Notes under the pieces: generated by a model
The model's database searches: none
Seen by the model: the letters and a program-made list of their open reading frames with translations, nothing else
What the model was told of the DNA's origin: nothing
NCBI GenBank assembly: GCA_018241365.1
Contig: JAFEDX010000212.1
Coordinates: 1 to 54,357, forward strand
Direction: 5' to 3'
DNA from: Pseudomonadota bacterium
GTDB lineage: Bacteria > Pseudomonadota > Gammaproteobacteria > Xanthomonadales > Rhodanobacteraceae
Length of the DNA stretch: 54,357 nucleotides
Made by a program: the position numbers and the translations under genes
In this document: positions 1 through 54,357 of the stretch, in pieces
Layout of the letters: each line of letters opens with the position of its first letter
Numbering within the stretch: position 1 is the first letter of the stretch

Positions 1-3000
1 CGTGCGTCGTCGTAGACCGATTCCTCGTCGGCGGCCAGCGCGCGGCCCTCGATGAAGGGCGTGCATTCGTCCAGCACCGTGGTGTCGCCGGTGACGCGCA
101 CGTATTCGGCGGTGCACCACGGCAGCCACAACAGATCGTCACTGATGCGTGTGCGCACGCCCTTGCCGGTGGGCGGATGCCACCAGTGCTGCACGTCGCC
201 CTCGCGGAATTGCCGGCGGGACGAACGCAGCAGTTGCACGCGTGCAAGCTGCGGACGCGTGTTGAGCAGGGCCATTGCATCCTGCAGCTGGTCGCGAAAG
301 CCCCAGGCGCCGCCGGACTGGTAATAGCCGCTGCGCGCGAGGATGCGCGAGGCCAGCACCTGGTATTGCAGCCAGCCATTCACCAGCAGGTCGCCGTCCG
401 GGTCGGGCGTGTGCACGTGCAGTTGCGTGAGCGTGGCCTGCCACTCCCTGCGCACGCGCTCAAGTTCGTCACGGGCGACCGCGGCATCGGCGAAGCGTTG
501 TACCAGCGCGCGCGCGGCGTCGGCGTTGGCTGCTGCGCCCAGCAGCACCACGGTCTCGATGGCTTCGCCGGGCGCCAAGTCGAACACCGCGCGCTGCGCC
601 GAACAGGGATCCAGTCCCGCGCCCAGTGCGCCGTCGAGGATTTCGCTGCGCATGCCCAACGGATCGGCGAGGCCGCGATTGCGGCCAATGAACGTGCGGC
701 GGTCGGTGGTGCAGGCCTTGCGCGCGGCGCCGAGTGCGTGGAACGCAATCCGTTGCGCGAACACGTCGTGGTAGGGGTTGTGCGCGAACACCGCGCTGCA
801 GTCGGGGTCGATGCGCGTGCGCACGTGCCGCGCGCTGCGTTCACGGTGTTCGCCCATTACCCACTCGACGTAGCTCGTCAACGACACGCGGCGCGCACGG
901 TCGCTGCGGTTGACGAGTTTCAGCAGAGCCAGCTTGAGCGGTGCCTCGCAGGCCACGAATTGCGTGAGTTCGCTGGCAATATCGGCGTGCACATGCTCGA
1001 AATGGCTGTAGCCGAAACCGTGGCTGGTGCGGTACGGATCGCCGCTGGGCGAGGGCTGCGGCGTGGCCGACCAGAATTCGCCGGTCGCTTCGTCGCGCAG
1101 CCACAGTGCCTCCCCGGACAGATCGCGCAGCGGGTCGTTGTACCAGGGCGTCAAACGGAATTCGTGCGCGTTCTCCGCGAAACTGTAGGCGCCGCCGGAT
1201 TCGCTGAGCACCGAACCGAACGCCTCGTTGGCCAGCACGTTGCACCATGGCGCCGGCGTCACCGCGTCACGGTCCAGCTGGATCGTGTATTCGCGGCCGT
1301 CGTGGCGGAATCCGCCGAGGCCGTTGCCGCAGCGCAGGTCGTCCGGTGGCGGCGGCAGCGCATGCGTGCCGGGTTGCGGCTTGCGGCGCACCATCGGCGC
1401 GGGGGCGGCGACCCTGGCGTCGTCGGGGAACATCCGCGCGATCTGGTCGCGCAGGCGACCGGCGTCGCCCGAGAACATGCAGCGCGCACTCGCCAGCATC
1501 AGCGCGCGATCGGGCGCGGGCAGGTGTTCGATGCGCCACGCGAACATCCGTCCGGGGCCCTGGCCGCCGCGCGCCTCGGCGCCGGATTCGATCAAATACA
1601 AAATGTGTTCCTGCAGCTCCTGCCGGTAGCCGGACATTTCCTCGTTCCAGATCAGCAGGTCCGCCTGCAGGCCGCGCATCTGCCAGTAGCCGTGCGCCTG
1701 GATCAGGTGCCGCACCAGATCGATCTGGCTGGCGTTGGCGATGCGCGCCAGCACGATCGGCAGGTCGCCGGAGATGCCGTGCTTCCACAGCGCCGATTGC
1801 GGCGGCAACGCCTCTTCGGATTCCTGGCGCGCCGTGATCGGGCCGTACAGCAAGGCGCTGGCGACGCGCTGGTAACGCTGCGCCTCGACCGCGCTCATGT
1901 TGAGCTGCTGCAGCGCGACCTGGTCGTGGGTCCAGGCCAGCTGGAACACACGCTGGTGCAGGTGCCGCTCGCGATACTTGTGCGCCAGCGCCAGCGCCGC
2001 ATCGCGGTCCGGCGCGACGCCGGTGAGTACGTCGAGGCTGGCGGTGTGGCCGGGCCGGATCTGGATGCGCCGGGTCAGCGACACGATCGGATCGAGCACC
2101 GCGCCGGTATGCCCGGCCTGCGCCGTGCCGTTCGCCAAGGCGCGCGGGTTCGCCGGGCCATGCAGGCGCCCGAGGAAAGCCTCGCGATCGGTTTCGAACC
2201 CGCCTTCGCCCAGGGTGCCGCCACGCGTGGTCATCTGGTGCAACAGCCACGGGTGATGCTCGTCCGGGCTGCGCGGCCGCCGCGAAACCAGCAGGGCGTC
2301 GAGTTGCGGCGCGGACTCGGTCTGCAGGAACAGCTTGCTGAACACCGGGTGCGAGGCATCGGCGGCGGGCGGTGCCAGCACGACCTCCGCGCAGGTGGTG
2401 ACTTCGAGCGTGCGGGTCTTGAGGGTGCGGTTGGTCAGGCGCACCCGGCGCAGCTCGATGTCGTCCTCGGCCGATACCGCGACCAGCACTTCGGTAGCGA
2501 TGCCGAAATCGCTGCGGTGGAACTCGGCGCGTGCCTGCGAGAAGGTCGCGCTGCAGCTGCCGTCGGGGTCGCCGAGCGGGCAGTGCGTGGCCGACCAGAC
2601 GTTGCCCGAATCGACATCGCGCAGATACACGAACGTGCCGTCGTCGTCGCGCACTGCGTCGCCGTGCCAGCGCGTCAGCGCCAGGTCGCGCCAACGGCTG
2701 TAACCGGCGCCGGTTTGCGTGAGCATCACGTGGTAGTTGCCGTTGGACAGCAGTTGCACCGCCGGCAGCGGCGTATCCATCACGCCGAGCTCGCGCGTCT
2801 GTGCGTGCACGCGCGCGCGGGTCTGGCGCGGCTGCTCCACGTCCAGCGTGGCGGGATGCCGCGGACGGGCTTCCGGGATTTTTTCGCGCAGCAGTTGCGC
2901 GTGCGTGCGGAACATCGGTTCGCGCATGAAGCGGCGCTGCATCGGCTGGCGGTTCAACAGCGAGGACAGCGCCAGCAGGCTCATGCCGTGGTGATGCGCC

Positions 3001-6000
3001 ATCCAGCTTTTCACCAGCGCGAAATCCTCGCCCTCGCTGACGCGGCCGGTGGTGAAGTCGATGGCTTCGAAGAAGCCGTAGCGGTTGAGCGCGCCGAGGC
3101 CGGCCAGCCGTTCCAGGTTGTTGCAGGCTGCCGCCGGGTCGACCAGCAGCGCCATCACGCTGGCGTAGGGCGCGATCACCAGATCCTCGCCGAGTCCGCG
3201 CTTCAGGCCGAGGCCGGGCACGCCGAACGCGCGGTACTGGTAGACGAGGTGGGCGTCGGTGACGTTGTAGGCGGATTCGGAAACGCCCCACGGCACCTGC
3301 TGCTGCCCGCCGTACTGGATCTGGCGCGCAACCGCGGCCTTGCAGGTGTCGTCGAGCAGGGTGTCGCGCCATGCCGGCATGATCAGGTGCGGCATCAGAT
3401 ACTCGAACATCGAGCCGCTCCACGACACCAGCGCCGGGCGCCCGGCCGCGATGGTCAGCAGGCGCCCGAGCTTGAACCAGTGCGCGGGCGGCACCTGGCC
3501 TTGCGCGATCGCGACATAGCTGAGGATGCGCGCTTCCGAGGCCAGCAGGTCGTAGTGGCTGGCATCGCGCTTGTCGTGCCCGACGTCGTAGCCGATGGTG
3601 AACTGTCCGCGGCGCGGGTCCCACAGGAACGACAGGTCCATCGCCGCTAGTTCGCGGCAGCGCACGGCATGTGCAGCCGCGTCGTCACGCTGGCGGTTCA
3701 GGGTCGCGACCAGTTCGGCGAGCGCGTTGCACAGGTCGTGCGCGCCCTCGCTGCGCAGGCGTGTGGCGATTTCGGTGGCGAGGTCGCGCGCGCGCGCGCG
3801 TGGCGGATTGGTTTCCAGTTCTTCCAGCAGCGCACGCGCCTGCTCGTCGTCGCTGCCGCTGTCACCCAGCGCCAGCCACGGCGCCTGTTCGTCCATGGCC
3901 TCGCAGATCGCGCCGGCGTGGCGCGCGAGCAGCTGCGTCCACTCCGCGAATCCGCCGGTGATGGCGTTGTCCGCGACCAGTTGCGCGAGCTTGCCGGTTT
4001 CGGCCTCGATCCGCGCGAACAGTCCGTGCAGCACCGGCAGGTTGGTGTCGTTGCCGATGGCGTCGGCAATCAGCCCGTCGAGCTCGCCGAGGGTGGCCGC
4101 CAGCGCCAGGTTCGCGTGCGGATCGCTGGCGTCCACGCCCGTCAATTGCTCGCCCAGCACGCGTGCGGTATCGCGCAGGCCACGCGCCAGCACGGGCGAC
4201 ACCAGGGTATCCCCGTCCACGTGTTCGAGCGCGTTGGCCAGCACGACCAGGCAACCCATCAGGTTGCCGCTGTCCACGCTGGAAATGTACTGCGGCGGCA
4301 GCGGCTGCAAGGTCAGGGTGTCGTACCAGTTGTAGAAGTGGCCGCGGTGGCGCGGCAGCTTCGCGAGCGTGTCCAGGGTCGCGGCCGTGCGGCGCAGCCA
4401 GCCCGCATGGGTGAGGTAGCCGAAGTCGCGCGCGCTGAGGTCGGCCAGCAGCGCCATGCCGATGTTGGTGGGCGAGGTGCGGTGCGCGACCTGTTCGACC
4501 GGGAATACCTGGCAGTTGTCCGGCGGCAGCCAGTGTTCGTCCGCGTTGACGAAGGTGTCGAACCAGTGCCACACGCGCCGCGCGATGCCATGCAGGAAGA
4601 CCTGTTGCGCCGCATCCAGCGGCAGCGGCGGGCGCTCCGGCGCGCGGCTGATCCACCACGCCAGGCCGGGCGCCACGAACCACAGGACCAGGAATGCCAG
4701 CGCGGCCGGCAGCGCGGTGGGCATCCGGAAATACAGCGTCAGCCCGACCGCCAGCGCGATGGCCGGCGCCACCCACATCACGCGCGCGTAGCCGGCCAGG
4801 GTCACCGCCGCGCCGCGCATCGCGTCGGTCATCGGCGTCCATTCCAGCAGGTGCCGGCGGGTGAACAGCAGGCGCCCGGCGCTGCGGGTGATCGCGTCGA
4901 GGTTGAGGTACGCCTCGAACGGCAGCACGGCGATCGCGAACAGGTCGCGCAGCAATTCGTCGCGGATGCCGCGCCAGGTGTTGCGCCAGCGCCGCGGCGG
5001 CACGCGCTGCCAGAGGTTGCGCAGCACCTGCGCCAGCGCGATCAGCAGCGGCGGGCCCAGCAGGAACGCGACGATCACGACGCTCCAGTACACGGGGTGC
5101 TCGCCCAGCGCCCAACCGCGCAGCAGCAGCGCCAGCATCGCCACGGGCACCAGTCCGCGCCTCAAATTGTCGAGGATCTTCCAGCGGTGGTGGGCCTTCA
5201 GGGTGTTGCGCAGGCCGCGCCGGCGCGGACCCGGCACGATCGGCAGCAGCCATTGCACGAGTTGCCAGTCGCCGCGGGTCCAGCGGTGGCGGCGGCGTGC
5301 GTCCACCGAATAGCGGTTCGGCTGGTGTTCGATCAGCTCGATGTCGCTGACCAGCCCGGCGCGCGCGTAGCTGCCTTCCAGCAAATCGTGCGACAGGATC
5401 AGGTCGTTCGGGAAACGCGTGCCGACCGAACGGCTGAACGCGTCCACGTCGTAGATGCCCTTGCCGACGAACGAGGCTTCGCCGAACAGGTCCTGGTAGA
5501 CGTCCGACACCGCGTGCGTGTACGGGTCGAGTCCGGTCGAATCGCTGTACAGCCGCGCGAAGCGGCTCGGGCGGTCGGCGCTCCAGGTCACCGAAACGCG
5601 CGGCTGCAGCAGGCCGTAACCCGCGACCACCCGGCGCGAGCCCTTGCTGAACCAGGGCCGGTTCAGCGGATGCGCCATGGTTTCGATCAACCTGCGCGCG
5701 GCTTCCGGGGGCAACTGGGTGTCGGCGTCCAGCGTGATCACGTAGCGCACGGACTGCAGCGCGTCGAGATCGCCCACCGCCGTGCTGAAGCAGCGCTCCG
5801 CGGGCGTGCCGCGCAACATCCGGTTCAGCTCGCCGAGCTTGCCACGCTTGCGTTCGAAACCCATCCACACCGATTGCCGCGCGTTCCATTCGCGCGCGCG
5901 GTGCAACAGATGGAAACGCGTCGAGCCGGCCAGCGGGTACTTCGCATTCAGCCGGTCGATGCCGGCGGTGGCGGCTTCCAGCAGCGCGGCGTCGCCCGGC

Positions 6001-7646
6001 ATGTCGCGTTCGGGGGCATCGGGAAAATCGGTCAGCAGGGCATAGCGCAGATTGCGATCGCGGTTGCCGAGGTAACGGATCTCCAGCGCGTCGAGCTGTT
6101 CGTGCAATCCCTGCGTGCTGCCGAGCAGCCACGGCACCACCACCAGCGTGCGGCAATCGTCGGGGATGCCGCCGCTGAACGACATGCGCGGCAGCAGTTG
6201 CGCCGGCACCAGCATGCCCAGCAGCCAGTTCACCAGCGCCACCGAGGGCTGGCTTGCGGCGACGAACACGGCGACCAGCAGCACGAGATCGAACACCAGT
6301 GGCAGCGGCGCAAACACCCAGCGCAGGCCGAAACCCACCAGCACGGTGATGATCAGGCTGCCGATGAAGATGCTGCCGAGGTAAGTCGTCGAAGGCCAGC
6401 GCTTGAGCCGCGCCGCGAGCCGGTATTCGGCCGGCGGATGCGCGTCCAGTTCGCGTTCGAAGGCGTCGCGGCCGGGGCCGACCAGGCTGTAGCCGACGTG
6501 CCGCACGCGCGGGTCGGCGTCGGGCGCGCACGGCCTGCGCGCGAGGTCGAGCGCACGGCGCGCGACGTCGGGTTCCGGCTTGCCGCTGCGCGCGGCCAGC
6601 GATTCCACCGCATGGCGGTAACGGCCGCGGGTGGCGAAGTCCATGTTCCGGTACGCGCCGGCGGGATCCTCGCCGAGGATGCGATCGACCATGCCCACGC
6701 GTTCGATCAGCTCCGACCAGTCGGTTTCACCGATCCGGCGCAGGCTGTTGATGCGGTTGGCGATCGCAACCTGGTCGGCGGCCTGGGCGCGCGCCTCGCT
6801 GTCGATCACTCTGGCGACGCTGGTCCCGGCCTGTTCGAGCTGTTGCTCGGCGAAGGTGAGCGCGAGTTTCAGCGAGGGATGCTTGCCTTCCAGCAACCGG
6901 TAAAACTCCGCCGCGAACGCCGGCGACAGGAAGGGCTCGTCGCGCGCCATCCCGGCGACGCTCACCAGCATGTCGTTGGGCCGGCGCGCGGCGACGCCGA
7001 TCAACTGCTCGGCCCAGGCTTCGGCGCGCGAATACGCCTCCAGCCTCTGCGTGATCGTGGCGGCGCAGGCGGCCAGGCCCTCGATCAGCGCGATGCGCGC
7101 CAGCACCGGCGAGGTCCACAGTTCCACCAGGTCCAGCGCAGCGTGCTGCTGGTATTCGTCGAGGTAGCGCTCGATCGCGGCGGGCTCGAGGTTGCCGTCA
7201 AGCCGGGCAAGGCAGGCACGCAGCACCCGCAGCATGCGCGGGACCGCGGCGCCTTCGCCGGTGTCGCAACGCGGCAGGCGCCGCCAGACCTTCGCGGGCA
7301 GCGTCTCGCGGATCTCGCGGATCTCGTTGCGGATCAGGAACACGTTGTCGATCAGCCATTCCGCGGCCGGCTCGATGCGGCGGTTGTCGCTGGCCGCGGC
7401 GCGCGCGACCGCATAGGCGCGCGCCAGGGTGCGGTCGTGCGCCGCCAGCGCGCGGCCCAGGTCGAACGGCGCTGCCGAGGTCAGGCGGGTGTGTTCACGG
7501 GCCAGCAGCGGCGCGGGAATCGGCGCTTGCGCAACCTCGCCCGGATGCGCCGGCGCCGCCTTCGCATGGACGCGCACGCCGCGCCGCGCGGCGCGCCGCG
7601 CGCGGAATCGGCGGATCCATGCTTGCAGGCCGTGGTTGCGTGGCAC
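1..7646 (-). CDS. ndvB: Cyclic beta-1,2-glucan synthase (NdvB/ChvB type), 3' end beyond the left edge
   Basis: This enzyme makes and exports-ready cyclic beta-1,2-glucan from UDP-glucose at the inner membrane. About 2548 codons are open without a stop, against roughly 2800 aa in the family, so about 250 C-terminal residues are missing. After a cytosolic N-terminal part come hydrophobic segments (about residues 415-470, more near 850-960). The GT84 glycosyltransferase block has VRYVITLDADTQLPPEA around residue 640 (the DxD is D640/D642), then HDLLEG and RHRWTRGDWQ (QxxRW-like). The second half is the GH94-type region, with YYQSGGAWGFRDQLQD near residue 2443. GTG at 7646 is chosen because an in-frame TGA lies at 7656-7658 and no in-frame ATG is near; no good Shine-Dalgarno is visible, and GTG at 7577 is an alternative. 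Very long open frames on the opposite strand are GC-driven shadows. Family assignment is firm; the start is not. Confidence 0.95.
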   Translation of the reverse strand, partial: MPRNHGLQAWIRRFRARRAARRGVRVHAKAAPAHPGEVAQAPIPAPLLAREHTRLTSAAPFDLGRALAAHDRTLARAYAVARAAASDNRRIEPAAEWLIDNVFLIRNEIREIRETLPAKVWRRLPRCDTGEGAAVPRMLRVLRACLARLDGNLEPAAIERYLDEYQQHAALDLVELWTSPVLARIALIEGLAACAATITQRLEAYSRAEAWAEQLIGVAARRPNDMLVSVAGMARDEPFLSPAFAAEFYRLLEGKHPSLKLALTFAEQQLEQAGTSVARVIDSEARAQAADQVAIANRINSLRRIGETDWSELIERVGMVDRILGEDPAGAYRNMDFATRGRYRHAVESLAARSGKPEPDVARRALDLARRPCAPDADPRVRHVGYSLVGPGRDAFERELDAHPPAEYRLAARLKRWPSTTYLGSIFIGSLIITVLVGFGLRWVFAPLPLVFDLVLLVAVFVAASQPSVALVNWLLGMLVPAQLLPRMSFSGGIPDDCRTLVVVPWLLGSTQGLHEQLDALEIRYLGNRDRNLRYALLTDFPDAPERDMPGDAALLEAATAGIDRLNAKYPLAGSTRFHLLHRAREWNARQSVWMGFERKRGKLGELNRMLRGTPAERCFSTAVGDLDALQSVRYVITLDADTQLPPEAARRLIETMAHPLNRPWFSKGSRRVVAGYGLLQPRVSVTWSADRPSRFARLYSDSTGLDPYTHAVSDVYQDLFGEASFVGKGIYDVDAFSRSVGTRFPNDLILSHDLLEGSYARAGLVSDIELIEHQPNRYSVDARRRHRWTRGDWQLVQWLLPIVPGPRRRGLRNTLKAHHRWKILDNLRRGLVPVAMLALLLRGWALGEHPVYWSVVIVAFLLGPPLLIALAQVLRNLWQRVPPRRWRNTWRGIRDELLRDLFAIAVLPFEAYLNLDAITRSAGRLLFTRRHLLEWTPMTDAMRGAAVTLAGYARVMWVAPAIALAVGLTLYFRMPTALPAALAFLVLWFVAPGLAWWISRAPERPPLPLDAAQQVFLHGIARRVWHWFDTFVNADEHWLPPDNCQVFPVEQVAHRTSPTNIGMALLADLSARDFGYLTHAGWLRRTAATLDTLAKLPRHRGHFYNWYDTLTLQPLPPQYISSVDSGNLMGCLVVLANALEHVDGDTLVSPVLARGLRDTARVLGEQLTGVDASDPHANLALAATLGELDGLIADAIGNDTNLPVLHGLFARIEAETGKLAQLVADNAITGGFAEWTQLLARHAGAICEAMDEQAPWLALGDSGSDDEQARALLEELETNPPRARARDLATEIATRLRSEGAHDLCNALAELVATLNRQRDDAAAHAVRCRELAAMDLSFLWDPRRGQFTIGYDVGHDKRDASHYDLLASEARILSYVAIAQGQVPPAHWFKLGRLLTIAAGRPALVSWSGSMFEYLMPHLIMPAWRDTLLDDTCKAAVARQIQYGGQQQVPWGVSESAYNVTDAHLVYQYRAFGVPGLGLKRGLGEDLVIAPYASVMALLVDPAAACNNLERLAGLGALNRYGFFEAIDFTTGRVSEGEDFALVKSWMAHHHGMSLLALSSLLNRQPMQRRFMREPMFRTHAQLLREKIPEARPRHPATLDVEQPRQTRARVHAQTRELGVMDTPLPAVQLLSNGNYHVMLTQTGAGYSRWRDLALTRWHGDAVRDDDGTFVYLRDVDSGNVWSATHCPLGDPDGSCSATFSQARAEFHRSDFGIATEVLVAVSAEDDIELRRVRLTNRTLKTRTLEVTTCAEVVLAPPAADASHPVFSKLFLQTESAPQLDALLVSRRPRSPDEHHPWLLHQMTTRGGTLGEGGFETDREAFLGRLHGPANPRALANGTAQAGHTGAVLDPIVSLTRRIQIRPGHTASLDVLTGVAPDRDAALALAHKYRERHLHQRVFQLAWTHDQVALQQLNMSAVEAQRYQRVASALLYGPITARQESEEALPPQSALWKHGISGDLPIVLARIANASQIDLVRHLIQAHGYWQMRGLQADLLIWNEEMSGYRQELQEHILYLIESGAEARGGQGPGRMFAWRIEHLPAPDRALMLASARCMFSGDAGRLRDQIARMFPDDARVAAPAPMVRRKPQPGTHALPPPPDDLRCGNGLGGFRHDGREYTIQLDRDAVTPAPWCNVLANEAFGSVLSESGGAYSFAENAHEFRLTPWYNDPLRDLSGEALWLRDEATGEFWSATPQPSPSGDPYRTSHGFGYSHFEHVHADIASELTQFVACEAPLKLALLKLVNRSDRARRVSLTSYVEWVMGEHRERSARHVRTRIDPDCSAVFAHNPYHDVFAQRIAFHALGAARKACTTDRRTFIGRNRGLADPLGMRSEILDGALGAGLDPCSAQRAVFDLAPGEAIETVVLLGAAANADAARALVQRFADAAVARDELERVRREWQATLTQLHVHTPDPDGDLLVNGWLQYQVLASRILARSGYYQSGGAWGFRDQLQDAMALLNTRPQLARVQLLRSSRRQFREGDVQHWWHPPTGKGVRTRISDDLLWLPWCTAEYVRVTGDTTVLDECTPFIEGRALAADEESVYDDA

Positions 7647-7731
7647 CTCGAGAGGTCACTTCGCTGAGGGGTTTCCGATAGTAGCGAAGTGGGCGTGGTG
7701 GCGATGTTCACACCCGTCCGTGGCGTGCGCG

Positions 7732-9297
7732 TCAATGCATGCGCGCCGCGATCCGGTCCGCCACGCGCAGCGCGTTGGCGATGATGGTCAGGGTCGGGTT
7801 CACGGCACCGATCGAAGGGAAGAAGCTGGCGTCGACGACGTACAAATTGTCCAGCTCGTGCGCCCTGCAGTCGAGGTCCAGCACCGAGGTTTCCGGATCC
7901 GCGCCGAAGCGCGCCGTGCCGGCCTGGTGCGCGGTGCCGCCGATCGGGATGTCCTTGCCGAGGTAATGCGTGCGTTCGATGAGGTGCGGGTGCGCGCCGA
8001 TCGGTTCCAGCAGCGCTTCGAGTTGCGCGCGCAGCCGCCGGTGCGCTTCCAGGTTGTTGTCGGTCTGCTCGACCACCACGCGCCCGCCGTCGTAGCGGAT
8101 GCGGTTTTCCGGGCGCGGCAGGTCCTCGCTGGACAACCAGAAGTCCAGCGAATGGCGGGCCAGGTATTCGAACGGTTGCGCCGGCAGCCATTCCAGCCAT
8201 GCCGGCAGCGCTTCGCCGCGGAGCGTGTCCGGGTGCGACTTGCCGGTCATCTGGATCAGGCCCAGCGGAAACCCGAAATCCTGCGCGCCAAAGTAGAAGT
8301 CGCTCACGGCGACGGTTTTCTGGAACACCGTGTCGTTGGGCTCCTTCGTCACCGCCATCAGCACCGACTGGTTGTGGCGGATGTAGTTGCGGCCAAGCTG
8401 GTCGGAACCATTGGCGAGTCCGTGCGGATGCCTGTCGTTGGCCGAGCGCAGCAGCAGCAGCGCGGACGACAGCGCGCCGCAGGCGGCCACCACGATGTCC
8501 GCCGAGTACGTTTCCGCGATGCCGCCGCGTTGCACCCGCACCGCCGTCACGCTGCGACCCGACGCGTCGGTGTCGAGCCGCGCGACGTACGCGCCGGTCA
8601 GCAAGGTGACATTGGGATACGTCGCCAGCATCGGGTCGATGCACATCACTTCCGCGTCGGCCTTGCCGTTGGTGGGGCAGGGGTAGCCGTCGAACGCACC
8701 GCAACGGACGCACGGGCTCGAACGCGCGACTTCGCCGTCCTTTTCATCCAGCAGGATGCCGAGCGGCACGTGGAACGGATGCAGGCCGTGCCGCGCGAAG
8801 GTGTCGGACAGCTCCTGCATGCGCGGCTCGTGCGCCACGGGCGGATACGCATACGGCCCGCTGCGCGACGGTTCGGTCGGATCCTCGCCGGCGGCGCCGT
8901 GGACGTGGAACAGGCGCTCGGCCTGGTCGTAGTACGGCGCGAACACGTCGTACTTCAACGGCCATTCGGGCGAGATGCCGTCCGCGTGTTCCAGTTTTTC
9001 GAAATCGCGTGCGCGCAGCCGGAACAGCGCCGCGCCGTACAGCTTGGAATTGCCGCCGACGAAATAATGCAGCCCGGGATGGAACGCCGTGCCGGCCTTG
9101 TCGTACCAGGTTTCGTCGGCCTGGTAGGCATTGTCGATGAATACCGACTTCGCGCTCCAGTTGTCGGGCGAACGCTTCAGCCAGTCGCCGCGTTCGAGCA
9201 CCAGGATGTGCTTGCCGGAAGGCGCCAGCCGTTGCGCCAGCGCAGCGCCGCCAGGGCCCGAGCCGATCACGATGAGGTCGTAGTGGTTGTCCGGCAT
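7732..9297 (-). CDS. GMC-family FAD-dependent oxidoreductase
   Basis: This 521-aa protein is a glucose-methanol-choline oxidoreductase and should oxidise an alcohol or sugar with bound FAD. The N-terminal Rossmann motif IGSGPGGAALAQRLA is at residues 11-25, followed by ERGDW. The C-terminal half has GTAHQAGTARFG (catalytic His region) and VDASFFPSIGAVNPTLTIIANA, with Asn as the second active-site residue, as in the GMC_oxred_C domain. A Cys cluster (CVRCGAFDGYPCPTNGK, mid-protein) resembles that of larger bacterial GMC dehydrogenases that transfer electrons rather than use O2. There is no clear signal peptide. It lies 85 bp downstream of the GTG of the glucan synthase gene on the same strand, so the two may be co-transcribed with this gene first. 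A cytochrome c gene starts divergently upstream and could be an electron acceptor, but that is a guess. The substrate cannot be told from sequence. Confidence 0.9.
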   Translation of the reverse strand: MPDNHYDLIVIGSGPGGAALAQRLAPSGKHILVLERGDWLKRSPDNWSAKSVFIDNAYQADETWYDKAGTAFHPGLHYFVGGNSKLYGAALFRLRARDFEKLEHADGISPEWPLKYDVFAPYYDQAERLFHVHGAAGEDPTEPSRSGPYAYPPVAHEPRMQELSDTFARHGLHPFHVPLGILLDEKDGEVARSSPCVRCGAFDGYPCPTNGKADAEVMCIDPMLATYPNVTLLTGAYVARLDTDASGRSVTAVRVQRGGIAETYSADIVVAACGALSSALLLLRSANDRHPHGLANGSDQLGRNYIRHNQSVLMAVTKEPNDTVFQKTVAVSDFYFGAQDFGFPLGLIQMTGKSHPDTLRGEALPAWLEWLPAQPFEYLARHSLDFWLSSEDLPRPENRIRYDGGRVVVEQTDNNLEAHRRLRAQLEALLEPIGAHPHLIERTHYLGKDIPIGGTAHQAGTARFGADPETSVLDLDCRAHELDNLYVVDASFFPSIGAVNPTLTIIANALRVADRIAARMH

Positions 9298-9390
9298 GCG
9301 TCGGCGCCTCGCGCCTCGTTGCTGGGAAAGACCGCTTGTACACGGTGGAATGTGCAGTCCGGGTCAACACGCGTTCGCCAGGACGCTATT

Positions 9391-9418
9391 TTGTGGCGCA
9401 TCGGCATGCGGCTATACT
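9391..9418 (+). promoter_or_regulatory. Sigma70-like promoter for the cytochrome c5 gene
   Basis: TTGTGG (9391-9396) and TATACT (9413-9418) are separated by 16 nt, which fits a sigma70 promoter. Transcription would start near 9425, leaving a leader of about 60 nt before the GTG at 9484, preceded by ACGGAG at 9471-9476. Assigned by eye only. Confidence 0.5.
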
Positions 9419-9483
9419 TGCCCCGCTATGCAATGTCCACGGGGGCCCGGGGACGCAGCCAGCCTTCCTGACGGAGTCCGCAA

Positions 9484-10017
9484 GTGAGCACGCATCTCAC
9501 CCCATCCGATCGTACCTTCATGCGGCATTTCGCGATCATGATCGCCATGCTCGCGGGCACGGCGGTAGTGTTGACCTTCGTCGGCGCGTTCGTGTGGTCG
9601 ACGCTGCCGAAAGAGAACAACCAGCGCGAAGTGATGCAGGCGGGCGACCGCATTGCGCCGGCCGCGGCGGTGTATGCCGGCAACACCGGGCGCGCCGCGA
9701 TGGAAGCCGCCAAGGCCGATGCGGCCAAGGCCGCCGCCTCGCAGGTCGCCTACGACGGCACCACCGACGGCAAGGTGATTTTCGACAAGCTGTGCACGTC
9801 CTGCCACACCACCGGCGTCACCAATGCGCCCAAACTGGGCAACAAGGCCGACTGGGCGCCGCGCATCAAGCAGGGCATCGACACGCTGGTCAAGCACGCC
9901 GAGGACGGTTACACCGGCCCCGACGGCAACCACATGCCGGCGCGTGGCGGCAATCCGGCCTTGAGCAACGCGCAGGTCGAAGCCACCGTGAAGTGGATGG
10001 TGTCGCAGGTGCATTGA
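9484..10017 (+). CDS. Membrane-anchored cytochrome c5-like monohaem protein
   Basis: This 177-aa protein has one N-terminal transmembrane anchor (about residues 16-38) and a periplasmic class I cytochrome c domain at the C-terminus. The haem-binding motif is CTSCH (about residues 102-106) and the likely axial Met is in HMPARGG. The layout, with a hydrophobic anchor, an Ala/Lys-rich linker and a cytochrome c5 domain, matches small electron carriers that feed terminal oxidases in gammaproteobacteria. The start is GTG with GGAG seven bases upstream; a sigma70-like promoter is about 60 nt upstream of it. It stands alone, with divergent and convergent neighbours. Partner enzymes cannot be read from the sequence. 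Confidence 0.92.
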   Translation: MSTHLTPSDRTFMRHFAIMIAMLAGTAVVLTFVGAFVWSTLPKENNQREVMQAGDRIAPAAAVYAGNTGRAAMEAAKADAAKAAASQVAYDGTTDGKVIFDKLCTSCHTTGVTNAPKLGNKADWAPRIKQGIDTLVKHAEDGYTGPDGNHMPARGGNPALSNAQVEATVKWMVSQVH

Positions 10018-10062
10018 GAGGCTGCAGCGGTCGAGGAAACACGCGGCCGCGACGGCAAACGT

Positions 10063-11175
10063 CTACGCGCGCCGGTAGTACCCGACCGCGATCGCCAGCA
10101 GCAGCAGCGCCGGGATCAGGTTGACCAGCAGCGGCGGCGCGCCGAGCACCGTGCCGGTGCTGATGATCGCCCGCTGCAGGAAATACCACGCGATCGCGAT
10201 GATCACGCCGAGGAACAGCCGCTTGCCGAGGCCGCCCGAGCGCAGCGCGCCAAAACCGAAGGGCAGCGCGCACAACACCAGCAGCAGCGTGTTGATCGGA
10301 TAGAACGCGCGCGTCCAGTAAGCGTTGAGGTACACGCCCGGGTTCTGGCGGTTGCCGCGCAGGTAGGCGATGTTGCGCGTCAGGTCGCGCAGCGACAGGT
10401 ATTCCGGGTGCACCACCGAGGCTTCCAGCACGTCGGGATCGAGCGAGGTCTGCCACGCCTGCAGCGCGTGGGTGGTGCTGGCCGCGCCGTCCGCTGAAAC
10501 GCTGGTGTCGCGCACGTCGTGCAGCGTCCACGCCTTGCCTTCCTGGGTGGCGAGCTTGGCGTGCCGGAACGAAGTCAGTTCGCCGGCGTCGTCGAAGCCG
10601 AACACCCGCACATCCGCCAGCTCGACCGCGGGCCGCCCGTGCGCGAGGTGCGCCAGCGCCGCCTTGGCATTGATGATGTCGTTGCCGTCGCGTGCCCACA
10701 GGCCGCTGTCCTGGCGCATGCGCAACTGGCCCGAGGTGCGCTGCAACTGGATTTCCTGGGCCCGCTGCTCGCCCGCGGGCGCGGCGGTTTCGCCCAGCGC
10801 GAACACGCCCGCCATCAGCAGCGCCACCAGCCCCGTCACCGACAGGCAGATCCTGAGCCTGGACATCCCGGCCGCGCGCAGCGCGGTGAGCTCGCCGGTG
10901 GTGGCCAGCGCGCCCATCCCGACCAGGCTGCCTATCAGCGCGGCGAACACGAACCACTGGTAGGCGCGGCGCGGCACGGTCAGCAGGATGTACGCCACCG
11001 CCTTGCCGAGTGAATAGCCGTTGTGGCCGATGCCGCCGATCTGGTTGGCGAACTGGATGAAGGTGTCGAGGCCGATCAGCACCAGCCAGGTCACCAGCAG
11101 GCCTCCCAGTATCGTGCCGGCGATCAGCCGGTCGACACGCTTGAGCCGGAAGCGTTTCAGGAAGTTCGCTGTCAC
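10063..11175 (-). CDS. lptG: LPS export ABC transporter permease LptG
   Basis: LptG is one of two inner-membrane permeases of the LptB2FGC complex, which extracts lipopolysaccharide from the inner membrane. The 370-aa product has the expected plan: three N-terminal membrane helices, a periplasmic beta-jellyroll (about residues 130-270) and three C-terminal helices ending just before YYRRA. The start is GTG at 11175. Its GTGA overlaps the TGA of lptF, a translational-coupling arrangement. A longer frame reaches 11460 but only covers lptF in another frame, and family length (about 360 aa) supports the GTG. The gene is second in the lptF-lptG operon. Confidence 0.95.
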   Translation of the reverse strand: MTANFLKRFRLKRVDRLIAGTILGGLLVTWLVLIGLDTFIQFANQIGGIGHNGYSLGKAVAYILLTVPRRAYQWFVFAALIGSLVGMGALATTGELTALRAAGMSRLRICLSVTGLVALLMAGVFALGETAAPAGEQRAQEIQLQRTSGQLRMRQDSGLWARDGNDIINAKAALAHLAHGRPAVELADVRVFGFDDAGELTSFRHAKLATQEGKAWTLHDVRDTSVSADGAASTTHALQAWQTSLDPDVLEASVVHPEYLSLRDLTRNIAYLRGNRQNPGVYLNAYWTRAFYPINTLLLVLCALPFGFGALRSGGLGKRLFLGVIIAIAWYFLQRAIISTGTVLGAPPLLVNLIPALLLLAIAVGYYRRA

Positions 11176-12290
11176 GTGGCGGTTCCGGCCGTGCGCGGCG
11201 TGCGCGTCGCGTATTGCCGCGCGAACACCCACGCCGCGCCGACGAATACGGGTACCAGCACCCACCACATCCCGAGCGGGGCCGCAAGCTTGCCGCTGGC
11301 GATGAAGGTTCGCGCCAGCGTCATCAGGTTCATGATGACGAGATACGCCAATACCGCGATCAGGATGCGTCCGACCGGCGAACTGCGTGGTCCCTGGCGC
11401 GCCATCGGCAGCGCCAGCATCGCCAGCACCAGCGGCCCGAACGGGACCGCGATGCGCCATTGCAGTTCGGCGCGCGCGTCGGGGTCGCGATCGCCGAACA
11501 ACGACGGAGTGGTGCGCAGGCTCTGCGGGTCATCGCCTGCGGCTGCGTCCGAGGGCTGTGCCAGCGCGATATCGTTGCGCCGGAATTGCATCACGCGCCA
11601 GTTGTCGTGGTCGAGGTGGATGTCGTAGCGGTACCCGTCGTGCAACGCGATGAAGCGGTTGTCCACCTGCCCTTCCTGGAACAGCTCCCCGTGGTTGGCG
11701 GTGATCACGCTCAAGCTGACTGCGCCGTCCTTGCCCACGTGTTCGCTGGCGACGAACAGCTTGCCGAGCCGGGTGCCGTCCGGACTGACGGTATTGGCGA
11801 ACAGGATCCCGCCGCGCCCGGCGAGGCTGGTGAAGCGCCCGGCCTCGAGTCCGGCCGCGATCACCGAGCGGTTGGCCTGTGCGACCTCGGCATTCGACGT
11901 GCGCGCGGCCAGCGGGCCCAGCCACAGTGCCACCAGCGCCACCACGATCGCCGTGCCGACGCCGAACAGTGCAGCCGGTTTCAGCAAACCCGTGGGTCCG
12001 AAGCCCGAGGCCGCCAGCACGTGCATTTCGCTGTCGCGGTACATCCGCCCCAGCGCCAGCAGCATGCCGAGGAACATCGCCATCGGCAGCAGCGCCTGCA
12101 GCGTGTTGACCAGGCCCAGGCCCAGCACCGTGAACATGATGCCGCCCGGCAGGCGGCCGGTCGCGACCTTGTTGACCACGTCGGCGAAGGTGCTGCCGGT
12201 GAAGATCACCAGCAGCACCACCACGGCGGCCAGCGTGCCCCACAGGAATTCGCGCAGGATGTAGCGGTCGAGGATGGTGAAACGTGGCAT
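11172..12290 (-). CDS. lptF: LPS export ABC transporter permease LptF
   Basis: This 372-aa protein is the partner of LptG in the LptB2FGC lipopolysaccharide extractor. It begins with the family's typical MPRFTILDRYILREFLWGT, followed by helices at about residues 15-35, 50-75 and 100-122, a periplasmic jellyroll (about 125-270) and three C-terminal helices. It is the first gene of the operon and its stop overlaps the lptG start. The gene is divergent from pepA, with a palindromic repeat element in the shared upstream region. LptF next to PepA is a common arrangement in gammaproteobacteria. Confidence 0.95.
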   Translation of the reverse strand: MPRFTILDRYILREFLWGTLAAVVVLLVIFTGSTFADVVNKVATGRLPGGIMFTVLGLGLVNTLQALLPMAMFLGMLLALGRMYRDSEMHVLAASGFGPTGLLKPAALFGVGTAIVVALVALWLGPLAARTSNAEVAQANRSVIAAGLEAGRFTSLAGRGGILFANTVSPDGTRLGKLFVASEHVGKDGAVSLSVITANHGELFQEGQVDNRFIALHDGYRYDIHLDHDNWRVMQFRRNDIALAQPSDAAAGDDPQSLRTTPSLFGDRDPDARAELQWRIAVPFGPLVLAMLALPMARQGPRSSPVGRILIAVLAYLVIMNLMTLARTFIASGKLAAPLGMWWVLVPVFVGAAWVFARQYATRTPRTAGTAT

Positions 12291-12317
12291 CGGTTAGACT
12301 TGGTCGTTTGCGAACAG

Positions 12318-12446
12318 GAAACCTCTGAAAAACCGCAGCAAGCTGTCGACTAAACCGGCAGGATTGCCGGTTTGAACGCCGCAGGCGGCCCGCAGGGCGA
12401 ACCACAGGGATGTGGTGAGTAGCGCAGCAGGTTATTCAGAGGTTTC
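12318..12446 (-). repeat. Palindromic intergenic element, copy C
   Basis: This 129-bp element lies between the divergent lptF and pepA genes. Its outer arms GAAACCTCTGAA (12318-12329) and TTCAGAGGTTTC (12435-12446) are perfect reverse complements. Read on the minus strand it starts with arm + TAACCTGCTGCGCT, the same inner end as the elements at 18865 and 27584, and ends with a GCTGCGGTTTTTCAG-like segment. The inside is a chain of small hairpins, for example AAACCGGCA/TGCCGGTTT at 12353-12374. The interior differs from the other two copies, so this is a related but distinct subtype. No coding potential is seen. Confidence 0.75.
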
Positions 12447-12498
12447 GCCAGTGTAGTGGCACGCGTGCCCCCGCCCGGATTACCAGGAAACCAAACCC

Positions 12499-13977
12499 AT
12501 GCTCGAATTCAGCCTGAGTTCCGCCGCTGTCCCGGAAGCGGAAACGCCCTGCGCCGTGGTCGGCGTGTTCGATGGTGCGCCGTCGGCGGCCGCGGCCGCG
12601 CTGGATGCCGCCAGCGGCGGCGTGCTCTCGCGCCTGCGGGAAACCGGCGACTTCACCGGCAAGGCGGGCGCGACGCTGGTGCTGCATGGCCTCGTCGGGG
12701 TGAAGGCGCCGCGCGTGCTGCTGGTTGGATTGGGCGCGCATAAGGATTTCGATGCGCGTACCTATGCACGCGCCTGCGACGACGCCGGCAAGGCGCTGAA
12801 AGGCTTGCCGGTCGCGGGTGCCGCCGTCTGGCTGCCGGCGCTGGAAGTGCCGGGCTGCGATGCCGGCTGGCGCGTGCGCACCTGCGCGCTGGCGATCGAC
12901 CATGCGTGCTTCCGCTATACCGCGACCTTGAAACCAGCCAACGGCAACGTGCCGCGCCTGGCGAAACTCGAGCTGGCGGCCGGCGGCGAGGCGCAACGCG
13001 GCCTCGCCGAGGCGCGCGGCGTCGCGCGCGGCGTCGCCTTCGCGCGTGAACTCGGCTGCCTGCCGCCGAACCTGTGCACGCCCACGCACATCGCCGCGCA
13101 GGCGAAAACCATCGCCGACGAACACGCCGGTTCCGTCACGCTGGAAGTGCTGGAGCGCGACGACATGCAGAAGCTCGGCATGGGCGCGCTGCTGGCCGTG
13201 TCGTCGGGCTCGGCCACGCCGCCGAAACTCATCGTGCTGCAGTACCAGGGCGCGGGCGATGCGAAGCCGCATGCGCTGGTCGGCAAGGGCGTCACCTTCG
13301 ATTCCGGTGGCCTGAACCTCAAGCCGACCGGTTCGATGGAGGAAATGAAATACGACATGTGCGGCGCCGCCGGCGTACTGGGCGCGTTCCTCGCCGCGGT
13401 CGAACTGGCGTTGCCGATCAACCTCGTGTGCGTGGTGCCCTCGGTCGAAAACATGGTCGACGGAACTGGCTATCGTCCGAGCGACGTGTTGCACACCCAC
13501 GCCGGCCTCAGCGTGGAAGTGCTCAACACCGACGCCGAGGGTCGCTTGATCCTGTGCGATGCGCTGGCCTACACCTGCAAGCGTTTCCAGCCGCAGGCGC
13601 TGGTGGATGCGGCAACGTTGACCGGCGCCTGCGTGATCGCGCTGGGCGCGCACGCCTCCGGCCTGTTCAGCGCCGATGACAAGCTGGCCGACGAATTGCT
13701 GGCGGCGGGCACGGCATCGCTGGATCGCGCATGGCGCCTGCCGCTTTGGGACGACTACCGCAACCAGCTCGAATCCGCGTTCGCCGACATCGCCAACATC
13801 GGCGGCAAGAGCGCCGGCGCGATCACCGCCGCGCTGTTCCTATCGCGCTTCACCGAAGGCACGCGCTGGGCGCACCTCGACGTCGCCGGCACCGCGTGGG
13901 TGCCCGGGCGCAAGGGTTACGCCACAGGCCGGCCGGTGCCGCTGCTGGCGCAGTGGCTGATCGACCGCAGCGCGTAG
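12499..13977 (+). CDS. pepA: Leucyl aminopeptidase (M17)
   Basis: This cytosolic two-metal hexameric aminopeptidase removes N-terminal residues; PepA homologues can also bind DNA. The protein is 492 aa (E. coli PepA is 503). A variable N-terminal domain (about residues 1-165) is followed by the catalytic domain. Key motifs are VGKGVTFDSGGLNLKP with the catalytic Lys and a metal Asp, MKYDMCGAAGV with a further metal Asp, and NTDAEGRL, the M17 signature with Asp and Glu ligands and the catalytic Arg. The start ATG has AGGA upstream (about 12485). It is divergent from lptF and convergent with the sensor kinase. Confidence 0.96.
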   Translation: MLEFSLSSAAVPEAETPCAVVGVFDGAPSAAAAALDAASGGVLSRLRETGDFTGKAGATLVLHGLVGVKAPRVLLVGLGAHKDFDARTYARACDDAGKALKGLPVAGAAVWLPALEVPGCDAGWRVRTCALAIDHACFRYTATLKPANGNVPRLAKLELAAGGEAQRGLAEARGVARGVAFARELGCLPPNLCTPTHIAAQAKTIADEHAGSVTLEVLERDDMQKLGMGALLAVSSGSATPPKLIVLQYQGAGDAKPHALVGKGVTFDSGGLNLKPTGSMEEMKYDMCGAAGVLGAFLAAVELALPINLVCVVPSVENMVDGTGYRPSDVLHTHAGLSVEVLNTDAEGRLILCDALAYTCKRFQPQALVDAATLTGACVIALGAHASGLFSADDKLADELLAAGTASLDRAWRLPLWDDYRNQLESAFADIANIGGKSAGAITAALFLSRFTEGTRWAHLDVAGTAWVPGRKGYATGRPVPLLAQWLIDRSA

Positions 13978-13997
13978 GCGCGGCGGCAGCCGCGGGC

Positions 13998-14021
13998 ATC
14001 GGGCCTTCCGGCCCTCCTACA
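13998..14021 (-). repeat. REP unit (TGTAGGAG type), single
   Basis: On the minus strand this reads TGTAGGAGGGCCGGAAGGCC followed by CGAT. The stem GGGCC/GGCCC surrounds GGAA, with the conserved TGTAGGAG head. It sits between the convergent pepA and sensor kinase genes and may end transcription from both. The same unit type occurs twice at 38594-38671 with different stem bases. Confidence 0.7.
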
Positions 14022-14028
14022 CAGGTGA

Positions 14029-17000
14029 TTATTCGAACACGGATTCCAGCACTTCGCGCAACGGGCCCGGCAAGGTCGGCTTGCGCAGGAACGCGTTCAT
14101 GCCGGCGGCGCGGGCGCGTTGTTCCTCGTCGCCATGGGCGCTGGCGGTGAGCGCGATGATGGGCGTGGTGTTGCCGCGCCGGCGCAGCAGGGTGGCAAGT
14201 TCGCAGCCATCCATGCCGGGCAGGTCGAAGTCGAACACCATCGCGTCGAAACCGTCGCCGGCGTCGATTTCGGACAAGGCCGCCAGCGCCTGCGGCGCCA
14301 GCGTCACCGCATAACCGAAGGTTTCGATCAGGCCGGCGATCGCCTGCCCGGCCACCGGATCGTCCTCGACCAGCAGCACGCGCGGGTGCGCGGCCTGCGT
14401 GGTTCCGGTTGCTGCATCGGGTGAAGGTTCGCGCGGAGCGGGGTCACCGGCTGGCGGCTGGCTGCCGCGTGTCGCCACGGACCTCGCGGCGTCGGCGTCC
14501 GTCACGATCGGCAGCGGCAGGTGCACGCTGAAGGTGCTGCCGTGCCCCGGCGTCGATTGCACGCCGATGCGGCCGTCCATCAGGTTCACCAGTTCGCGGC
14601 TGATCGCGAGCCCGAGTCCGCTGCCGCGCTGCAGGCGCCCGTAGTCGGCCTGTTCGAAGCGCCGGAAGATGCGCGCACATTCCTCGGGTGTCATGCCGGG
14701 TCCATTGTCGATCACGCTGTAGGCGATGCCGTCGCCGTCGCGTTCGAGTTTCAGGGTGACGCCGCCGTGGCTGGTGAACTTCAGCGCGTTGTGCACCAGG
14801 TTGAACAGGATCTGCTGCACGCGCAGCGCATCGCCGCGCACCGCGCGCGGCGCATCCGCCGCGATCACGATGTCGATGGCGAGTTGCTTCTGCGCGGCGA
14901 GCCCGGCTTCAGCGTTCGCGATTTCGCGCAGGATGACCCCGGGGTCGAACGGCGCAACGTTCAGCTCCAGCCGGCCCGCCTCGATGCGCGCGACGTCCAG
15001 CGCGTCGTTGACTTGCCGCAGCAGCAGCGAACCCGAACGCCGGATCGCGTCGGCGTACTGGTGCTGGCGCTCGTTCAGCGCGGTCTTCAACAGCAGCTCG
15101 GTCATGCCGAGCACGCCGGTGAGCGGGGTGCGTATTTCGTGCGCCATGTTGGCGAGGAAGCGCGATTTCGCCGCGTTGGCCTGCTCGGCGATGTGCTGGC
15201 GTTCCTCGCTGAGCACCAGCCGGTGCTGTTGTTGCAGGCGCCGGCGCAGCGCCCACACGATCCAGGCCACCAGCAGCAGGACCGCCAGCACGTACGCGGC
15301 CCGCGCCCACGGGGTGTCCCACGGCGCCGCGACGACGCGCAGCGAGAACGCGTCCAGCGGCGCGCTCCACGGGCCGTCGCCGGTGCGCCCGCTGACCAGC
15401 AGTTGGTAGCGGCCGGGTTCCAGCACCGAGAATTCGCGCACGTTGCGATGGTCGGTGTCGATCCAGCCGGGGTCGAACCCTTGCAGGCGGAAGCGGTACT
15501 GGTTGCGCGCGGGATCGACGAACGACAGCACCTGCGCGGTGACGTTGAGTTCGCGATCGCGCCAGTCGAGCGTGAGTGGTTGGCGCGGATCGAGTTCGAC
15601 CAGTTGGCCGTCGCGGCGCACGTTCACCGATTCCAGCGCCACCTTGGGGGTTGCCAGGTGCCAGGGCAACTGGTCGATGCGGATGCCGATCACGCCGGCA
15701 AGGCTGCCGGCGAACAGTTCACCGTGGCCGGTCGCGAGCAGCGCATCGCCGGTGAAATCGGTGGTGGCCAATCCTTCCGCGGTGGCGAAGGCGTGCAGCT
15801 GCTGGTTGCGCGGGTCATACACCAGCAGGTTGCGGCTGCTGAGTGCGAACACGCGGCCGTCCCGGCCGGCCTGCAGGCCGAGGATGCCGGTATCGGGCCA
15901 GCCGTTCTTGCCGTCGATGTCGTCCACCAGCGTGGCCTTGCCGTGGTCGAGGTGGTACCGCTGCAGGCTGGTGGAGCGTGCGATCCAGAGTCCGCCGTCC
16001 GGATCCAGCGCGAAGGCTTCCACGTCATCGCGCACCACGCCCGGCACGAACGTGAAGGCGTCGCCGCCGGGCGCAAGGCGCGCGAGCCCGGCGTGGCTGG
16101 CGGCCCAGATGGAGCCGTCCGCGGCTTCGCGCAGTTGCACGATTTCCTGCGCGGTTTCGCCGGGCGCCGGCGCCGTCAGGGGCTGCACCGCAAGGGTTTT
16201 CGGATCGACCCGGAACACGCCGCTGCCGACCCCGGCAAAGTAGATGGTGCCGTCGCGCGCTGCGAGCAATCGCCATACGCCGTGGCGCAGGCCGGGTTCG
16301 TCGGTGGCCACCGGCTGCAGGCGCTTGCCGTCCCAGATGAACAGTCCGCGCCGGCTGCCGATCCACAGGCGCCCGGTGGTGTCCACGGCCAGCGAGGAAA
16401 TCGACATCCGCGCAAGGTCCGGCAGGGCGGCGTGCTGCACGGCACCGGTCGCGAGATCGATGCGGTCGAGCATGCCGGCGCCGCCTGCCCACAGCGCGTC
16501 GTTGCCGGCCAGCGCCAGCGCGCGCACGCGATCGCGCGCGAGGCTGGCCGGGTCGCCCGGGACGTGCCGGTACATGCTGAACGCGCGCCATTGCGGCGGC
16601 AGGTAGGCCAGCCCGCCGTCCACCAGCGCCACCCACAGCCCGCCTTCATGGTCGCGGAACAATCCGTCCGGGAGATGTCCGGGCAGGCTGCCCGCCACGC
16701 CCGGCGTCGGCTGCTCGAACTGCGTGTCGCCCTCGGCGCCGATGTGCGCCAGGCCGCCGCGTTCGGCGATCCAAAGGCTGCCATCCTTGCCGCGCAGGCT
16801 GGCCAGGGTTTCGCGCGCGGCGCCAACCAGGCTGGCCTTGCCCGTTGCGTCCAGGTGATAGAGGCCCGCGCTGGTTGCGACATCCACGCCGTCGCCACCG
16901 GTCCGCACCTGCCAGATGGTGGGTTGGGCGGGCAGGCCCGGCAGCAACACGGGGTGGATGTGCCCCGCCGCGTTCAGCCGGTCGAGCCCGGCGTCGGTGC

Positions 17001-17589
17001 CGATCCAGAGCCCGCCATCGGCTGCCGCGGCGAGCGCGGTCACGTTGTCGGAGGCAAGGCTGGCGGCGTCGCCCTTGCGGTGCCGCAGGTGCGTGAAGTC
17101 CTTGCCGTCCGCGTCCAGCTTGTTCAAGCCGCCGGCGTACACGCCGACCCACAGCGCGCCCGCCTGGTCTTCGGCGATCGCCATCACGTCGTCGGCGGAC
17201 AGGCTGCGCGCGTTGGCGGGATCGTGCAGCCAATGCCGGAAGCCACCGGTCTGCGGGTCGTAAAGATTCAGGCCGGTGCCTTCGCCGCCCGCCCACAGGT
17301 TGCCTTTGCGATCGACCAGCAAAGCCGACACGTCGTTGGCGGGTAGCGATGCCGGCTGTCTGGGATCGTGCCGGAATACCTTGAACTCGCGGCTGTCGTA
17401 GCGCGCCAGCCCGCCGTGGGTGCCGATCCACAGATAGCCCGCGTGGTCCTGGGTCACGGTATACACGCTGGCGGACGGCAGCCCTTCCGCCGCCGCGTAG
17501 CTGCGGAAGATCGGGGTGGGCGGCACGCTGGTCACGGCGGGAGTCGTCGCGCTCGCCAGCGCACCGGCCAACAACCAAGCTGCGAGCAT
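14029..17589 (-). CDS. Hybrid sensor histidine kinase with Y_Y_Y propeller sensor and receiver
   Basis: This 1186-aa protein carries the extracytoplasmic sensor of one-piece 'hybrid two-component' regulators. A signal peptide ([14 protein letters not shown]) is followed by many Reg_prop repeats (LWIGT, LWVGV, LWAGG and similar; roughly residues 25-640), a Y_Y_Y domain (about 650-720) and a single membrane helix (about 735-755). Then come HisKA with [11 protein letters not shown] (phospho-His), HATPase with [15 protein letters not shown] and [12 protein letters not shown], and a C-terminal receiver with VLLVEDD, phosphoacceptor [10 protein letters not shown] and RKP. No DNA-binding domain is present, so phosphate must pass to an unseen partner. 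The start at 17589 is preferred over the upstream in-frame ATG at 17739 because it gives the signal peptide and has AGGGAG eight bases upstream. It is divergent from the YceI group. Confidence 0.93.
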
Positions 17590-17692
17590 CTCGTTCTCCC
17601 TGTGACCCCGTCCCAGATGATGCCGCAAACCGCGCCGCGGTGCGCGCGCCGCCGCGCTGTGCGAGGATGGCCGCAAGCCGCTGGAGGTGCCG

Positions 17693-18346
17693 ATGCGTCG
17701 TTGGCGGGTCGTGGTTGCGGGGCTGCTGATGACGGGCATGGCGTGCGTGGCCGTGGCGCATCCGCTCGACTACCGCATCGACACGGTGCATTCGCAGGTG
17801 TTGTTCAGCGCCGACCACGACGGCTATTCGAATCCGGTCGGGCGGTTCGCCATCGCGCGTGGCTGGCTGCGTTTCGATCCCGACGACTGGGGGGCGTCGA
17901 AAGTCGTGGCCGACATCGACACCGCGTCGGCCGATCTTGGCGACAAGGGCTGGGATGGCTCGGTCACGGGGCACTTGTTCCTGGATGCCGCAAAGTTTCC
18001 GCTGGCGCATTTCGAGAGCACGTCGGTCCGCAAGACCGGCGAACACGCGGGCGTGCTCGAGGGCAACCTGACCCTGCACGGCGTGACCCTGCCGGTGCAA
18101 GTCGACTTCACCGTCAACCGCGTGGGCATGACCCTGTTCGGCTTCGAGACCATCGCCGGATTTTCCGGCCATGCGACGCTGGATCGCACGCAGTTCGGCA
18201 TGACTTCGTTTCCGAAAGCGGTGGGTACCGAGGTGGCCATTCGCCTCGAGGTCGAAGCCACACTCGATCGCGATGCCGAGTACGGTTACCAGCAGGCTGC
18301 GGAAAAGGCCGTGAAGGAGAGGGCGCGTGCCGCTGCGCAGCACTGA
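17693..18346 (+). CDS. YceI-family periplasmic protein, first copy
   Basis: This 217-aa protein has a signal peptide (about 23 residues, ending VAVAHP) and a YceI lipocalin-like beta-barrel, a fold known to bind isoprenoids such as ubiquinone-8. Family features seen are [18 protein letters not shown] near the mature N-terminus, [15 protein letters not shown], and [10 protein letters not shown] near the end. ATG at 17693 is chosen because GGAGG lies five bases upstream; a GTG at 17687 is in frame but overlaps that site. It overlaps the cytochrome b561 gene by 20 bp. The YceI/cytochrome b561 pairing is the same as yceI-yceJ in E. coli. Confidence 0.93.
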
Positions 18347-18875
18347 TTCCGGTTGGGGCGTACTGGTTCGCGCGTTCCATTGGTCGATTGCGATCCTGAT
18401 CCTGGTGCAGGCCACGATTGGCCTGACCATGGTGGGCATGGGCCTGACGCCCGCGAAGGTCCGCGTGTTCGCGCTGCACAAGTCGATCGGCATCACCATC
18501 CTCGCGCTGGTGCTGCTGCGCATCGCGTGGCGGCTGACCGAACGCAGGCCGGCCGATCCCGCCGGCATGCCGCGCTGGCAGGTGCGCGCGGCGCATGCGC
18601 TGCACCTTGTGCTGTACGGGTTGATCCTCGCGATCCCGCTCTCGGGCTGGTGGTTCAACTCGGCGTCGAACGCGCCGCTGGTGTGGTTCGGCTGGTTCGA
18701 CGTGCCCAGTCTGACCGGAGGCTATGATCCGGTGTGGAAACCGCGTGCGCTGCTGCTGCACCAGACCCTGTTCTGGGTGCTGGTGGTCCTGCTGGTGGGG
18801 CACGTGGGCGCGGCCTTGTGGCACCACTTCAGGCAGCGGGATGATGTCCTTAGGCGAATGCTGTGGAAACGCTGA
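18327..18875 (+). CDS. Cytochrome b561 (CybB/YceJ family)
   Basis: This 182-aa inner-membrane dihaem cytochrome has four predicted helices (about residues 13-33, 47-66, 85-105, 146-166). Candidate haem ligands are His in VRAFHWSIA, FALHKSIG, RAAHALHL and LLHQTLF. The family passes electrons between quinol and other acceptors. The start is GTG at 18327 with AAGGAG upstream, overlapping the preceding YceI gene. The last codons (ATG CTG TGG AAA CGC TGA) lie partly inside the repeat element at 18865-19108, which supplies the stop codon, so the C-terminal few residues may be element-derived. Confidence 0.92.
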   Translation: MPLRSTDSGWGVLVRAFHWSIAILILVQATIGLTMVGMGLTPAKVRVFALHKSIGITILALVLLRIAWRLTERRPADPAGMPRWQVRAAHALHLVLYGLILAIPLSGWWFNSASNAPLVWFGWFDVPSLTGGYDPVWKPRALLLHQTLFWVLVVLLVGHVGAALWHHFRQRDDVLRRMLWKR

Positions 18876-19108
18876 ATAACCTGCTGCGCTTGGCAGCTTG
18901 CGCGCCGGCGGTGCTCGCACTACGAAGGCAGGATGCCGAAGTGAACATTCGCGCAGCGAATGGCCCGAGGGCGAGCGCCATGGATGGCGCGAGTTATGCT
19001 CACGTACTGGCGTGTACGCTCCGCTTGCTGCGCTCCGGCGTCACGCAATCACGGAGCTCTTTCGCCATGGATGGCGTTGTTCGCTCGCGACGGTTCTTCA
19101 GCGTTTCC
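18865..19108 (+). repeat. Palindromic intergenic element, copy A
   Basis: This 244-bp element starts with GGAAACGCTGAATAACC (18865-18881) and ends with GGTTCTTCAGCGTTTCC (19092-19108). The two arms pair at 16 of 17 positions. It shares with the element at 27584 a first block (AACCTGCTGCGCT, GGCAGCTTGCG, GCCGGCGGTGCTCGCA), a middle block (ATGCTCACGTACTGGCGTG, TACGCTCCGCTTGCTGCGCT) and the right end (CGCTCGCGACGGTTCT). It has two extra segments rich in hairpins, including CATTCGC-GCA-GCGAATG and GCGCCAT-GG-ATGGCGC. It separates the cytochrome b561 gene from the second YceI gene. No coding sequence is evident. Confidence 0.8.
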
Positions 19109-19131
19109 TGCAATGAAAGCCAGAGGTCGCG

Positions 19132-19740
19132 ATGACAACGAAAACTTCGAGCACGTTTTTGGCAGTCATGCTGATCGCGCTGGTTGCCGCGCCCGCGTGG
19201 GCGCAGCCGTGGCAAGTGGATGCCGCGCGCAGCACGCTCACCTTCACCAATACCTACCAGACGGTCACCTACACCGGACAGTTCCGTCGCTTCAACGCAA
19301 AGATCGAATACGACCCCGCCGATCTCGCGCACGCCAGGTTCGACGTCGAGGTTGATATCGCCAGCCTTGATACCGAGAACAGCGAACGCGACCATGCCGC
19401 GCTGGGCACGGCGTTCTTCGATGCCGCGCGATTTCCGCAGGCGCATTTCGTCACCACGGCGTTCCGCAAGGCTGCGAACGGCGAGGTGCTGGCCGACGGC
19501 ACGCTGACCCTGCGCGGCATCAGCAAGCCGGTGACGCTGACCGTGAAGTTCGTGCAGAAGGGCGGCGATGCGACGTTGGACGTCACCGCGCAACTCAGGC
19601 GCCTCGACTTCGGGATCGGTACGGGCGAGTGGGCCGATCCGTCGATGATCGGCGATGCCGTGACTGTGCAAGGGCATTTGCTGCTGGAGCCGGCGCGTGC
19701 GCCGGGCGTGCAACCCGCTGCATCGGCGCGGAGTGGATGA
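19132..19740 (+). CDS. YceI-family periplasmic protein, second copy
   Basis: This 202-aa protein has a signal peptide (cleavage likely after AAPAWA) and a YceI beta-barrel. Family motifs include WQVDAARSTLTFTNTYQ, a central DVEVDIASLDTENSERD and HFVTTAFRK. It differs clearly from the first YceI copy (low identity by eye), so it is an old paralogue rather than a recent duplicate. AGAGG lies upstream of the ATG. A palindromic repeat separates it from the cytochrome b561 gene, and its stop overlaps the start of the cupin gene. A role in binding quinone or isoprenoid lipids together with cytochrome b561 is inferred from the family. Confidence 0.92.
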   Translation: MTTKTSSTFLAVMLIALVAAPAWAQPWQVDAARSTLTFTNTYQTVTYTGQFRRFNAKIEYDPADLAHARFDVEVDIASLDTENSERDHAALGTAFFDAARFPQAHFVTTAFRKAANGEVLADGTLTLRGISKPVTLTVKFVQKGGDATLDVTAQLRRLDFGIGTGEWADPSMIGDAVTVQGHLLLEPARAPGVQPAASARSG

Positions 19741-20096
19741 GCATGGGTACGAGGCACGCCGGACAGCACGGATTCCGTCGCAAGGTCGATGTTGCGGCCG
19801 TTGCATGGTGTCCCTCGGCCATGACGCGCGGCGTCGCGGTCAGGAACATCGCGGAAACCGACGGCCTGGAGCTCCAGATCGTGCGCATGGAACCCGGGGC
19901 CGCGTTCCCCGAGCACCGGCACGACAGCCCGGAATTCATTTACATCCTGGAAGGTGAGCTGGTCCAGAACGGCGAACGGCTGGGTCACGGCTGGGCCAGC
20001 GTTTCCGGCGCCGGCACCGTCGATCACGACGTGCATTCGGATACCGGCTGCACGTTCCTGCTGGTCGATCGACCGTATCGTCCCGGCGGTGGATGA
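19737..20096 (+). CDS. Small cupin-domain protein
   Basis: This is a 119-aa single-domain cupin. Metal-binding motif 1 is visible as EHRHDSPEFIYILEGEL (His, His, Glu) and motif 2 as AGTVDHDVHSDTGCTFL. The layout resembles anti-sigma ChrR-type or sugar-binding cupins, but no further function can be assigned. The ATG at 19737 overlaps the TGA of the YceI gene (ATGA). A second ATG at 19743 is better spaced from the GGAG at 19730, so the start is uncertain by two codons. It is the last gene of the YceI/cytochrome b561 group. Confidence 0.82.
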   Translation: MSMGTRHAGQHGFRRKVDVAAVAWCPSAMTRGVAVRNIAETDGLELQIVRMEPGAAFPEHRHDSPEFIYILEGELVQNGERLGHGWASVSGAGTVDHDVHSDTGCTFLLVDRPYRPGGG

Positions 20097-20102
20097 AGCC
20101 GA

Positions 20103-20330
20103 TCAGGCTTGCAGGAATTCACGCAGTGCCGCTGCGTCGAACGGCCAGTCGAGTTCACGCCCGGAATCTTCGTCGCGCAGCACCGGCACGCGCGTGCCGT
20201 AGCGCGCTTCCAGGTCCGCATCGTCATCGATCCACAGGCTTTCGAAATCCGGCGCACGCACGCGCGCCAGCAGCGCGACGGCTTCGTCGCACAGCTTGCA
20301 GTCGTCGCGCTGGTAGAGGCAAAGCTGCAT
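20103..20330 (-). CDS. Glutaredoxin-like (DUF836) thiol protein
   Basis: This 75-aa protein has an N-terminal thioredoxin-fold redox motif, [13 protein letters not shown] (CxxC), and a cis-proline region (TRVPVLRD). This is the small glutaredoxin family found widely in gammaproteobacteria. The frame extends upstream to 20774 across the serine dehydratase gene, but ATG at 20330 gives the family length and puts the CxxC near residue 11. It is divergent from sdaA, with only about 58 bp between the two starts. Confidence 0.85.
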
Positions 20331-20356
20331 CGTGCGATTCCGGACGGCCCGGCGCA

Positions 20357-20362
20357 TACAAT
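20357..20362 (+). promoter_or_regulatory. Possible -10 box for sdaA
   Basis: TACAAT lies 27 bp upstream of the sdaA ATG, inside a short divergent intergenic gap. No convincing -35 hexamer is seen about 17 bp upstream, so this is a weak call. Confidence 0.3.
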
Positions 20363-20388
20363 ACCGCCGCCTCCACGGTGAACCCATC

Positions 20389-21771
<1,383 letters not shown>

Positions 21772-21806
21772 GGACGCAGGCGTTTGGGACCTGAGATCGC
21801 GGAACA

Positions 21807-22865
21807 TCAGTTCAGCTGGCTTGCTTTTCCCGGCCTCGGAATCTTCGAGACTTCAGCTTGCATTTGTGCGATCTGCGCGGGTGACAGTTTGGCTGCAACC
21901 ACGGACAGATGACTGCCGGCCTTGTCGAATTGATGCTTGGTGTCCACGCGTTGGGTCGCTGCGAAGTTGTACCAGGCCTTTGCCGGGTCGGCTGGCTCGC
22001 CATCGCCATACTGGTAGGCGTACCCCATGGCGTAATATCCACCTGCACCGTGTTTGGCCACCGCTTTTTCAGCCCACTGCAAGCCTTTGGCAGGATTCTT
22101 AGGCACATGTTTGTCGCCGCTGACCAACAAATAGCCCAATAGCCCCTCGGCCGCGACGTTGCCCTGCCCGGCCGCCGCCCGCAACCAATGCAGCCCAGCC
22201 TCGGCATCGGGCTTTCCAAACGTGCCGACGACATACATTTGACCAAGCGATACCTGTGCGTCCGCGTTGCCCAGACGCGCCGCCTTGAGCAACCAATGCT
22301 CGCCGTCGGCTTTGTCCGGCGTATTTGCGCCAAAGTTGCCGCCGAGCAGAATGATGCCCAACATGTTCATGCCCTGCGCCGAGCCGGCCTCGGCCGCGCG
22401 TTGTATCCATTGCACGCCATCTTTCATGGCTTGATCATTGTGGGTGTGCTGGCCCCAGCTATCCAGCGCGAACCCATAGTTGGCCATGTGATCGGTTGAC
22501 CCGTCTGCAAGACTCTTGCGCAGCCATTTCAGGCCAGTCGGCACGTCCTGCGCGATGCCAGGCCAGTAACCGAGCACGTAGGCGCTTCCCAGCGCCCATT
22601 CGGCGTCGGTGTTGCCTTGTGCCGCAGCCTTGCGATACCACGTCGTCGCTTCGACTTTGTCTGCCGCATCCTTGCTGTCCATGAGACGTTGCCCCAAGGC
22701 CACTTGCGCGGCCGGATCACCCGTCGCGGCCTGTTTTTTCAGAACGGCCAAAGACGGAGCGGTGGTTGACGTCGCTGCTGCTGGGGGTGACGTAGCCGCC
22801 GCCGGTATCCACAAGGCGGCACCAAGCAACACAACGGCAGGCAGAAACACGCGGCGCAATTCCAT
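21807..22865 (-). CDS. Secreted Sel1/TPR-like repeat protein
   Basis: This 352-aa protein has a signal peptide (hydrophobic residues 5-23, LPAVVLLGAALWIPAAA) and a solenoid of Sel1-like repeats from about residue 45 to 290. Repeat signatures include AQVALGQRLMD, AEWALGSAYVLG, AQGMNMLGIILLGG, AQVSLGQMYVVG and AAEGLLGYLLVSG. Such proteins usually mediate protein contacts in the periplasm. ATG at 22865 is preferred over 22925 because GAGGTGG lies just upstream and the signal peptide then begins the protein. Codon third positions look less GC-biased than in neighbouring genes. The gene is a single transcription unit convergent with sdaA; its partner is unknown. Confidence 0.85.
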   Translation of the reverse strand: MELRRVFLPAVVLLGAALWIPAAATSPPAAATSTTAPSLAVLKKQAATGDPAAQVALGQRLMDSKDAADKVEATTWYRKAAAQGNTDAEWALGSAYVLGYWPGIAQDVPTGLKWLRKSLADGSTDHMANYGFALDSWGQHTHNDQAMKDGVQWIQRAAEAGSAQGMNMLGIILLGGNFGANTPDKADGEHWLLKAARLGNADAQVSLGQMYVVGTFGKPDAEAGLHWLRAAAGQGNVAAEGLLGYLLVSGDKHVPKNPAKGLQWAEKAVAKHGAGGYYAMGYAYQYGDGEPADPAKAWYNFAATQRVDTKHQFDKAGSHLSVVAAKLSPAQIAQMQAEVSKIPRPGKASQLN

Positions 22866-23070
22866 GGCGACCACCTCGCTCGTGTTGTACGGCCGGAGTG
22901 GCGATGCGGATTCACACCCACGCATCTCGTCAACGCGGCCAACACAGGCAGGGTACTACCATGCCCCGGCACGATAAAGGGCGCACGCCGAAGACGGTGG
23001 TTCTGTGTGGTCAGTGCGATTTGCTATCGAAACTTTAAGCGCTCGCGGGCGGTTTGCTCGCATAGAGGCC
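22866..23070. other. Intergenic stretch with no gene seen
   Basis: This is the upstream region of the Sel1-repeat gene (minus strand). I see no coding frame with plausible codon use, no strong hairpin and no convincing promoter hexamers. The next feature to the right is a decayed copy of the gspE 5' region. Confidence 0.5.
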
Positions 23071-23248
23071 CGGGTGTGCTACCAATGGCGCCCTGATGTA
23101 GCCCGCGCGAGAACCATCCATGGCGGCACTGCCACAGCCCAATCCGGAGCCATTGCGTCTCACCGTGGACGACGCGGAAGCGCGGGTGTGCGCGCTGCTA
23201 GTCGAGCGCGGCCGGCGAAAGCAGGGAGACCTCGCGCGCCGAACGTGA
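23071..23248 (+). pseudogene. Decayed duplicate of the gspE 5' region
   Basis: The segment copies 25792-25970, covering the gspE upstream region and its first 40 or so codons. It begins with CGGGTGTGCTACCAATGGCG, exactly as at 25792. ATG at 23120 opens a frame starting MAALPQPNPEP (gspE: MAASPQPNPEP), then VCALLVERGRRKQGDLAR (gspE: VCALLVERGRLKQEDLAR), and stops at TGA 23246-23248. Scattered substitutions and a 3-bp length difference upstream show the copy is not recent. It lies just upstream of the ABC transporter genes, so that pair is flanked by this fragment and the real gspE. Confidence 0.88.
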
Positions 23249-23284
23249 TCGAGAGCTGAGCGCACCGCCACGTCGGCAAATCCG

Positions 23285-23327
23285 GTGACAGCTGTCACGA
23301 GGATCGCGCGGGTCGGCTGCGTACAAT
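23285..23327 (+). promoter_or_regulatory. Palindromic operator candidate plus -10 box for the ABC transporter operon
   Basis: GTGACAGCTGTCAC (23285-23298) is a perfect 14-bp palindrome. It is followed by a -10-like TACAAT at 23322-23327, and the ATG of the ATPase gene is at 23355 with AGGGGA before it. The palindrome would sit just upstream of, or against, the -35 position, where a dimeric regulator could bind. No regulator gene lies beside it. Confidence 0.5.
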
Positions 23328-23354
23328 GCGCCGGGTCTTCGAAGGGGAACGCGC

Positions 23355-24263
23355 ATGCCCGACGCCATCACCATCCGCGACGCCAGCAAGTATTTCGGGG
23401 CGCATGCCGCAGTCGACGGGCTTTCGCTCGACGTGCCCGCCGGCAGCATCTACGGCTTCCTCGGCCGCAACGGTGCGGGCAAGACGACCACGCTCAGGAT
23501 GATTACCGGGATCCTGCAGCCCGACGCCGGCAGCGTCAGCGTGCTGGGCGGCAGCAGGCCCGAGGACGTGCGTGCGCGCACCGGCTACCTGCCGGAGGAG
23601 AACGGCCTGTACAAGGACATGCGCGTGCTGGACATGGTCAGCTACTTCGGCCAGTTGCGCGGCCTGGGCCGGCGCGAGGCCAACGCGCGGGCGCGCACGC
23701 GCCTCGCCGCCGCGGGCCTCGAAGCCAACCTCAACGCGAAGTGCAACACGCTGTCGAAAGGCATGGGCCAGAAGGCCCAGGTGATTGGCACCTTGTTGCA
23801 CGACCCGGAACTGGTGGTGCTGGACGAACCCTTTTCCGGACTCGATCCGGTCAATGCGGAAGTCGTGCTGTCGCTGATGAAGCAGTTCCGGCGCGAAGGC
23901 CGCACCGTGATCTTCTCGACCCACGTGGTCGAACATGCAGAGCAGATCTGCGATTCGGTGGTCATCATCGACCGCGGCCAGCGCAAGCGCGCCGGTACGC
24001 TCGCGGAAGTGAAGGCCGGTGCGAACCGTACCGTGTCGATCGATTACGAAGGCGATGCCGGCGAGTGGCGCGAGTTGCCTGGCGTCGAATCCGCCGACGA
24101 TTCCGGCCGCCACGCCGAATTGCGGCTGCGGCCGGATGCCGACACCCAGGACTTGCTGAAGGCGCTGGTCGAACGTGTGCGGCTGCGCCACTTCGACACC
24201 GGCGAGGCGTCGCTGAAGCAGGTATTCCTCGAAGCGGTGGGAGCCGACCATGAAGCTGCATGA
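23355..24263 (+). CDS. ABC transporter ATP-binding protein (NatA-like)
   Basis: This 302-aa protein is the nucleotide-binding subunit of an ABC-2 type exporter. Walker A is FLGRNGAGKTTT (about residues 36-47), the Q-loop region is TGYLPEENGLY, the signature is LSKGMGQK, Walker B is LVVLDEPFSGLDP, and the switch His is in FSTHVVEH. An extra C-terminal part (about residues 220-302) is common in NatA/CcmA/DrrA-type subunits. It overlaps the permease gene by 14 bp. The family exports sodium, drugs or other small molecules; the cargo here is unknown. The promoter region carries a perfect palindrome. Confidence 0.93.
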   Translation: MPDAITIRDASKYFGAHAAVDGLSLDVPAGSIYGFLGRNGAGKTTTLRMITGILQPDAGSVSVLGGSRPEDVRARTGYLPEENGLYKDMRVLDMVSYFGQLRGLGRREANARARTRLAAAGLEANLNAKCNTLSKGMGQKAQVIGTLLHDPELVVLDEPFSGLDPVNAEVVLSLMKQFRREGRTVIFSTHVVEHAEQICDSVVIIDRGQRKRAGTLAEVKAGANRTVSIDYEGDAGEWRELPGVESADDSGRHAELRLRPDADTQDLLKALVERVRLRHFDTGEASLKQVFLEAVGADHEAA

Positions 24264-25755
24264 CGTCCTGCTGGTCGCGCGGCGCGACTACGTCGCCTAC
24301 GTCGGGCGCCGCCGCTTCTGGATCAGCCTGCTGATCACGCCGGCGATCTTCCTCGCCTTCATGCTGGTCCCGGGCCTGATCTCGCAATTCCACGGAGCGC
24401 GGCATTACGCGGTGGTCGATCACTCCGGCTGGCTGCTGCAGGCGGTCGAACAACGCATCGAAGGCCAGGATTTCGCGAAGCTGCTCGACCTCGCCGCGCA
24501 GGGATCGGCGGCGTCTGCAACGAAATTGCCGGCGACGTGGAGTGCGCTCGCGCCACAGGCGGCGAAGCTCGATGCGGCGTCGCGCGCGACCTTGGGACAG
24601 GCGCTCGCGAGCGGTGCTCCGGCGCCCACGGATCCCGCCGCACAAATGATCTGGCGGCAGCGCGACGCGTTGCTGCACTGGTACGCGTCCTTGACGCCCG
24701 ATGCAGCGGCACGCATCGACCGCAGCCTCTACGTCGCGCGCTTCCAGCGCGTCGATACACCCGCCGCATCGCTGCAGGGGGCGACTGCACAGGGCAAGCT
24801 GGACGGCTACTTCACGTTTCCGAAGGATCCGCTCGCCGCCGATGCGGCGTACACCTACGCTTCGCGCAATCTCACCGACACCGACCTGCGCGACTGGTAC
24901 GCGGGTGCAGTGTCGGCGGTGGTGCAGGCACGGCGCGCGTCCAGGGCCGGCCTGTCGAGCGACGAGGCGCGTCTGCTCGCGCAGGCGGTGAGCTTCCAGG
25001 GACAACTGGTCACCGAGCACGGCCACAAGGCGGTCACCGCGGCGGAGAAGGTCGCGCAGTGGCTGCCGGTCGGCTACGTGTACCTGCTGTTCATTTCGAT
25101 CATGCAAATCGCGCAACTGCTGATGATGTCCACGATCGAGGAAAAGTCCAACCGCATCGCCGAGATGCTGCTGGCGGCGATCGAGCCATCCGACATCATG
25201 GCCGGCAAGACGCTCGGCGTTGCCGGGGTCGGCGTGACGCTGGTCGGCAGCTGGCTGGTGATCATCCTCGGCCTGCTCGCGACGGTCGGCGCGGCGTTGT
25301 CGATGGGTGGCGTGGCGGCGCAGATCCTCGCCGGCATCAGCGCATGGAACATCGTCTGGTTCCTCGTGTATTTCGTCTTGGGCTTCCTGCTGTACGCCGC
25401 GGTGATGGGCGCGGTTGGCGCATCGGTCAACAACATCCGCGAAGCGCAGCCGTACATGACGCCGGTGATGCTGTTCCTGATGCTGCCGCTGATCCTGATG
25501 GTGCCGGTGGCGCAGGATCCGACCGCGCTGTGGGCGCGGGTGCTGTCCTACGTGCCGCCGCTGACGCCGTTCATGATGATGAGCCGCTCGGCCGCGCCGC
25601 CGCCGCTCGCTGACTACATCGCCACCACCGCGCTGCTGGCGGTGACCGTCGTGATCGCACTGGTTGCGGCGGGCAAGGTGTTCCGGCGCGGCCTGTTGAA
25701 TGCCGGCGCGCCGCCGAAGCTGCGCGAACTGATGGCGTGGGCGCGCAGTCGTTGA
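24250..25755 (+). CDS. ABC-2 type permease (NatB-like)
   Basis: This 501-aa membrane subunit pairs with the ATPase encoded just upstream. The first helix is at about residues 23-41 (ISLLITPAIFLAFMLVPG), followed by a large extracytoplasmic domain (about 45-270) and a cluster of five to six helices from about 275 to 480. The EEKSNRIAEMLLAAIEPSDIMAGK motif between the first helices of that cluster is typical of NatB/YhaP permeases. Overlap with the ATPase gene indicates an operon and translational coupling. The pair sits upstream of the T2SS operon but has no known role in it. Confidence 0.92.
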   Translation: MKLHDVLLVARRDYVAYVGRRRFWISLLITPAIFLAFMLVPGLISQFHGARHYAVVDHSGWLLQAVEQRIEGQDFAKLLDLAAQGSAASATKLPATWSALAPQAAKLDAASRATLGQALASGAPAPTDPAAQMIWRQRDALLHWYASLTPDAAARIDRSLYVARFQRVDTPAASLQGATAQGKLDGYFTFPKDPLAADAAYTYASRNLTDTDLRDWYAGAVSAVVQARRASRAGLSSDEARLLAQAVSFQGQLVTEHGHKAVTAAEKVAQWLPVGYVYLLFISIMQIAQLLMMSTIEEKSNRIAEMLLAAIEPSDIMAGKTLGVAGVGVTLVGSWLVIILGLLATVGAALSMGGVAAQILAGISAWNIVWFLVYFVLGFLLYAAVMGAVGASVNNIREAQPYMTPVMLFLMLPLILMVPVAQDPTALWARVLSYVPPLTPFMMMSRSAAPPPLADYIATTALLAVTVVIALVAAGKVFRRGLLNAGAPPKLRELMAWARSR

Positions 25756-25791
25756 CGCTGGGCCAGACTCCACAAACTCGCATTGGCAGGG

Positions 25792-25970
25792 CGGGTGTGC
25801 TACCAATGGCGCCCCGGCCATCCATTCGGTGCGAGAACCGTCCATGGCGGCATCGCCACAGCCCAACCCGGAGCCGCCGCGTCAGCCCACCGACGACGCG
25901 GAAATGCGTGTCTGCGCGCTGCTGGTCGAACGCGGCCGGCTCAAGCAGGAAGATCTTGCGCGCGCCGAGC
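25792..25970 (+). repeat. Parent copy of the duplicated gspE 5' segment
   Basis: This segment is repeated in degraded form at 23071-23248. It covers about 50 bp upstream of the gspE ATG and the first 42 or so codons. Together the two copies bracket the ABC transporter operon as direct repeats about 2.7 kb apart. Confidence 0.85.
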
Positions 25971-27583
25971 GCCTGCTGACGGAAGCGCCTGAAACGCGGC
26001 TGACCGCGCTGCTGGGGCGGCTGGGCCTGGTGTCCGAGCGCGACCTGGCCGAAGCCTGGTCGGAAACGCTGCATGTGCCGCTGTGGTCCGCGAAGGATGC
26101 GCCGGACACCGCGCCCGAAACGGCCTTGAGCGTGCGTTTCATGAAGCAGTACCACGCGCTGCCGGTGGGCGACGCCGGGCCTGCGCTGTTGCTCGCGGTG
26201 GCCGACCCAGGCGATGCCTACATCGCGCACGCGGTGCAGCTTGCGTGCGGCAAACCGGTCATGCTGCGGGTGGCGCTGCGTTCCGAAATCGACGACTTGA
26301 TCGAACGCTGGCATGGCACCGGCCGCAGCGCGCTCGGCAGCATCGTGGAAGGCCTGGAAGGCGAGGGCGGCGCGGAATCGGGTGACGATGACATCGAACA
26401 CCTGCGCGACCTCGCCTCGGAAGCACCGGTGATCCGGTTGGTGAACCTGCTGATCCAGCGCGCGGTCGAGCAGCGCGCCTCGGACATCCACATCGAGCCG
26501 TTCGAGAACCGCCTGAAGGTTCGCTATCGCATCGACGGCGTGCTGCACGAAGTCGAAGCGCCGCCGGCCAGTTCGACCGCCGCAGTGATTTCGCGCGTGA
26601 AGATCATGGCGCGCATGAACATCGCCGAGCGCCGCCTGCCGCAGGACGGCCGCATCATGCTGCGCGTGCAGGGCAAGGAACTGGACCTGCGCGTGTCGTG
26701 CATCCCCACGAGCTTCGGCGAATCGGTGGTGATGCGCATCCTCGACCGCGGCAACGTGGTGCTGGATTTCGATTCGCTGGGATTCGACGAGCACACCCTG
26801 CCGGCGTTCCTGCACGTACTGGAGCAGCCGCACGGAATCCTGCTGGTGACGGGGCCGACCGGTTCGGGCAAGACCACCACGCTGTACACCGCGCTGTCGA
26901 AGATCAATACGCCCGACCGCAAGATCATCACGGTCGAGGACCCGGTCGAATACCAGCTCGAAGGCATCAACCAGATGCAGGTGAAGCCGCAGATCGGGCT
27001 GGATTTCGCCGGGGCCTTGCGCTCGATCGTGCGCCAGGACCCGGACGTGATCATGATCGGCGAAATGCGCGATCTCGAGACCTGCAAGATCGCGATCCAG
27101 TCGGCGCTGACCGGACACCTGGTGCTTTCGACCCTGCACACCAACAGCGCCGCGGGTGGCCTGACCCGCCTGCTGGACATGGGCGTCGAGGATTACCTGC
27201 TGGCTTCGACGGTCAACGCAATCATGGCGCAGCGGCTGGTGCGCAGGCTTGATCCTGCGAGCGCGGAAGCCTACGAGCCGTTGCCGGAGCTGGTTGCCGA
27301 GCTTGGATTGGACAGGCTGACGGCGCGGCGCCCGATCCGGCTGTACCGGCCGCAGCCCTCGGCGGAAAACCCCAGCGGCTATCACGGCCGACTGGCGATC
27401 ATCGAACAGTTGACCATGACCGACGCGCTGCGGCGGCTGCTGATGCAGCATGCCGATGCGGCGGACATCGAACGTGCCGCACGCGGCGCCGGCATGCGCA
27501 CGATGTACGAGGACGGCTTGCGCAAGGCGCTGGCCGGGCTGACCACGATCGAAGAGGTGCTGCGTGTCACTGAGGAGGCCTGA
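25844..27583 (+). CDS. gspE: Type II secretion ATPase GspE
   Basis: GspE is the cytosolic hexameric ATPase that drives pseudopilus assembly. The 579-aa protein has an N-terminal domain (about residues 20-165, MshEN/GSPII_E_N type), then the catalytic core. The core has SDIHIEPFENRLKVRYRIDG, the Asp box LPQDGRIMLR, Walker A GPTGSGKTTTLY and Walker B MIGEMRDLET with the His box LSTLHTNSAAGG. The tetracysteine zinc module normally found after AQRLVR is absent: the stretch reads RRLDPASAEAYEP and later PQPSAENPSGYHGR. ATG 25844 is chosen; GTG 25829 is in frame upstream and no clear Shine-Dalgarno decides. It is the first gene of the T2SS operon; a repeat element abuts its stop. Confidence 0.95.
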   Translation: MAASPQPNPEPPRQPTDDAEMRVCALLVERGRLKQEDLARAERLLTEAPETRLTALLGRLGLVSERDLAEAWSETLHVPLWSAKDAPDTAPETALSVRFMKQYHALPVGDAGPALLLAVADPGDAYIAHAVQLACGKPVMLRVALRSEIDDLIERWHGTGRSALGSIVEGLEGEGGAESGDDDIEHLRDLASEAPVIRLVNLLIQRAVEQRASDIHIEPFENRLKVRYRIDGVLHEVEAPPASSTAAVISRVKIMARMNIAERRLPQDGRIMLRVQGKELDLRVSCIPTSFGESVVMRILDRGNVVLDFDSLGFDEHTLPAFLHVLEQPHGILLVTGPTGSGKTTTLYTALSKINTPDRKIITVEDPVEYQLEGINQMQVKPQIGLDFAGALRSIVRQDPDVIMIGEMRDLETCKIAIQSALTGHLVLSTLHTNSAAGGLTRLLDMGVEDYLLASTVNAIMAQRLVRRLDPASAEAYEPLPELVAELGLDRLTARRPIRLYRPQPSAENPSGYHGRLAIIEQLTMTDALRRLLMQHADAADIERAARGAGMRTMYEDGLRKALAGLTTIEEVLRVTEEA

Positions 27584-27726
27584 CGAATCGTTGGATAACC
27601 TGCTGCGCTCGGCAGCTTGCGTGCCGGCGGTGCTCGCAATGCTCACGTACTGGCGTGTACGCTCCGCTTGCTGCGCTCGGGCGTCCCGCAATCTGCCTTC
27701 GCTCGCGACGGTTCTCCAGCGATTCG
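27584..27726 (+). repeat. Palindromic intergenic element, copy B
   Basis: This 143-bp element begins at the base after the gspE TGA. The left arm CGAATCGTTGGATAACC (27584-27600) pairs with the right arm GGTTCTCCAGCGATTCG (27710-27726) at 15 of 17 positions. The interior is nearly identical to blocks of the element at 18865, but lacks that copy's two hairpin-rich insertions. The outermost 12 bases differ from copies A and C. It fills the gspE-gspF gap, and the next gene starts 28 bp beyond it. Confidence 0.8.
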
Positions 27727-27754
27727 TGTTCTGTTTGGCCGTGGGTGTGGCCTG

Positions 27755-28966
27755 ATGGCGTCGTTCCATTACAAGGCCGTCACGCCTGCCGGCGAAACCG
27801 TCGAGGGACGCATGGACGCTGCCAGCGTCGATGACGTGATTGCGCGCCTGCAGGAACAGGGCAACGTGCCGCTCGAAGCGGGCGATGCCGCGGCCGGCGG
27901 TGGCTCACTGTTCGGTGGCCTGCGCCGGAAGTCGCTGGCGGGCGCGGCATTGGTCGAATTCACCGACCAGCTCGGGATCTTGTTGCACGCGGGCCTGCCG
28001 CTGGACCGCGCGCTGCAGATGCTGCTGGAACTGCCGGAAGGCGAACGCGCGCGCCACGTGGTCGAACGCATCCGCGACCGCGTGCGCGGCGGTGCCTCGC
28101 TGTCGCGCGCGATGGAAGAAGAGCACGGCGTATTCCCGAAGCTGTACCTCAGCATGGTGCGCGCGGGCGAAGCCGGCGGCGCGCTGGACGCGGCGCTGGC
28201 GCGCCTGGCCGACTACCTGGAACGCGCGCGCAAGCTGCGCGAGAGCGTGATCGGCGCGCTGGTGTACCCCGCGTTCCTGCTGTTCGGCGTGCTCGGCTCG
28301 CTGGTGCTGCTGCTGGCGTTCGTGCTGCCGCAGTTCGTGCCGATCTTCCAGGACATGAACGTGCCGATCCCGTTCATCACGCGCGTGCTGATGGCGATCG
28401 GCACGTTCCTGCACGACTGGGGTTTGCTGGTGCTGGTCGTGTTGATCGTGGCGGGTTTGTGGGCCGCGGCGCGGATGCGCGATCCGGCCGTCCGGCGCGC
28501 GTTCGATGCATGGTTGTTGCGGGTGCGCGTGCTGGGGCCGCTGTTGCTGAAGGTCGATACCGCGCGCCTGCTGCGTACGCTGGGGTCGATGCTGAAGAAC
28601 GGTGTGTCGCTGCTGGCCGCGCTGGGCATCGCACGCCAGGTGGTCTCCAACCATGAATTGTCGGCGCAGCTCGAACCGGCGATCGAGGCGGTGAAAGGCG
28701 GCGATTCGCTGTCGCATGCGCTGGCCGCGCACACCGGGTTCCCGAAACTTGCCACCCAGATCACCCTGGTGGGCGAGGAGTCAGGCACGCTCGATACCAT
28801 GCTGTTGCGCGCCGCCGATACCTACGACGGCGAGGTGAAATCCGCGATCGACAAAATGCTGGCGGCGCTGGTGCCGGTGCTGACCATCGTGATGGCGCTG
28901 CTGGTGGCCGGGATCATGTTGTCGATCCTGTTGCCGCTGCTCAGCTTGACGGGCAGCATCCAGTAG
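27755..28966 (+). CDS. gspF: Type II secretion inner-membrane platform protein GspF
   Basis: GspF is the polytopic platform protein that couples the ATPase to pseudopilin assembly. The protein is 403 aa, the usual length. It opens with MASFHYKAVTPAGETVEG and has two T2SSF repeats (about residues 70-190 and 270-395). The first contains FTDQLGILLHAGLPLDRAL, the second LLRTLGSMLKNGVSLLAAL. Three membrane helices lie near residues 168-190, 220-240 and 370-392. ATG at 27755 gives the family N-terminus; the frame is open further upstream through the repeat element but that part is not conserved-looking. Confidence 0.95.
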   Translation: MASFHYKAVTPAGETVEGRMDAASVDDVIARLQEQGNVPLEAGDAAAGGGSLFGGLRRKSLAGAALVEFTDQLGILLHAGLPLDRALQMLLELPEGERARHVVERIRDRVRGGASLSRAMEEEHGVFPKLYLSMVRAGEAGGALDAALARLADYLERARKLRESVIGALVYPAFLLFGVLGSLVLLLAFVLPQFVPIFQDMNVPIPFITRVLMAIGTFLHDWGLLVLVVLIVAGLWAAARMRDPAVRRAFDAWLLRVRVLGPLLLKVDTARLLRTLGSMLKNGVSLLAALGIARQVVSNHELSAQLEPAIEAVKGGDSLSHALAAHTGFPKLATQITLVGEESGTLDTMLLRAADTYDGEVKSAIDKMLAALVPVLTIVMALLVAGIMLSILLPLLSLTGSIQ

Positions 28967-29030
28967 GTGGGTTGCCCGCCAGCATCGGAGTTGCTTGCAT
29001 CGATAACAGGGTCACGCTCCTACAACCCCG

Positions 29031-29069
29031 CTGCGCCTTGCGCAGCTGCCCCCTTGACTCAAGGGGGCA
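29031..29069. repeat. Double-hairpin intergenic repeat between gspF and gspG
   Basis: Two adjacent perfect hairpins are seen: CTGCGC-CTT-GCGCAG (29031-29045) and TGCCCCCTTG-ACT-CAAGGGGGCA (29047-29069). There is no T-tract after them, so a simple terminator is unlikely inside this operon. It is probably a mobile palindromic repeat or an mRNA processing/stability element. Confidence 0.6.
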
Positions 29070-29105
29070 AACAGCCGGTAATCGTCACCTTTCCGAGGCT
29101 CCGCC

Positions 29106-29534
29106 ATGCTTGCCATGACCCACCGCACTTCGCGACGCCGCACACGCGCCTTTACGTTGCTGGAAATGCTGGCGGTGATCGTACTGCTCGGCATCGTGGG
29201 CGTGATCGTCGCGCGTTCGGTGTCGGGTCGCGTGGATACCGGCAAGTGGGATGCCGGCAAGATCGGCGTCACCAAACTCGACCAGGACGTGCAGGCCTAC
29301 GTGCTCGACAACGGCTCGCCGCCGAAAGCGCTCGAAGACCTCCTCACCAAGCCGTCCGACGCCCCGTCATGGAACGGGCCGTATGCAAAACCCGCGGACC
29401 TGACCGATCCGTTCGGGCATCCCTACGGCTATCTCTATCCCGGCAAGCACGGACAGTACGACATCATCTTCTATGGCCGCGACGGCAAACCCGGCGGCGA
29501 GGGTGTCGATCGTGATTACGGCAACTGGCAATAA
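29106..29534 (+). CDS. gspG: Major pseudopilin GspG
   Basis: GspG is the main subunit of the T2SS pseudopilus. The 142-aa precursor has a basic leader (MLAMTHRTSRRRTRA) followed by FTLLEMLAVIVLLGIVGVI, with Glu at +5. The mature part shows the GspG features LDQDVQAYVLDNGSPP and NGPYAK...DPFGHPYGYLYPGKHG, the calcium-loop region near the C-terminus. The residue before the cleavage point is Ala instead of the usual Gly. A second ATG at 29115 is possible. The leader of gspH overlaps the end of this gene. Confidence 0.94.
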   Translation: MLAMTHRTSRRRTRAFTLLEMLAVIVLLGIVGVIVARSVSGRVDTGKWDAGKIGVTKLDQDVQAYVLDNGSPPKALEDLLTKPSDAPSWNGPYAKPADLTDPFGHPYGYLYPGKHGQYDIIFYGRDGKPGGEGVDRDYGNWQ

Positions 29535-30015
29535 GCACGATCGCGGTTCGAACGCGGGCTTCACGCTGATCGAAATGCTGGCGGTGATCGTGCTGATCGC
29601 GATCGCCGCCACCGTCGCGGCGGTATCGCTGCGCGGGCGTGGCCAGGGCCAACTGGATGTGGCCGCGCAACGCGTGGCCGCGGGCTTGCGCGACACGCGC
29701 ACCCGCGCGATGGCCACCGGCAAGCCGCAGTGGTTCAGCGTGGACTTGCGCGCGCGTACCTTCGCCGCGCCGGGCCGCGATCCGCGCGCGCTGCCGGCCG
29801 ACACGAAGGTGCAGGTGACCTCGGCCGCCGAGGATGCCGGATCCGCCGGCGTGGCACGCATCCGTTATTTCCCGGACGGCAGTTCCAGTGGCGGCAACAT
29901 CGAATTGAGCCGGGCGCGCCGGGAGGTGCGGATCGACGTGGACTGGCTGACCGGTGCGGTGGCAGTGCATGCGGGCGTCGCGCCGAATCCCGAAGGCCCG
30001 GACGGGGGATCGTAG
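29512..30015 (+). CDS. gspH: Minor pseudopilin GspH
   Basis: This 167-aa precursor has leader VITATGNKHDRGSNAG followed by the prepilin site FTLIEMLAVIVLIAIAATV with Glu at +5. It belongs to the tip complex of the pseudopilus with GspI, J and K. The start is set at GTG 29512, with GCGAGGG about eight bases upstream. GTG 29503 is an equally in-frame alternative; the ATG at 29473 would overlap gspG further. It overlaps gspG at one end, and its TAG shares a base with the gspI GTG. Confidence 0.88.
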   Translation: MITATGNKHDRGSNAGFTLIEMLAVIVLIAIAATVAAVSLRGRGQGQLDVAAQRVAAGLRDTRTRAMATGKPQWFSVDLRARTFAAPGRDPRALPADTKVQVTSAAEDAGSAGVARIRYFPDGSSSGGNIELSRARREVRIDVDWLTGAVAVHAGVAPNPEGPDGGS

Positions 30016-30476
30016 TGGACGCCCACTGCCCCCCGCGTTTCGCCAGCCGTCCGCGCGGTTTCACGCTGCTGGAAGTGTTGGCCGCCATCGCGTTGCTGGC
30101 GATCGCCTTTGCGGTGGGCCTGGGTGCGCTGGGCAAGGCCGCGCAAAACGCCGGGCGCGCCGCAGCCCTGAATACCGCGGTCGAACGCGCCCAGAGCCTG
30201 TTCGCCGAACAAGGGCTGGACACGCCGTTGCGCGCCGGGACGCAGAATGGCAAGTTCACCGACGGCATGGCCTGGACGCTCCAGATCCGGGCGCTGCCGC
30301 CGCTGCCCGCCGCGCCGGATGGCCAGTCAGGGGTGCTGCCGCAGCCATCAGGCGCCGCGCCGGCACAGGTTGCGGTCGAACTCTATCAACTCGATGTCGC
30401 GGTGCAGTACGGCGCCGGCCGCACCCTGCGGTTGTCCACCCAGCGTGCGCAAACCGCGCCCCCGGACTCGCCATGA
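30015..30476 (+). CDS. gspI: Minor pseudopilin GspI
   Basis: This 153-aa precursor begins with GTG overlapping the gspH stop (TAGTG). The leader VDAHCPPRFASRPRG is followed by FTLLEVLAAIALLAIAFAV, a normal Gly/Phe cleavage site with Glu at +5. GspI nucleates the minor pseudopilin tip by pairing with GspJ. The mature domain has WTLQIRALPPLP and a C-terminal strand region (YQLDVAVQYG). Its stop overlaps the gspJ ATG. Confidence 0.92.
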   Translation: MDAHCPPRFASRPRGFTLLEVLAAIALLAIAFAVGLGALGKAAQNAGRAAALNTAVERAQSLFAEQGLDTPLRAGTQNGKFTDGMAWTLQIRALPPLPAAPDGQSGVLPQPSGAAPAQVAVELYQLDVAVQYGAGRTLRLSTQRAQTAPPDSP

Positions 30477-31126
30477 CCCGCGCAGCCCGACATGCCGCCG
30501 GATTCACTCTGCTGGAAATCCTGCTGGCGCTGGTGCTGCTGGCATTCGTGATGCTGGGCGTGTGGGGCGCGTTGCGTGGCGCCTCGCGGGTCACGCGTGC
30601 CGCCGATGCGGTGATGGCGCGGAGCGAGCGCGTGCACACCGTGCAGCAATTCCTGCGCCGTTACGTGGCCGCGGCCAGCGCGCAACCGTGGGTGACGCAA
30701 GATGGCACGCGCGCACGGATGTTCGAGGGCGATGCGCGTTCGCTGCGCTACGTCGCGCCTTTGCCGGTGCAGTCGGGGCATGCGGGTTTGTACCTGCAAC
30801 GCGTGAGCATGGAAAAGGATGCGGCGGGCGGCATGTCGCTGTGGCTCGCGTACCAGCCCTACACCGGCGATGCGACGGAGGGTGCCGGGCCCGTGCGGCA
30901 TCTGTTGCTGACGGACCTGCGTGGCGGCCAATTCCAGTATCTCGCCGCGGCCGCGTTCGGCAAGCCGGCGGCGTGGCGCGACGACTGGACGGCGGTGAAC
31001 GGGTTGCCGTTGGCGGTGCGCATCCGGCTCGATCCGGCATGGCGGGCGCGGGTGGCTTTTCCCGAGATGCTGATTCCCCTGCATGTCGGCGAAGGCTTCG
31101 GTGCACAAGTCGGCGGTGCGCCATGA
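30473..31126 (+). CDS. gspJ: Minor pseudopilin GspJ
   Basis: This 217-aa precursor has a short leader MTRAARHAAG followed by FTLLEILLALVLLAFVMLGV with Glu at +5. The mature protein is about 207 aa, the usual GspJ size, with the family's RRYVAAASAQPW and LRYVAPLP region. ATG 30473 overlaps the gspI stop, and the gspJ TGA overlaps the gspK ATG, so translation is likely coupled along the pseudopilin genes. Confidence 0.92.
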   Translation: MTRAARHAAGFTLLEILLALVLLAFVMLGVWGALRGASRVTRAADAVMARSERVHTVQQFLRRYVAAASAQPWVTQDGTRARMFEGDARSLRYVAPLPVQSGHAGLYLQRVSMEKDAAGGMSLWLAYQPYTGDATEGAGPVRHLLLTDLRGGQFQYLAAAAFGKPAAWRDDWTAVNGLPLAVRIRLDPAWRARVAFPEMLIPLHVGEGFGAQVGGAP

Positions 31127-31986
31127 ACCGTTGTGAACGCGGTGCGGCGCTGCTGCTGGTGCTGTGGGCGACCCTGTTGCTGGCGGCGCTGCTGGTCGGC
31201 GTGGCGGCGTCTTCGCGCAGCCACGTTGAGGCTGCGCTGTACGGCTCGGAACGCGTGCGCGCCGAGCTCGCCGCCGAGGCTGGCCTGGCCCACGCGGTGG
31301 CCGGCCTGCGCGCCCCGGATCTGGCCAGCCAGTGGGTGCCGGACGGGCGTCCCTACACCTTCGCTTTCGACGGCGCAAAAGTGACGGTGGCGGTGGTGGA
31401 TGTCAGCGGCATGCTGGATTTGAACGCGAGCCCGCCGAGCCTGTTGCACGGCCTGTTCGAGGCGGCGGGGGTGGGGCCTGCGCGTGCGGCGGCGCTCGCT
31501 GCGGCCGTCGTGGACTGGCGCGGCGGCACGTTGCAGGCGGCTGGCGGCGGGCCCGCGCATGGTCCATTCCGTGCCATCGACCAGTTGGCCCAACTGCCCG
31601 GCATGGATGCCGTGCTGTTTGCCGGTCTGCAGCGCGCGGTGACGGTGTACTCGGGGCGCAACCTCCCGGACCCGTCGTATGCGGGGCCGCTGGTGCTGGC
31701 GGCGTTGCGTGGCATCGACCTGCGGCAGTCCGCAACGCTGGTGGACGGCCGCCGCCGGCGCGCGGCCCTGCGTAGCGCCGGCAACGGCCAGGCCTTGGGC
31801 GCGGTCGCCAATGGCCCACTGGTGGCGGGCTATGGCGGCGTGGTCGAACGGGTCTTCAGCACGGCCGTGCTGCCGGACGGCACCCGCGTTACGCTGGATG
31901 TCACGATGCGGTTGGCGTTGACGGGAGCCCAGGCCCACCCGTACAAAGTGCTCGACTGGCGCGTGGATCCCGCGGAGGCGCCCTGA
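31123..31986 (+). CDS. gspK: Minor pseudopilin GspK
   Basis: GspK is the large pseudopilin that caps the tip. The 287-aa precursor begins MNRCERG followed by AALLLVLWATLLLAALLVG. It lacks the Glu at +5, as is normal for GspK. The mature part has the helix-rich insertion domain with VDVSGMLDLNASPP (metal-binding-type loop), VVDWRGG and FRAIDQLAQLPGMD. ATG 31123 overlaps the gspJ stop. The long upstream open frame over gspI and gspJ is a shadow. Confidence 0.93.
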   Translation: MNRCERGAALLLVLWATLLLAALLVGVAASSRSHVEAALYGSERVRAELAAEAGLAHAVAGLRAPDLASQWVPDGRPYTFAFDGAKVTVAVVDVSGMLDLNASPPSLLHGLFEAAGVGPARAAALAAAVVDWRGGTLQAAGGGPAHGPFRAIDQLAQLPGMDAVLFAGLQRAVTVYSGRNLPDPSYAGPLVLAALRGIDLRQSATLVDGRRRRAALRSAGNGQALGAVANGPLVAGYGGVVERVFSTAVLPDGTRVTLDVTMRLALTGAQAHPYKVLDWRVDPAEAP

Positions 31987-31995
31987 AGCGGCCCG

Positions 31996-33126
31996 ATGAT
32001 GGCAAGCACAAGCGCACAATCCCTTGAGCGCGTGAAGCTGGCGTGGCGACGCTCGCCGCTGCCGGCTTTCCTGCGCTGGTGGGGCGGCCAATTGACGGCG
32101 CTGTTGCCGGCACGCCTGCGCGCCTGGGTGCAGCGCGGGCCCGACGTGTTGTGGCTGGGCGCGCAGGCCGGCGTCGCGACGGTGCGGCGCGCGCGCACCC
32201 GCGCGACGCTTGCCGGCATCGCCTTCGACCTGCCCGAGGACGTGCAGCGCGCGCAATTCGTCGAAGCCTGTCGCGGTATCGATCCCGACGATCGCCGCCT
32301 GCTGCTGGTGGTGCCGGCGGGACAGGTGCTGGCAAGACGGCTGGTGATGCCGGCCGCCGCCGCGGCCGACCCGCGTCGTGTCGCGGGTTACGAAATCGAC
32401 CGCCAGACCCCGTTCAAGTCGGAACAGGTGTATTACGACGTGCGCGCAGGGCGCGATCCCGCGCCGCCCGGCCATGTGGTGCTGGACCTCATCGTCGCAC
32501 CGAAATCCGTGATCGATCCCCTGCTGGATCGCTTCTCCGCGATGGGTGCCGCGGTCGAGGGCATCGATGTGCAGGGGCCTGACGACACGCTGGCCGGCGT
32601 GGACCTGTTGCCACCCGCGCGGCGTCCGCGGCGCACCGACAGGCGCCGCCGCGGCAACGCGATCCTCGCGGCCGCGTGCGTGCTGCTCGCGGTGCTGGTG
32701 TTGTCGCAATGGCTGGACAACCGGCGCGCGGCGCTGGCGGCGATGCAGGCCGACGTCGACGCGATGCGCGCCAAGGCCACGCAATCGGAACAGCTGCGCG
32801 CGCAGCTGGCCGGCGCACTCGCGGCGTCGAAATTCCTGGTGAAGCGCAAGGCGGAAAACCCGCCGCCGCTCGCGGTGCTGGACGACCTGACCCGGCGCCT
32901 GCCCGACAACGCGTGGCTGGACATGCTGACGCTCGACGATTCGGGCGGGCTCGACATCAAGGGCGAAGCGGCCAAGGCCGCGGCGCTGGTTGACACGCTG
33001 GGCAGCTCGAAGGTGCTGCAGGAGCCGAAGCTGCAGGGCGTGATCCAGCCCGATCCCGCGACCGGCAAGGAACGCTTCGAACTGGTTGCGCGGGTGCGCC
33101 ATACGGAGGCTGCCGATGCGCATTGA
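31996..33126 (+). CDS. gspL: Type II secretion protein GspL
   Basis: GspL links the cytosolic ATPase to the inner-membrane platform. In this 376-aa protein the N-terminal cytoplasmic actin-like region (about residues 50-200) includes LLLVVPAGQVLARRLVMP and YEIDRQTPFKSEQVYYDV. A membrane helix follows at about residues 222-242 (AILAAACVLLAVLVLSQWL). The periplasmic PilN-like part (about 245-375) has a coiled-coil start and LDDLTRRLPDNAWLDMLTLDD. The organisation is that of XpsL-type proteins rather than a recently fused PilMN. It overlaps gspM by 11 bp. Confidence 0.92.
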   Translation: MMASTSAQSLERVKLAWRRSPLPAFLRWWGGQLTALLPARLRAWVQRGPDVLWLGAQAGVATVRRARTRATLAGIAFDLPEDVQRAQFVEACRGIDPDDRRLLLVVPAGQVLARRLVMPAAAAADPRRVAGYEIDRQTPFKSEQVYYDVRAGRDPAPPGHVVLDLIVAPKSVIDPLLDRFSAMGAAVEGIDVQGPDDTLAGVDLLPPARRPRRTDRRRRGNAILAAACVLLAVLVLSQWLDNRRAALAAMQADVDAMRAKATQSEQLRAQLAGALAASKFLVKRKAENPPPLAVLDDLTRRLPDNAWLDMLTLDDSGGLDIKGEAAKAAALVDTLGSSKVLQEPKLQGVIQPDPATGKERFELVARVRHTEAADAH

Positions 33127-33697
33127 TGCGCGCAGGCTGACGCCGGCGCAATCGCGCCTTGCCGCCATCGCGCTGGCGCTGGTGGCGCTGGCGCTGGCGT
33201 ATTTCCTGTTGCTGCACTGGTGGTTCGTGGCGCCGATGTTGAACGTGGACAGCCAGATGCGCGACCTGCGTGCGCTGCACGCCCGCTACGCCGCCGCGAT
33301 TGCCGAGCAACCGCAACTGGAACAACGCGTGGCGCGCCTGCAGCAGGGCGGTGCCACGGTCGGCGCGTTCCTCGCGGCGAGCGATCCCAGCGCGGCGGCC
33401 GCCAACCTGATCCAGCGCGCCACCGACGTTGTCGCGGCGCATGCCGATGAAGGCGCAGGCTGCAGCATGCCCTCCAAGATGCCGATCGAGCAGGACAGCG
33501 GCAACGAAGCGTTCCGTCGCGTCAGCGTCAGCATCACGCTCGATTGCGGCATGCAGCCGCTGGCCTCGGTGCTGCACGATTTCGATCGCGGCCTGCCGTA
33601 CCTGTTCGTGAGCAATTTGATCCTGGCGCGCTCGCCATCCGGGCGCATGCAGGCGCAGCTCACCCTGTCCGGCTACCTGCGGCCGACCGCGCCATGA
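33116..33697 (+). CDS. gspM: Type II secretion protein GspM
   Basis: This 193-aa bitopic inner-membrane protein is the GspL partner. One helix lies at about residues 14-34 (AAIALALVALALAYFLLLHWW), with a periplasmic coiled-coil and a ferredoxin-like domain after it. ATG 33116 overlaps the gspL end; the frame extends upstream but family size and the membrane-helix position favour this start. The product resembles XpsM in length and plan. Confidence 0.9.
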   Translation: MRIDARRLTPAQSRLAAIALALVALALAYFLLLHWWFVAPMLNVDSQMRDLRALHARYAAAIAEQPQLEQRVARLQQGGATVGAFLAASDPSAAAANLIQRATDVVAAHADEGAGCSMPSKMPIEQDSGNEAFRRVSVSITLDCGMQPLASVLHDFDRGLPYLFVSNLILARSPSGRMQAQLTLSGYLRPTAP

Positions 33698-34392
33698 ACG
33701 CCGCCGACCGCCGCCGCCTGACGCCAATGCTCGGCAGCCTTGCCGGGCTGCTGGCCCTGCTGCTGATTGCCCTGTGGGCGGGACTGGGCCGCGGTGCCCG
33801 CTGGCACGACGTCGGTGCGCCGGCGCAACTGCCGCCGGCCGAAAATACCCTGCCGGCCCCGGCGGTGCCGCCGCTCGCACAGTACGCCGAGGTCTGGCAG
33901 CACCCGCTGTTCAGCCCGACCCGCACGCCCGAAGCCGCCGCGGCAGGCGGCGGTGAAGCCAGCGGCGACCTGCAGTTGACCGGCGTGGTCATGCTGCCCG
34001 GCCTCAACATGGCGATCCTGCACGACAAGACCTCGGGCCACGATTACCGCGTCGTCGAAGGCCAGCCGGGCCAGGGCGGGCCGGTATTGGTCGAGTTGCA
34101 TCCGCGCAGCGCGGTGGTGGAATCCTCCGGTGCGCGCCTGCAACTGCAGTTGATCCCGGGGCCCTCGCCGGAGGCCGGCAATGTCCCTCCTCCGGAAGAG
34201 GGGCCGGGCGTGCCCGTGCAGGGCCCTAGGCCCGGTTCTGGTATGGTCACCCGCCCCGAGGCGCAGAATGTCGTACCCGGACGTGGCGGGGCCGGCCAGG
34301 GGCCGGAGTCGGCCGAGGCGCGCGCCCGCGCGTTGAAGGCCCGGATCGAGGCGCAGCGACGCCGGGCGCAGCGGCAGGATGGCGGGTCATGA
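33694..34392 (+). CDS. xpsN: GspC-like/XpsN-type T2SS protein
   Basis: This 232-aa protein has one N-terminal membrane helix (about residues 11-30, MLGSLAGLLALLLIALWAGLG). A periplasmic homology-region domain (about residues 50-150) follows, with WQHPLFSPTRTPE, LQLTGVVMLPGLNMAILHDK and VLVELHPRSAVVESSG. This is the T2SSC pattern that links the platform to the secretin. No PDZ or coiled coil follows; instead there is a Pro/Gly-rich and Arg/Ala-rich tail. In Xanthomonas the equivalent place is held by xpsN, whose product plays the GspC role. ATG 33694 overlaps the gspM stop. A separate gspC is not in the window. Confidence 0.85.
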   Translation: MNAADRRRLTPMLGSLAGLLALLLIALWAGLGRGARWHDVGAPAQLPPAENTLPAPAVPPLAQYAEVWQHPLFSPTRTPEAAAAGGGEASGDLQLTGVVMLPGLNMAILHDKTSGHDYRVVEGQPGQGGPVLVELHPRSAVVESSGARLQLQLIPGPSPEAGNVPPPEEGPGVPVQGPRPGSGMVTRPEAQNVVPGRGGAGQGPESAEARARALKARIEAQRRRAQRQDGGS

Positions 34393-34437
34393 ACGCCACG
34401 CCGTCGGGGGATGCGGTCGAATCGTGGAGAACATGAC

Positions 34438-37071
34438 GTGTACCGGCAGGACGTGTACAAACAGGTGGCCACGCTCTGGATCGTTTGCACCGCTGCGGTG
34501 CTGGCCGGGTGTGCGCCGCAGATTCGCCAGAACCCCGATTACAGCCTGCAGCGCGAGGCGATCGCGGGCAGCCACGCTCCGGTGCCCGAGCCGCTGAACG
34601 TCGGCAACGGCCAGCAAAACCAGACCTTGTCCACGGCGTCCGTGCCGGAAAACCATTACGGCACCGGCGTGTTCGTCAATCCTGCTCCGGCGCGCGGAGG
34701 CGGGAACGGTGCTGCCAATGCAGGCGGCACCATCACCTTCAATTTCGACAACCAGCCGGTGCAGGCCGCGGTCAAGGCCATCCTGGGCGACGTGCTGCAC
34801 GCCAACTATTCGATCTCGCCCAGCGTCAAGGGCACGGTGACGTTCGCTACCTCGCAGCCGGTGACCGAAAGCGAGGTGCTGCCGATCCTGCAGATGCTGC
34901 TGTCGTGGACCGGCAATGCGCTGGTGCACCAGGGCGGCCGTTATCTGGTGGTGCCGGTCGAGCAGGCGGCACCCGGCAACCTGGTGCCGGGCCTGGGGGC
35001 AGTGTCGCCGGGCGCAGGTTACGCGGCGCAACTGTTCCCGCTGCACTACGTTTCCGCACAGGCGATGCAGAAGCTGCTGAAGCCGTTCGCCGATCCCAAG
35101 GCATTCCTGCTGGTCGATCCGCTGCGCAACATCCTGGTGATGGGCGGTACGCCGGATGAACTCGCCAATTACGCGCGCATCGTGCGCACCTTCGACGTGG
35201 ACTGGCTGCGCGGGATGTCGGTGGCGGTGATTCCGCTGCAGCACGTGCAGGCGGATGACCTGGTCAACCAGCTCGACGGCGTGCTCAACGGCGAGGCTGG
35301 CGAGAAGGGCGAAAAACTGGCCGGCATGGTCCGGTTGCTGCCGTTGAAGCACAGCAACTCGCTGGTGGTGATCAGCCCGCAGCCGTCCTACCTCGACGAG
35401 GTGCGCAAGCTCGTCACCACCATCGACAACGGCGCCGGCAATTCCTCGGGCCTGTACGTCTACAACGTCATCAACGTGAAGGCGTCCGACCTTGCCAAGC
35501 ACCTCAACGAATTGTTCGGCAACGGCGGCGGCAATCAGCAGAATCCCGCGGGCGCGGTGGCGCCGGGCTTCTCGCCGCTGGAACAGACCTCGCCCGGCCA
35601 GCTGGGTGCGCAACAGGGCTTCGGCACGTTCGGCAACAACAACACGCTCGGCAGCGGCTCCGAACAGAATGGCGGTGGGATCGGCGCGGGCATGGTGGAA
35701 GGCGCCACCCAGAGCCGTCGCCAGCAGCAGTCGGGCCAGGGCGCGCTGGCGTTCACCACCAGCGAAGGCGTGCGCATCGCCGCGGTCAACGAGAACAACC
35801 AGCTGCTGGTCCGGGCGACGCCGGGACAATGGGAAAAACTGCTGCCGGTGATCCAGCGGCTGGATGAAAAGCCGCTGCAGGTGCAGATCGAAACCAAGGT
35901 GCTGGAAGTGACCCTGACCGGCGAATTCCAGTTCGGCGTGCAGTATTACCTCGGTGGCCTGATCGGAACCCAGCCGGGATCGCCGCCCGGCACCAACGAA
36001 TCCTTCCGCCGGCACCAGGGCGCGGTGGGCCTCGGTGGCGTGCAGTACCCGCCGACCATGGGGGACACGCCGGCGCTGTTCTATTCGTTTGCCGGCAAGA
36101 ACCTGCAGTTTGCGCTGAGCGCGCTCGAATCCAGCGGCGACGCCAAGGTGTTGTCGGCACCCTCGACGGTGGTGCTCAACAACCAGGAAACCACCTTCAA
36201 GGTGGGCGAAAAGATTCCGGTGGTGCAGACCTACCTCACGCCGGGCATCGTCGCCAGCGGTTCGTCGGTCGGCACTCTGAACGCGGGGCAGGTGCAATAC
36301 ATCGACACCGGCGTGCTGCTGGACGTGGTGCCGCGCGTCAGTCCGGGCGGGTTGGTGTACATGGACATCCAGCAGATCGTCAGCAAGCCGACCTCGCAGG
36401 ACAAGTTCGGCAACTACACCATCACCAATCGTGCGCTCAGCACCGAGGTCGCGGTGCAGAGCGGCCAGACCGTGCTGCTGGGAGGTTTGATCCAGCAGAC
36501 CGACACCACGCAGGACAACGGCGTGCCGTTCCTCAACCGCATCCCGGTGCTGGGTCGCCTGTTCGGCACCACCGACCGCAACAAGTCGCGCACCGAGCTG
36601 ATCGTGCTGATCACGCCGCGCGTCATCCGCAACCCCGAGGACGCGCGCCGCATCACCGACGAGTACCAGACCCAGTTCGAATCGCTGAAGCCGATCCTGC
36701 CGAAAGCGGACACGACGCCCGCGGTGCTGCCGGAAAGCCCGCCGGTGCCCGCCGAAACGGTGCCGCTGCCCGTCCATCCAGCGCCAGCGCCGGCGGTCAA
36801 CGAACCTGCGAGCCAACCTTCCGCGGCTGTGCTGCGCAATGGCTGGACGGTGCAGGTCGCGTCGTTCAGCGTCAGCGATGCCGCCGAGCGCCTGCGCGGG
36901 CGGCTCCAGGAGCTGGGGTTCGCGAGTTACGTGGACCGCGTGACGGTCGGGGGCAACACGCGCTGGCGCGTGTACGGGGGGCCGGTGGTCAATCGCGAAG
37001 CCGCCGAACGCCTGCGCGGCGCGATCGCCGAGACCTTGCACATCGGTGGCATGCTGATCGCGCGGCAGTGA
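34438..37071 (+). CDS. gspD: Secretin GspD, lipoprotein, with C-terminal SPOR domain
   Basis: GspD forms the outer-membrane channel of the T2SS. The 877-aa protein starts with a lipoprotein signal (lipobox VLAGC, Cys near residue 25), so it may not need a separate pilotin. An N0 domain (ITFNFDNQPVQAAVKAIL) and N1-N3 domains follow (about residues 90-460), with a Gly/Gln-rich loop in N3. The secretin core has VLSAPSTVVLNNQETTFKVGEKIPV, TGVLLDVVPRVSPGG and RTELIVLITPRVI. After a Pro-rich linker (about 750-795) lies an extra domain, WTVQVASFSVSDAAERLRGR to the C-terminus, which matches the SPOR peptidoglycan-binding fold. GTG 34438 is chosen because GGAGA lies seven bases upstream; an in-frame ATG at 34411 lacks this. 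Confidence 0.94.
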   Translation: MYRQDVYKQVATLWIVCTAAVLAGCAPQIRQNPDYSLQREAIAGSHAPVPEPLNVGNGQQNQTLSTASVPENHYGTGVFVNPAPARGGGNGAANAGGTITFNFDNQPVQAAVKAILGDVLHANYSISPSVKGTVTFATSQPVTESEVLPILQMLLSWTGNALVHQGGRYLVVPVEQAAPGNLVPGLGAVSPGAGYAAQLFPLHYVSAQAMQKLLKPFADPKAFLLVDPLRNILVMGGTPDELANYARIVRTFDVDWLRGMSVAVIPLQHVQADDLVNQLDGVLNGEAGEKGEKLAGMVRLLPLKHSNSLVVISPQPSYLDEVRKLVTTIDNGAGNSSGLYVYNVINVKASDLAKHLNELFGNGGGNQQNPAGAVAPGFSPLEQTSPGQLGAQQGFGTFGNNNTLGSGSEQNGGGIGAGMVEGATQSRRQQQSGQGALAFTTSEGVRIAAVNENNQLLVRATPGQWEKLLPVIQRLDEKPLQVQIETKVLEVTLTGEFQFGVQYYLGGLIGTQPGSPPGTNESFRRHQGAVGLGGVQYPPTMGDTPALFYSFAGKNLQFALSALESSGDAKVLSAPSTVVLNNQETTFKVGEKIPVVQTYLTPGIVASGSSVGTLNAGQVQYIDTGVLLDVVPRVSPGGLVYMDIQQIVSKPTSQDKFGNYTITNRALSTEVAVQSGQTVLLGGLIQQTDTTQDNGVPFLNRIPVLGRLFGTTDRNKSRTELIVLITPRVIRNPEDARRITDEYQTQFESLKPILPKADTTPAVLPESPPVPAETVPLPVHPAPAPAVNEPASQPSAAVLRNGWTVQVASFSVSDAAERLRGRLQELGFASYVDRVTVGGNTRWRVYGGPVVNREAAERLRGAIAETLHIGGMLIARQ

Positions 37072-37127
37072 CGCGGTTGTCGCGGATTCGTGCCGTGCAG
37101 CGCCGTGCCTGCCGCTAGACTGGGAAG

Positions 37128-38009
37128 ATGTCTGCATTGACGTCCATCCTGATCGTGGCCGCCGACAGTGGCCCATCATTGCGCGAATGCGTGGTGCGTG
37201 CGCTGGCATCCGACGCGCCGGTTGAAGTGATCGTCGTGGACAACGGTTCCCGCGACGGCGTGCCGCAGGCAATCGCACGTGCGTTCGAGAACGAGCAACG
37301 CGTACGGGTCCTCTACAACCACGCCAACCTCGGGTTCGGGTCGGCGGTGAACGTCGCGGCGCGCGCGGCGCACGGGGACACGCTGCTGGTGCTTAACCCA
37401 GATTGCCTGCTGGAACCGGATTCGGTGGCGCGGCTATTGGAGGCGTCGCAAGCGCATCCCGGGGCGGGCGTGGTGGGCGCGGTGGTGTGCGATGCGGACG
37501 GTGCGCCCGATCCTGCTTCGCGCCGACGCGATCCGCTGCTCGCACGGTCGCTCAACCAGATGACGGGTCGTGCACGCCGCGAAGCGGAGGATGCACGGTT
37601 CGCAGGTGTCAACGTACCCGGCCCGATTCCGGATGCGGTGATCGAAGTCGAGAACGTTTCCGGTGCCTTGCTGCTGTTGCCGCGCAGCGTGTTCGACCGC
37701 CTGCAGGGGTTCGACGAAAAATACTTCCTGCACTGCGAGGATCTCGACCTGTGCCGGCGCGCGCGTGACGCGGGCTACAAGGTGCTGCTGGCCGGCAACG
37801 TGCGCGTGCATCACGCCAAGGGTGGGTCCAGCCGGCACAGGCCGGTGTTCGTGAGCTGGCACAAGCATCGGGGCATGTGGCGTTGGTTCCGGAAGTTCGA
37901 CCCGGCCGCGCGCAATCCCTTCACGCGTGCGCTGGTAGGGTGTGGCATCGCGGTGCATTTCGCCGCAATCGTGCCGTCACAGTGGTTGCGTCGCGCCATC
38001 CGACATTGA
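37128..38009 (+). CDS. Glycosyltransferase family 2 (rhamnosyltransferase-like)
   Basis: This 293-aa inverting glycosyltransferase has a GT-A fold. N-terminal [10 protein letters not shown], then [13 protein letters not shown] (nucleotide-binding Asp) and [15 protein letters not shown] lead to [13 protein letters not shown], where NPDC stands at the DxD position as in WbbL-type rhamnosyltransferases. The acceptor region has [14 protein letters not shown] and [24 protein letters not shown] with the catalytic-type ED. It likely adds a deoxyhexose to a cell-surface glycan; the acceptor is unknown. A TAGACT box and GGGAAG lie just upstream. It may be co-transcribed with def. Confidence 0.9.
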
Positions 38010-38025
38010 ATCCAACGACACCAAC

Positions 38026-38562
38026 ATGATCCGGGAAATCCTGAAGATGGGCGATCCGCGCTTGCTGCGCGTGGCGCCACCGGTGCCGCCGGCGATGTTC
38101 GGCACCGCTGAATTGAACAACCTCATCACCGACATGTTCGAAACCATGCAGGCGGCGGATGGCGTTGGCCTCGCCGCGCCGCAGATCGGCGTGGACCTGC
38201 AACTGGTGGTGTTCGGGTTCGAGCATTCCGACCGCTATCCCGAAGAACCCGAGGTGCCGCGCACCATCCTGCTGAATCCGTTGATCACGCCATTGTCGCG
38301 CGACATGGAGGAGGGCTGGGAAGGCTGCCTGTCGGTGCCGGGCCTGCGCGGCGTGGTCAGCCGGCATTCGCTGATCCGCTACCAGGGCGTGGATCCGAAT
38401 GGTGTCGCCATCGACCGCACCGCCGAAGGGTTCCACGCGCGCGTGGTGCAGCACGAATGCGACCATTTGATCGGACGGCTGTATCCCTCGCGCATCACCG
38501 ATTTCTCGCGCTTCGGTTACATCGACGTGCTGTTTCCGCACGAGGCCGGCGCGCTGGAGTAG
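38026..38562 (+). CDS. def: Peptide deformylase
   Basis: The enzyme removes the formyl group from the N-terminal Met of new proteins and uses a metal, normally Fe(II). The 178-aa product carries all three motifs: [10 protein letters not shown] (motif 1, about residues 46-55), EGCLSVPG (motif 2, Cys ligand) and QHECDHLIG (motif 3, two His ligands and the catalytic Glu). ATG 38026 gives the family's start ([17 protein letters not shown]); the frame opens further upstream inside the glycosyltransferase gene. It is not next to fmt, which is the usual neighbour in many bacteria, so this may be a second deformylase; that is inference. Confidence 0.95.
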
Positions 38563-38593
38563 GTGCAGCTGCAGGAGCGTCTGCAGGAGCGGC

Positions 38594-38671
38594 TGTAGGA
38601 GCGGCGGAAGCCGCGACCGCGGAGCTCAATGGTCGGGCAGCACCCCAGTCGCGCCTTCCGGCGCTCCTACA
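38594..38671. repeat. Inverted pair of REP units between def and valS
   Basis: The first unit (38594-38618, plus strand) reads TGTAGGAGCGGCGGAAGCCG followed by CGACC. The second (38648-38671, minus strand) reads TGTAGGAGCGCCGGAAGGCG followed by CGAC. Heads, GGAA loops and CGAC tails are the same but the stem bases differ in a compensated way. Two imperfect copies of the head (CTGCAGGAGCG) precede the first unit. The pair lies between convergent genes; the second unit contains the valS stop codon. Confidence 0.8.
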
Positions 38672-41570
38672 TGGAGCCAAGGCGTGACGCCTGCTCGCGC
38701 AACGCGACCGCTTGCGTGGTCCAGTCGGCGAGGCGGTGGCGTTCCTGTTCGACCACTGCTGCGGGTGCGTGGTCGACGAAGCTGGCGTTGCCGAGCTTGC
38801 CCTCGCACTTTGTGATTTCTCCTTCGATGCGCGCGATCTCTTTTCTCAGGCGGGCGCGCTCGGCGTCGAGGTCGATCAGGCCCGCCAGCGGGATCAGCAC
38901 GCGCAGTCTGCCGACCACCGCGGCCGCGGCGGCGGGTTCCATGTCGTTTGTGGCCAGCCAGCGGGGTGCTTCGCAGCGCGCGAGGAATTCGACCTGCGTT
39001 GAAAACTTCTCCACGCGGCGGCGATCGTCCGCATCGCCGTCGGCCAGCAACAACGGAATGGTCTTGCCCGGCGCGATGTTCATTTCCGAACGAATCTTGC
39101 GCACGCCGGTCAATACCGCCTTGAACCATTCGATCTCGGCGCTGGCCGTATCGTCCACCACGAATTCGTCCGCGCGCGGGTAGGACCGATCAAGAATGCT
39201 TGACGCTTGCAAGCCGAGTTGCGGCGCCACCGATTGCCAGATTTCCTCGGTGATGAACGGGATCAGTGGATGCAATGCACGCAATGCTGCTTCCAGCACC
39301 ACCAGCAGGGTGTGGCGCGTGGAGGCTGCGGCTGCGGCGTCATCGCCATTCAATGCGGGTTTCGAGAGTTCGAGGAACCAGTCGCAATATTCGTTCCACA
39401 CGAACTCGTACAACGCCTGCGCCAGCAGGTCGAAGCGGTACGTCGTGAAATGCTGTTCGACTTCTGTCAGCGTCGCGTGCAGGCGCGCGAGGATCCAGCG
39501 TTCCGCTTCGGTAACGCTTTTTCCTTCTCCCCCCGGGAGAAGGTGCCCCGCAGGGGCGGATGAGGGTTTGGCATGCTGCGCGGCATCCGGACCCTCACCC
39601 CTGCCCCTCTCCCGCAGGGAGAGGGGTTCAACGTTCATCAACACGAACCGCGCCGCGTTCCACAGCTTGTTGCAGAACGCCTTGTAGCCGTCCGCGCGCT
39701 TCAGGTCGAAGTTGATGGTGCGGCTGTAGCTCGCCAACGCGGCAAAGGTGAAGCGCAACGCGTCGGTGCCAATCGCGGCGATGCCATCCGGGTAATCCCT
39801 GCGGATGCGCTTCTCCACTTTCTCGCGCACCTGCGGGATCAGCAGCGACTTCGTGGATTTTTCGATCAGCGCGGGCAGGGTGATGCCATCGATCAGGTCG
39901 AGCGGGTCCAGGGTGTTGCCCTTGGACTTCGACATCTTCTGGCCTTCGGCGTCGCGCACGATCGCGTTGATGTACACCTCGCGGAACGGCACGTGTTTGG
40001 TGAAGTACAGGGTCGTCATCACCATCCGCGCGACCCAGAAGAAGATGATGTCGAAGCCGGTGACCAGCACCGCGCTCGGCAGGAAAATCTTGTCGGTGGG
40101 CCAGTTCGCGACGACCTCGCCGCGTTCGTTCTCGACCGGCTCGTTCGAAGGCCAGCCGAGCGTCGAGAACGGCCACAACGCCGAGGAAAACCATGTGTCC
40201 AGCACATCGTCGTCCTGTTTCAACGCACCAACGGGTTGCACGCTTGCATGCGCACGCGCGTCGGCTTCGTCCTCGCCCACGAAAATGTTGCCGGCTTCGT
40301 CGTACCACGCGGGAATGCGGTGTCCCCACCACAACTGCCGCGAAATGCACCAGTCCTGGATGTTGTCGAGCCATTGCGTGTACGTGGTCGTCCAGTTTTC
40401 CGGTACGAACCTGATGTCGCCCTTGCGTACTGCGTCGAGTGCCGGCTGCGTGATCGCAGCGCGCCCCTTGTCCGAAGTGAGATCGACAAACCACTGGTCG
40501 GTCAGCATCGGCTCGATCACCGCGTCCGAACGCTGGCTCACCGGCACCTGCAATTTGTGCGGTTTGGATTCGACCAGCCGGCCTTCGGCTTCGAGATCGG
40601 CGAGGATCTGCTTGCGCGCGTCGTATCGATCGAGGCCGCGGTATTTTTCGGGCGCGTTGTCGTTGACTTTCGCATCCAGCGTCAGGATGCCGATCGTGTC
40701 CAGCTTGTGCCGTTGTCCGATCGCGTAGTCGTTGAAGTCGTGCGCGGGCGTGATCTTCACCGCTCCCGTGCCGAATTCGCGTTCGACGTATTCGTCCGCG
40801 ATGACGGGAATCTCGCGCTTCGCCAACGGCAGCAACAACTTCTTGCCAACCAGCGTCGCGTAACGTTCGTCCTCGGGATGCACCGCCACCGCGACGTCGC
40901 CCAGCATGGTTTCCGGGCGGGTGGTCGCGATCACCACGTGATCAGGGGCGCCGGGTTGCGGATCGATCACGTCGTAGCGGATCGACCACAGGTGCCCGTC
41001 GCGCTCGACGTTGTTGACTTCAAGATCCGACACCGCGGTCATCAACAGCGGGTCCCAGTTCACCAAGCGGTTGCCGCGATAGATCAAGCCGGCGCGATAC
41101 CACTCGACGAAGACCTTGCGTACCGCGGCGGACAGTCCCTCGTCCATCGTAAAGCGTTCGCGCGACCAGTCGACGCTTGCGCCCAACCGGCGCATCTGCT
41201 TGTAGATGCCATTGCCCGATTCCTGCTTCCACTGCCACACGCGTTCGACGAACTGCTCGCGCCCGAGGTCGTGGCGGGTCTTGCCTTCCGCCGCCAACTG
41301 GTTCTCGACGATCTTCTGCGTGGCGATGCCGGCGTGGTCGGTGCCGCCCTGCCACAACGTATTCTTTCCGGACATCCGCGCATGCCGGATCAATGCGTCC
41401 ATGATGGTCTGCTGGAACGCGTGGCCCATGTGCAGCGTGCCGGTGACGTTCGGCGGCGGCAGCAGGATCGAATAGGACTCGCCCTTGCCGGTCGGCTTGA
41501 AATCGCCGGCCGCTTCCCAGCGCGCATACCACTTCGATTCGATCTGGCCGGGTTCGAAGCTCTTGTCCAT
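38667..41570 (-). CDS. valS: Valyl-tRNA synthetase with an in-frame palindromic-repeat insertion
   Basis: This class I synthetase charges tRNA-Val. The protein is 967 aa (E. coli 951). The HIGH-type motif is [16 protein letters not shown] (about residues 38-53), followed by the CP1 editing domain (about 190-340, with [10 protein letters not shown]), [12 protein letters not shown] (about residue 544), the anticodon-binding domain and the C-terminal coiled-coil arm rich in Arg/Glu ([18 protein letters not shown]). Between LMNVE (ends at residue 648) and [12 protein letters not shown] lies a 37-residue stretch not expected in the family. It begins [12 protein letters not shown] and ends LLPGGEGKS, and is encoded by the repeat at 39518-39629. 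The frame is kept and all catalytic motifs are intact. The TAG stop lies inside a REP unit. Confidence 0.96.
39518..39629 (-). repeat. Palindromic repeat element inserted in frame within valS
   Basis: The DNA encoding the extra valS residues contains three hairpins: CCCCTCTCCC-GCA-GGGAGAGGGG (39604-39626), GCCCC-GCA-GGGGC (39545-39557), and CCTTCTCCC/GGGAGAAGG around 39523-39543. Such CCCTCTCCC...GGGAGAGGG blocks are typical of intergenic repeats in proteobacteria. Translated, they give [11 protein letters not shown] and LLPGGEG stretches. The element is about 37 codons long and preserves the frame. Confidence 0.85.
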
Positions 41571-41669
41571 CGCGGATCCGGATTCCGCGCGCGGCGCGGC
41601 TCACAAGGCAAACGCGCATTGTAACGAGTCCGCGTTGGCGCTTGCGGCGGGTGTTTGCGCGGCGCCGGT

Positions 41670-42098
41670 TCAGCCCGCGATGTAGCGCTGCAGATGGTCG
41701 ATCTCGGCGGCCTGATCGTCGATCACGGCTTTCACCAGATCGCCGATCGACACGAGGCCGGCCAGCTTGTTGTTCTCGACCACGGGCAGGTGCCGCACGC
41801 GCAGTTGCGTGCACAGGCGCATGCATTCATCGACCGTGGTGGCCAGCGACACGCTGGTGGGCGCGGGCGTCATGATTTCCGACACCGGGGTTTCGCGCGA
41901 CGAGCGGCCCTTCAGGATGACCTTGCGCGCGTAATCGCGCTCGGTGACGATGCCGGCCAGATTGCCATCGCGCAGCACCAGCAGCGCGCCGACGCCGCGC
42001 TCGGCCATCATGCGGATCGCGTCCAGCACGGGCGCTTCCGGAGTGATCGTGAACACCGCGTCGCCCTTCACCTCGAGCAAATGCCTGACCTGTCGCAT
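41670..42098 (-). CDS. CBS-pair domain protein
   Basis: This 142-aa protein consists of two CBS motifs and little else. CBS1 (about residues 10-65) has VLDAIRMMAERGVGALLVL and GIVTERDYARKV; CBS2 (about 75-130) has TVDECMRLCTQLRVRHLPVV and GLVSIGDLVKAVI. CBS pairs bind adenine nucleotides (AMP, ATP, S-adenosylmethionine) and regulate partners. Stand-alone proteins of this kind are common in proteobacteria and mostly of unknown role. GGAGG lies six bases before the ATG. It is monocistronic or follows mtgA loosely. Confidence 0.92.
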   Translation of the reverse strand: MRQVRHLLEVKGDAVFTITPEAPVLDAIRMMAERGVGALLVLRDGNLAGIVTERDYARKVILKGRSSRETPVSEIMTPAPTSVSLATTVDECMRLCTQLRVRHLPVVENNKLAGLVSIGDLVKAVIDDQAAEIDHLQRYIAG

Positions 42099-42310
42099 GG
42101 GAACCTCCAGCGGGCAGCGGATGGTGTTCCGATTCTAACGCCTGCGCCAAGGGTGTTGCGCACGGCCGTCGCCGAGGTTTGAATGCAGCAGGTACAGAGG
42201 ATCCACCCGGCAATCCGGCACACGCACAGTGGCGTGCACGCCTTGTCGCGGCGCGCCGAAAATCGTCATCTCCGAAGCCGCCATCACGGGTGAGGCCCTG
42301 CGTTGGCGCA

Positions 42311-43087
42311 TCAGTGCCGTAGCCGCGACGGACCCGCGTCGGCCGGTCGCCGTGGCTGCCTGCCCAGCACGTAGGCAACGCCACCCAACTGGCGCATCTG
42401 CCGCTCGATCCACGCGGCGCGGCGCTGGATGTACGGTGAAGGCCGGTCGGCATGCCAGCCGCGCGGGTTGGGCAGCACCGCGGCCAGCAATGCGGCCTGG
42501 TGGGTCGTCAAGTGCGACGCGGGCTCATGGAAGAACGCCTGAGACGCCGCTTCGACCCCGTAGATGCCGTTGCCGAGTTCGGCGATGTTGGCGTACACCT
42601 CGAGCACCCGGCGCTTGGGCCAGGTGAAGTCGATCAACACCGTGAAGTACGCTTCCAGCCCCTTGCGGAAAAAACCGCCGCCGCTCCACAGGAACAGGTT
42701 GCGTGCGGTCTGCTGGGTGATGGTGCTGGCACCGCGCAGGCGGCCGCCGTCTTCGGCAACGTCGATCGCCGCGCGGATCGAGGCAATGTCGAAGCCATGG
42801 TTGAACGGGAAGGTTTGATCTTCACCTGCGACCATCGCCAGCGGCGCGACTGGCGCGATCCGGTCGAATGGTACCCAGTGGTAGCGCAGCGCAAAATCAC
42901 GCTCGCCGTGCCAGTGCGCGGCCAATGTGCGTTCGAGCATGTAGGCGCTGGTGAATGGCGGCACGAAACGCAGGATCAGGACCGGCAGCCAGGTCACGAT
43001 GATGAAAATGGCCACCAGCCACGCCAGTCGCCGCAGCCAGTTGCGCGTCCGCGAACGTGGCGGACGAAGACCGCCGCGTCCGGTCAT
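42311..43087 (-). CDS. mtgA: Monofunctional biosynthetic peptidoglycan transglycosylase
   Basis: This GT51 enzyme polymerises lipid II into glycan strands without a transpeptidase domain. The 258-aa protein has an N-terminal membrane anchor (about residues 20-40) and the GT51 domain. The catalytic Glu is in AGEDQTFPFNHGFD, and the other motifs are RGASTITQQTARNLFL (motif 2), KRRVLEVYANIAELGNGIYG (motif 4/5) and AASQAFF. A Pro/Arg-rich tail follows. The ATG overlaps the stop of the GGDEF-EAL gene (ATGA), so the two are probably translated together. Confidence 0.94.
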   Translation of the reverse strand: MTGRGGLRPPRSRTRNWLRRLAWLVAIFIIVTWLPVLILRFVPPFTSAYMLERTLAAHWHGERDFALRYHWVPFDRIAPVAPLAMVAGEDQTFPFNHGFDIASIRAAIDVAEDGGRLRGASTITQQTARNLFLWSGGGFFRKGLEAYFTVLIDFTWPKRRVLEVYANIAELGNGIYGVEAASQAFFHEPASHLTTHQAALLAAVLPNPRGWHADRPSPYIQRRAAWIERQMRQLGGVAYVLGRQPRRPADAGPSRLRH

Positions 43088-45978
43088 GCCGGGATGTCGC
43101 GCGCCACGCCGCCCGTCCAGACTTCCAGCGGCTGCGCCGGCGCGTACAGGAAGCCCTGCGCGAACCGGCAGCCGAGCTTGATCAGCAGGTCACGTTGCTC
43201 GACGGTTTCGACGCCTTCGGCGATCACCTGCATCGACAGCAGCCTGGACATCGCGATGATGGTCCGGATCACCGCATCGCTGCCGCCCTGGCTGTCGGTG
43301 GCGAGGCCGGTGATGAAGGAGCGGTCGATCTTCAAGGCCTGCACCGGGTACTGGTGCAGGTACGACAGCGACGAGTAGCCGGTGCCGAAATCGTCCAGCG
43401 AGATGCTGATGCCGGCGCCACGCAGGGTTTCGAGGATGCGCTTGGCTTCCGGCGGATTCTCCAGCATCGCCCGTTCGGTGACTTCGACCCGGATGCCGGA
43501 CGGCGCCACGCCGTGTTCGGCCAGCATGCGCAGCAGGCGCCGGTCGAGATCGGCGTTGCGGAAATGCCGGGCCGACAGGTTGATGCCGATGAACGCGCTG
43601 CCGCCGCCGGTCAGCGCGTTGGCGTCGCGGCAGACCTGCTCGAAAATCTGCCAGTCGATGGTTTCCGACGCGCCGGTGTCTTCGGCGACGCCGAGGAATT
43701 CGCCCGGCAGCAGCACGCCGCGCTGCGGGTGGATCCAGCGCATCAGGGCTTCGTGGCCGACCACGCTGCCGTCCGTGAGGTTCACGATCGGCTGGTAGTA
43801 CGGCACGAATTCGCCGCGGGTCAGCGCGCGCCGCAAGTCGCTCTCGACTTCCAGCAGCGACACGGCCTCGCGCCGCAGGCCTTCGTCGAACACCGCGTAG
43901 CGATGGCGGCCATCGGCCTTGGCGCGATACATCGCCGAGTCGGCATCGCGCAGCAGTTCTTCCGGGTGCCGGTAGTGCTCGGCCGCCAGCGTGATGCCGA
44001 TCGAGGTCGATGTGAACAGTTCCTTGGCTCCGAGCCGGAACGGAGTGTTGAGGTCGTCGATGATGCGCTTGGCGATGCGACAGGCCTTGTCGGCATCGTT
44101 GATGCCTTCCAGCAGCACGCCGAATTCGTCGCCGCCGAGGCGTGCGACCACGTCTTCGGATTTGACGCAGGCGCGGATGCGGCCGCCGGCCTGGAACAGC
44201 AGGTCGTCGCCGACCAGGTGCCCGACCGAGTCGTTGATCACCTTGAAGCGGTCGAGGTCCATGAACAGCACCGCGAAGCCCTTTTCAGGGTCCGCGCGGA
44301 AACGCTCGAGCGCATGCTCCAGCCTCTGCATCAGCAGGTTGCGGTTGGGCAGGCCGGTCAGCGAGTCGTGCAGGGTTTCATACTTGAGGCGCGCCTCGAT
44401 GCGTTCGCGTTCGGCGATCTGCGCGCGCAGATCGCGGTTGGCCAGCGCCAGCGCGCGGGTGCGCTCGCCAACGCGGTGTTCGAGGTTGGAATAGGCGCGC
44501 CGCAGGGACTCGGTCGCGCGCACGCGTTCCAGCGCGTTGGCGATGTGGTAGGAAACGAAGGTGAGCAGTTCCTGGTCGCGCAACGTGTAGTGGTGCTCGG
44601 GCGAATAGCTCTGCACCGCCAGCGCGCCGACCGTGTGTTCGGAACACACCAGGGGCACGCCCAGCCAGCACACCGAATCGGGACCCTGCTGCATCACTTC
44701 GCCGGCGGCGCGCAGGCGCGCGATTTCGGGAGCGTTGGCGAGCAGCGCGGTGCCGTGCTGCAGCACGTATTCGGTCAGGCCGTTGGCCAGCTTGCGCGAA
44801 CGGATCTGGCGATCGCGTTCGTCCACCCAGTACGGGAAGGTCAGCTCCGTGCCGTCTTCGGACAGCAACGCGATGTAGAAATTGCGTGCGTACAGCAGGC
44901 CGCCCACCACGCGATGCACGGCGGCATAGAAGTTCTCGATGCTGTCGGTGGTGCTGGCCAGCTCGGCGATGCGGAACAGCGCCGCCTGCAGGCGTTCGCC
45001 GCGCTGGCGTTCCAGCACCTGCTGCTGCAGCACCCGGTTGGCTTCACGCAACGCTTCGGTGCGCTCGCCCACGCGGTGCTCCAGTTCGGCATGGGCGAGA
45101 CGCCGCTCCAGCGCGGTCTGGATGTGTTGCGCCACGTACAGCAGCAGGGCCTTGTCCTGCTCGTCGTAATGGTGTGCCTCGTCGTAACTTTGCACCACCA
45201 CGCAGCCGGTGACTTCACTGCCGCGTGTCAGCGGCACGCCCAGCCAGTCCACGCACTCGGCGCCGGTGCCGTGGAACGGCCCGTGCACCTGCAGCCCGAT
45301 TGCCGGCAGCGAGCCCATCAGCGGGCGGCCTTCGCGGATCACGTACCAGGTCGGGCCGTGCAGGATGTCCGCCATCGACATGTCGTTGCTCGGGAAGGGC
45401 GGTTCCGGATCGACCTTGTCGGCGTAGTACGGGAAACGCACGCTGTCGTGGCGGGGGTCGTACAGCGCAATGTAGAAATTCTCGGCATACATCAGCGTGC
45501 CGACGATCTGGTGCAGGGCCTCGAACATCGTGGTGATGTCGGAATCGACGGTACTGGCCTGGTCGGCGATGGCGTACAGCGCGCGCTGCAGACGCTCGGC
45601 ACGGCCGAGGCGCTCGACCGATTCCGCCAGCGCGGTCTGTTGGCCGAGGGCATCGACGCGTGCATGGATCCGATCGATGGCAGCCTGCAGCAGCCCGATG
45701 TCGATGTTTTTGCCATCCGTGCGGACGAGCAGGATTTCGTCGTCGGACAGTCCGATCCGCCAGGCGTGTCCGGTGCTCTCATCGACAGCCTGCGCGCTGT
45801 CGCGCGGGCAACGCTGCAGCTGGACACCCGGAACCAGCGCGTCCAGCAGGGCACGCGCAGCCACCTCGACGCCATCCAGGCTGGTCGCCGTCCACAGATT
45901 GCCACTTGCCTGCAGCAGGTCGGCCGCGCTGAACGTCTGGTCGACTGGAACGGCCAGTTGGTGAACGTCGCCTGCCAT
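43084..45978 (-). CDS. Dual-GAF GGDEF-EAL cyclic-di-GMP enzyme
   Basis: This protein of about 964 aa makes and/or degrades cyclic di-GMP. An N-terminal region (about residues 1-125) is followed by two GAF-type sensor modules, each with YAENFYIALYD/YARNFYIALLS and a WLGVPL core and followed by a coiled coil ending HRVGERT. GGDEF comes next (VARLGGDEFG intact; the allosteric site upstream reads KSED instead of RxxD), then EAL (GHEALMRW, NLSARHF, EVTERAML, DDFGTGYSS, KIDRSF, EGVET all present). The two GAF halves look like an internal duplication. The start is taken at ATG 45978; an in-frame ATG at 46041 is possible and no Shine-Dalgarno settles it. It overlaps mtgA. Confidence 0.93.
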   Translation of the reverse strand: MAGDVHQLAVPVDQTFSAADLLQASGNLWTATSLDGVEVAARALLDALVPGVQLQRCPRDSAQAVDESTGHAWRIGLSDDEILLVRTDGKNIDIGLLQAAIDRIHARVDALGQQTALAESVERLGRAERLQRALYAIADQASTVDSDITTMFEALHQIVGTLMYAENFYIALYDPRHDSVRFPYYADKVDPEPPFPSNDMSMADILHGPTWYVIREGRPLMGSLPAIGLQVHGPFHGTGAECVDWLGVPLTRGSEVTGCVVVQSYDEAHHYDEQDKALLLYVAQHIQTALERRLAHAELEHRVGERTEALREANRVLQQQVLERQRGERLQAALFRIAELASTTDSIENFYAAVHRVVGGLLYARNFYIALLSEDGTELTFPYWVDERDRQIRSRKLANGLTEYVLQHGTALLANAPEIARLRAAGEVMQQGPDSVCWLGVPLVCSEHTVGALAVQSYSPEHHYTLRDQELLTFVSYHIANALERVRATESLRRAYSNLEHRVGERTRALALANRDLRAQIAERERIEARLKYETLHDSLTGLPNRNLLMQRLEHALERFRADPEKGFAVLFMDLDRFKVINDSVGHLVGDDLLFQAGGRIRACVKSEDVVARLGGDEFGVLLEGINDADKACRIAKRIIDDLNTPFRLGAKELFTSTSIGITLAAEHYRHPEELLRDADSAMYRAKADGRHRYAVFDEGLRREAVSLLEVESDLRRALTRGEFVPYYQPIVNLTDGSVVGHEALMRWIHPQRGVLLPGEFLGVAEDTGASETIDWQIFEQVCRDANALTGGGSAFIGINLSARHFRNADLDRRLLRMLAEHGVAPSGIRVEVTERAMLENPPEAKRILETLRGAGISISLDDFGTGYSSLSYLHQYPVQALKIDRSFITGLATDSQGGSDAVIRTIIAMSRLLSMQVIAEGVETVEQRDLLIKLGCRFAQGFLYAPAQPLEVWTGGVARDIPA

Positions 45979-46263
45979 GAGTGGTCCAACCCCTAGATGG
46001 GGTGTGAGTGTAACCCCCGGTCGTGTTGAACGGATGGGCAACCGGTCAAGTTGTTGGAAACGACATGGATACGTATTGCCTGGGGCAGCAGATCATGGGG
46101 TTTTCGCTCTGATCGTGACTCGATGCCATATCACGACTTGTCGTACCCGTGAGTCCACAAATTGTTAGCAAAACGTAAATTGATGGCGTACAATCGTGTC
46201 CCAAAGACGGTGCGATCAGCCGTCGTGCTGGTTTTCAGGAAAACGGGTTCCGCGGACTTCAAA

Positions 46264-47256
46264 ATGAAGCGTCGATGGCTTGCCACTGCAATGTTCGCCG
46301 GCTTGGGCTTGGCCCTGCCGTTGTGGGCGTTTGGCCAAGCCACGTCGATGCCTGTCATTCCGGCGGTGCCGAATACCCACGTCAAGAAGCATGCAGCGAG
46401 CGTGCCCGTTTGGCAACGCGACGGCAGCACGCTGTCGGTGACGACCGACGGCCGCGACGAAGCCGCTGCTCCTACCGCGGCCAGCGTCTCGCCGGACCGG
46501 CCAACGCGAACTGCGGGTGCCGGAGTCAGCTTGACCACCAAGCCCGGACTCACCGCGCACGCGGAACTCCGCGAGATTCGTTGGGCGCCGGTCGTGCCGG
46601 GTTGCAGCGCGGCATTGCCGGGTGTGCCGGTCAATCCGGTATGCGTCAACGCCACGGCGGAAGGCGTGCAGCATGGTGAAGTTGGCGCGGGATTTGCCCG
46701 GCCAGGCGTCAAGCTGGACCTTTCCGTCGGGCAATCGCAGAGCGAGGCCAACGCGGTTTCCGCACGGCGTCCCAATGCGATCTTGCCGCAGGTGCTGCCC
46801 GCCGAGGGTGGCGCAGATGTCGCAGCGCCCTTGTGGTTCCGCAACAGCACCGCGACCAGCATCAGTGCGCGTGGACAGCTGGACGTTGCCCCGGACACCA
46901 GCGTGAAACTGGGTGCCAGCGTTGGCCGCGTGCGTTTCCTGCCGGGGTCCGGTTTGGCCAGCGATGACACGCTGGACCAGACCACCTTGAGCCTGGGCAT
47001 CCAGCACGGCGCGGTACGGGGCTCGATCGTCGGCCATGTGCTGGAGCCGAACCTGCCGGGCGCGGCCCTCGACCAGAACCAGCGCTGGAGCGGTGTCGAC
47101 CTCGGCATCAGCGTGCGCCTGCCGTGGCGCGGTGAGCTCAACTTCGGCGCCCAGAACGTGTGGACGTCCGGACGTGCGCCGCTGCTGTTCGGCTCTGGTG
47201 CCACCGTTCCCGATCAGGGCCGGGTGCCGTACGTGCAGTATCACCAGGATCTCTGA
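46264..47256 (+). CDS. Secreted, possibly outer-membrane protein of unknown function
   Basis: I do not recognise a family. The 330-aa protein has a clear signal peptide (MKRRWLATAMF, hydrophobic core AGLGLALPLWAFG, cleavage near GQA). The mature part alternates polar and hydrophobic residues in short strands (GAGVSLTTKPGLTAHAELREI, VKLGASVGRVRFL, VDLGISVRLPWRGELNFGAQN), which suggests a beta-barrel or beta-sandwich. Two Cys lie close together (about residues 114 and 124). ATG 46264 is chosen for the signal peptide; the frame extends to 46162. The upstream 220 bp is AT-richer than its surroundings and has TTGTTAGCA. It is the first gene of the block leading to the TonB receptor. Confidence 0.7.
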   Translation: MKRRWLATAMFAGLGLALPLWAFGQATSMPVIPAVPNTHVKKHAASVPVWQRDGSTLSVTTDGRDEAAAPTAASVSPDRPTRTAGAGVSLTTKPGLTAHAELREIRWAPVVPGCSAALPGVPVNPVCVNATAEGVQHGEVGAGFARPGVKLDLSVGQSQSEANAVSARRPNAILPQVLPAEGGADVAAPLWFRNSTATSISARGQLDVAPDTSVKLGASVGRVRFLPGSGLASDDTLDQTTLSLGIQHGAVRGSIVGHVLEPNLPGAALDQNQRWSGVDLGISVRLPWRGELNFGAQNVWTSGRAPLLFGSGATVPDQGRVPYVQYHQDL

Positions 47257-47320
47257 GCCAAGTCAGGCGGACGCACGCGGCGGGCTTGTCCGGAACGCGC
47301 GATGCGGGCACCCTCTACAG

Positions 47321-48964
47321 ATGGGCTCGGACTCTTCCACGCAGGCCTTGGTGTCCTTGCGCAATGCGTCGGCGCTGCTGCAGGCGGGTCAGCCTGCGCA
47401 GGCTGCGGCTGCGCTGCGCATCGCGCTCGACAACGCACCTCATGATGCCGATGTGGCAAGCGAAATCGGGCGCGTGCTGGCCGTGGCGCGTACCTGGCTG
47501 ACCATCGGTCAGGCCCAGCAGGCAGTGGCATTGCTTGCACCCATTGCTGGCTCGGAGCATGCAAACGGCATGGCGTTGATGTTGTATGGACACGCCTTGA
47601 TGATGCTTGGCCGCAAGGATGATGCCGAGACGGTTTTCCGCTGCTGGACGCAAAAAGAGCCACAGAATAGCGATGCGGCCTTGCGCCTGGCTGCGGTATT
47701 GGCCGACGGCAACCAGCCGAGCGAAGCGGAAACCATCGTGCGTGCAGAAATCGCTCGGCGCGGCGAGACGCCGGAAGGAGCTTTCGTACTGGGGCGGGCC
47801 TTGCTCGGGCAATCCAGGTTTGATGAAGCGGAAACCGCGTTTCGCAAGGTCGTGCATGCCCGGCCCGACCACCAGAATGCGCAGTCGAATTTGATGGAGT
47901 TGGTCTGGATGCGCAGTGGCGACGTGCGCGAGGCCGCACGGGCACTGGACCGGGCGCTGCGGGCCCAGCCTCAACTGGCGGGATTGCGGATCACCAAGGC
48001 CCGTTTGCTGTTGTCCGCGCGATTGCCGCAGGAAGCCCTCGCCGTGATCGATGCCGGACTCGCCTTGTCGGGGCAGGATGCGGCCCTGCTGAGAGTTGCG
48101 TCCACCATCGCGCTCGAGTTCGACGGCTCGCGCGCACTGGGGTATGCGCAGCGGTTGTTGCAGGTGGCGCCCGACGACCGTGGCGCGCGCGTGGAAATCG
48201 GCAATGCGTCGCTGGCTACGGGCGACGCACGGACAGCGTTGCAGATGGCCGAAGCGTTGCACCAATCCGATCCGACCGATGGCCGGGCGCTGGCCATGAA
48301 GGCGGATGCGCTGCGGATGCTGGGTGATCAGCGCTACAGGGATCTCCTCGATTACCGCAGCCTGGTGCGGGCCGAGCAAATCGACGTGCCCGATGGTTGG
48401 TCTGACCTCGATGCCTATCTCTCCGAATTGGTGGAAGACTTGGGGCGGGTGCATACGCTGCGTGCGCACCCCATAGGCAATTCGTTGCGGGAGGGAAGCC
48501 AGATCCAGTTGGACCCGCCGCAATCCTCGTTCGCCTCGATACGTGCTTTCCCCCAGGCCATCGACGGGCCGATCCGGCGCTACATGCAGGCATTGGGGGG
48601 CGGGCCGGATCCCATGCGCAGGCGCAATACAGGGAAGTATCGAATCAGCGGGAGCTGGACAGTGCGGCTGCGGCCACACGGGTTCCATGTCAACCATTAC
48701 CACCCGGAAGGCTGGATTTCTTCCGCCTGTTACCTGCAGTTGCCGCCCGCCGTTGCACGCCGGGGCGGAGAGGGCTGGCTGAAGTTCGGCGAGCCGGCAT
48801 TTCCGACCCGTCCGGCCCTGGAGCCGGAGTATTTCCTCAAGCCCGAGCCCGGCCTGCTGGCTTTGTTCCCTTCCTACATGTGGCATGGCACCGTGCCGTT
48901 TTCAGGCGCCCCGGCTGACACCCGGATGACCATAGCCTTTGACGTGGTTCCGACAGATTCGTGA
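47321..48964 (+). CDS. TPR protein fused to a putative 2OG-Fe(II) oxygenase
   Basis: This 547-aa protein carries TPR-like repeats over about residues 1-370 (for example ANGMALMLYGHALMMLGRKDD, AFVLGRALLGQSRFDEAETA). A C-terminal double-stranded beta-helix follows, about residues 430-547. That domain has SWTVRLRPHGFHVNHYHPEG, WISSACYLQLP, GLLALFPSYMWHGTVPF and RMTIAFDV, the pattern of the 2OG-FeII_Oxy_5 family. The His residues in NHYH and MWHG and the Arg in TRMT are the likely Fe and 2-oxoglutarate ligands. No signal peptide is seen, so it acts in the cytosol, probably hydroxylating a peptide or small ligand held by the TPR part. It precedes the TonB receptor in the same direction. Confidence 0.85.
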   Translation: MGSDSSTQALVSLRNASALLQAGQPAQAAAALRIALDNAPHDADVASEIGRVLAVARTWLTIGQAQQAVALLAPIAGSEHANGMALMLYGHALMMLGRKDDAETVFRCWTQKEPQNSDAALRLAAVLADGNQPSEAETIVRAEIARRGETPEGAFVLGRALLGQSRFDEAETAFRKVVHARPDHQNAQSNLMELVWMRSGDVREAARALDRALRAQPQLAGLRITKARLLLSARLPQEALAVIDAGLALSGQDAALLRVASTIALEFDGSRALGYAQRLLQVAPDDRGARVEIGNASLATGDARTALQMAEALHQSDPTDGRALAMKADALRMLGDQRYRDLLDYRSLVRAEQIDVPDGWSDLDAYLSELVEDLGRVHTLRAHPIGNSLREGSQIQLDPPQSSFASIRAFPQAIDGPIRRYMQALGGGPDPMRRRNTGKYRISGSWTVRLRPHGFHVNHYHPEGWISSACYLQLPPAVARRGGEGWLKFGEPAFPTRPALEPEYFLKPEPGLLALFPSYMWHGTVPFSGAPADTRMTIAFDVVPTDS

Positions 48965-49294
48965 ACGTCGGCCAACCGGATACCATCTTGTTAACATGCT
49001 TTTTACCAATTGCGGTACGATCGCCACGGTCGGATGCCAGCAAAAGAACCCGCTTGCCGGGCTCCGATGCCTGGAGGAGGGCGATTTGAGACCCGGGCGG
49101 GGAGATGCCCCGCCCGGGACAATTGGAAAAAAACGCCGCGGCCCGCTTGGGTTCCCGTGTAAGGCGGGGATTCCAAACGGGTTAGAAAGTTGTTAGCATG
49201 CGGCGTGCCGAGGGTTCCAATGAGGCCTCGCCGGCAATGCTGACGGGACCTTTCCCGAAAACTGTTCTACAAACCAAAGACGTTGGAGAGTGCA
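48965..49294 (+). other. 330-bp leader region of the TonB receptor with a strong hairpin
   Basis: No gene is seen here. TTGTTAACA (48988-48996) and TTGTTAGCA (49190-49198) match a motif at 46162. An 11-bp perfect stem (49092-49102 with 49108-49118, loop AGATG) lies mid-region, with no T-tract on the plus strand; a second weaker CCCGT/ACGGG pairing lies at about 49155-49180. GGAG about eight bases before the receptor ATG completes the region. It may hold the promoter and a structured 5' leader. Confidence 0.6.
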
Positions 49295-52200
49295 ATGAGA
49301 CTCGACCGCAGTGAGTTGTCCAAGGCCGTTCAGACGGCCCTTTCGCTGGGTGCCGTCGCCGCCGTGGGTGTCACCGGATCTGCGTTCGCGCAGAACGCAA
49401 CTACGACGCAAAACAACCAGCAACCGCAAACCTTGCAGACCATCGTGGTCACGGGTTCGCACATCCGCCGCGTGGATTTGGAAACGTCCAATCCCGTGGT
49501 GGCCGTCACCTCGCAGCAAATCCAGCAAACCGGCAAGCTGACGCTGGGCGACGTGATCCAGAATCTTCCGGTGATCACCGGTGGTGTGGAAAACCCGCGC
49601 GTCAACAACGGCGGCGGCTCGGGCCAAACCTTGGTCGGCCTGCGCGGTCTGGGCTCCAGCCGCACCCTGGTGCTGATCGATGGCGAGCGTGTCACCAGCT
49701 TCCAGGGCGGCGGTGTCGACCTGAACTCGATTCCGGCGGCTGCAGTCGAACGCATTGAAGTGCTGACCGACGGCGCTTCGGCCATTTACGGTTCGGATGC
49801 AATCGGCGGCGTCATCAACATCATCCTGAAGTCCAACTATCAGGGTGCCCAGGTTCAGTTGAACTACGGCATCTCCGACCACAACGACGGTCAGCGGCAA
49901 GGGGCCAGCTTCATCTTCGGCCAGACGTCCGACAAAGGCAGCATCCTCGCGGGCGTGGACTACAGCAAGTTCGATCAGGTGCTGCAGGCCTCCCGCAGTT
50001 GGTCCAAAGATGCGCTTTCGTTGAGTGCCACCAACACCAATGGCTCGAGCGTTGCGGTACCCGGATCGGGTGTCGTGGTGGTTCCCGGCGGTTCGTCCTA
50101 TGCGGCGCGCGACCGCCTCATCGGTCTGACGGGCGCCAACAACCCGCTGGGTTGCGGCAGCCTGTCGTTGAACGAGAGCGCGGCAGGGGCAGGCACCAGC
50201 CCCACCACTCCCGGTGACTACCACTGCTTCGGCACGGCGGACCGGTACAACTACGCTTCGGTCAATCTGCTGATGACCCCGCAGGAGCGCACCAACGCGT
50301 TCTTCAAGGGCGTCTATCACCTCAGCGACAACGTGGACTTCTATGCCACGTACTACCATCTGAAGTCCAGGTCCGCGTCCCAGCTGGCGCCGGCGGTGTT
50401 CGGCACCGGCGGGCCGTTCGACACCGGGTTCAGGATTTCCGCGCAGAACTACTACAACCCGTTTGGCGTCGATTTCTCGCCCAATGGCGATATCTACGCG
50501 GCGCGCGCATTCCCGGCCGGCAACCGTTTCTTTGCGAGCACCACCACGACCGACCAGTTGATGACGGGCCTCAGGGGCAACGTCAACCTGTTCGGCCAAA
50601 ACTGGACTTGGAACGTCGGTTACAACTACGGCCACGTTTCCCGGCTCGACACCAACTACGGCTTGCCCAACCAGACGATCCTGAACCAGGAAGCCGGCCC
50701 GTCGTTCCTGAATGCGGATGGCGTGGTGCAGTGCGGCACCGCCGCCAATCCGATTTCGTTCAGTGAATGCACGCCGTTCGATCCGTTCAACCTGTTCAAC
50801 GCAAATACCCGGTCGGTGATGGCTGCCGCGGCCTCGCCCGCGATGGTCAATACCTGGTACCTCACGCGCGGCGAACACGCCGAAATCAGCGGCTCGCTGT
50901 TCGATCTGCCGGCAGGCACGGTGTCGTTGGCGGCGGGCGTTTCGTACCGCAAGGAATACACCGACAATACCGTCAGCAATGACCTGCTGATCAGGCAGTC
51001 CGCGGGCTACACCTGCGTTCTGGGCAGCGCCTGCACTTCGAAGCTGCAGGGTGGCTACAACGTCAAGGAAGCTTACGCCGAGTTGTACATCCCGATCCTC
51101 AAGGATCTGCCGTTCGTGCATGCCCTGAGCGTCGACCTGGGTGACCGCTATTCCAAGTATTCGACCTTCGGCAGCACCAACAACTGGAAGATCGGCGTCG
51201 AGTACCGTCCGATCCAGGACCTGTTGCTGCGTGGCACGATTTCGACGGTATTCCGCGCGCCGACCATCGCCGACGTGTTCGGGGCGCCGGCAAGCAGCGC
51301 GCCGTTGTTGAGTGCCGACCCCTGCGACCACATCACCGTGCCGAACCCGGCCTGCGTGAACGTACCCCTGGACGGCAGTTTCGTCGATACGGCGGTTGCC
51401 TCCGGTCAGCAGATCAAGGCCATCGTTACCGGCTCCGCATACGCGAACTTCCCGCTGACCGCGGAAAGCGGCAAATCGTTCGATTTCGGCGCTGTGTACT
51501 CGCCGCATTTCGTGCCGGGTCTCTCGGTCAGCGCCGACCTTTGGCGCATCTACCTCAACAACGTGATCACCACGGTGGGCGCCCAGAGCGTGCTGAACAT
51601 GTGCTTCGCCGGCATCTCGGTGTACTGCCCGATGATCCAGCGCAACGCCTCGTCGAATCCGGCGTTGAAGGGCCAGCCCTCGCTGTTCATCCTGCCGACC
51701 GCCAACCTCGGCCGGTTCGACGTCAAGGGTCTGGATTTCGCCGCCAATTACAGGCTGCCGTCGTTCTCGTTCGGCCAGTTCAACGTCGGTGTCAACGCGA
51801 CGTACATGACGCAAGCGAAGATCCAGTCTGCGCCGGGCCAGCCGGGCAACTCGGTGCTGAACTATGTGGGCGTGATGGCGTCGACCGGTTCGTCGCTGCA
51901 GGCTTCGTGTCCGGGCGGCGCGCCCGGCGCAATCTGCTACTTCCCGCGTATCCGCGCCAACGGCACCCTGGGCTGGCAGTTGGGTCCATGGGATGCGCAG
52001 TGGACGATGCAATTCATCGACCACTTCAAGGTGGGTTCGCTTGATGCATCGCAGGGCGCCACCGGTGCCCTCGGGTTCAGCCCATCCGGTCCTGCGGGTC
52101 CGTATGTCCTGAAGTACGGTTCGTACGTGTACAACAACTTCACCGTGGGTTACAACATCGAGCCGATCAATACCCGCGTCGACGTGGGCGTTGACAACGT

Positions 52201-52318
52201 GTTCGACAAGCAGCCGCCGTTGCTGTATGCCAACAACTCGCAGAACGCGAACACCGATCCGAACGACTTCGACACGCTGGGCCGCTACTACTGGGCTCGC
52301 CTGACCGTGAAGTTCTGA
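49295..52318 (+). CDS. TonB-dependent outer-membrane receptor
   Basis: This 1007-aa protein imports a ligand across the outer membrane using TonB energy. A signal peptide (to about GSAFAQ) is followed by TLQTIVVTGSHIRR (TonB-box region and plug start) and the plug domain (about residues 50-180), with LRGLGSSRTLVLIDGERV and TDGASAIYGSDAIGGVINIILK. A 22-strand-type barrel follows to the C-terminal LTVKF, which ends in Phe as outer-membrane barrels do. No N-terminal STN signalling domain is seen. ATG 49295 has GGAG upstream; TTG 49283 is in frame but covers that site. The ligand is unknown. A terminator hairpin follows the stop. Confidence 0.95.
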   Translation: MRLDRSELSKAVQTALSLGAVAAVGVTGSAFAQNATTTQNNQQPQTLQTIVVTGSHIRRVDLETSNPVVAVTSQQIQQTGKLTLGDVIQNLPVITGGVENPRVNNGGGSGQTLVGLRGLGSSRTLVLIDGERVTSFQGGGVDLNSIPAAAVERIEVLTDGASAIYGSDAIGGVINIILKSNYQGAQVQLNYGISDHNDGQRQGASFIFGQTSDKGSILAGVDYSKFDQVLQASRSWSKDALSLSATNTNGSSVAVPGSGVVVVPGGSSYAARDRLIGLTGANNPLGCGSLSLNESAAGAGTSPTTPGDYHCFGTADRYNYASVNLLMTPQERTNAFFKGVYHLSDNVDFYATYYHLKSRSASQLAPAVFGTGGPFDTGFRISAQNYYNPFGVDFSPNGDIYAARAFPAGNRFFASTTTTDQLMTGLRGNVNLFGQNWTWNVGYNYGHVSRLDTNYGLPNQTILNQEAGPSFLNADGVVQCGTAANPISFSECTPFDPFNLFNANTRSVMAAAASPAMVNTWYLTRGEHAEISGSLFDLPAGTVSLAAGVSYRKEYTDNTVSNDLLIRQSAGYTCVLGSACTSKLQGGYNVKEAYAELYIPILKDLPFVHALSVDLGDRYSKYSTFGSTNNWKIGVEYRPIQDLLLRGTISTVFRAPTIADVFGAPASSAPLLSADPCDHITVPNPACVNVPLDGSFVDTAVASGQQIKAIVTGSAYANFPLTAESGKSFDFGAVYSPHFVPGLSVSADLWRIYLNNVITTVGAQSVLNMCFAGISVYCPMIQRNASSNPALKGQPSLFILPTANLGRFDVKGLDFAANYRLPSFSFGQFNVGVNATYMTQAKIQSAPGQPGNSVLNYVGVMASTGSSLQASCPGGAPGAICYFPRIRANGTLGWQLGPWDAQWTMQFIDHFKVGSLDASQGATGALGFSPSGPAGPYVLKYGSYVYNNFTVGYNIEPINTRVDVGVDNVFDKQPPLLYANNSQNANTDPNDFDTLGRYYWARLTVKF

Positions 52319-52344
52319 TCAGTCGCAAAAAGCTTCAACCTTGT

Positions 52345-52380
52345 GGGCCGCACGGGTATTCTCGTGCGGCCCATTTCTTT
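52345..52380 (+). terminator. Rho-independent terminator after the TonB receptor gene
   Basis: GGGCCGCACG (52345-52354) pairs perfectly with CGTGCGGCCC (52363-52372) around an 8-nt loop, followed by ATTTCTTT. It starts 27 bp after the receptor stop and ends just before the ATG of the next gene, so it can act as a terminator or as an attenuator with partial read-through. Confidence 0.8.
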
Positions 52381-52390
52381 GTGTGGAACG

Positions 52391-54235
52391 ATGGCAGACA
52401 ACGCACCTGATCCGATTGCCGCTGCGCTGGATGCCGGCGATCCGCAGATGGCGGAACAGCTGTGCCGTGCGCGTTTGCAGCAGACCCCCGAGGACGCCGC
52501 CCTGCTGATGATCTTGGCGGTGAGCCTGTGGCAGCAGGGGAATCAGGCCGAAGCGCTGGAGATCTATTCTAATTTGACCCGCCTGTACCCGAATGACAGC
52601 GCGCCATGGCGTAATTACGCGGCTGCGCTGCGCAAGGCCGGTGATCTGGATGCGTCCGAAAAAGCGTATGCAACCGCCGCGCGCCTGGCGCCGGATGACG
52701 CCGAGGTGCTGGAGCTTTATGGACTGGTGCAGATGGATTTGCACAAATTGCCGGAAGCCCGCGAGACGCTGCTGCGCGCTTTCGGGAAGGCGCCAGAGTC
52801 CATCCCCATCCGCATTCATGCGGCGCTTGTTTGTGCCGCTTGCCGTGATTTGCGCGCCGAGGGGCTGCTGCGTCCATGGCGGCAGTGGTTGCCACTGGAT
52901 GATTACCTGCATTCACGGCTGGCCGAAGCTCTTGCGGAGCAGAATGACCTGGTCGGTGCCCTGGAGTTGTTGGAAGATCTGCATCGACGCCTGCCAGAGG
53001 ATCGCCGGTTGCGCCTGCGGCTGGCCGGGCTTTACGAACGGCTGAACCGTCTGGAGGATGCCGCATCGATGCTGGCCAGCGTTGCCGATGACGGTGCCGG
53101 GATTGAAGCTGACGGGGATGTGGCGCACGAAATCGCGCACTTGCGCGCGCGGTTTGCCGAGCGCGCTCGTGATCACGTCGCTTCCCGTGACATACTCGAG
53201 CATTCCGGACCACGCAGCGAGGACGATTTCACGCATTGGTTCGAGTTGGCGCAGGCCTGTGACAAGCTCGGCGACGCATCTGCGGCAATGGCTGCACTGG
53301 AAAACGCACACGCCGCCCAGATCAAGCTGATCAAGGCCCTGCACCCGCGCTGGTTCGAGGTGGGTGGTGAATCTCCGCTCGTCCGGAAAGAGCGCGTCTC
53401 GCAAACCGACTTTGCGGCGTGGCCATTGCTGCAGGCACCTGGCGTGGCGCAGTCACCGGTATTCGTCGTGGGGTTCCCGCGATCCGGGACCACTTTGCTG
53501 GAGCAGATGCTGGATGCGCACCCCCGCTTGCAGTCGATGGACGAGCGTCCGTTCTTCCACATGCTCGCCCGCCAGCTGGAAAACAGCACCGGTTACGGCA
53601 TCCCGCGCGACTTGGGCAGACTGAGCCAGCGTGATTGCGACGAACTGCGAAAGGGCTATCTGGTCCACGCTTGCGGCAAGGTAACCCGGCGCTGGGATAC
53701 CCAACTGGTGGACAAGAATCCCATGAATCTGGTGTGGCTGCCGATGATCTACCGCATGTATCCGAACGCGAAATTCATCCTGGCGGTACGGCATCCGTGC
53801 GATGTGCTCCTCAGTTGCTACATGCAAAACTTCATGGCCGCCACGTTGGCGGCCGTGTGCGTCGACCTGAAAACCCTGGCTGCCGCATACGTGGAGGTGA
53901 TGCAGTACTGGTTGTATCACGCGGAACTGTTCGGGCTTGAGGTATTCGTGTCGCGCTACGAGGAGTTGGTGGCTGATCCCGTGCGGCAAACGCGCAGGAT
54001 AGCGGACCATCTTGGGCTCGAGGATGCCCAGGCAATGCTTGGTTTCGATCGCCGCGCACGCGAGAAGGGATTCATCGCGACACCCAGCTATACCCAGGTT
54101 ATCGAGCCGATCAATACGAAGGGAATCGGGCGCTGGCAACGGTACCGGGAATATTTCGAGTCCGTGTTGCCCATCCTCGAGCCCATGCTGAAGCATTGGG
54201 GCTATTCGACCGCGCCCCCGACGACAGGGCATTGA
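52391..54235 (+). CDS. TPR-containing sulfotransferase (tyrosylprotein-sulfotransferase-like)
   Basis: This 614-aa protein has TPR repeats over about residues 1-300 (AVSLWQQGNQAEALEIYSN, WRNYAAALRKAGDLDASEKA). A C-terminal Sulfotransfer_3-type domain follows, about residues 365-605. The 5'-phosphosulfate loop is VVGFPRSGTTLLEQMLDAHP (about residue 358 on), and the 3'-phosphate site is RHPCDVLLSCYMQ. This loop closely resembles that of animal tyrosylprotein sulfotransferases (PRSGTTLMRAMLDAHP). It should transfer sulfate from PAPS to a peptide, protein or small acceptor. ATG 52391 lies 18 bp after the terminator hairpin; no strong Shine-Dalgarno is seen. The next gene starts 1 nt after its stop. 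Confidence 0.9.
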   Translation: MADNAPDPIAAALDAGDPQMAEQLCRARLQQTPEDAALLMILAVSLWQQGNQAEALEIYSNLTRLYPNDSAPWRNYAAALRKAGDLDASEKAYATAARLAPDDAEVLELYGLVQMDLHKLPEARETLLRAFGKAPESIPIRIHAALVCAACRDLRAEGLLRPWRQWLPLDDYLHSRLAEALAEQNDLVGALELLEDLHRRLPEDRRLRLRLAGLYERLNRLEDAASMLASVADDGAGIEADGDVAHEIAHLRARFAERARDHVASRDILEHSGPRSEDDFTHWFELAQACDKLGDASAAMAALENAHAAQIKLIKALHPRWFEVGGESPLVRKERVSQTDFAAWPLLQAPGVAQSPVFVVGFPRSGTTLLEQMLDAHPRLQSMDERPFFHMLARQLENSTGYGIPRDLGRLSQRDCDELRKGYLVHACGKVTRRWDTQLVDKNPMNLVWLPMIYRMYPNAKFILAVRHPCDVLLSCYMQNFMAATLAAVCVDLKTLAAAYVEVMQYWLYHAELFGLEVFVSRYEELVADPVRQTRRIADHLGLEDAQAMLGFDRRAREKGFIATPSYTQVIEPINTKGIGRWQRYREYFESVLPILEPMLKHWGYSTAPPTTGH

Positions 54236-54236
54236 T

Positions 54237-54357
54237 GTGGACATCAGTGACCGGTCATTCGAACCGCCCGCGCAAGACCTCGCGAAAATCAACGCGCGTC
54301 TTGGCCGGCTGCCACCACCGCTGCCCGAAATGATCCATCGCGCCGGTGAGGCGTTGG
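54237..54357 (+). CDS. Partial CDS, 5' end only, unknown product
   Basis: A GTG at 54237 opens a frame that runs to the window edge (40 codons, starting VDISDRSFEPPAQDLAKINA). Codon use is like the neighbours. The overlapping ATG frame at 54235 stops at once, so the GTG frame is preferred. It follows the sulfotransferase gene by 1 nt and is likely co-transcribed. The visible part is too short to assign. Confidence 0.55.
   Translation, partial: MDISDRSFEPPAQDLAKINARLGRLPPPLPEMIHRAGEAL

What the first reader, a model, noticed from the sequence alone, without database searches (positions are those of the whole stretch)
18865..19108. A palindromic element family whose outer tips differ between copies but stay complementary
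Three elements (12318-12446, 18865-19108, 27584-27726) share the inner end AACCTGCTGCGCT and a right end like CGACGGTTCT. Their outer 12 nt are GAAACCTCTGAA, GGAAACGCTGAA and CGAATCGTTGGA. In each copy the other end is the reverse complement (12/12, 12/12 and 11/12 pairs). Seen directly: tip sequence varies, tip pairing is kept. Inference: either the arms are selected as a folded RNA/DNA stem, or the element's movement copies one tip to the other. I know of no named family with this rule.
Basis: partly seen in the sequence, partly recalled or inferred. Interest (0 to 1): 0.85.

Follow-up and report, generated by a model that had tools for sequence, protein, structure and literature searches.

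The report
Mobile hairpin with variable, matching tips
Short mobile DNA hairpins scattered between genes of bacteria related to Rhodanobacter keep a fixed core, while their two ends change letters from copy to copy and still pair with each other; this looks like a new, unusually clear variant of known bacterial palindromic repeats rather than a new kind of system.

Summary
The three window copies belong to a palindromic repeat family of a genus related to Rhodanobacter. I extracted 79 distinct full-length copies. The usual copy has a 111-nt core with sharp borders and two arms of about 16 nt. Arm letters vary, yet left and right arms pair within a copy: 832 of 1040 positions in 65 copies, against 486 when right arms are exchanged between copies (0 of 2000 shuffles reach it). 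Pairing is at background by position 18.

Relatives give empty sites; 0 of 28 tested empty-site strings holds a stem of 12, which argues against pre-existing host hairpins. Core stems covary too. A-C mismatches are not rarer than G-U and two-sided changes are mostly transversions, which favours upkeep at the DNA level over selection on a sense RNA. Three of four measured orthologous pairs keep their tips (0-2 changes in 32 nt), while dispersed copies with near-identical cores differ at about half of arm positions.

Best reading: a REP/MITE-like non-autonomous mobile hairpin in which folding, not tip sequence, is preserved, probably through arm-to-arm template copying plus selection. No mobilising enzyme is known. 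Complementary stem changes are already reported for REPs.

The parts
18865..18880 (+). left arm of copy A (GGAAACGCTGAATAAC); contains the stop codon of the upstream cytochrome b561 gene
18881..19092 (+). core of copy A, 212 nt, enlarged by extra modules relative to the 111-nt core
19093..19108 (+). right arm of copy A (GTTCTTCAGCGTTTCC), complement of the left arm apart from one T-C mismatch at position 4
27584..27599 (+). left arm of copy B (CGAATCGTTGGATAAC), directly after the TGA of the T2SSE gene
27600..27710 (+). 111-nt core of copy B, typical family core
27711..27726 (+). right arm of copy B (GTTCTCCAGCGATTCG)
12431..12446 (-). left arm of copy C in element orientation (element on the minus strand)
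12334..12430 (-). 97-nt variant core of copy C (other internal module)
12318..12333 (-). right arm of copy C in element orientation
18327..18875 (+). host gene upstream of copy A, cytochrome b561 (PF01292); its last codons lie in the left arm
25829..27583 (+). host gene upstream of copy B, T2SSE ATPase (PF00437); a T2SSF gene (PF00482) follows from 27755

Best explanation
The three elements are copies of a short non-autonomous mobile palindrome (REP/MITE-like). A copy is one long hairpin: a core, usually 111 nt, whose sequence is kept, closed by a stem of about 16 bp whose letters are largely free as long as they pair. SHOWN: the family, the sharp core/arm border, the fixed arm length, pairing despite variable letters, presence/absence at orthologous sites that show no tip-sized palindrome when empty, tips nearly fixed in three of four measured orthologous pairs and different between dispersed copies with near-identical cores. 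INFERRED: the folded DNA strand (hairpin or cruciform) is what is needed for dispersal, sequence recognition sits in the core plus the AA/TT next to it, and complementarity is restored by copying one arm from the other during replication (template switching), so that changes arrive on both sides. The enzyme that moves it is unknown.
For: 79 distinct full-length copies; pairing 0.56-0.97 per position at 1-16 against 0.24-0.86 between copies, background from 18; 0 of 2000 shuffles. Core positions 1 and 111 at 0.99, adjoining arm positions 0.62 and 0.59. Copy A absent in 12 of 12 aligned relatives; at the copy B site 7 of 14 have only a few nt, 7 of 14 other palindromes. 0 of 28 empty-site strings at 13 sites has a stem of 12 or more, against 62 of 79 joined real arm pairs. 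Core stems covary (38-71 GC 31/CG 34; 42-68 GC 52/CG 16, no broken cell; 68 copies). No G-U excess: arms A-C 46, G-U 28; core A-C 24, G-U 20. Arm pairs departing on both sides from the commonest pair: 193 transversion, 147 transition type. The 27 copy pairs with 1-3% core difference differ at 35-55% of inner and 47-58% of outer arm positions, while L058/L332 has 0 of 32 arm and 5 of 111 core changes. Template switching is reported to homogenise inverted-repeat arms and invert the spacer (abstracts of PMC8604942, PMC8794818); at the copy C site G007 holds a core in the opposite orientation inside similar arms.
Against: No transposase linked; only one family was looked for: Y1 domain PF01797 at E<=0.001 in 7 of 16 genus genomes, none in copy-rich G013, G011, G015, G003. 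No target duplication register. Near-consensus copies still have about 1.8 of 15 pairs broken and mismatches do not grow with core divergence (rho 0.10, p 0.37), so arms are not perfect at birth. Tips are not wholly uncoupled from the core: outer core against arms 1-7 r 0.27 and arms 8-16 r 0.22, as high as outer against inner core, 0.22; so core distance is also a poor clock. Only four orthologous pairs were measured, and one (L060/L093) changed 7 of 16 pairs; shortened copies at the L088 site (G003, G013) also have clearly different tips (by eye). The reversed core at site C could be two independent insertions. Adjacent two-sided changes are only mildly clustered (1.08 against 0.90). The structure was predicted from the same sequences.
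Confidence: 0.5

Rival explanations
1. A structured RNA at the 3' end of genes: the element is transcribed with the upstream gene and the stem is selected as an RNA terminator or mRNA-protecting hairpin; tips drift as compensatory pairs.
For: A coding-like frame ends within 60 nt of the core on the left in 57 of 79 copies, on the right in 23 of 79; stop trinucleotides cluster at the outer arm border (45 hits at offsets 13-16 on the left, 16 on the right). Copy B folds as RNA with z -4.66 on the plus and -4.05 on the minus strand.
Against: A-C mismatches are not rarer than G-U in sense orientation; transversion pair swaps outnumber transitions; no Rfam match at gathering level in the window (best sub-threshold match in the copy A region E 0.01); no T tract seen after the right arm, by eye. 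Stop-codon placement can also come from purifying selection on insertions.
Confidence: 0.2
2. Tip copying from the target: at insertion the host sequence beside the break becomes one arm and its inverted copy becomes the other.
For: L090: the left arm with the stop codon before it matches the empty site of G000 over 13 nt; L001: GGGAACC of the left arm is in the empty G013 site. Left arms extend the native flank better than other copies' arms (self 3.64, cross 1.61, 33 sites; a mean 0.27 of other arms do as well). Unanchored, the reverse complement of the right arm scores 5.90 against 5.24.
Against: Most of the anchored excess is the first 3-5 nt (flank or stop codon), and some of the natives hold other elements or remnants. 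Unanchored, left arm 5.48 against 5.18, right arm 5.19 against 5.10, reverse complement of left 4.86 against 5.00, over 21 sites. L086: G004 and G008 have a native gene end without the arm sequence. No relation of outer tips to own flanks. The two good cases may be deletion scars.
Confidence: 0.15
3. Insertion of the core into the loop of pre-existing host palindromes, so that tips are the arms of the target.
For: Tips differ per locus and the core border is sharp.
Against: 0 of 28 empty-site strings at 13 sites has a stem of 12 or more (strings with more than 70 nt between flanks, some with other palindromes, were left out); arm length is fixed at 16-17.
Confidence: 0.03
4. Deep, old lineages: the core is sequence-constrained and arms only pair-constrained, so slow compensatory drift over long times explains the tips without any link to movement.
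For: Free core positions are also diverse within genomes (within/rest ratio 0.53, 0.81, 0.92, 1.06 for G013, G000, G011, G006; arms 0.76, 1.00, 0.89, 0.98); arm and core distances correlate weakly but above chance in three of four comparisons; mismatched intermediates exist.
Against: Copies with 2-3 core differences carry very different tips. No family trace in any relative aligned at 10 of 14 G013 sites and 10 of 15 G000 sites (by eye), so the insertions look recent.
Confidence: 0.12

Closest known systems
REP / BIME / REPIN elements associated with RAYT (TnpA-REP) tyrosine transposases
   Same: Intergenic palindromes in many copies; stem changes that keep complementarity (passages of PMC2817692 and PMC3733652)
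   Different: No GTAG/CGTC-type conserved foot; the conserved part is the core and the outer stem is variable; 111-nt core; no Y1 transposase match in several copy-rich genomes
Bacterial MITEs (definition recalled)
   Same: Short, non-coding, palindromic, present/absent between relatives
   Different: MITE ends are conserved and usually bounded by a target duplication; here the ends vary and no duplication was found
GGGAATC heptamer inverted repeats of Xanthomonas (passages of PMC4692102)
   Same: Paired arms flanking a spacer, often within 50 bp of stop codons; palindromes with similar G-rich arms sit at the copy B site in several relatives
   Different: Tandem heptamer arms, not the core of this family
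Integron attC sites (recalled, no call)
   Same: Folded single strand, variable stems with kept pairing, AAC/GTT triplets
   Different: Here the triplet is AAG in many copies, arms are 16 bp; no cassette or integrase was examined

Membership tests
REP (RAYT-associated) | conserved GTAG-like tetranucleotide at the foot of the stem | tested here: not met
   positions just outside the arm have consensus frequency about 0.37 on the left, 0.29-0.41 on the right
REP (RAYT-associated) | cognate Y1 tyrosine transposase in the genome | tested here: inconclusive
   PF01797 in 7 of 16 genus genomes incl. own (2 matches), none in copy-rich G013, G011, G015, G003; no link to the element shown
REP (RAYT-associated) | palindrome kept through complementary changes | tested here: met
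MITE | sequence-conserved terminal inverted repeats | tested here: not met
   mean consensus frequency of arms 0.60-0.61, of core ends 0.95-0.96
MITE | target-site duplication | tested here: not met
   no direct-repeat register reaches z 3 (offsets 8-21 on each side, length 2-9)
MITE | presence/absence at orthologous sites | tested here: met
known structured RNA (Rfam 15) | match at gathering score | tested here: not met
   0 matches in the window
integron attC | integron integrase and cassette context | not tested
   considered from memory only

The most novel reading that the evidence does not exclude
Each time a copy reaches a new site its pair of tips is written anew, one arm serving as template for the other, so that the element has obligatory but sequence-free terminal repeats. 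A second, unrelated class of palindromes at the copy B site in related species (G-rich repeated arms of at least four different units among seven species) shows the same pattern, which would make it a general arm-rewriting process in these bacteria.
Probability: 0.22. Interest if true: 0.8.

Novelty: new variant of a known kind. Interest (0 to 1): 0.5.

Why it matters
Terminal repeats of mobile elements are normally the conserved part because an enzyme reads them. A family whose core is conserved and whose ends are largely free in sequence but tied by pairing separates 'sequence is read' from 'fold is needed', and gives dozens of copies in one genus with which template switching, compensatory selection and insertion-linked copying can be told apart.

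Tried and rejected
Pre-existing target palindromes: disfavoured. Target-site duplications: none found. Tips taken from flanks or from the empty site: no general signal, a few suggestive cases; the right-arm half had only 5 sites, two of them spoiled by filled orthologues, and is not used. Solo hairpins of tip type in the window: none recognised by eye among the hairpins listed. Gene conversion of the core: the core ends are not less conserved than its middle (0.96 and 0.95 against 0.915). Core as a molecular clock: weakened. Known RNA family: none. RAYT-type transposase: no clear link; other transposase families were not searched. First extraction scripts were too permissive or too narrow and were replaced (one search then 33). 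Rows dropped: one search kept 79 of 194 profile hits (full-length, 40 nt flanks, distinct); searches use the 68 with exactly 111 nt; one search drops three orthologous members; one search tested only strings with at most 70 nt between flanks and without the core motif. Match lists were cut by the tool, and four orthologous stretches seen were not fetched. Genome labels were entered by hand; three copies are 'other'. Papers: search listings only; abstract of PMC8604942; abstract and start of the introduction of PMC8794818; passages of PMC3733652, PMC2817692, PMC4692102. I saw no paper on this repeat in those listings; the ten shown (of 257) do not contain the word Rhodanobacter.

Full report
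Observation. The copy at 12318 is in the opposite orientation and has a variant core. In the window's own genome the 18-nt left-end pattern (up to 3 mismatches) has 22 places, 0 in the reversed-pattern control; reading them, I take 18 of 22 as members (L012 and L014 with a damaged right end), since L017, L018, L020 and L021 show no partner end. A 123-nt composite query gives 35 matches, which I group into 24 places.

Distribution. In 61 genomes (own plus 60 relatives) 20 have a match: own, 14 of 15 other members of the genus (not G008), and G023, G031, G042, G043, G045, of which G042 and G043 are marginal. An exact scan of genome contigs for one left-core pattern gave 40 stretches; titles name Lysobacterales bacterium 66-474, Rhodanobacter sp., Rudaea sp., a Lysobacteraceae bin and unnamed proteobacterial bins. 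All are marked as metagenome bins. I therefore call it a genus related to Rhodanobacter; that Rhodanobacter and Rudaea belong to Rhodanobacteraceae is recalled, and I ran no taxonomy look-up.

Anatomy. A profile of the core found 194 hits in the loci held, 79 of them distinct and full-length. The usual core is 111 nt with abrupt borders: first and last core positions are 0.99 identical, the neighbouring arm positions 0.62 and 0.59. Arms pair at positions 1-16, weakly at 17 and not at 18. Position 4 is often mismatched. In one subgroup of 23 copies position 10 carries all four letters on both sides and pairs in 0.74 against 0.26 expected, beside an almost invariant C-G pair at 11. Copy B folds as one hairpin (RNA -73.2 kcal/mol, z -4.66; DNA z -3.32; minus-strand RNA z -4.05). 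Core stems covary as well (the structure was predicted from the same 68 copies). Longer copies carry extra modules in the core.

Is the pairing chance or relatedness? Exchanging right arms between copies of the same genome leaves the observed count unreached in 2000 shuffles, so shared ancestry within a genome does not explain it.

DNA or RNA? Selection on a sense RNA should tolerate G-U and not A-C. In arms A-C is 46 and G-U 28, in the core 24 and 20; over all 16 arm positions of 79 copies 80 and 35. Arm pairs that depart on both sides from the commonest pair are 193 of transversion and 147 of transition type. Copies are related, so these counts are not independent, but they point away from a simple sense-RNA stem. 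Read on the minus strand the A-C cells become G-U, so an antisense RNA is not excluded. The strong position effect, stop codons of the upstream gene flush with the left arm, is compatible with an RNA role but also with removal of insertions elsewhere; the ORF count is inflated by spurious frames, and one search is the stricter one.

Mobility and empty sites. Copy A is absent in 12 of 12 aligned relatives. At the copy B site 7 of 14 relatives have a few nucleotides and 7 carry different palindromes. At the copy C site, of 13 relatives G003 and G007 hold an element with similar arms, G007 with the core reversed (scores 55 forward, 21 reverse; G000 13 and 26; G003 11 and 26), G009 and G011 hold other inserted sequence, nine have no element. 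For 14 G013 copies looked up in six genomes, I see a family copy or remnant in a relative at 4 sites (L086, L088, L089, L093); for 20 G000 copies in six genomes, 15 could be aligned and 5 of these have a copy or part of one in a relative (L057, L058, L059, L064, L005). Several sites hold other palindromes. None of 28 short empty-site strings at 13 sites holds a stem of 12 or more (chance expectation from shuffles 0.064 each).

When do tips change? Measured orthologous pairs: L058/L332 no arm change and 5 core changes; L064/L309 two arm and no core changes; L059/L305 two arm changes, core enlarged in G013; L060/L093 eleven arm changes, four pairs changed on both sides, six core changes. Not measured, by eye: the L086 site keeps its left tip in G000 and G013, the copy C site keeps similar tips in three species, the L088 site has different tips in G003 and G013. 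Dispersed copies with 1-3% core difference (27 pairs) differ at 35-55% of inner and 47-58% of outer arm positions. This favours change linked to dispersal, with the reservation that arms still correlate weakly with the core (r up to 0.27), core parts correlate no better with each other (0.22) and free core positions are diverse within genomes.

Where do new tips come from? Not from the flanks, not generally from the target, not from host palindromes. Template switching, reported to homogenise arms and invert spacers (abstracts of PMC8604942, PMC8794818), fits kept pairing, transversion pairs and the reversed core at site C, but does not by itself say why arms vary more than the core. That remains open.

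Verdict. A real, well-supported family of mobile hairpins; a new variant of REP/MITE-like repeats with variable but paired ends. The mechanism is inferred at about 0.5.

Noticed in passing
gspE-gspF intergenic region, orthologues of window 27584: L180, L181, L182, L183, L184, L185, L186: Seven relatives carry other palindromes at this site; each folds back on itself (no shuffle control run). Arms are mostly G-rich repeats: GGGAGCA-type in G009, G010 and G015, GGGGACTG-type in G011, GGGACCA in G014, GGGACTC in G012, mixed in G007, with the opposite arm complementary.
   Followed up: partly
L205, L248, L254, L257, L320, L321 and others: Orthologous intergenic sites hold many different palindrome-like insertions, often starting right after a stop codon (by eye).
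   Followed up: no
L090 (G013) against L191 (G000): The left arm of this copy nearly equals the empty-site sequence, and a similar sequence follows the right arm, as if one arm were target-derived or G000 were a deletion scar.
   Followed up: partly
copy C site, L145 (G001): GAACAGGTTTCGC joins the left flank directly to the outer end of the right-hand arm: native target or scar of a lost element.
   Followed up: no
L064 (G000) and L309 (G014): Orthologous copies with 0 of 111 core differences although the flanks are 94% and 83% identical, which suggests constraint in place.
   Followed up: no
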